From an uncultured Kiloniella sp. (GTDB taxonomy: Bacteria; Pseudomonadota; Alphaproteobacteria; Kiloniellales; Kiloniellaceae), in the NCBI RefSeq assembly GCF_937128705.1, contig NZ_CAKZMP010000067.1:1-32062 (forward strand): DNA of 32,062 nucleotides. Direction: 5' to 3'. The notes beneath the pieces were generated by a model. It was not told the origin of the DNA and did no database searches. It saw only the letters and a program-made list of their open reading frames with translations. The translations under genes were made by a program, and so were the position numbers. The first letter of the stretch is position 1; every line of letters starts with the position of its first letter. Below, one piece after another: positions 1 to 32,062 of this stretch.

Positions 1-2
1 AG

Positions 3-347
3 GCCTCTGCCGCAGCCGAAGACGTGATTGCCGAATTCACAGGTGGCGCAGAGATAGGCGCGGGCGACATTGAACTGACCGCTCCCGAAATCGCCGAAAA
101 CGGAAACACTGTTCCAATCGGTGTGTCCTCGAACGGAGCAACCGAAATCATGGTTCTGGCCTTGGGCAATCCTACCCCCAAAGTGGCCACATTCAAATTC
201 GGTGAACTGGCCGCTTCCCGTTCTGCATCGACGCGGATTCGGCTGGCAGGAACGCAGGATGTGGTTGCAATTGCAAAACTGGCCGACGGGTCATTTGTGC
301 AAGCATCCAGCACGGTCAAAGTCACAATCGGCGGCTGCGGCGGCTAA
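3..347 (+). CDS. soxY: SoxY, sulfur-carrier subunit (3' part only)
   Basis: SoxY is the periplasmic subunit of the SoxYZ carrier, which holds the sulfur atom being oxidised during thiosulfate oxidation. Only the mature C-terminal part is present, because the reading frame runs in from the left edge of the window with no start or Tat signal. The protein ends in the diagnostic Gly-Gly-Cys-Gly-Gly swinging arm, whose cysteine carries the covalently bound sulfur intermediate. The body is the expected Ig-like beta-sandwich sequence with the phrase LALGNPTP. The stop codon lies 23 bases before soxZ, as in ordinary sox operons. The DNA is clearly richer in G+C than everything right of about 1730, so this gene may not belong to the same genome. 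The family call is secure. Confidence 0.95.
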   Translation, partial: ASAAAEDVIAEFTGGAEIGAGDIELTAPEIAENGNTVPIGVSSNGATEIMVLALGNPTPKVATFKFGELAASRSASTRIRLAGTQDVVAIAKLADGSFVQASSTVKVTIGGCGG

Positions 348-370
348 GGTATCTCAAGGAGAATTCGAAA

Positions 371-700
371 ATGGCAAAAGGTGTAAAGCCCCGCGTCAAG
401 GTGCCTAAAAAGGCAGCTGCTGGCGACACAATCACGATCAAGACGCTGATCAGCCACAAGATGGAATCTGGCCAGCGCAAAGACGACGACGGCAACGTCA
501 TCCCGCGCTCGATCATCAACCGGTTCACATGCGACTTCAACGGCGAGAATGTTGTTGATGTGACGCTTGAGCCAGCGATCTCAACAAACCCCTACTTGGA
601 GTTTGAAGCGAAAGTTCCGGAAGCCGGCGAGTTCAAGTTCACTTGGTACGACGACGACGGATCCGTCTACGAAGAGAGCAAGAAAATTGCCATCGAGTGA
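371..700 (+). CDS. soxZ: SoxZ, partner subunit of the SoxYZ sulfur carrier
   Basis: The product is 109 residues, the normal size for SoxZ, the Ig-like partner that forms the SoxYZ heterodimer in the periplasm. It begins MAKGVKPRVKVPKKA and lacks a signal peptide, as usual for SoxZ, which is thought to be exported together with Tat-targeted SoxY. The central RSIINRFTCDFNGE region and the final FTWYDDDGSVYEE strand are typical of the family. An AAGGAG-type ribosome site lies just upstream (about 355-360). The gene sits between soxY and soxA in the standard order and belongs to the G+C-rich sox block. Confidence 0.95.
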   Translation: MAKGVKPRVKVPKKAAAGDTITIKTLISHKMESGQRKDDDGNVIPRSIINRFTCDFNGENVVDVTLEPAISTNPYLEFEAKVPEAGEFKFTWYDDDGSVYEESKKIAIE

Positions 701-727
701 CCGCTAAACAATCCGGGAGGGATGACT

Positions 728-1582
728 ATGACCATACTTAAGGGAGCGCTTGGCGCCTTTATCTTAGCGGGAACCGTGGCGGCTGGCGCCATGGCCGACC
801 CAGTGGATGATACGCTGACAATCAACGCCGAGATGACGCTTGTCACCCGCACTGCTGCACCCGACCACGTGTCGGACGTTCTGGACGAAGTCATGTCCGG
901 CTGGCTGTTCCGCGGCACTGAAACCCGCGCAATGCAAGCCGATGATTTCGATAACCCGGGCATGATTTTTGTGGAGCAGGCGGAGGACGTCTGGAACACG
1001 GCAGATGGGTCCGAGGGCAAATCTTGCGCAGACTGTCATGGTGCTTCGTCTGACATGGCCGAGGTTCGCCCGACGTTCCCCAAGTGGAACGACGCCGCGG
1101 AAAAGGTGTTCACGATGGAGATGCAGATCAACGACTGCCGTGAAAACCGTATGGGTGCTGAAAAGTGGAAGTACACGGGCGGCGACATGGTCAATATGAC
1201 AGCGCTTCTGGCTTCTGTGTCGCGTGGCCTTCCGGTCAATGTTGCGATTGACGGCCCGGCCCAGTCGACGTGGGAGGAGGGCAAAGAACTCTATTACACA
1301 CGCACTGGTCAGTTGGAACTGTCCTGCGCGAATTGCCACGAAGACAGCTACGGCAAGATGATCCGCGCGGACCATTTGAGCCAAGGCCAGATCAACGGCT
1401 TCCCTACATATCGCTTGAAAAACACTAAGCTGAACTCGGCTCACGCTCGCTTCAAAGGGTGTGTACGCGATACACGCGCTGAAACTTACAACCCAGGTAG
1501 CCCCGAGTTTGTAGCACTTGAGTTGTATGTCGCGTCCCGTGGCAATGGTCTGTCGGTCGAAGGCCCGTCCGTCCGCAACTAA
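728..1582 (+). CDS. soxA: SoxA, c-type cytochrome subunit of SoxAX (diheme type)
   Basis: SoxA is the cytochrome c subunit of SoxAX, which couples thiosulfate oxidatively to the SoxY cysteine arm in the periplasm. I choose the ATG at 728 over the ATG at 722, because GGGAGG ends at 720 and leaves only one base before 722 but a normal gap before 728. The protein opens with a Sec signal peptide ending around AMA-DP. It has two CxxCH heme sites, CADCH at about residues 100-104 and CANCH in the second half, which marks the diheme form. Further on, RFKGCVRDTRAE holds the conserved cysteine that ligates the active-site heme and is found as a persulfide in studied SoxA proteins. Length and motifs look intact. 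The gene is part of the G+C-rich block. Confidence 0.95.
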   Translation: MTILKGALGAFILAGTVAAGAMADPVDDTLTINAEMTLVTRTAAPDHVSDVLDEVMSGWLFRGTETRAMQADDFDNPGMIFVEQAEDVWNTADGSEGKSCADCHGASSDMAEVRPTFPKWNDAAEKVFTMEMQINDCRENRMGAEKWKYTGGDMVNMTALLASVSRGLPVNVAIDGPAQSTWEEGKELYYTRTGQLELSCANCHEDSYGKMIRADHLSQGQINGFPTYRLKNTKLNSAHARFKGCVRDTRAETYNPGSPEFVALELYVASRGNGLSVEGPSVRN

Positions 1583-1595
1583 CTGTCGCTTGAAG

Positions 1596-1627
1596 GCCCC
1601 GCTCCGAAGTACCGGTGTGGGGCTTTT
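1596..1627 (+). terminator. Possible weak hairpin terminator between soxA and soxB
   Basis: GCCCCGC (1596-1602) can pair with GTGGGGC (1617-1623), giving seven pairs including one G-T, around a 14-base loop, and is followed by four T. It lies inside a normally continuous sox operon, so it may be an attenuator or partial terminator. The T-run is short and the loop large, so the call is tentative. Confidence 0.35.
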
Positions 1628-1682
1628 CACCTCTCAAAACATTCAAAAATCCGCATGTATTAAGGCGTAAAGGACCTACCAA

Positions 1683-1730
1683 ATGATCTCACGGCGTGAC
1701 TTTCTTCAAACCAGCATGGCCGCCAGTGCC
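1683..1730 (+). pseudogene. soxB: soxB 5' fragment (first 16 codons, cut by the junction)
   Basis: An ATG at 1683, preceded by AAAGGA, opens a frame that starts MISRRDFLQTSMAASA. This is the twin-arginine signal start (S-R-R-D-F-L) typical of SoxB, the periplasmic dimanganese sulfate-thiol esterase, and soxB is the expected next gene after soxA. Homology stops after codon 16. The following codons are the reverse complement of mltG and carry no SoxB sequence. What remains is only a signal-peptide fragment. The identification rests on operon position and the short RR motif. Confidence 0.7.
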
Positions 1731-2648
1731 ATCCGCGACAAAATAAAGATATTTTGTTTTAGCAGGTTGAGTTACAGCTTCTAGCGCAGACAAGCCAACA
1801 TTAGCAATTGGCCCAGGAGGAAGCCGATCAATCGTATAGGTATTATAAGACGTAGGTGTCTTCAAATCTTTACGCGATAGACTGCGTTCCAAAGACTTAG
1901 CACCAAGAGTTATCCCATAGGTTACCGTAGGATCAGACTGTAAACGCATTTTCAAGTTCAAGCGATTGATAAAGACCCCTGCAACAAGTGGTCTTTCAGC
2001 TGCAATCCCGGTTTCCTTTTCAACAATAGATGCCAAAACCAATGCTTCTTCTTTGGTCTTGAGCGGTAAACCTTCCTGTCTACTGTCCCACAGTTTATCA
2101 AGACTGGCGCTTAATGCTTGTTCCATTCGGTCCAGAATTGATTGACGACTGTCTCCCCGGACAAATTGATAGGTTTCGGGCAAAAGGCTCCCTTCTTCGG
2201 GAACATCATCAATTTCACCAACTAAATCAGGATTATTCCGTAGTATTTCGACAATCTCGTAGGATGTCTTTCCTTCAGGTATTGTAATTGAGTAACTAAC
2301 AGTTTTACCGTTTACCAGTATCTCAATGACACTCTGCATTGAAGCAGCAGCCGGCATTAAAAATTCGCCTGCTTTTAAATTTCTTGCTTTTTTTGTGTAG
2401 CGAGCCCCCAACTGAAAGATAAGCGGTTCACGAATGACACCTTCATCCTTCAGGATGTTAGATATTTTCTCTAATCCAGACCCTTTAGGGATCACAATAG
2501 TAAGATCTTTTTTGAGAGGGCCAGGCGCAAGAAATTCTTGTTGCCCCATGTACAATACAATTGAAAGGCATAAAATTCCTAGGGCTATAACAAGCGAGGC
2601 CCACTTAAAGAAAGAGGGCCTCGTAGATACTTTTTGTTCTTCACTCAC
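1689..2648 (-). CDS. mltG: MltG endolytic murein transglycosylase, C-terminus lost
   Basis: MltG (YceG family) is an inner-membrane lytic transglycosylase that cleaves nascent peptidoglycan strands and is proposed to end glycan synthesis. A single membrane segment lies at about residues 14-35. The catalytic motif LASIVEKETG places the essential glutamate near residue 210, and the late motif YFVADGTGGH is present. After that histidine (complement of 1716-1718) the frame reads eight residues, AGLKKVTP, translated from antisense soxB, so the genuine gene stops at about 1716. Roughly the last 25 residues of the family are missing. The start lies 13 bases after fabF, and the fabF-mltG order is a common arrangement. 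Function of the truncated product is doubtful if the junction is real. Confidence 0.9.
   Translation of the reverse strand: MSEEQKVSTRPSFFKWASLVIALGILCLSIVLYMGQQEFLAPGPLKKDLTIVIPKGSGLEKISNILKDEGVIREPLIFQLGARYTKKARNLKAGEFLMPAAASMQSVIEILVNGKTVSYSITIPEGKTSYEIVEILRNNPDLVGEIDDVPEEGSLLPETYQFVRGDSRQSILDRMEQALSASLDKLWDSRQEGLPLKTKEEALVLASIVEKETGIAAERPLVAGVFINRLNLKMRLQSDPTVTYGITLGAKSLERSLSRKDLKTPTSYNTYTIDRLPPGPIANVGLSALEAVTQPAKTKYLYFVADGTGGHAGLKKVTP
1713..1733. other. Junction joining the sox operon to truncated mltG
   Basis: Two genes are broken at the same place. The plus strand reads the start of soxB up to about 1730. The minus strand reads MltG down to its conserved VADGTGGH, whose last codon is the complement of 1716-1718. 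The 15 bases at 1716-1730 fit both genes at once: Met-Ala-Ala-Ser-Ala on plus, and Gly-Thr-Gly-Gly-His on minus. This is a short microhomology or a k-mer-sized overlap. Composition changes here too: the 60 bases from 901 hold 36 G+C, and the 60 from 1861 hold 25. No insertion sequence, tRNA or direct repeat is visible. Confidence 0.8.
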
Positions 2649-2661
2649 AGCTTAAGTGAAC

Positions 2662-3924
2662 TTATCTGAATGCTTTAAGCACTAGGCTTGCATTCGTTCC
2701 ACCAAATCCAAAAGAATTGGAGAGCGCAACATCAATTTTCCGTTCCTGGGCTTCAAGAGGCACCAGATTAATCCCCTGACATTCGTCAGATGGATCTTCC
2801 AAATTAAGTGTTGGCGGGATCACACCTTCTTTAATAGCCTTCACGGAAAAGATTGCTTCAACAGCACCAGCAGCACCGAGTAGATGACCGATAGCTGATT
2901 TGGTTGATGACATACAAACGTCTTCGTTATTACCAAACAGACGTTTTACAGCACCAAATTCGATCTCATCCCCCAAAGGAGTAGAAGTACCATGAGCATT
3001 GATGTAATTCACATCACCTGCGTTTATACCTGCACGTTTTAGAGCAGCAGACATCGCGCGGAAACCACCATTACCATCAGGTGGTGGCGCCGTAATGTGA
3101 TGAGCGTCCCCGGACAAGCCATAACCAACAACTTCACCGTAGATTGTAGCACCACGTGCCTTCGCATGCTCAAGCTCTTCAAGCACAACGACACCAGCGC
3201 CCTCGCCCATAACGAAACCATCACGTCCTTTATCCCAAGGACGTGACCCTTTTTCAGGAGCGTCATTATAGCTGGTAGACAGCGCACGTGAAGCACAGAA
3301 GCCAGCAATTCCAAGTCTGCAAACAGCAGCTTCGGCACCACCAGCAACCATCACATCAGCATCATCTAACTGGATCAACCGCGCAGCATCACCAATGGCA
3401 TGTGCACCGGTTGAACAGGCGGTCACAACCGAGTGATTTGGTCCTTTGTATCCATAACGGATAGAAACGTGACCAGAAATCAAATTAATTAGAGATGAAG
3501 GGATAAAGAACGGTGAAAGCTTACGCGGTCCCTTTTCCTCAATCATCACCGCCCCATTTGCAATGGTTTGAAGACCTCCGATACCAGAGCCAATCATCAC
3601 ACCCGTGCGGAACAAACTTTCTTCATCTTCAGGCTTCCAGCCCGCGTCTTCAATAGCTTGTTGAGCAGCAGTAATGCCATATACAATGAAGGGATCAAGC
3701 TTACGGCGATCTTTTGCTGCGACATGATCATCCGCATTAAAGTAGCCGTCAGCGGTTTCGCCAACAGGAATTTCACCCGCAATCTGACACGGCAAATCAG
3801 CTGCCTCAAATTGAGTAATTTTACCTAGACCTGATTCACCGTTGGTAATGCGTGACCATATGTGATCAACACCACATCCAAGCGGAGATACCATACCGAG
3901 ACCGGTTATAACGACACGACGCAT
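2662..3924 (-). CDS. fabF: FabF, beta-ketoacyl-ACP synthase II
   Basis: FabF condenses malonyl-ACP with a growing acyl-ACP in type II fatty-acid synthesis. The 420-residue product is full length. The Cys-His-His triad of the thiolase fold is visible: Cys170 in VVTACSTGAHA, His311 in NAHGTSTPLGD and His347 in AIGHLLGAAGA. The C-terminal glycine-rich FGFGGTNASLV motif is also present. The ATG at 3924 has only a weak upstream GAGA-like ribosome site. The gene follows acpP with a strong hairpin between them, so expression relative to acpP is probably reduced by partial termination. It is nearly contiguous with mltG downstream. Confidence 0.97.
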   Translation of the reverse strand: MRRVVITGLGMVSPLGCGVDHIWSRITNGESGLGKITQFEAADLPCQIAGEIPVGETADGYFNADDHVAAKDRRKLDPFIVYGITAAQQAIEDAGWKPEDEESLFRTGVMIGSGIGGLQTIANGAVMIEEKGPRKLSPFFIPSSLINLISGHVSIRYGYKGPNHSVVTACSTGAHAIGDAARLIQLDDADVMVAGGAEAAVCRLGIAGFCASRALSTSYNDAPEKGSRPWDKGRDGFVMGEGAGVVVLEELEHAKARGATIYGEVVGYGLSGDAHHITAPPPDGNGGFRAMSAALKRAGINAGDVNYINAHGTSTPLGDEIEFGAVKRLFGNNEDVCMSSTKSAIGHLLGAAGAVEAIFSVKAIKEGVIPPTLNLEDPSDECQGINLVPLEAQERKIDVALSNSFGFGGTNASLVLKAFR

Positions 3925-3953
3925 GATTTTACAAAGTCTCTACGCTATTAAAG

Positions 3954-3985
3954 ACGAAAACGCCGGGGAGTTCCCCGGCGTTATA
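3954..3985 (-). terminator. Strong hairpin between acpP and fabF
   Basis: AACGCCGGGG (3959-3968) and CCCCGGCGTT (3973-3982) form a perfect 10-base-pair stem around a four-base loop. Read on the minus strand, the way acpP is transcribed, the stem is followed by TTTTCGTCTTT. It stands about 20 bases after the acpP stop and shortly before fabF, so it probably ends most acpP transcripts while letting some read through. Confidence 0.8.
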
Positions 3986-4001
3986 AACTTCTAAAAAACG
4001 A

Positions 4002-4238
4002 TTAAACGTTTTCTGAAATGAAATCGACAGCGTTCTGAACTGTTACGATTTTTTCAGCAGCATCGTCTGGAATTTCACAACCGAACTCTTCTTCAAATGC
4101 CATAACGAGTTCGACAGTATCCAGGCTGTCAGCACCAAGATCGTCGATGAAGCTTGCACTTTCCACAACTTTGGCTTCTTCAACACCGAGGTGTTCAACT
4201 ACAATTTTCTTTACGCGATCAGCGACATCGTTGCTCAT
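4002..4238 (-). CDS. acpP: Acyl carrier protein
   Basis: This 78-residue acidic protein carries growing acyl chains on a 4'-phosphopantetheine arm during fatty-acid synthesis in the cytoplasm. The attachment serine is Ser38 in the invariant [14 protein letters not shown] motif, which starts helix II. The rest follows the ACP four-helix pattern. An AAGGG lies about nine bases before the ATG. It sits between fabG and fabF as in many proteobacteria. A candidate promoter at 4342-4370 and the hairpin at 3959-3982 suggest that it also makes its own short, abundant transcript. Confidence 0.98.
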
Positions 4239-4341
4239 AAACTTTAGCCCTTAACTATTTATCGCCTTTCGGCGGTTTTACTAACGACCCTAAGGCCTGA
4301 ATTATCTATTTTTGCCCTGCTAAATACAGAGAAGCGCCGCC

Positions 4342-4370
4342 TCATAACACACTTTAAGTCGGCTTGCCAA
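4342..4370 (-). promoter_or_regulatory. Candidate sigma-70 promoter for acpP
   Basis: On the minus strand TTGGCA (complement of 4365-4370) and TTATGA (complement of 4342-4347) are separated by 17 bases, a good fit to a housekeeping promoter. Transcription would start about 95 bases before the acpP ATG. The leader contains a small CGCC-GAAA-GGCG hairpin near 4265-4278. Confidence 0.45.
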
Positions 4371-4425
4371 CGCTCTTAATCGTTTATCTTTCATAAAGAT
4401 TCAACGCCAGAGGGTCAAATACTGA

Positions 4426-5166
4426 TTATATCATGGCCATTCCGCCATTAACATGCAAGGTCTGGCCTGTCACATAAGCAGCTTCGTTACTTGAAAGATA
4501 TGCTACGGAAGCTGCGATATCCTCGGGTGAGCCAAGCTTTGCGCAAGGAATACCACTTAAAAGATTTTCTTTTATATCATCATTTAGTACATCGGTCATA
4601 GCCGTTGCAATGAAGCCAGGCGCCACGCAATTTACCGTAATCCCCCGTGATGCAACTTCTTGCGCCAGAGATTTGCTCATACCAATCAACCCTGCTTTTG
4701 ACGCAGCATAATTAGTTTGACCAGCATTACCCGTTGTTCCGACAATAGAGGTAATCCCGATGATCCGCCCCCAACGACGCTTCATCATACCGCGAAGGCA
4801 TGCTTTGGACAGACGGAAGCTTGCCGTAAGATTAACAGCAAGGACTGTATCCCAGTCTTCATCTTTTAGACGCATAGCAAGGTTATCACGGGTAAGTCCC
4901 GCATTGTTTACCAAGATATCCAGCTGCCCCATCGCCTCATCAGCACGCTTCACCAAATCAGCTGGTGCATCTGGGTCTGATAGATTCGCGGGTAAAACGT
5001 GGACCCGATCACCGCCAAGTTCAGCAGCTACCTTTTCAAGCGCTTCTACTCTGGTTCCAGAAAGACCAACAACGGCCCCCTGATCATGCAACGCCTTGGC
5101 AATTGCACTACCAATACCGCCGGAAGCACCTGTTACAAGTGCTGTCTTACCGGAAAGATCAAACAT
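4426..5166 (-). CDS. fabG: FabG, 3-oxoacyl-ACP reductase
   Basis: FabG performs the NADPH-dependent reduction of 3-oxoacyl-ACP, the first reductive step of each elongation round. The 246-residue protein is a classical short-chain dehydrogenase. It has the cofactor loop TGASGGIG at about residues 12-19, NNAG near 87-90, the catalytic Asn112, Ser140, Tyr153 and Lys157, and the C-terminal GGMAM. A clear AGGAG precedes the ATG. Placement between fabD and acpP separates it from the many other SDR proteins, including the one at 15178-15900. Confidence 0.97.
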   Translation of the reverse strand: MFDLSGKTALVTGASGGIGSAIAKALHDQGAVVGLSGTRVEALEKVAAELGGDRVHVLPANLSDPDAPADLVKRADEAMGQLDILVNNAGLTRDNLAMRLKDEDWDTVLAVNLTASFRLSKACLRGMMKRRWGRIIGITSIVGTTGNAGQTNYAASKAGLIGMSKSLAQEVASRGITVNCVAPGFIATAMTDVLNDDIKENLLSGIPCAKLGSPEDIAASVAYLSSNEAAYVTGQTLHVNGGMAMI

Positions 5167-5256
5167 CCTATACTCCTAAGATCAATATTTATGCGCAGAA
5201 GGGTACTCAATTTCAGACATGATACCAAGTACCAGAACTTCTGCTTTGAGATTTTT

Positions 5257-6198
5257 TTAAAGACTCTTCAACAGGCTTTCAATTTCTGCGGGCGTTCCGG
5301 CATTTGCAGAAGTAAGGTCCCGGTCAATACGGCGATTAAGACCACTCAATACTTTACCAGCACCAAGTTCAACCAACTGCTCAACTTCATTTACGCGCAT
5401 ATAAAGTACGGACTCGCGCCAACGAACAACACCCGTCACCTGCTGGACAAGATATTTACGAATCGTCTCCGGATCCGTGACCATATCAGCCGAAACATTA
5501 CAAACAACGGGTATAGATGGGGCTCGTAAAGTCACAGAAGCCAAAGCTTCGGCCATGGCATCCGCCGCAGGAGCCATTAATGAGCAATGGAAAGGGGCTG
5601 ACACTGGTAACAATACAGCTCGCTTTGCCCCTTTGGCTTTTGCAATTTCCAAACAACGTTCAACAGCAGCTTTGTGACCACTAACAACAACCTGCCCAGG
5701 CGCATTATCATTCGCAGCGGAGCAAACTTCACCCTGCGCTGCTTCTTCTGCAACAGCTTGAGCGTCTTCAAAATCCAACCCAAGAAGAGCCGCCATAGCG
5801 CCCTCACCAACAGGAACGGCCAGTTGCATTGACTGACCACGTAGTTTCAGCAAACGTGCTGCATCAGCCAACTCTAGGGTGCCAACGGCCGTTAATGCTG
5901 AATACTCACCAAGAGAATGTCCCGCAACAAAAGCAGCATGATCACTCAAGGATAAGCTACCTTCGTTCTGCAACACACGGGTCACTGCTGTGCTTACCGC
6001 CATCAAAGCAGGTTGGGCATTTTCTGTAAGCGTGAGTTCGTCAATTGGTCCCTCAAACATCAAGGCTGATAACTTTTGCCCAAGAGCTTCATCAACTTCT
6101 TCAAAAACTTCGCGGGCTACTGGAAAAGCTTCCGCTAGCTCTTTCCCCATTCCAACGGCCTGAGATCCCTGCCCAGGAAAAACAAATGCACGCTTCAT
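5257..6198 (-). CDS. fabD: FabD, malonyl-CoA:ACP transacylase
   Basis: FabD moves malonate from CoA to ACP and supplies the extender unit for fatty-acid synthesis. I choose the ATG at 6198 (MKRAFVFPGQGSQ), which has AAGGAG at good spacing. The upstream in-frame ATG at 6240 has no ribosome site and would add 14 non-conserved residues. The 313-residue protein shows the GQGSQ loop, the nucleophile Ser95 in GHSLGEYSA and His204 in PVSAPFHCSLM. It is the first gene of the minus-strand fab cluster, 90 bases before fabG. Confidence 0.97.
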   Translation of the reverse strand: MKRAFVFPGQGSQAVGMGKELAEAFPVAREVFEEVDEALGQKLSALMFEGPIDELTLTENAQPALMAVSTAVTRVLQNEGSLSLSDHAAFVAGHSLGEYSALTAVGTLELADAARLLKLRGQSMQLAVPVGEGAMAALLGLDFEDAQAVAEEAAQGEVCSAANDNAPGQVVVSGHKAAVERCLEIAKAKGAKRAVLLPVSAPFHCSLMAPAADAMAEALASVTLRAPSIPVVCNVSADMVTDPETIRKYLVQQVTGVVRWRESVLYMRVNEVEQLVELGAGKVLSGLNRRIDRDLTSANAGTPAEIESLLKSL

Positions 6199-6460
6199 TA
6201 TAATCTCCTTATTAAACGCGCTGATGTCTTGGTGTAACAACGCTGCATTACACCCGCCTGCCCAATCAAACCGTCAAGACTTTAATCTGTTGATGAACAA
6301 ACAACATTCAGGGTATTTGTGTTGCCCCAGAAATAGCCTTCTACAGTTGATTATGCAACGGCATGAGTACCTAATAATTTTCAAGGGCGAAACCATACAA
6401 TAAAGACATAGGCATAATCGTATCTTTTCAATCAGTTAGTTGCCACACACACTATAGAGC
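6199..6460. other. Spacer between divergent fabD and rpsF
   Basis: No gene is seen here. With the adjoining rpsF promoter and leader the gap reaches about 400 bases. For fabD, TTGACG (complement of 6272-6277) and TGTAAT (complement of 6247-6252) could be a promoter, but the 19-base spacing is long, so this is only a guess. The remainder is A+T-rich without convincing hairpins. Confidence 0.4.
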
Positions 6461-6488
6461 TTGACCCGCGCAGCAAGATCGCTATATT
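6461..6488 (+). promoter_or_regulatory. Promoter of the rpsF-rpsR-rplI operon
   Basis: TTGACC at 6461-6466 and TATATT at 6483-6488 are 16 bases apart, a strong housekeeping-type promoter. Predicted start of transcription is near 6495, giving a leader of about 105 bases before rpsF. Confidence 0.65.
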
Positions 6489-6494
6489 CCGCAC

Positions 6495-6600
6495 GTTAAT
6501 CCGCACTAAATCAACTCCTTGCTGGTGACCTCTAGCGGAAACAAGGACACCAGCTCCGGGTATAGGTTTTCCTCTACCCACAAAGCCGTGAGGAGTAACT
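6495..6600 (+). promoter_or_regulatory. Structured 5' leader of rpsF, candidate S6:S18 autoregulatory element
   Basis: Two hairpins fill the leader. The first pairs GCTGGTG (6521-6527) with CACCAGC (6548-6554), with an inner CCT/AGG pairing and an asymmetric loop. The second pairs GGGTATAGG (6558-6566) with CCTCTACCC (6571-6579) around TTTT, with one internal mismatch. It ends about ten bases before the GAGGAG ribosome site. In several bacteria the S6:S18 complex binds a hairpin in the rpsF leader to repress its own operon. The position and two-stem form fit that, but the match to the known consensus was not checked, so the mechanism is inferred. Confidence 0.5.
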
Positions 6601-7068
6601 ATGGCTTTTTATGAATGTGTATATATCGCACGTCAGGACATCTCGTCCTCTCAGGTCGATACACTCACTGAGCAGTTTACTGCTATTATCACCGAAAATG
6701 GTGGTTCTGTTGCTAAGACCGAATACTGGGGTCTGCGTAACATGGCCTATCGCGTTAAGAAAAATCGCAAAGGTCATTACGTTCTTCTCAACATCGATGC
6801 TCCATCTGCAGCGGTCCAGGAAATGGAACGTGTTATGCGCTTGAACGACGATGTTCTTCGTACACTAACTATCAAAGTTGATGTACTCGAAGAAGAGCCT
6901 TCTGTCGTCATGCAAAACCGTGGCAGCCGTGATGAGCGCGGTGGTCGTGGTGGTCGTGGTGGTCGTGATGACCGCGGCGGTGATCGTGGTGGCCGCGGTG
7001 GTGATCGTGGTGGTCGTCCTCCTCGTGAGGGTGGTGATCGCGCTCCTCGTGAAGCAACAGCTAGCTAA
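6601..7068 (+). CDS. rpsF: Ribosomal protein S6 with a long Gly/Arg/Asp tail
   Basis: bS6 binds bS18 and 16S rRNA in the platform of the small subunit. Residues 1 to about 100 are the ferredoxin-like S6 fold, starting [13 protein letters not shown] and including [19 protein letters not shown]. Residues 107-151 form a low-complexity tail of RGG, RGGD and RDD units, encoded by near-repetitive GGTGGTCGT-type DNA at about 6940-7020. With 155 residues it is longer than the roughly 100-130 of many S6 proteins, although charged tails do occur in alphaproteobacterial S6. GAGGAG precedes the ATG. First gene of the operon with rpsR and rplI. Confidence 0.97.
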
Positions 7069-7079
7069 GGAAGAGAAAC

Positions 7080-7337
7080 ATGGCCGTTCAAATCGTTAGC
7101 CAGGGCGTTGGTTCACGTCGCCCATTTAACCGTCGCCGTAAAAGCTGCCCGTTCGTTGGTGCAAACGCACCAAAGATCGACTACAAAGACACACGTCTTC
7201 TGCAGCGTTTCATCTCTGAGCGCGGTAAAATTGTACCAAGTCGTATAACTGCAGTATCTGCAAAGAAACAGCGCGAGCTTGCAAAAGCTATCAAACGTGC
7301 TCGCTTCCTTGCTCTATTGCCATACTTGATCGGGTAA
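7080..7337 (+). CDS. rpsR: Ribosomal protein S18
   Basis: bS18 pairs with S6 on the 30S platform. The 85-residue basic product contains the family core: the RRRKSCPF start, [18 protein letters not shown], then [30 protein letters not shown] (about residues 53-82). It starts 11 bases after the rpsF stop with AAGGAAGAG as ribosome site and lies 15 bases before rplI, so the three genes are co-transcribed. Confidence 0.98.
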
Positions 7338-7352
7338 GAAGGAGATTTTATC

Positions 7353-7919
7353 ATGCAAGTCGTCCTTCTAGAACGCATCGAAAAACTTGGTCAAATGGGT
7401 GATGTTGTCACCGTGAAACCTGGTTATGCTCGTAACTTCCTGCTTCCAAAGCAGAAAGCTATGCGCGCAACTAAATCAAATCTTGAACACTTCGAAAACC
7501 AGCGTGCTCAGCTGGAAGCAGACAACCTCAAGCGTCGCGAAGAAGCCGAACAGGTTTCTGGTAAGCTTGAAGGCCTAACTGTTTCCCTGATTCGTCAGGC
7601 TGGTGATTCCGGGCAGCTTTACGGTTCTGTAAACACTCGTGATATCGCTGAAGCAGTTACTGAAGCTGGCATCACTGTTGCTCGCTCTCAGGTTGTTCTC
7701 AACAAAGTTATCAAAACTCTTGGTCTGCACGACGTTAAAGTTATGCTACACCCAGAAGTTACCGTTAACATTGTTGTTAACACTGCACGTTCTGCTGAAG
7801 AAGCTGAGCTACAGCTTAGCTCTGGCGGTGCTGTTTCCAATGAGGAAGCCGCTGAAGAACGTGAAGCTGTTGCAGAAGTAGTTGAAGAAGAAATCACAGA
7901 AGAAGAAACAGAAGCGTAA
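7353..7919 (+). CDS. rplI: Ribosomal protein L9 with an acidic C-terminal extension
   Basis: bL9 binds 23S rRNA near the L1 stalk and reaches across the ribosome surface. The N-terminal domain is unmistakable ([32 protein letters not shown]), followed by the connecting helix and a C-terminal domain to about residue 148. Residues after 150 are an acidic, Glu-rich extension ending [11 protein letters not shown]. The 188-residue length exceeds the roughly 150 of Escherichia coli L9, and such tails are seen in related bacteria. AAGGAG precedes the ATG. Last gene of the operon, closed by the hairpin at 7951. Confidence 0.97.
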
Positions 7920-7950
7920 GTCTTCTTTTCTCACTTTTGAGTTTTATGAG

Positions 7951-7979
7951 ACGGCACCTTTCGAGGTGCCGTTTTCATT
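7951..7979 (+). terminator. Terminator of the rpsF operon
   Basis: ACGGCACCT (7951-7959) and AGGTGCCGT (7964-7972) form a perfect nine-pair stem closed by the stable tetraloop TTCG and followed by TTTCATTT. It stands 31 bases after the rplI stop. Confidence 0.9.
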
Positions 7980-8103
7980 TCCAACCTGTACTTCTCATCC
8001 CTAAAGAGCTACATTCCTCTGCGCTCTTTTTTTGCCCTGAACAGGGAACAAAAAACAGATATGATCAAGCGCTTGTTGATAATAATTTTCTAGATTCGAG
8101 GCC

Positions 8104-9630
8104 ATGGAAGATCACGCGATTCCTCCCTTTGATGTTTCAGACATCCCCTTTGATGATGGACAAGAACTCCGCTCTCCTCCTCATAATTACGAGGTTGAGC
8201 AAGCTCTGTTAGGCGCAGTACTGTCTAACAACAAAGCTTTTGAAAGAATCTCTGATTTCCTCCTTCCTGTTCATTTTGCTGATCCTGCTCATGCTGAGAT
8301 TTATCATGCCTGCAAAACACTCATTGAACGCGGACAACTGGCAAACGCTACGACTCTAAAGAACTTTTTTGCAAGCAACGGTAACTTGGAAGAGTTGGGC
8401 GGCACGAGCTACCTGGCTGAGCTTCAAAGCAACGTTGTTACAATCATCAATGCGTCTGAATACGGCAAGATCATTCACGACCTCTATATCCGTAGAGAGC
8501 TAATTGATCTTGGCGAAGAGGTCGTCAATCATGCCCACACACATGAGTTAGAACTTTCAGCGACCCAGCAAATTGAGGGCGCAGAGCAAAAGCTCTATCG
8601 TTTGGCAGAAGAAGGTCAGACCGAAGGCGGCTTCGTATCATTTGCTGATGCGCTTGCAACATCAATGAATTACATCGATGTTGCCATGAAACAGGGCGAT
8701 GGTATTTCCGGCGTATCAAGTGGTCTGCGTGATGTTGATAAACTTCTTGGTGGCTTCCACCATTCTGATCTGATTATCCTGGCCGCTCGCCCGTCCATGG
8801 GTAAAACCGCCTTTGTAACAAACATCGCCTTTAACATCGCGCAAGCAACCAAATCCGGGCACAATGCCGAAGGCGATGAAGTCGACATTCCGATGTCAGT
8901 TGCTTTCTTTTCATTGGAGATGTCAGCAGATCAGCTGGCGAGCAGGATTTTGTCTTCTGCGGCGGAAACACCATCGCATTTAATGCGTAAAGGTGAGCTA
9001 ACTGAAGATCAGTTCGAGCACGTCTTTCAGATCAGTCGTGCCCTATCCAACTATAAGCTCTTTATTGATGACACACCGAACCTGACAATACCGGGGCTTC
9101 GAAATCGTGTCAGGCGTCTGAAAAGACAACATGGTTTGGATATTATTATCGTCGATTACCTACAGCTGATGTCAGGTGCTCCCGGCGGCAAAAGCGATAG
9201 CCGTGTTCAGGAAGTTTCAGAAATTTCACGTGGCCTGAAAGGGATTGCGAAAGAGATGAATGTACCCGTCATCGCGCTTTCCCAGCTTTCCCGTCAAACA
9301 GAACAACGCGAAGACAAACGTCCCCAGCTCTCTGACCTTCGTGAATCCGGCTCGATTGAACAGGATGCTGATGTTGTGATCTTCCTCTATCGTGATGAAT
9401 ATTACATTGCCCGTGAAAAACCGGGACAAGGTGCCGATGATTCAACCGATAGATTTCACGAAAAACTGGCCAATCACGAAGCACGTCTGGATGCAGCCAG
9501 AAACAAAGCCGAGATGATTGTCGGTAAACAACGTCACGGCCCTATTGGCTCTGTTGAACTCCACTTTAATGGCGAGTTTACGAAATTCTCTGACCTGGCA
9601 GAGGAAGACCAACTTCCTGAAAGCTATTAA
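8104..9630 (+). CDS. dnaB: DnaB, replicative DNA helicase
   Basis: DnaB is the hexameric helicase that unwinds DNA at the fork. The 508-residue protein has the N-terminal DnaB domain (about 25-130, opening HNYEVEQALLGAVL), then the RecA-like motor with Walker A ARPSMGKT at about 228-235. The Walker B region is DIIIVDYLQLMSG, followed by the conserved SRGLKGIAKEMNVPVIALSQLSRQ and the DLRESGSIEQDADVV segment. There is no sign of an intein, which this gene often carries elsewhere. The start has a GAGG very close upstream, so a small start error is possible. It follows the S18/L9 operon, a widespread order. Confidence 0.97.
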   Translation: MEDHAIPPFDVSDIPFDDGQELRSPPHNYEVEQALLGAVLSNNKAFERISDFLLPVHFADPAHAEIYHACKTLIERGQLANATTLKNFFASNGNLEELGGTSYLAELQSNVVTIINASEYGKIIHDLYIRRELIDLGEEVVNHAHTHELELSATQQIEGAEQKLYRLAEEGQTEGGFVSFADALATSMNYIDVAMKQGDGISGVSSGLRDVDKLLGGFHHSDLIILAARPSMGKTAFVTNIAFNIAQATKSGHNAEGDEVDIPMSVAFFSLEMSADQLASRILSSAAETPSHLMRKGELTEDQFEHVFQISRALSNYKLFIDDTPNLTIPGLRNRVRRLKRQHGLDIIIVDYLQLMSGAPGGKSDSRVQEVSEISRGLKGIAKEMNVPVIALSQLSRQTEQREDKRPQLSDLRESGSIEQDADVVIFLYRDEYYIAREKPGQGADDSTDRFHEKLANHEARLDAARNKAEMIVGKQRHGPIGSVELHFNGEFTKFSDLAEEDQLPESY

Positions 9631-9713
9631 TTTCCCTGATTAATACAAATAACCCAACACTTTGCACTGGCCTAGATTGACGCAAAAGAAGACCTTAGGT
9701 ATTGTGCCTACCC

Positions 9714-9765
9714 TATTAGAGGCAATTTTCTAATCGCACGTTCGCAAATAAAGTTGCCTTTAATA
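9714..9765. repeat. Imperfect inverted repeat upstream of mlaE
   Basis: TATTAGAGGCAA (9714-9725) and TTGCCTTTAATA (9754-9765) are inverted copies matching at 11 of 12 positions, separated by 28 bases. The repeat lies in the 268-base dnaB-mlaE gap. It could be an operator or an mRNA hairpin. No T-run follows, so it does not look like a terminator. Confidence 0.35.
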
Positions 9766-9898
9766 GTGAAGCGGATAAATCCTTGGGGGAAGGAAATTCT
9801 GGACAAATCAAGCTCAATACTCGTTACAGTCTGATTCAACAGCTTTTCAATAGATCTCAATTTAATCATCTCAATCTCTGTTCATAACGGTAAAATGT

Positions 9899-10672
9899 AT
9901 GCCCATTCTTCAACCTCTTGGTAATCTTACTCTACGTTTTTTGGAGATTGTCGGGCGTCTTTCCATTTTTGCTGGAACAGCAATTTCGCATTGCTTTCGG
10001 CCCCCCTTCTATCCGAAGCTTATCCTGAAGCAGATGATCGAGGTTGGGTATTATTCTCTCCCCGTCGTTGGTCTGACCGCAATCTTTACCGGTATGGTTC
10101 TCGCGCTGCAAAGCTACACTGGTTTCGCACGTTTTTCTGCTGAAAGCGCTATCCCAAACGTCGTTATCGTCTCGATCACCCGTGAACTTGGCCCTGTGTT
10201 AGCCGGTTTGATGGTTGCTGGTCGCGTTGGCGCCGCCATGGCTGCCGAAATTGGTACGATGCGGGTTACAGAACAAATCGACGCCCTATACACCCTAGCA
10301 ACAAACCCTTTTAAATACCTTATTGCTCCCCGTGTTATCGCAGGGGTGTTAACGCTTCCCCTCCTCGTACTTGTTGCAGATACAATTGGTGTTTTCGGGG
10401 GATATCTCGTTTCCGTACACAAGCTTGGTTTTAACCCGGCAACTTACATCAAGAACACCATTGATTTCATGGAAAATCTTGATGTTATCTCTGGCCTTGT
10501 CAAAGCAGCAGCCTTTGGATTTATTATTACCTTGATGGGGTGTTACCACGGTTTCCATTCAAGAGGTGGCGCACAAGGCGTGGGCGCAGCGACCACAAAC
10601 GCGGTTGTATCCGCTTCTATCCTCATTCTCACCTTCAACTACATCATAACTGAGTTGTTTTTCTCAATATGA
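9899..10672 (+). CDS. mlaE: MlaE-type phospholipid ABC transporter permease
   Basis: MlaE permeases form the membrane part of an MCE-type ABC transporter that moves phospholipids between inner and outer membranes. The 257-residue protein has about five or six membrane segments and the family core ELGPVLAGLMVAGRVGAAMA at about 96-115, followed by EIGTMRVTEQIDAL. The tail ITLMGCYHGFHSRGGAQGVG is also conserved. The ATG at 9899 has no strong ribosome site. Its stop overlaps the mlaF start (ATGA), so the pair is translationally coupled. The partner MCE protein (MlaD) and periplasmic MlaC are not in this window and must lie elsewhere if present. Confidence 0.9.
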   Translation: MPILQPLGNLTLRFLEIVGRLSIFAGTAISHCFRPPFYPKLILKQMIEVGYYSLPVVGLTAIFTGMVLALQSYTGFARFSAESAIPNVVIVSITRELGPVLAGLMVAGRVGAAMAAEIGTMRVTEQIDALYTLATNPFKYLIAPRVIAGVLTLPLLVLVADTIGVFGGYLVSVHKLGFNPATYIKNTIDFMENLDVISGLVKAAAFGFIITLMGCYHGFHSRGGAQGVGAATTNAVVSASILILTFNYIITELFFSI

Positions 10673-11469
10673 GCAACAAAACAGATATACCCGGCAAGGA
10701 CATCAGAATAAAGATCAGGGGACTGACCAAAGCCTTTGGCCCCAAAGTCATCCTCAACAATCTGGATCTGGATGTTTACGCAGGCGAATCCCTTGTTGTC
10801 ATAGGTGGCTCGGGGACAGGAAAATCTGTGCTGTTAAAGTGCATTCTAGGTTTATTACGGCCTGATGCTGGAACTGTAGAGATCAATGGACAAAACATCG
10901 TTGGCCTCAACAGTGATGACATGGAAAAGGTACGCCGAAAGTTTGGCATGCTTTTTCAATATGCCGCCCTTTTTGATTCACTCACCATCCTCGACAATGT
11001 TGCATTCGGTTTGATCCAAGCTCACGGTGTTCCTAAAAAAGAGGCACATCGTATCGCCCTTGAAAAACTATCCGCAGTTGGATTGGGGGAACGTTTTGCA
11101 GCTAAGTTTCCTGCTGAACTTTCGAGCGGCATGAAAAAGCGGGTTGGCCTTGCACGCGCAATTGCGACAACACCAGAGACCCTGTTCTTTGATGAACCAA
11201 CAACGGGTCTGGACCCTGTCATGGGCGACGTCATTGATCAGTTGATAGTTAAGTCTGTTAAGGAACTTGGCGCAACAGGTCTAACAATTACGCACGACAT
11301 GGATTCAGCAAAACGAATTTCTGATCGTATCGCCATGCTCTATGACGGCAAGATCACATGGGTTGGCCCAACAGACGAACTCGAGAAAACTGATAATCCT
11401 TATGTCCATCAATTTATAAATGGACTATTAGACGGACCGATAAAAGTCAGCCTTGCCCATAATGATTGA
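10669..11469 (+). CDS. mlaF: MlaF-type ABC transporter ATPase
   Basis: This is the cytoplasmic ATPase that powers the MlaE permease. In the 266-residue protein Walker A is GGSGTGKS (about 46-53), the Q-loop is FQYAALFDSLT, and the signature is LSSGMKKRVGLARA (from about 151). Walker B is TLFFDEPTTGLDP with the catalytic Glu near 176, and the switch is THDM with His near 209. The signature has Ser where LSGG is usual, which is a minor change. The FQ-AALFDSLTILDNVAFGL stretch is typical of the Mla/Ttg2A group. The start overlaps the mlaE stop by four bases. Confidence 0.92.
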   Translation: MSNKTDIPGKDIRIKIRGLTKAFGPKVILNNLDLDVYAGESLVVIGGSGTGKSVLLKCILGLLRPDAGTVEINGQNIVGLNSDDMEKVRRKFGMLFQYAALFDSLTILDNVAFGLIQAHGVPKKEAHRIALEKLSAVGLGERFAAKFPAELSSGMKKRVGLARAIATTPETLFFDEPTTGLDPVMGDVIDQLIVKSVKELGATGLTITHDMDSAKRISDRIAMLYDGKITWVGPTDELEKTDNPYVHQFINGLLDGPIKVSLAHND

Positions 11470-11550
11470 CCAACAGCCTAATACCCTTATCAAGCCCGTC
11501 TTAAGTCGGGTAAATTAAAAACGGCACCACGATAAATTCAGGAGATCCCT

Positions 11551-12963
11551 TTGGCCCGCCCCGTAATTCGCTACGTTTGTCAGTCCTGCGGTGCTGACTA
11601 TGCAAAATGGTCAGGGAAATGTGATTCCTGTGGCGAGTGGAACTCTATCACAGAAGAAGCTGGGTCATCATCCCCCGTTCCAGGTGGCCTTGGTAAAAAG
11701 AATGTCCGTAAAGGCAAACAAATTGAGTTTGTTAGCCTAGAGGGTACAAGCAAGCCCGTTCCCAGAATGATCAGTAAAAACCTTGAATTCGATCGGGTTT
11801 GTGGTGGCGGACTCGTTCCAGGCTCAGCCGTTTTGATCGGTGGAGACCCAGGCATTGGGAAATCAACGCTTCTCACCCAGATATTAGCAGCCCTCACAAC
11901 AAGCGCAGGTGTTAAGTGTGTTTACATCTCTGGCGAGGAAGCCATTGATCAGGTCCGTCTGAGAGCCCGTCGTCTGGGTTTGAAAGGCGATGATTTTCTA
12001 CTCGCCTCGGCAACGTCTGTTCGTGACATCGCCACCACACTTGATGAACATGACGCTCCACAAGTTGTCGTTATCGATTCTATACAAACAATGTTTGTGG
12101 ACAGCCTGGATTCTGCCCCCGGAACAGTTTCTCAAGTGCGGGCATCGGCCCAAGAACTGATCCAACTGGCCAAGGCACGGGGCTTTAGCGTTTTACTGGT
12201 TGGTCACGTCACAAAAGAAGGCGTCATTGCCGGGCCGAAAGTTCTGGAACACATGGTTGATACCGTTCTTACTTTTGAAGGGGAACGCGGGCATCATTTC
12301 AGAATCTTACGCGCCGTAAAAAACCGTTTTGGTCCAACGGATGAAATTGGCGTCTTCGAGATGTCAGAACAAGGGCTTGAGCAAGTTTCAAATCCCTCAG
12401 CGCTCTTTCTTGCAGAACGGCGTGGCAATGTTACAGGCGCAGCCGTTTTTGCAGGGCTGGAAGGCACGCGCCCAGTTCTCGTCGAAATACAAGCACTTGT
12501 CTCTCCCTCACAACAGGCAAACCCAAGACGCGCAGTTGTCGGTTGGGATTCTGGTCGATTGGCAATGATCCTCGCTGTTCTGGAAGCTAGATGTGGTCTC
12601 GTACTCGCCGGGAATGAAGTTTATCTAAATGTTGCCGGGGGTCTGCGGATCGGAGAACCAGCAGCAGATATGGCCGTTGCTGCCGCTTTAATTTCAGCAG
12701 CCATGGACATTCCCGTCCCCGAAGATACTGTTGTATTTGGGGAAATTGGCCTTTCAGGTGAAATCAGGGCCGTCAACCAATCTGAAAGCAGGTTAAAAGA
12801 AGCCACAAAGCTTGGTTTTAAAAATGCAATAATTCCGCCTATTCGTGCAAAGAAGAATTGTAATAAGGCCGCTTCGGGGTTAGATACAAGACAGATTGAA
12901 CATCTGCAGGATCTGGTTGCATTGTTTGCGGCTAAATCAGTCAAGAAAACTGCGGGTGGCTAA
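11551..12963 (+). CDS. radA: RadA, recombination and branch-migration protein
   Basis: RadA helps process recombination intermediates during DNA repair. The 470-residue protein begins at a TTG codon with AGGAG ending seven bases upstream. No ATG fits before the zinc finger, so TTG is well supported. Cys10, Cys13, Cys24 and Cys27 form the N-terminal zinc finger (CQSCGADY, CDSCGEW). Walker A GGDPGIGKST lies at about 97-106, the RadA-specific KNRFG motif at 257-261, and a Lon-protease-like domain in the C-terminal half (GDxxVFGEIGLSGEIR type). It is followed closely by cvpA and purF, a conserved neighbourhood. Confidence 0.96.
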   Translation: MARPVIRYVCQSCGADYAKWSGKCDSCGEWNSITEEAGSSSPVPGGLGKKNVRKGKQIEFVSLEGTSKPVPRMISKNLEFDRVCGGGLVPGSAVLIGGDPGIGKSTLLTQILAALTTSAGVKCVYISGEEAIDQVRLRARRLGLKGDDFLLASATSVRDIATTLDEHDAPQVVVIDSIQTMFVDSLDSAPGTVSQVRASAQELIQLAKARGFSVLLVGHVTKEGVIAGPKVLEHMVDTVLTFEGERGHHFRILRAVKNRFGPTDEIGVFEMSEQGLEQVSNPSALFLAERRGNVTGAAVFAGLEGTRPVLVEIQALVSPSQQANPRRAVVGWDSGRLAMILAVLEARCGLVLAGNEVYLNVAGGLRIGEPAADMAVAAALISAAMDIPVPEDTVVFGEIGLSGEIRAVNQSESRLKEATKLGFKNAIIPPIRAKKNCNKAASGLDTRQIEHLQDLVALFAAKSVKKTAGG

Positions 12964-12985
12964 CCGGCAAAATTGTTAGGTATTG

Positions 12986-13675
12986 ATGGAAAACTTACCC
13001 ATCTCACTCTTCGATGTCGCTGTAATTGGCATCATTGTCGTCTCAGGTCTCTTTGCTCTGTTTCGGGGTTTCGTGCACGAAGTCCTATCTGTAGCATCAT
13101 GGATTGGTGCAGGCTTTGTCACCCTTTGGACATTCCATCCTCTACTACCCTACGTACAGCAATTTATTAACATCCCCTTTGTTGCTGAAATCGTCACCGG
13201 GTTTGCTCTTTTTGTGATTACCCTTGGCCTTTTCATGGTAATGATCAGAGCTATCTGTCGACATGTCCGGGAAAGCACATTTGGTCCTCTTGACCGCTCG
13301 CTCGGTTTTCTATTCGGGCTAGTACGCGGTGGAATAATTGTCAGTATAACCTGGATTGCACTCTTTGTATTTCTCATGCCAGAAAAAGAGGGCTGGCCAG
13401 AGGATGTTCAACGGGCAAAAACACGACCCTCGATTCAGCAAGCTTCAGCAATCTTAGTAAAAGCTTTACCTGAAAAATTTCATAATGAGACCATTAGACA
13501 GGTTCTCAAGCAGGCCGAGGCTGCCCGACAAACCTATAATGCGACACAAACTTATCAACGTTTGATAAGCCCGGAATCAAAATCCTCATCAGATAGCGAA
13601 GATGCTTCTGGCTATAACGATGAGATGCGTTCACAAATGCAAAAGACCATAGATGCCGTAAGTGGCAGCGAATAA
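12986..13675 (+). CDS. cvpA: CvpA family inner-membrane protein
   Basis: CvpA family proteins are small inner-membrane proteins named for colicin V production, usually found next to purF. The molecular role is not settled. The protein has about 229 residues with four predicted membrane segments in the first 130 (opening MENLPISLFDVAVIGIIVVS) and the family pattern ALFRGFVHEVLSVASWIGA. The C-terminal region from about 135 is hydrophilic and predicted cytoplasmic. I choose the ATG at 12986; a TTG directly before it at 12983 is also possible. TTAGG lies about five bases upstream. It precedes purF by 34 bases and is probably co-transcribed with it. Confidence 0.88.
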   Translation: MENLPISLFDVAVIGIIVVSGLFALFRGFVHEVLSVASWIGAGFVTLWTFHPLLPYVQQFINIPFVAEIVTGFALFVITLGLFMVMIRAICRHVRESTFGPLDRSLGFLFGLVRGGIIVSITWIALFVFLMPEKEGWPEDVQRAKTRPSIQQASAILVKALPEKFHNETIRQVLKQAEAARQTYNATQTYQRLISPESKSSSDSEDASGYNDEMRSQMQKTIDAVSGSE

Positions 13676-13709
13676 CGGATTTATTACTGAGTTCAGGAAA
13701 GCGAAAGCC

Positions 13710-15167
13710 ATGACACTCGAAGATTTTCATGATGATGATAAGCTCCACGAAGAATGCGGTGTTTATGCCGTGCATGGACACGAAGGGGCTGCGGCTCTTG
13801 TTACTCTGGGCCTTCATGCTCTTCAGCATCGAGGACAAGAAGCGGCTGGCATCATCAGCTATGATGGTAATGAGTTTTATAACCATCGTGCCCTGGGGCA
13901 TGTCGGCGATAACTTTTCATCACAGGAAGTTATCGAACGCCTGAAGGGGCATGTATCTATCGGGCACACGCGCTATTCTACTACTGGCGAAACAGCTTTG
14001 CGAAACGTGCAACCCCTCTTTGCTGACCTTCACGACGGTGGCTTTGCACTTTGCCATAATGGAAATCTGACAAACTCTCAAAAAATCCGTGACCAATTGG
14101 TCATGCGTGGCTCCATCTTTCAGTCAACAATGGACACCGAGGTGATTTTACACCTCGTCGCAACCTCTATTCAGGATACCATTGTTGGCAAAGTTACTGA
14201 TGCCATTCAGCGTATTGAGGGTGCCTACGCCCTTCTATGCATGACGAAAGAAGGCGTTATCGCCGTCCGCGACCCCCATGGGATCAGACCTTTGGTTCTT
14301 GGCGAACTAGAGGGCGGTTATGTCGTCGCCTCCGAGACCTGTGCTCTGGACATTATCGGGGCAAACTTCATTCGGGATGTTGATCCCGGTGAGATGATTG
14401 TCATTAATGATGACGGTGTTCAGTCCCTGCGTCCTTTTCCGCCAACACGTCAGCAAACATGTATTTTCGAATATATCTATTTTGCCCGGCCAGATTCAGT
14501 CATTGATGGTGTCAGTGTTTACGATGCACGTAAAAACATCGGGAAAGAACTGGCACAAGAAAGTCATGTAGAATCAGATGTTGTTGTTCCGGTCCCGGAT
14601 TCAGGTGTTCCCGCCGCGATCGGCTATTCACAAGAATCCGGTGTTCCTTTTGAACTCGGCATAATTCGAAATCACTATGTCGGCCGGACCTTTATTGAAC
14701 CAGGCCAACAGATCCGAAATCTTGGCGTAAAGCTGAAGCACAATGCAAACAAAGCCGTTCTTGAAGGAAAGCGCGTCATTCTTGTAGATGATTCGCTGGT
14801 GCGCGGAACGACCTCTATCAAGATCGTCGAGATGGTAAAAGCTGCTGGCGCGAAAGAAGTCCACATGCGCATCGCCTCTCCGCCGATTGGATATCCATAT
14901 TTCTATGGCATTGATATTTCACAATCCAAAGAGTTGCTTGCTGCCCAAATGGATCTGGAAGAAATGGCCAAGCATATTGGTGTTGATAGCCTCGCATTCT
15001 TAACCATTGACGGTATGTACCGTGCGATGGGCAAAGAAGGGCGTAATCCAGAGGCACCTCAGTATTGTGATGCACCTTTTACCGGGCACTATCCAACTCA
15101 GATCGACGACTATAAAGATCACGTCGTTGACGTGCCAAGATTTATGCAATCAAAAAAAGCCGGGTAG
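13710..15167 (+). CDS. purF: PurF, amidophosphoribosyltransferase
   Basis: PurF commits PRPP and glutamine to purine synthesis by making phosphoribosylamine. I choose the ATG at 13710, with AGGA about 11 bases upstream, rather than the GTG at 13662 that overlaps cvpA. With this start a 15-residue propeptide precedes Cys16 (EECGVYAVHGHEGAA), the N-terminal nucleophile exposed after cleavage. The glutaminase domain is followed by the phosphoribosyltransferase domain with the PRPP loop VILVDDSLVRGTT at about 356-368. Compared with the Bacillus-type enzyme, the second iron-sulfur ligand position reads PYFYG with Tyr instead of Cys, and the C-terminal Cys pair is incomplete (QYCDAPF), so a 4Fe-4S cluster is unlikely. 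Confidence 0.96.
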   Translation: MTLEDFHDDDKLHEECGVYAVHGHEGAAALVTLGLHALQHRGQEAAGIISYDGNEFYNHRALGHVGDNFSSQEVIERLKGHVSIGHTRYSTTGETALRNVQPLFADLHDGGFALCHNGNLTNSQKIRDQLVMRGSIFQSTMDTEVILHLVATSIQDTIVGKVTDAIQRIEGAYALLCMTKEGVIAVRDPHGIRPLVLGELEGGYVVASETCALDIIGANFIRDVDPGEMIVINDDGVQSLRPFPPTRQQTCIFEYIYFARPDSVIDGVSVYDARKNIGKELAQESHVESDVVVPVPDSGVPAAIGYSQESGVPFELGIIRNHYVGRTFIEPGQQIRNLGVKLKHNANKAVLEGKRVILVDDSLVRGTTSIKIVEMVKAAGAKEVHMRIASPPIGYPYFYGIDISQSKELLAAQMDLEEMAKHIGVDSLAFLTIDGMYRAMGKEGRNPEAPQYCDAPFTGHYPTQIDDYKDHVVDVPRFMQSKKAG

Positions 15168-15177
15168 GACGTTTTTC

Positions 15178-15900
15178 ATGAAGAATGCAGATAACGGGCG
15201 GCTTGAAGGCCGGATCGCACTTATTACAGGTGCGTCTCGTGGTATTGGACGCGCTGTTGCCAAACGCTTTGCACAAGAAGGGGCTCAACTCTTGCTCATG
15301 GCCAGAACAGTTGGTGCCCTTGAAGAAATTGATGATGAGATTCGCTCTGAAGGCGGTAAAAACCCTATCCTCATTCCACATGATCTTAAAAACATGGATG
15401 GCCTAGATCAACTAGGCGCATCACTATACGATCGCTATGGCAAACTTGATATCCTCGTTGGAAATGCAGGATCACTTGGTCCGCTATCCCCCATTGGTCA
15501 TATCAAACCCAAGATCTGGCAAGAGACTTTTGATATCAATGTCACCGCGAACTATCGTCTCATCAGAAGTCTTGACCCTTTGCTAAAGAAATCAGACGCG
15601 GGTCGAGCTATCTTTGTCACGACAGGATCAACAGCCAAAGCCTATTGGAGTCTTTATAAAGCCTCTAAAGCTGCTCTGAATACTTTGGTTCAGTCCTATG
15701 CCTGTGAAATTGAAAAAACGAACGTCAAAGCTAATCTGATTTCACCCGGACCAATCAGAACAACAATGCGGGAAAAAGCTTTCCCCGGCGAAGACCCTAT
15801 GACACTCAGAGCACCAGAAGAGATCACTGATACTTTTGTTGATCTGGCTTCTGTCGACTGTACCTTGAATGGACAGTTTATTGATATCAGAGAAGAATAG
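15178..15900 (+). CDS. Short-chain dehydrogenase/reductase next to purF
   Basis: This 240-residue NAD(P)-dependent oxidoreductase has the classical SDR layout: TGASRGIG near residues 18-25, GNAG in place of NNAG, the Asn of FDINVTANY, then Thr-Thr-Gly-Ser and YKASK with the catalytic Tyr and Lys. The C-terminal part is shorter than in FabG. The ATG at 15178 follows a TAGGA at good spacing and lies ten bases after purF, so it is translated from the same transcript. The substrate cannot be told from sequence. A similar SDR after purF is common in alphaproteobacteria, but I know of no proven purine role. Confidence 0.85.
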   Translation: MKNADNGRLEGRIALITGASRGIGRAVAKRFAQEGAQLLLMARTVGALEEIDDEIRSEGGKNPILIPHDLKNMDGLDQLGASLYDRYGKLDILVGNAGSLGPLSPIGHIKPKIWQETFDINVTANYRLIRSLDPLLKKSDAGRAIFVTTGSTAKAYWSLYKASKAALNTLVQSYACEIEKTNVKANLISPGPIRTTMREKAFPGEDPMTLRAPEEITDTFVDLASVDCTLNGQFIDIREE

Positions 15901-15919
15901 CTTGTCCTGACTACTTACC

Positions 15920-15948
15920 AAAAAAGGCTCCTTACCGGAGCCTTTTTT
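15920..15948. terminator. Bidirectional terminator between the SDR gene and der
   Basis: AAAAAAGGCTCC (15920-15931) and GGAGCCTTTTTT (15937-15948) form a perfect stem with a five-base loop. It has a T-run on both strands and serves the two converging genes. Confidence 0.92.
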
Positions 15949-15956
15949 ATTACCTT

Positions 15957-17441
15957 TTAAGTCTTCTTTTTCTTACCTGCATAGGGATTATCTCCCTTTT
16001 TCATATGCATACGAAGGGGAACCCCTGGCATATCAAAGGTTTCACGGAGATTGTTCTCCAAAAACCTTGTATAGGATGCAGGAAGATCCTCTGGCAAGGA
16101 ACAGGAAATCGCAAAAGTCGGTGGCCGTGTCCGGGCCTGAGTAATGTATTTCAACTTGATGCGTCGTCCACCCGGCGCAGGCGGTGGATGGCGTTCAATC
16201 AACTCTGCAAGCCATCTGTTTAGACCAGCTGTTGGCAAACGAATATTCCAGACATCATAAATATCAAAGACAGTATCCAACATCTTATTCAGCTTGTGCC
16301 CCTTAAGGGCAGATATTGTCACGACAGGAATGCCTTTGACCTGTGGCAGCGATGTTTGAAGGCGATCTTTCACCAGCTGCATAACTTCATCTTTGTCTTT
16401 ACAGGTATCCCATTTATTCACAACGATAATAAGCGCACGTCCCTCATCAATTACCGTTCGGGCGATCGTTAAATCCTGCTTTTCCAAGACACCATCAGCG
16501 TCCAAAACCAGAGCAACAACCTGTGCATATTTCAAAGCACGAATGGTATCAGAGGCAGAAAGTTTTTCCACTTTATCTTCGATTTTAGATCGACGACGAA
16601 GCCCTGCTGTATCAACAAGTTTAAGGGGCTTTCCCCGATATTCCCATTCAATGGAAATTGCATCCCGTGTGATCCCCGCTTCAGGACCCGTCAACAACCT
16701 GTCTTCATCAATCAGCTTATTGATTAGCGTAGATTTACCAACGTTCGGGCGTCCGACAATGGCAAGCTGCAGAGGTCCGCGCTCGGCCTCATCATCTTCC
16801 AAAACCTCTAATTCGTCCTCAGAGTATTCATCTTCGTCTAAATTATCCTGATCTTCGGATTGGGCTTCATCATCTAGACTATTTGTCGAACCTGAATCTG
16901 TTTTTGACTTCTCAAATACTTCTGACGATGCCTTTGATTCCGCGGCACGTGTCATATGCTCTTTGATAACATCATAGAGATCACTGCTGCCCAAACCATG
17001 TTCGGCAGAAAATGGAATAGGCTCACCAAGACCTAATGAATAGGCTTCCATAAGCCCCTGTTCGCCAACCCTGCCCTCGCACTTGTTTGCCATCAACGCG
17101 ATAGGTGTTTTTCCACGACGAAGGTATTTTGCAAAATGCTCATCAATTGGCATAACACCCACACGGGCATCAATAACCATAATAACAAGATCAGCGTCTT
17201 CAACAGCACGTTCAGTTTGCCTGCGCATACGCGCTTCCAGACTGCCATCAAAAGCTTCTTCTAAACCTGCAGTATCAATAATTCGAAACCGACAATCAAA
17301 AAGATAGGCATCACCTTCTCTTCGATCCCGGGTTACCCCAGGTTGATCGTCAACAAGAGCAAGCCGTTTTCCAACAAGTCGATTAAAGAGTGTAGATTTG
17401 CCCACATTGGGACGCCCTACAATAGCGACCGTAAAAGTCAT
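15957..17441 (-). CDS. der: Der (EngA), double GTPase of 50S ribosome assembly
   Basis: Der is an essential GTPase that helps mature the large ribosomal subunit. The 494-residue protein has two G domains and a C-terminal KH-like domain. Domain one has GRPNVGKST at 9-17 and DTAGL at 56-60. Domain two has GRPNVGKST at about 230-238, DTAGL at 277-281 and NKWD. The fourth motif of domain one reads NKCE instead of NKxD. The linker at about 165-222 is long and very acidic (Asp/Glu-rich), longer than in Escherichia coli. It starts 38 bases after bamB, completing a yfgM-bamB-der operon. Confidence 0.97.
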   Translation of the reverse strand: MTFTVAIVGRPNVGKSTLFNRLVGKRLALVDDQPGVTRDRREGDAYLFDCRFRIIDTAGLEEAFDGSLEARMRRQTERAVEDADLVIMVIDARVGVMPIDEHFAKYLRRGKTPIALMANKCEGRVGEQGLMEAYSLGLGEPIPFSAEHGLGSSDLYDVIKEHMTRAAESKASSEVFEKSKTDSGSTNSLDDEAQSEDQDNLDEDEYSEDELEVLEDDEAERGPLQLAIVGRPNVGKSTLINKLIDEDRLLTGPEAGITRDAISIEWEYRGKPLKLVDTAGLRRRSKIEDKVEKLSASDTIRALKYAQVVALVLDADGVLEKQDLTIARTVIDEGRALIIVVNKWDTCKDKDEVMQLVKDRLQTSLPQVKGIPVVTISALKGHKLNKMLDTVFDIYDVWNIRLPTAGLNRWLAELIERHPPPAPGGRRIKLKYITQARTRPPTFAISCSLPEDLPASYTRFLENNLRETFDMPGVPLRMHMKKGDNPYAGKKKKT

Positions 17442-17479
17442 TTTGTTTGTCTTTCTTCTCGCGCTTTAGCCCCAAGGGC

Positions 17480-18814
17480 TTATTGCATCGCGATAATTTC
17501 TGCTTCAGCAGTCAGGAAATACAAGCTATTCCCAACAACAACCGGAGGCATAGCAGCTCCGTCAGGAAGCTCAAGATATCCGAGGATATCGCCGGTATAA
17601 GGTGATAAAGAAATTGCCTCGCCATGAGATCCGGCAATAATCAAACGGTCACTTGCCAATACAGGGCCTTGCCATGCAATCAGCCCTTTACGATCTTCGG
17701 GATCGGCAAAACGTGGTAAAGACTGGATCCAGCGAATACGGCCATCTTGCCTTCTGACAGCCGCAATCTGCGAGTCATTCGTCAAAACATAAATAAACTC
17801 ACCCGCAACCCATGGCATCTGTACGCCGCCAATATCGGTATCCCAAAGACGTACACCTTCCTTGAGATCAATAGCAACCATCCGACCAGAGTGACTTATG
17901 GCAATTACCCTGTCTCTGTCAATAACTGGCATCGCTTTAATATGGGCGAGATCGGTCAACGGGTCAGTCTTTTTGACAGAAGAAAGGTTCAGGTTCCATT
18001 CCTCGTCCCCTTCGATCACGTCAATGGCAACAATCTCGCCTGAAGAATAAGGCACCACCAGTTTACGTCCGGCAATTGCGGGGCTCGCCCCACCAAGCAA
18101 ACTGGTTTCAGATTGAAGACCGATATGGCTCCATAAACGACGGCCATCATCAGCAGCAAGGGAAAGGGTTTGGTTATCAAGCGTTACAATGAAAACACGG
18201 CCGCCGTTGACTGTTGGTGCGGCCCTGATCGGAGCAGGTGCATCCTGAGACCAAATGACATCACCAGAACGGACATCCAGAGCAAAAATCCTAGCAAACC
18301 CAGTAGAAACAAAAATTCGACCATCCGCATAGGCAATACCGCCCCCGAAGAAACCATCATCTTCATCATGCGGATCAAGATCTTTTTCCCAGTAAACTCG
18401 ACCCGTCAGGCGATCATAGGCCTTTACCGTCGAACGGGAATCCATTGTAAAGAGAACAGATTCGACAACAAGCGGTTGAGCGAGGATCAGCTCATCGCCA
18501 TCGCTTTCTTCACCAATATCATCACTCCAGCTTTCTCGGGGTAGATCCCCTAAAGAAAGATGGAACATTGCATGGGCAGGGTTGCCACCATTATGAGTCC
18601 AATAGGTATTCATGAAAGGTTGGGGCAAAACAATTCGCTGGTCGCTTATTGATGGATCAGCCTGTAACCCTTTATCAACAGATTGAATAGAAATACGTGC
18701 ACCAGGTAAAGGCGGAGCTTCGTCTTCGCCCCACCACTCATCGGCCAAACTGCACCCAGAAAGAACAAAGCCCAGACCAAGTATCAACAGGCTTTTACGC
18801 ATCCCCATCCCCAT
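17480..18814 (-). CDS. bamB: BamB-like outer-membrane assembly lipoprotein
   Basis: BamB is a lipoprotein of the BAM complex that inserts beta-barrel proteins into the outer membrane. The 444-residue product starts with a lipoprotein signal ending LSGC, so the lipidated cysteine is about residue 21. The body is a PQQ-type beta-propeller in which short blades repeat a Gly...Trp pattern: GRVYWEKDL, GDVIWSQDA, GRRLWSHIG, GDEEWNLNL, GVRLWDTDI and GRIRWIQSL. The gene lies five bases after the YfgM-like gene and upstream of der, the same order as in gammaproteobacteria, which supports BamB over other PQQ proteins. GGAG stands eight bases before the first ATG; two further in-frame ATGs follow closely. 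Confidence 0.93.
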   Translation of the reverse strand: MGMGMRKSLLILGLGFVLSGCSLADEWWGEDEAPPLPGARISIQSVDKGLQADPSISDQRIVLPQPFMNTYWTHNGGNPAHAMFHLSLGDLPRESWSDDIGEESDGDELILAQPLVVESVLFTMDSRSTVKAYDRLTGRVYWEKDLDPHDEDDGFFGGGIAYADGRIFVSTGFARIFALDVRSGDVIWSQDAPAPIRAAPTVNGGRVFIVTLDNQTLSLAADDGRRLWSHIGLQSETSLLGGASPAIAGRKLVVPYSSGEIVAIDVIEGDEEWNLNLSSVKKTDPLTDLAHIKAMPVIDRDRVIAISHSGRMVAIDLKEGVRLWDTDIGGVQMPWVAGEFIYVLTNDSQIAAVRRQDGRIRWIQSLPRFADPEDRKGLIAWQGPVLASDRLIIAGSHGEAISLSPYTGDILGYLELPDGAAMPPVVVGNSLYFLTAEAEIIAMQ

Positions 18815-18819
18815 CTATT

Positions 18820-19461
18820 TTACTCCGCCAAGCTCTCTAGTATTTGACTAGAACGACTTTTGATTCCATTTGGTGTATCAACATCATCGATAAGCTGTTG
18901 AAAAAGTGCTTTAGCTGCTGTGTTGTCACCTTCGCGTAAAGCAACAATAGCCTGTAGTTCAATAGCACTATAACGGAATGCCCCGTTTGCAACAGCTAAA
19001 CCGGCCAAGCGTTGCTTCACATCAGCAAGATCACCATCTGCAACCAAATGCATCGCCGCGAGTAAAGAAGCCACATCTTTTAGCGTAGAGAGTGGTGGAC
19101 TGCTTGCCGCAATTTCATCCCAAACCTTAACCGCAGCTGTTGTGTCGCCAGCTTCGACAAGAAGACGGGCCTGTTCAAAGCGAGCCAACGTCCCGTAACC
19201 ATCATCACTTTGAGCCAAAGGTGTTAACACCTTCTCTGCTTCATCAGCTTTACCAGCCTGGGACAACTCCAACGCTGCTGCAAAAGTTGCAGATTTTTCG
19301 GCTTGGACTGTGCTTTTATAACTTTCCCAGCCTTGGAAACCAGCTGTTGCCGCAACGACAAGAACAGCTGCACCAATCGCCCACTTACCATATTTTTTCC
19401 AAAGAACTTCAACGCGTTCACGTTTCAGATCTTCTTCAACTTCCTGAAAAATATCAGCCAC
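18820..19461 (-). CDS. YfgM-like membrane-anchored TPR protein
   Basis: The 213-residue protein has a short cytoplasmic N-terminus (MADIFQEVEEDLKRERVEVL), one membrane segment at about 26-43 and a helical periplasmic domain of TPR-like repeats. This matches the YfgM/tetratricopeptide-like family, which in Escherichia coli links the SecYEG translocon with periplasmic chaperones. It sits directly before bamB and der, exactly where yfgM lies in other proteobacteria, though hisS is not upstream here. A GAGGG lies about 11 bases before the ATG. The exact function in this lineage is inferred. Confidence 0.85.
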   Translation of the reverse strand: MADIFQEVEEDLKRERVEVLWKKYGKWAIGAAVLVVAATAGFQGWESYKSTVQAEKSATFAAALELSQAGKADEAEKVLTPLAQSDDGYGTLARFEQARLLVEAGDTTAAVKVWDEIAASSPPLSTLKDVASLLAAMHLVADGDLADVKQRLAGLAVANGAFRYSAIELQAIVALREGDNTAAKALFQQLIDDVDTPNGIKSRSSQILESLAE

Positions 19462-19720
19462 GAATTAATTATCCCTCGTTTTGGCGTACTGCCATTAGCG
19501 TAAAACTTTTTTCAAAGCTCACGGCTAATCAGTCATCACTCGAAATTCGTTGAACTTTATATAGAAACTTTACTCTTACAACAATCGCAATCATCAAATA
19601 AGAAGATACACGATCGAAGATCATCGTCTAATTTCCTAATAATTTATTTACGAAGATGCCGTAGACTTCGCAAATAGGTATATTACCGACCTAATGATCG
19701 GCTTTAAACTAGGCAAAATT

Positions 19721-20098
19721 ATGAAACGTCTCTTAAGTGCATTATTGATAAGTATTACCGCGGCAATCTCGTTAGCCGGATGTAGCTTAACGGACCCCGT
19801 AACAGCCGCGGCCAGCGTTGGGACACTTGTCCATACAGATAAAACCATCACAGACCATTTTGTTAGCTGGGCAATGGCTAAAGACTGTTCCATTGTCTAT
19901 TCGTCAAAAGGTGAACCCTATTGTAGAGATGAACAGCTGGAAAATGGGTTGGCGAATTCTGGTTACGAAAACTTGTATTGCTACCGTAATATTGGTGGTG
20001 TGACCTGCTATGAAAGCCCCTATCAGGAAGCTAGCTCACAAACAACGATATACCATAGTAAACAAACGCCACCATCAAACGTAGCATCAGGGAATTAA
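19721..20098 (+). CDS. Small lipoprotein with four conserved-looking cysteines
   Basis: The product has 125 residues. I choose the ATG at 19721 (MKRLLSALL, AGG seven bases upstream) over the ATG at 19694, which has no ribosome site. A lipoprotein signal peptide ends LAGC, so Cys21 would be lipidated. The mature part has Cys56, Cys68, Cys87 and Cys96 in the setting TDHFVSWAMAKDCS and LYCYRNIGGVTCYESP, enough for two disulfides in the periplasm. The pattern resembles a lipoprotein family seen in many alphaproteobacteria without known function; that resemblance is from memory. The C-terminal 25 residues are low-complexity Ser/Gln/Thr. It stands alone between divergent and convergent neighbours. 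Confidence 0.8.
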   Translation: MKRLLSALLISITAAISLAGCSLTDPVTAAASVGTLVHTDKTITDHFVSWAMAKDCSIVYSSKGEPYCRDEQLENGLANSGYENLYCYRNIGGVTCYESPYQEASSQTTIYHSKQTPPSNVASGN

Positions 20099-20110
20099 CG
20101 TGCTAAGTGA

Positions 20111-21370
20111 TTAGGCAAACCGCTTTGGACTATATGGGGAAAGGTCAAAAGATGACTTCTTTCCTCCGACTATAGAAGAAACTACTTTTCCTGTAATTCC
20201 CCCCAAGGTTAGCCCTACGTGCTGGTGTCCAAAAGCGAGTATGATGTTCCTATTTTCCGGAGAAGGGCCTATCACAGGTAACGCATCTGGCATTGATGGC
20301 CTAAACCCCAGCCATTCACTCTGACGTTCTCCCAAATCTGATAGTGCTATTTTAGCCGTTCTTTCCAGATAATTCATCAAGCTTTCAGTATAATTCTTTT
20401 GTAATCCACCAAGCTCTACAGTACCCGCTATACGTACCTGATCGCTCAATGGTGTCATATAAAATCCTTTTTCCGCCCACCCTACAGGACGGCTAAGAGA
20501 TGCGTTCTGTGCATCGAGCATAATGTGGTAACCACGTTCTGTATCCAACGGCATCTTCCCAACAAGAGAAGGAAGCAAATCCAGTGAATACGCACCTGCC
20601 GCGACAACACTTTTTTGAACGAGAAATTCCACATTTTCGCACTGGACGCGCACGTTTTGATCACCAGAACTTTCCAGTTTTTTAACATTTTCCAGAAAAA
20701 CGGCCCCTCCTTGACTTACAAAATGCTCTGTTAATCGCTCAATCAATTTCCCTGGATACAAAAACTGAAACGATTTATCAAAAAACACTCCCTTATAAAA
20801 TATGTTCGTCAAGCTTGGTTCCAGTTCATATATTTCACCAGCCTCGACTTCACGAAGGGACACGCCACGTTCTTGTCTGGCTAAAATATCTGAATTTGCG
20901 GCTCTATAGCCTTTTTCAGTATTATATAAATAAAGACAGCCCTGTCGTTGAATAAGATCTTTCGCACCAGCGTCTTCTATTAAGGGCATCAGGCCACTTT
21001 CTGCTTTCGAAAGCAGCACCGCCAAAGCATTAATAATGCGTGTAACTTCTTTTGGCCGACAATGGGATATAAACTGGCTAAGCCAAGGAAACATCCGATA
21101 AATATAATTCCACTTTACGGCAAAAGGACTATTCTTGCTCAGAACCATGGCAGGAACTTTAAATGGTAATGACGGAGAATTAATTGGTATGCAGGCATAA
21201 TCCGCAAAGGTACATGCACTTCCGCTGGCAGTACTGTTACCCGGAGAACAGCGATCAATAATACAAACTGAATACCCGCTCTTCTGGAGCCATAGAGCAG
21301 AAGAAATGCCAACCATACCCCCGCCAATTACGGCAACATCGTATTTCTTTATTTCTCTAGGATTAGACAT
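20111..21370 (-). CDS. DadA-like FAD-dependent D-amino acid dehydrogenase/oxidoreductase
   Basis: This 419-residue protein belongs to the DAO family of FAD enzymes. The N-terminal dinucleotide-binding motif is VAVIGGGMVGISSALWLQKSG (from about residue 12) with an acidic residue at the end of the second strand (CIID). The C-terminal segment WLGFRPSMPDALPVIGPS followed by GHQHVGLTLGGITG is characteristic of DadA-type D-amino acid dehydrogenases, which pass electrons to the respiratory chain. Substrate specificity cannot be fixed. No racemase or amino acid transporter lies beside it. The stop is only 12 bases from the converging lipoprotein stop, with no hairpin between. Confidence 0.85.
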   Translation of the reverse strand: MSNPREIKKYDVAVIGGGMVGISSALWLQKSGYSVCIIDRCSPGNSTASGSACTFADYACIPINSPSLPFKVPAMVLSKNSPFAVKWNYIYRMFPWLSQFISHCRPKEVTRIINALAVLLSKAESGLMPLIEDAGAKDLIQRQGCLYLYNTEKGYRAANSDILARQERGVSLREVEAGEIYELEPSLTNIFYKGVFFDKSFQFLYPGKLIERLTEHFVSQGGAVFLENVKKLESSGDQNVRVQCENVEFLVQKSVVAAGAYSLDLLPSLVGKMPLDTERGYHIMLDAQNASLSRPVGWAEKGFYMTPLSDQVRIAGTVELGGLQKNYTESLMNYLERTAKIALSDLGERQSEWLGFRPSMPDALPVIGPSPENRNIILAFGHQHVGLTLGGITGKVVSSIVGGKKSSFDLSPYSPKRFA

Positions 21371-21582
21371 ACAACTCTCTACAAAATATGCGATGACAAT
21401 TCAGACCTAGCCAATTAACCAGAAGCTAAATCAATATCGGGATAAAATCTGAATAGATCAACATCTTTGGCAGATATCATTCAGGCTTATTGCCCCGGAA
21501 TGCTTCGGCTATTAGGTATGGACCTTCTCATAAAAATCAGCCAACCTATAAGAATGGATATTCGCTACATAAAGGGTGCTGA

Positions 21583-21921
21583 ATGACCACTGTTTACTAC
21601 CTGAACAAGGGGAAGAAAACCTCTCAACAAATCACCTTTAACAAACAAGAATTAGGGCAACTGTTATCAGTTTACAGCCAAAGGGTCGCCAAAGGAGAAT
21701 GGCGAGACTATGCCATTGATATGTTAGGGGATTCCGCCGTTTTCTCCATCTTCAGACATGCACATGAAACCCCCTTATTTGCTGTCGTAAAGTCTATGGG
21801 GCATAAAAACCGTTATGAAGAATATACGGTGTTTAATGGACATAAAAAATTAAAAAGAACCCGAAATTTATCCGAAGCCCTCGAAGTTTTTAATAATATT
21901 CTTCATCCTGTTAGCTACTGA
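21583..21921 (+). CDS. DUF2794 family protein
   Basis: This small 112-residue cytoplasmic protein has no signal peptide or membrane segment. The sequence from FNKQELGQLLSVYSQRVAKG through EWRDYAID (39-46) and AVFSIFRHAHETPLFAV matches the DUF2794 family as I remember it, which is largely alphaproteobacterial and has no assigned function. The end (LKRTRNLSEALEVF) also follows that family. AAAGGG precedes the ATG at normal spacing. It is transcribed alone, 149 bases before the GGDEF gene, so a shared transcript with the latter is possible but not shown. Confidence 0.8.
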   Translation: MTTVYYLNKGKKTSQQITFNKQELGQLLSVYSQRVAKGEWRDYAIDMLGDSAVFSIFRHAHETPLFAVVKSMGHKNRYEEYTVFNGHKKLKRTRNLSEALEVFNNILHPVSY

Positions 21922-22070
21922 TTAACGCCTGAGATTCTATAAATAAGTATAAGCATTAAAATATTTCTGTCGCCAAAACAGATCTGATTAATTTAATGCC
22001 TCAATCAAGGCAGACGTCAGCCCTGTGAATTAAATTTAATAAGTATGTAAGCTTTAAGGAAAAACTGTAA

Positions 22071-23102
22071 ATGCTGGTTGCCGATAGTTTCACAAATGCA
22101 CAAGCTTACGCAGAGCAAGCTATCACTATTATGGTACAAAGGGGTATCCCCTCTACCCCACCGAATTATACAATCTGGTATGATTATGTCAGTGGTAAAA
22201 ATACTGATCTCAAAATTGCCGTCGATAAAATCATTCAGGACGAAAAGCAGTTTACTCCTGAAACCTGTAATGAACTGTATCAGCGGTTTTATCTCGCCGA
22301 CACAACTCATGGCGCTCACCTGCAAGAAGCTGGAGAAAGAATACAAGATACGTTGGCCCAGGTAATCCAGCAGATCAGCGAAGCGGGAAGTGATAACGCG
22401 ACCTATGGCGAAAAGATTACAAGCATTGCCGATGATATGGCCGGAGAAGACAACGCGTCGTCTTTACAGAATTTTGTAAAAGAAATCGTGCGCGAAACTG
22501 CCGAAATTACAGAAAAGAATAAAACTCTTCAAAGCCAGCTACAAAAATCATCAAGTGAAATCGATACGCTTCAGGAAAACCTGGAGAAAGTCAGAACGGA
22601 AGCCTTAACCGATGCACTGACGCAAATTGGAAATCGAAAGCTTTTTGATACAAATCTTAATAAAGAGGCAAAAAAAGCAGACGAAGAAAATTCCGACCTC
22701 TGCTTACTTCTAATGGACATTGATCTTTTTAAGAAGTTTAACGACACCTTCGGTCACAGAGTTGGTGATGAAGTCCTGAGAGTTGTTGCCCGCCAATTAA
22801 AAAGCGCTGTGAAGGGACAGGACACACCTGCTCGGTACGGAGGGGAAGAGTTTACATGCATCTTACCGAGCACAAGCCTTCACGATGCCACAAGCCTTGC
22901 AAACCAGATCCGTGAAAAAATCGCCAAACAAGTTTTACGAAACAAAAAAACGGGTCAAGAATTTGGTCGAATTACCCTTTCAATTGGCGTTTCAAAATAC
23001 GTTAAGGGCGAATCCCTCGAAGGATTTATCCAACGTGCAGACGAAGCACTCTACAGAGCAAAAGACCAAGGCCGTAACCGCGTGATACAAGAAATTTCCT
23101 AA
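22071..23102 (+). CDS. GGDEF diguanylate cyclase with helical N-terminal region
   Basis: The 343-residue protein joins an N-terminal helical region (about 1-175, ending in a coiled coil of Gln/Ser/Leu-rich heptads at 140-180) to a GGDEF domain (about 175-340). The domain opens DALTQIGNRKLFD, has the metal-binding MDIDLFKKFND, and an intact active-site loop GGEEF at 257-261, so it should make cyclic di-GMP. The inhibitory I-site position, normally RxxD, reads KGQD (248-251), so product inhibition may be weakened. There are no membrane segments, hence a cytoplasmic enzyme; the signal sensed is unknown. AAGGA lies ten bases before the ATG. Confidence 0.92.
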   Translation: MLVADSFTNAQAYAEQAITIMVQRGIPSTPPNYTIWYDYVSGKNTDLKIAVDKIIQDEKQFTPETCNELYQRFYLADTTHGAHLQEAGERIQDTLAQVIQQISEAGSDNATYGEKITSIADDMAGEDNASSLQNFVKEIVRETAEITEKNKTLQSQLQKSSSEIDTLQENLEKVRTEALTDALTQIGNRKLFDTNLNKEAKKADEENSDLCLLLMDIDLFKKFNDTFGHRVGDEVLRVVARQLKSAVKGQDTPARYGGEEFTCILPSTSLHDATSLANQIREKIAKQVLRNKKTGQEFGRITLSIGVSKYVKGESLEGFIQRADEALYRAKDQGRNRVIQEIS

Positions 23103-23137
23103 AACTCACAATCCCTGATTAGCTATATAAATACCTT

Positions 23138-23578
23138 ATGATACCACTCTCCTTCAAAACAGCGATGTCTACAGACTTGGAAAAACTCATTTCAATTCGT
23201 ATCGCAGTAATGAGAGAGAGTTTGGAGAATGTCGGGCGGTTCGATCCTGAGCGCGCACGTGAACGCTTTGCGAATAAATTCACCGCAGATAAAACAACAC
23301 TTGTTTTACAGGGTGACGAAATCATCGGGTTTTATGTTCTTTTGGCGAGAGAGAATTACCTCTGGCTTGATCATCTTTATATAGATCCCGCCACACAAGG
23401 TGGTGGAGTGGGATCTTGCGTTATGAACAAAATAATTAAAATATCTAGGAGTAAAAAACTTCCCCTGAAACTCTGTGCATTAAAAGAAAGCAAGGCCAAT
23501 AACTTTTACATAAAACACGGTTTCGAGCTTACTCATTCAGAAGAATGGGATAACTTTTATTCACGCCCATATTTGTAA
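23138..23578 (+). CDS. GNAT family N-acetyltransferase
   Basis: This is a 146-residue GNAT-fold protein. The acetyl-CoA pyrophosphate loop is visible as LYIDPATQGGGVGS (80-93), with Q-G-G-G-V-G matching the Q/RxxGxG/A pattern. The end YIKHGFELTHSEEWDN matches the usual Y-x-x-x-G-F motif. The acetyl acceptor is unknown. The ATG at 23138 lacks a clear ribosome site, but it begins the expected first strand (PLSFKTAMSTDLEKL). It follows the GGDEF gene by 35 bases, probably in one transcript. Confidence 0.85.
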   Translation: MIPLSFKTAMSTDLEKLISIRIAVMRESLENVGRFDPERARERFANKFTADKTTLVLQGDEIIGFYVLLARENYLWLDHLYIDPATQGGGVGSCVMNKIIKISRSKKLPLKLCALKESKANNFYIKHGFELTHSEEWDNFYSRPYL

Positions 23579-23634
23579 GGAATTTCTTCAGCTTAATCCG
23601 AGCCACAGTTTCTTTGTTGGATAACTAATCCCTA

Positions 23635-23841
23635 TCAGGATACAAAACCAACGGGCCCTACATTATCATCTTGGCCACTGACAATTTGCTCAATAACCCG
23701 TTCTGAACGTTCAAGGCGTTTGGTCAACTTTTCAATAACCTGCCATTGCTCTGCCAGCACATCACTGAGCTCTTGTATGGTTTTATCCTGCTCAGCGATA
23801 TAACCTTCGAGAACATTCATACGATCATCTATCTCGGCCAT
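23635..23841 (-). CDS. slyX: SlyX family protein
   Basis: This 68-residue protein is almost entirely one coiled coil (MNVLEGYIAEQDKTIQELSDVLAEQ and following), ending in a short Gly/Pro tail. It matches the SlyX family in length and in the EQDKTIQELSDVLAEQW motif. The biochemical function of SlyX is not known. It is a single gene read toward the GNAT gene, with its promoter probably in the 150-base gap shared with the divergent arsR-type gene. Confidence 0.85.
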   Translation of the reverse strand: MAEIDDRMNVLEGYIAEQDKTIQELSDVLAEQWQVIEKLTKRLERSERVIEQIVSGQDDNVGPVGFVS

Positions 23842-23923
23842 TTCGTGTTCTTTCTACTTTGAACTCTATCCCAAACCATCATCTTGCTTTTGTAGCTATT
23901 TAAATAGCCTTTGTGCAAATGGT

Positions 23924-23967
23924 ATATTAAACTTTATTTTGATAATTCTAGAAATATAGTTTAATAT
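23924..23967. promoter_or_regulatory. 10-base inverted repeat, candidate ArsR operator
   Basis: ATATTAAACT (23924-23933) and AGTTTAATAT (23958-23967) are perfect inverted copies separated by 24 bases, in A+T-rich DNA just upstream of the ArsR-type gene. ArsR/SmtB repressors bind such A+T-rich dyads at their own promoters. The right arm overlaps an upstream in-frame ATG at 23966, which argues that translation begins at 23996 instead. Binding is inferred. Confidence 0.5.
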
Positions 23968-23995
23968 GAGCATAATCGAAAAAAGAGCGTTAAAA

Positions 23996-24331
23996 ATGAA
24001 TATAGAAACTGCCGCATCACAGATGGAAGCTTTGGGTAAGCCCAAAAGGTTAGATATATACCGGGCCCTCATTCGTGCAGGAAAAGAAGGGTTATCTGTC
24101 GGGGCTTTACAAGACAAACTGGGAATACCGGGTTCAACCCTGTCGCATCATCTAAAAACACTAATGATTGCGGACCTCATCACTCAGGAAAGGCAGGCGA
24201 CAACCCTGATTTGCCGTGCCAACTACACCTCAGTACAGCAGCTGGTAGATTACCTCGTTTGCGAGTGTTGTATCGACTCATCTCAAGATAATGCGGACTG
24301 CGAAATCGATGCTTCACTTACATGCAGCTAA
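23996..24331 (+). CDS. ArsR/SmtB family metalloregulator, C-terminal Cys cluster
   Basis: This is a 111-residue winged-helix repressor. I choose the ATG at 23996 (MNIETAASQMEALGKPKRLDI), where family similarity begins; the ATG at 23966 lies in the inverted repeat and has no ribosome site. The recognition region is GLSVGALQDKLGIPGSTLSHHLKTL (about 32-56). Cysteines lie at 73, 89, 91, 92, 102 and 110, with CECC at 89-92. A cluster near the C-terminus resembles the arsenite site of the Acidithiobacillus ferrooxidans ArsR (Cys95, Cys96, Cys102), not the DNA-binding-helix site of the Escherichia coli protein. Arsenite or antimonite sensing is therefore likely but unproven. The usual partner genes (arsC, arsB/acr3, arsH) are absent. 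It precedes a small Cys-rich gene. Confidence 0.85.
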   Translation: MNIETAASQMEALGKPKRLDIYRALIRAGKEGLSVGALQDKLGIPGSTLSHHLKTLMIADLITQERQATTLICRANYTSVQQLVDYLVCECCIDSSQDNADCEIDASLTCS

Positions 24332-24388
24332 ATGATCTCGATTGTCAGATATGCTATGCTCAACCACCAAAACGTTAAGGAGAAACCA

Positions 24389-24556
24389 GTGGAGAGAAAA
24401 ATAGACGGATCAAAGGCAACGATGCCCGACAATCAAAAATGTTGCGGTGGAACGCCAGTAAGCAACACAGATGCCTGTTGTAAAGTGGATGAAGTTGCCA
24501 AAGAACAAGGCCAAAAAGGCTGTGGGTGCTCGTGTAGCTCCCCCAAAAGCGCTTAA
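24389..24556 (+). CDS. 55-residue Cys-rich protein, possible metal(loid) chelator
   Basis: A GTG at 24389, with a perfect AAGGAG six bases upstream (24377-24382), starts a 55-residue protein. An ATG in the same frame at 24332 has no ribosome site. Seven cysteines occur in three groups: Cys18-Cys19 in KCCGG, Cys30-Cys31 in ACCK, and Cys45, 47, 49 in GCGCSCSS. The rest is Lys/Asp/Ser-rich and soluble. Paired and alternating cysteines suggest soft-metal or arsenite binding, like a metallothionein or the Cys-pair tails of arsenic-resistance proteins. It starts 57 bases after the ArsR-type gene, so repression by that regulator is likely. I know of no named family for it. Confidence 0.7.
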   Translation: MERKIDGSKATMPDNQKCCGGTPVSNTDACCKVDEVAKEQGQKGCGCSCSSPKSA

Positions 24557-24570
24557 ATCGAGCCATAAAT

Positions 24571-24600
24571 GAAAAAGGCGAAACACAGGGTTTCGCCTTT
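24571..24600 (-). terminator. Terminator between the Cys-rich gene and guaA
   Basis: AAAGGCGAAAC (24574-24584) and GTTTCGCCTTT (24590-24600) form a perfect 11-pair stem with a five-base loop. The longer T-run (five T) is on the minus strand, so it mainly ends guaA transcripts. It can also stop the plus-strand small gene. Confidence 0.88.
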
Positions 24601-24637
24601 AACACAAACGTTTACCGTTAGATTTATTCCAACAGAA

Positions 24638-26191
24638 TTATTCCCACTCAATAGTTCCTGGTGGCTTTGACGTGCAGTCATAGACCACCCGGTTAATTCC
24701 ACGGACTTCATTGATGATGCGGTTTGTCACCCGCCCAAGGAACTCGTGGTCAAAGTGGTAATAATCCGCGGTCATCCCGTCGGTGGAGGTCACAGCCCGA
24801 AGAGCACAGACAAAATCGTAAGTCCGTGCATCCCCCATCACACCAACAGTACGCACGGGCAGCAACACAGCAAAAGCCTGCCAAATCTCATTATAGAGAC
24901 CCGCTTTGCGAATTTCTTCAAGATAGATCGCATCAGCTTTACGCAGGATATCGCACTTTTCAGGCGTTAGCGGCTGTCCTGGGATACGGATTGCAAGACC
25001 AGGTCCCGGGAAGGGATGACGATCAACAAAGCTATCGGGCAACCCGAGTTCACGGCCCAAGCCACGAACCTCATCCTTGAAAAGTTCTCTGAGCGGCTCA
25101 ACAAGCTTCATGTTCATGCGTTCAGGCAAGCCACCAACATTGTGGTGAGACTTGATGGTCACGCTTGGTCCACCTGTGAAAGAAACTGATTCAATTACAT
25201 CTGGGTAGAGCGTTCCCTGAGCAAGGAAATCTGCGCCGCCAATTTTATTGGCTTCTTCCTCGAAAACATCAATGAAGAGGCCGCCAATGGTTTTACGTTT
25301 TTTCTCTGGATCAAACTCATCCCCAAGGGCCGCAAAGAAACGATCAGCGGCATTCACGTGGACCAGCTCAATATTGTAGTGATCTTTAAAGAGAGTAACC
25401 ACCTGCTCGGCTTCGCCCATACGCATAAAGCCGGTATCAACGAAGACGCAAGTCAGCTGCTCACCAATGGCTTCGTGTAAAAGAACGGCAACAACAGAAC
25501 TGTCTACACCACCAGAAAGACCACAGATAACTTTACCGTCACCGACTTGTTCGCGGATGGCCTCTACCTTTTGATCTTTAAAGGCAGCCATTGTCCAATC
25601 GCCAGTACAGCCCGCAACGCCGTGGGTGAAGTTCTTCAAAAGCTGCGCACCATGCGGCGTGTGATAGACTTCCGGGTGGAACTGAACCGCGTAAAACTTT
25701 TTATCATCGTTGGCAACAGCGGCACAAGGCGCGCCCTCAGAGGTTGCAACAACCCTAAAGCCCGATGCTAGCTTACCAACACGGTCACCGTGGCTCATCC
25801 AGACCTGTTCCTGGGTGCCAACACCCCATACACCATGGAAAAGGGCACAGTCTTCGGTAATATCAATAATCGCCCGACCAAATTCCTGATGGTCAGAAGT
25901 TTCAACTTTACCGCCAAGCTGTTCCATCATGGTCTGCTGACCATAACAAATTCCCAACACAGGCACGCCCATTTCAAACACCTTTGTCGGTGCAGACGGG
26001 GCATCATCCCAAGTTACAGAGGCAGGACCACCGGAAAGGATGATGGCTTTTGGCGCATAGGCATCCAGAAAAGCATCATCTATGGCGTTAAAAGGATGGA
26101 TCTCGGAATAGACGCCGCTTTCACGCACACGACGTGCAATCAGCTGGGTAACCTGAGACCCAAAATCAATAATGAGAATACGATCAGTCAT
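24638..26191 (-). CDS. guaA: GuaA, glutamine-hydrolysing GMP synthase
   Basis: GuaA converts XMP to GMP with ATP and glutamine, the last step of GMP synthesis. The 517-residue protein has a class I glutaminase domain with nucleophile Cys82 (GICYGQQ), His172 and Glu174 (FHPEVYHT). An ATP-pyrophosphatase domain follows, with P-loop SGGVDSS at 226-232. The C-terminal dimerisation domain ends IEWE. No key residue is missing. Its pathway partner guaB lies 2.6 kb away on the same strand, separated by two unrelated genes. The ribosome site before the ATG at 26191 is weak. Confidence 0.98.
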
Positions 26192-26397
26192 GGATGGAAC
26201 TCATGCTCCGCAATAAGCCCGACACCATCATTGGCAAATCCAATCAAAGGTATCCAGGGCACGTTCAATTTCACGTCCCTTACCTGCCGGAAAGCGCGAC
26301 AAATGTCAAAGACAGAAACAGCTCTTTTGCCTGTTTGAGGCTCTTTTTACAGTAAGCCATAAAAATCGCGTTTCTCTTTTCGTCGCCATTTTTTGAG

Positions 26398-27207
26398 CTA
26401 CGAAAGAAAAACATCCAAAAACGAAACTATCCAGCGACCTAGAATATGATCCGGGTTTGAGTAGATCAGCTTTACGGTCATAAGAATCGACGTCACGACC
26501 AAAAGCGGCCGAATAATCCGCGCGCCGTGCTTCATGGTCATCTGCGCGCCAAGATAACCACCGATCACGGATCCACAGGCCATGATCAAACCAACAGACC
26601 ACACCAGACTGTCACCAAGGATGAAAAACAACAGCGAGGCAAAGTTACTGGTGAAGTTCAACAGCTTCGCATGCGCGGTGGCTTTGAGGATGTTGTACCC
26701 AAGCAGGGTCACTATGGCCAAAGTGAAGAACGACCCCGTGCCGGGACCGAAAAAACCGTCGTAAAACCCAATGCCCGTGCCAAAAAAGAACGCAAAGACA
26801 TTACGGCTGATCCGTTGGTGACGATCTTCATCCCCCAGCTTGCGCTGAAACAGGAAATAGATCGCGATTGCAATCAGCAAAAAGGGAATGGCATTGACCA
26901 GAAAGCTGCTATCAACCGACCGTAAAACAAGCACGCCAGATGCCGCCCCGATAAAGGTCAGAACAATCGGCAGTATCCACGCCTTGATATCCAGATGACC
27001 TTTGCGGATAAAACTAAGCGTTGCTGAAAAAGTTCCAAACGATCCCTGTAGCTTGTTTGTTGCAATTGCCTGAACCGGTGACAGCCCGACAGTCAAAAGA
27101 ACCGGTAGTGTAATCAACCCTCCACCCCCAGCGATCGCATCGACAAAACCTGCAAAAAGACCCGCAGCAAACATCAGAGCAAGAAGCTCGGGAGAAAAGA
27201 AATCCAT
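26398..27207 (-). CDS. TauE/SafE family membrane permease
   Basis: This 269-residue integral membrane protein has about eight hydrophobic segments. Its two glycine-rich half-repeats are AGFVDAIAGGGGLITLP near the N-terminus and GIGFYDGFFGPGTGSFF in the middle. This is the TSUP/TauE-SafE family, whose members export organosulfur or sulfite-type anions, although most close relatives (YfcA-like) have no known substrate. It would be tempting to link it to the sox genes, but they are 25 kb away and probably foreign. AGG lies about nine bases before the ATG. It has its own unit between guaA and the methyltransferase gene. Confidence 0.88.
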   Translation of the reverse strand: MDFFSPELLALMFAAGLFAGFVDAIAGGGGLITLPVLLTVGLSPVQAIATNKLQGSFGTFSATLSFIRKGHLDIKAWILPIVLTFIGAASGVLVLRSVDSSFLVNAIPFLLIAIAIYFLFQRKLGDEDRHQRISRNVFAFFFGTGIGFYDGFFGPGTGSFFTLAIVTLLGYNILKATAHAKLLNFTSNFASLLFFILGDSLVWSVGLIMACGSVIGGYLGAQMTMKHGARIIRPLLVVTSILMTVKLIYSNPDHILGRWIVSFLDVFLS

Positions 27208-27362
27208 TCTGGTGACCTGTCGGAAGAAAAGAGCCGAAAAACAACATCGGAAAAACAGGATCTAGTCCTAACAATCTTTTCTCAGCTTTGCACCAAAGAT
27301 ATTATTCGATCAGGATTGTCAGCGCACATATTGTCCCGGTTACAATATATTACCCTTTCAGA

Positions 27363-28664
27363 CTACGACTGCCTTTCCAGTACTACGCAGAAGAAACCAT
27401 CCAAACCGTGTTGCGCGGGGGATACTTTCATAGCTTCATCGATAAAGGCACAGGGGTCCATGCCTTGCGCTTCCCAGATTTTGCTGACAGGCACGCGTTG
27501 ATAGTTTGGGTGCTTTGCAAGGAAGCTATCAATCTGATCCGTATTTTCTTCATCAAGAACGGAACATGTCGCATAGATCAAGCGTCCGCCAACCTTTACA
27601 CAAGAAGCCCCCTGTTCCAGTACTTTGGTCTGCATATCCTTGTAGTTTGCAAACTTGTCTGACGTAATCCGCAAACGTGCATCCGGTTGGCGTCGCCATG
27701 TTCCACTGCCCGAACAAGGCGCATCGACCAAAACACGGTCAAAACCTTTTGCAGACATCTTCTTCAAATTATCTTTGTTCAGCGTTGCATAGCGGATATT
27801 TTCAATCCCGGCCTTTTCAACACGAGGCTCTGCCCGCTGTAATCGACGGGGATCGATATCCATTGCCACCAACTCGCCGTCGTTTTGCAGCAACGCGCCC
27901 AAGGCAAGAGACTTGCCCCCGGCACCCGCGCAAAGATCAAGCACAGACTGACCCGGCTCTACATCACACAACAGGGCGATAAGTTGTGACCCTTCGTCCT
28001 GTACATCAACCAAACCATCGCGAAAGGCTTTGCAATTTCCGAGGGCTGTGCGCCCCTGAACTCGAATGCCCCAAGGGGAAAACGCCGTCGCGGCCCCTTC
28101 GACATTATCTTTGCCGAGCAGGTCAATTGCCTGATCCCGTTCGCCCTTTAGCACGTTGGCGCGAAGATCAAGACTGGCTTGTTTTTGCAAACCAGCTGCT
28201 TCTGCTTTGGCACCTTCGATACCGAACTGTTTTTCAAACAAAACATAGAGCCAGTCCGGCAGTTCCCCCTGAACCGCTGCGGGCATATCCGGATGGTTAA
28301 GCTCTTGTCCTTGTAGGGTTGCCAAAGCTTCGTTTTCAAATTCGCTAAGGGCACGGGGGCTGTAATCCCCGCCATCGCAGATTTCATCTAACTCAGAAGC
28401 TTTCAGCCCTTCGACCAATGTCGCGTATGATAGAACAAGTGATCGACACCCATCCCCAAGACCTGATTTGATCGTCCACCAATCAAGCCGACATTTAGAT
28501 CGGATCACGCCATAGACCCGTGCAGAGATATCCTTACGATCTTTGGAACCAATAAACCGCCGCGCCCGCAGGTAGCTGTTGACCACCCGATCCATGGGCA
28601 GAGATGAGTCCATAACTTCGGTCAGAAGTTCGATTGATGTCTGGATGCGGCCTGATGGTCTCAC
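27363..28664 (-). CDS. RsmB/NOP family rRNA cytosine-C5 methyltransferase
   Basis: This 433-residue SAM-dependent RNA methyltransferase of the RsmB/Nop2 group is expected to make m5C in 16S rRNA. The SAM loop is VLDLCAGAGGKSLALGALL (from about 241). Motif IV DAPCSGSGTWRRQPD holds Cys317, which releases the product. Motif VI YATCSVLDEEN holds Cys367, the nucleophile. The N-terminal 130 residues are helical, as in RsmB-like enzymes, but the full NusB domain is not obvious. The start is a GTG at 28664 with AAGAGA upstream; no ATG fits before the conserved part. Exact target C967 is inferred. Confidence 0.88.
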   Translation of the reverse strand: MRPSGRIQTSIELLTEVMDSSLPMDRVVNSYLRARRFIGSKDRKDISARVYGVIRSKCRLDWWTIKSGLGDGCRSLVLSYATLVEGLKASELDEICDGGDYSPRALSEFENEALATLQGQELNHPDMPAAVQGELPDWLYVLFEKQFGIEGAKAEAAGLQKQASLDLRANVLKGERDQAIDLLGKDNVEGAATAFSPWGIRVQGRTALGNCKAFRDGLVDVQDEGSQLIALLCDVEPGQSVLDLCAGAGGKSLALGALLQNDGELVAMDIDPRRLQRAEPRVEKAGIENIRYATLNKDNLKKMSAKGFDRVLVDAPCSGSGTWRRQPDARLRITSDKFANYKDMQTKVLEQGASCVKVGGRLIYATCSVLDEENTDQIDSFLAKHPNYQRVPVSKIWEAQGMDPCAFIDEAMKVSPAQHGLDGFFCVVLERQS

Positions 28665-28687
28665 TATAAATCTCTTGTCTTAGCTGG

Positions 28688-28722
28688 AAAGAAAAAGGCG
28701 ACACCCTTTACAGGGGGCCGCC
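28688..28722 (-). terminator. Terminator of guaB
   Basis: On the minus strand a 26-base hairpin (complement of 28697-28722) has ten pairs in two stems, one C-T mismatch and a GNRA-type GTAA loop. It is followed by TTTTTCTTT. It lies 65 bases after the guaB stop. Confidence 0.85.
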
Positions 28723-28787
28723 CTTAAAATAATCGATTAGAGAGTAGAAACCAAACGTTGTTTCTTACCCCTAATAACCGTTATCTT

Positions 28788-30257
<1,470 letters not shown>

Positions 30258-30425
30258 CTATCCCTTAGACGCAAGGAAACCTAGTTTCCCGTTTGGGTGC
30301 CACACCATAGTGGCTAAATCCGATTGACGCCGCATTCTACACAGAAGCGAGTTAAAGCCAAGTGATTAAAAGATGACATTTCAATTATTTTATATGCAGG
30401 GCTAAGGCCTCAAAAAGCAGAACAA

Positions 30426-30460
30426 CAAAAAGCCCTGAATTTTCAATTATTCAGGGCTTT
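30426..30460 (-). terminator. Terminator of rlmE
   Basis: AAAGCCCTGAAT (30429-30440) and ATTCAGGGCTTT (30449-30460) form a perfect 12-pair stem with an eight-base loop. On the minus strand it is followed by TTGTTGTT after the T-ending stem. It stands about 30 bases past the rlmE stop. Confidence 0.88.
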
Positions 30461-30491
30461 CATACGTTTACTTTAAGCCTCATTAGCGACC

Positions 30492-31202
30492 TTATTTTTC
30501 CTTAAAGCCTGTCGCAACCAAAAACATTTCCGAGGAGTCTTTCCGGCTGGAATCTGGTTTGAAATGGCGCACGCTTTTAAATTTGGTTTTCACTAACTTC
30601 AACAACTCGGCCTGCGCCCCGCCCTGTAGGACCTTGCCGATAAAACTTCCGCCGGGAACCAGAACTTCCTCGGCAAACATCAGGGCAGTCTCCATCAGGC
30701 CCATAATCCGTAGGTGATCCGTCTGAGGATGGCCCGTTGCCGCCGCCGCCATATCCGACAGAACAATATCGGCAGGTCCATTCAGTTCAGCCTTAAGACG
30801 TGCAGGCGCATCGTCATCCATAAAGTCGCCCTGCAGTAGAACAACCCCGGCAATCGGCTCGACCTCCTGAAGATCCATACCCACGATATGCGCGCCGGGT
30901 CCACAGCGTTCAACAGCGACCTGACACCAGCCCCCTGGGGCGCATCCTAGATCGACAATGCGGGAATTCTTTTTGAAAATTTTAAACTTGTCGTCGATCT
31001 GAGCAATCTTAAAGGCTGCCCGTCCCCGATAGCCGCGCTTTTTGGCTTCTTGAACATAGGGATCGTTGAGTTGACGGTTCAACCAGCGCGCAGAAGAGTT
31101 CGAGCGCCGAGCCGCAGTTTTCACACGGACTTTCAGTCCCCGCCCCGAAGGGTTACTGCTGGGGCGCGAGCCACCTTTTTTGGATTTACCTGAAGAGCTC
31201 AT
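30492..31202 (-). CDS. rlmE: RlmE (FtsJ), 23S rRNA 2'-O-methyltransferase
   Basis: RlmE methylates the ribose of U2552 in 23S rRNA, a late step of 50S maturation. The 236-residue protein has a SAM site VDLGCAPGGWCQVA (83-96). The catalytic tetrad is Lys65 (RAAFKIAQID), Asp150 (IVLSDMA), Lys190 (SFIGKVLQGG) and Glu225 (SSEMFLVATG). The first 40 residues are a basic Ser/Gly/Arg extension absent from the Escherichia coli protein, probably for RNA contact. GGAAGA lies close before the ATG. It is a single-gene unit between guaB and the transporter. Confidence 0.96.
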   Translation of the reverse strand: MSSSGKSKKGGSRPSSNPSGRGLKVRVKTAARRSNSSARWLNRQLNDPYVQEAKKRGYRGRAAFKIAQIDDKFKIFKKNSRIVDLGCAPGGWCQVAVERCGPGAHIVGMDLQEVEPIAGVVLLQGDFMDDDAPARLKAELNGPADIVLSDMAAAATGHPQTDHLRIMGLMETALMFAEEVLVPGGSFIGKVLQGGAQAELLKLVKTKFKSVRHFKPDSSRKDSSEMFLVATGFKEK

Positions 31203-31407
31203 TCTTCCACTTTCTAACTGCCGCTTTCTGACACGTGATCACAGGATCAAAAAAATAATCTTAAACGTACCGAGGCGATGCTATACATCAGGATGAATAA
31301 AACCTCAAATCACGAACGCACCGCGATATCACTCTCACAATAATAACGCTATCTTTTTCCAAACATATCACGTGCAAAGTAAATTATAGACTAAGGATAG
31401 CACACAT

Positions 31408-31445
31408 AAAAAAGCACCCGCCAATTAAACAAAGGCAGGCGCTTT
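31408..31445 (-). terminator. Terminator of the BCCT transporter gene
   Basis: AAAGCACCCGCC (31411-31422) pairs with GGCAGGCGCTTT (31434-31445) over 12 positions including two G-T pairs. On the minus strand the stem is followed by six T. It lies 32 bases after the transporter stop. Confidence 0.85.
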
Positions 31446-31477
31446 CTTTCAAACCGGACTAAAGCGGTATCGACGCC

Positions 31478-32062
31478 TTAATCTACAACAGGAGAATTTA
31501 GTGTGTTGGGCACAGTTGTTTCCATACCTGCACTTTCGCGTTTCCCATCATTATAAATGGCTTTCACAAGGGCAATGCACTGCAAGACCATCACAACAGA
31601 AAAGGGTAACGCCCCGATCACCATGGCCGTTTGAATGGCTTTCAAGCCACCTACCAGCAACAGCGCCGCAACAACAGCCCCCAAAGTCACACCCCAAAAG
31701 ATGATATGAGGGCGTGCTTTCGGTCCCTCGTCACCCGCGGCATTAATCGTGTTTACAATAAGCACCGCGGAATCAGCTGTTGTGACCAGATAAGTCATCA
31801 ACAGAACAACAATCATGACTGACATCAACCATCCAAGTGTGGGAGACAGCATATATTGAACCATTGCAAAAATTTTGTCCCCATCAGGTACACTGAAGAT
31901 TGTATCACCAGCATCCCCATTGAGTGTCAGATCGATGGCAGTCCCCCCCGCCCAAGTAAACCACACAAAACACATGATCGACGGAACAATCATGGCTCCC
32001 AAGACAAATTCTCTGATTGTGCGGCCTTTGGAAATACGGGCAAGGAACAAACCGACAAAAGG
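31478..32062 (-). CDS. BCCT family transporter (C-terminal part only)
   Basis: The reading frame enters from the right edge of the window, so only the last 194 residues are visible. The first of these, PFVGLFLARISKGRTIREFVLG, are the conserved BCCT motif at the start of a late membrane helix. At least four more hydrophobic segments follow (for example MIVPSIMCFVWFTW and LGWLMSVMIVVLLMTYLV), then a short cytoplasmic tail. BCCT proteins import betaine, carnitine, choline or related trimethylammonium compounds, often with sodium, for osmoprotection or as nutrients. The substrate cannot be told, because the binding-site tryptophans lie mostly upstream of the edge. The TTG at 32050 is an internal leucine codon and not a start. 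Confidence 0.88.
   Translation of the reverse strand, partial: PFVGLFLARISKGRTIREFVLGAMIVPSIMCFVWFTWAGGTAIDLTLNGDAGDTIFSVPDGDKIFAMVQYMLSPTLGWLMSVMIVVLLMTYLVTTADSAVLIVNTINAAGDEGPKARPHIIFWGVTLGAVVAALLLVGGLKAIQTAMVIGALPFSVVMVLQCIALVKAIYNDGKRESAGMETTVPNTLNSPVVD

Follow-up and report, generated by a model that had tools for sequence, protein, structure and literature searches.

In the draft genome of an uncultured Kiloniella-like bacterium (GCF_937128705.1), a soxB gene and an mltG gene are both broken at one place, and this junction is very probably artificial, produced by an inter-genome misassembly through a 21-mer that the two genes have in common. Misassembly is favoured because the sequences on the two sides of the join belong to different lineages, the other half of mltG was found on a second contig that carries a tail of its own, exact 77-base overlaps occur between contig ends, and further contig ends look chimeric. 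As judged from sequence comparison, the apparent gene fusion is almost certainly an ordinary assembly artefact, and this Kiloniella most likely has an intact MltG whose gene is divided over two contigs. The presence of sox genes on the contig gives no ground for attributing them to this bacterium. The case matters only as a warning, as the contig taken at face value describes a thiosulfate-oxidising Kiloniella with a truncated MltG, and neither follows.

The window, i.e. the whole stretch of DNA analysed, is the entire contig C67 (NCBI accession number NZ_CAKZMP010000067.1) with a length of 32,062 nt. The draft genome contains 4,473,082 bases in 442 contigs, and has an estimated completeness of 97.5% and contamination of 0.9%, scores that do not expose contig ends of the kind described here. 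The set of contigs compared included 86 of the 442, the window among them, and 13 of the 86 were entered with 20 kb only. Of this set, 73 contigs were readable, and 13, all shorter than 3 kb, read as N, so that a remainder of the sox genes on them would go unseen. The features around the join are as follows.

3-347, plus strand: soxY, 5' end truncated by the contig end, foreign piece (Pfam PF13501, E 4.5e-31)
371-700, plus strand: soxZ, foreign piece (Pfam PF08770, E 3.5e-31)
722-1582, plus strand: soxA, foreign piece (Pfam PF21342, E 8.3e-42; up to 81% identity to homologues in genome family f30)
1683-1733, plus strand: opening 17 codons of soxB, then lost; the translation, MISRRDFLQTSMAASAI, agrees with 15 of 15 homologues examined
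1713-1733, no strand: join, a 21-base stretch common to soxB (plus strand) and mltG (minus strand), with a sensible reading on both strands and divergence outside
1713-2648, minus strand: mltG with its end missing, native to Kiloniella (Pfam YceG, E 4.8e-76)
1713-32062, no strand: Kiloniella chromosome segment, native (collinearity with K. litopenaei and K. majae)

Sequence at the join

The likeness to SoxB ends with the 17 codons at 1683-1733. In the SoxB homologues used for comparison (15 loci among 236 matching genomes), the sequence [GST]MA[AT][SA]A[ILVM] followed by [LYV]G is kept in all 15, and the window has R instead. The mltG gene, on the minus strand, starts at 2648 and can be followed to GTGGHA at 1713, after which 7 stray residues, GLKKVTP, precede the stop, giving GGHAG in the window where four Kiloniella genomes have GGHAF and a fifth row has GGHSF. 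A sequence-only reading of this DNA had proposed that the two genes are broken at one point, and both were indeed found to be lost there. However, it had ended MltG with eight residues of antisense soxB where there are 7, and its common stretch of 15 bases (1716-1730) falls inside the actual stretch of 21 (1713-1733).

The length of the common stretch was deduced from homologues of soxB and mltG, those of soxB standing in for the donor gene beyond codon 17, and would be 22 bases if the next soxB codon of the donor starts with C, which is the case for 3 of the 15 homologues. The homology of a 1600-2000 query to DNA of the same genus begins at 1713-1716 (query positions 114-117) in 8/8 genomes, and collinearity with both K. 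majae and K. litopenaei begins exactly at 1713. The G+C content is 55.7% in 1-1733 versus 46.7% in the remainder of the window, and the drop reported earlier, from 36 to 25 G+C per 60 bases at 901 and 1861, was exact in its counts.

The 21-base stretch has a single occurrence in the draft genome, allowing up to 2 mismatches. For random sequence of even composition, the number of 21-mers found by chance is ~0.0035 in common between a piece of 1.7 kb and a single genome of 4.47 Mb, ~9 repeated inside a 4.47 Mb genome itself, and ~200 in common between a 4.47 Mb genome and a 100 Mb metagenome, so that many false crossings would be expected in the 21-mer graph of a community. A 21-base stretch is unexpected at an arbitrary breakpoint, whereas an assembler working at k = 21 would be expected to leave one.

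The Kiloniella segment and the missing half of mltG

Residues 1-312 of MltG share 89-91% amino acid (aa) identity with four Kiloniella genomes. The region 1713-31220 matches K. litopenaei in a single block (29.6 kb, 83.5%), and 1713-32062 maps onto K. majae as four ordered blocks, with 20099-21518 and two short gaps unaligned. The right end of the contig (31.2-32.06 kb) is also native, as judged by its match to K. majae. The next gene after mltG in the window is fabF, and the gene order in 1713-3924 is that of the fabF-mltG-infA region of Kiloniella. However, mltG is followed by infA in both K. majae and K. litopenaei, whereas here mltG is broken and its tail and infA are located on a separate contig, C259.

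The part on C259 (at about 7850-8337) was found by searching the draft genome with the mltG-infA region of K. majae. It maps to K. majae coordinates 548900-549390, and C259 as a whole to 542272-549390. As C67 starts at 549405 on the same strand as C259, a gap of 14 bases lies between the two contigs, and their ends are likewise 14 bases apart in K. litopenaei. The missing part of mltG was thus located elsewhere in the assembly. For soxB, no SoxB over the cut-off was found in the readable contigs of the draft genome.

Beyond 8337, C259 continues for ~1.06 kb (8338-9401) with a G+C content of 25-38%, and this part is unaligned to that K. majae contig. A DNA search of plasmid and phage records gave no match to this tail, and its likeness to DUF6750, a family that belongs to conjugative elements, is weak (24.6 bits against a cut-off of 27). 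C67 and C259, which are due to meet inside mltG, therefore each run into different DNA, and the tail of C259 is a second chimeric-looking end at mltG.

An old and real junction, formed by a rearrangement within the lineage, would be seen in related genomes, and its recurrence across a family of genomes had been named beforehand as the case that speaks against misassembly. The junction was found in none of the eight same-genus genomes, mltG and infA are in order in K. majae and K. litopenaei, and no point in support of such a rearrangement was found, leaving it a probability close to nil. A real island, acquired horizontally and placed in the end of mltG, has somewhat more to recommend it. The sox operon would then be cut in soxB at a 21-base microhomology, with the AT-rich DNA of C259 forming the other border. 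A clean insertion would give the arrangement seen, as C67 and C259 adjoin in two relatives with 14 bases missing, and the weak DUF6750 match of the C259 tail also counts in its favour. However, the supposed borders are very unlike in G+C content (55.7% for the sox genes of C67 versus 25-38% for C259), and soxB ends after 17 codons with no SoxB detected over the cut-off in the readable contigs. The finding in 0/8 same-genus genomes also counts against an island, though one specific to this strain would not need to be shared. An island at this site is considered very improbable.

Three other places in the Kiloniella segment stand out. A second join near 15900 was considered and rejected, as K. 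litopenaei and two further genomes are continuous there. At 15900-15920, K. majae holds about 10.4 kb of extra DNA, and because this is absent from K. litopenaei and the two other genomes it represents ordinary gene-content variation. The 1.4 kb at 20099-21518 that is unaligned in K. majae includes an FAD-oxidoreductase-like reading frame and lies inside the block collinear with K. litopenaei. A second copy of 31042-31253 with 91% identity is present on C167 (coordinates 4505-4701), and looks like a dispersed repeat.

Kinship of the sox piece

The gene order of Kiloniella is departed from in 1-1712, and the sox piece, which lies entirely on the plus strand, is made up of soxY-soxZ-soxA and the 17 soxB codons. 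SoxA was absent from all 8 other Kiloniella genomes searched, one of which is only 77% complete. It was present in 11 of 14 genomes of the same family outside the genus Kiloniella, which is a further point for an acquired island. However, the SoxA of the window does not group with the SoxA of the Kiloniella family. For the SoxA tree, 45 loci were entered and 6 were without a SoxA reading frame, so that 39 and the query make up the 40 rows, one of them on a very long branch. In this tree, the window SoxA clusters with 17 rows of family f30 (support 100/99), with genomes G669 and G593 nearest, and is separated from the SoxA rows of the Kiloniella family.

The sox DNA also resembles 17 plasmid records, from Paracoccus, Rhodobacter or Ruegeria (9, the best ones among these), Rhizobium (4), Methylosinus (2), Ciceribacter (1) and Indioceanicola (1). 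Because 9 of the 17, including the best, are from Paracoccus, Rhodobacter or Ruegeria, family f30 would appear to be the Rhodobacteraceae. The search for a donor gave matches in 46 of 385 genomes of the class and 236 of 394 genomes of family f30, both samples from larger groups, and no close donor of the sox piece was found among those genomes. As the top-scoring DNA match to soxA-soxB is 75% identical, with shorter ones reaching up to 78%, no donor species is named. The soxA-soxB DNA had no match in phage records.

The gene order is the same as in the sox operon of Rhodobacteraceae (soxY-soxZ-soxA-soxB), and SoxA shares up to 81% identity with its f30 homologues, but the window carries only a 1.7 kb slice of such an operon, in which soxY is truncated where the contig starts and soxB where the join lies. 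The SoxA tree and the collinearity place the two sides of the join in different lineages, and this supports the earlier advice that the annotations of the two sides should be kept apart, though a recent transfer would look the same. If an island were real, which is very doubtful, its Rhodobacteraceae-like sox genes would be the first in Kiloniella among the genomes searched here.

Assembler signature and other contig ends

Exact 77-base overlaps between contig ends were found for two pairs of the 73 readable contigs, C18/C279 and C29/C36. Overlaps of this length are left by de Bruijn assemblers when the final k is 77, and 21, 33, 55 and 77 are a common SPAdes series of k. Because of these overlaps, the assembler appears to have been of the SPAdes type, and the first member of the series is the length of the stretch common to soxB and mltG. 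The same series was used as user-defined values in one published study (PMC11528492). Twelve common diagonals of at least 21 bases were detected between readable contigs, including the two exact end overlaps. Four others touch a contig end and belong to a likeness that is longer or broken (C13/C40, C15/C44 and two of C33/C38), and the remaining six are matches of 21-45 bases away from exact ends.

Under inter-genome misassembly, the Kiloniella segment 1713-32062 would have been joined to 1.7 kb of sox DNA from another, Rhodobacteraceae-like alphaproteobacterium in the same sample, most likely by a multi-k de Bruijn assembler of the SPAdes type. The same 21-mer would be present in soxB and, on the opposite strand, in mltG, and at k = 21 both paths would pass via one node. 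Where the true coverage is thin, the assembler would then cross from one genome into the other. This implies that the sample was a mixture, that the smallest k was 21 and that coverage was thin at this place. A thin true path is also suggested by the 14 bases missing between C259 and C67. The junction resembles inter-genome translocation misassemblies, or chimeric contigs, in short-read metagenomes, a case for which the metaMIC paper (PMC9661791) is cited, in that two lineages meet at a short common stretch near a contig end and both genes are cut. It differs in no essential respect, but here both strands of the stretch carry coding sequence, and the counterpart of the broken mltG was found on C259 of the same assembly.

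A DNA chimera formed in the laboratory at the common stretch, via template switching in whole-genome amplification, PCR or ligation, and then copied by the assembler is the foremost of the other explanations and is still improbable. Laboratory chimeras likewise use short common stretches, which counts for it. However, one chimeric molecule should not displace the true path, and the stretch is 21 bases long, the smallest k of the series suggested by the 77-base overlaps. In addition, C259 also changes to other DNA no more than 14 bases from this place, which fits a gap in coverage better than a single chimeric molecule. The sequence-only reading had left the choice between a de Bruijn-type misassembly and a microhomology-mediated rearrangement. 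The two lineages, the C259 contig, the 77-base overlaps and the other odd ends argue for the former and against the latter.

The base composition of contig ends was examined using the terminal 800 bases of contigs of at least 4 kb, with an end counted as an outlier when its G+C content fell beyond the 0.5-99.5% limits set by 527 interior windows. Outliers made up 10 of 117 ends versus ~1.2 expected, or 8 of 115 without the ends of C67 and C259, which were known beforehand. Two of the ten, in C15 and C44, have sequence in common, and an end with an odd G+C content may be a natural island. Chimeric ends are not a general feature of the assembly, since both ends of C5, C43 and C52 are native. However, an island at mltG leaves the other odd ends unexplained, for example that in rpoC on C56, and a real island thus explains less than misassembly does.

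The end of C56 (~11470-12421) carries a non-Kiloniella rpoC followed by an rpsL-like start, and is a chimeric contig end. Identity to K. majae is 86-95% per 100 bases over 10601-11500 and 58-77% afterwards, and the final long stretch of identity (29 bases) extends to 11469, placing the change inside rpoC. The tail is likely gammaproteobacterial, an impression given by its protein sequence, and in a search that covered E. coli only it matches E. coli rpoC (69% identity over 62% of the query).

Joins to DNA of other organisms are suspected at three further ends. The G+C content shifts abruptly at the end of C14 (~13950-14619), with 17-27% across 14001-14600. In C10, the first 2.2 kb (1-2200) has 54-62% G+C and a Hint-domain reading frame, and in C7 the last 1.6 kb (~4430-6032) has 27-35% G+C and encodes an MMPL protein. 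The impression given by the protein sequences is that the C7 tail may be archaeal and the C14 tail may come from Bacteroidota. An overlap between C14 and C59 was also considered as a contig overlap and rejected, as the identity is 82% over 131 columns and was read as a repeat. This stretch (C14 coordinates 12754-12884; C59 coordinates 1-126) is perhaps another dispersed repeat.
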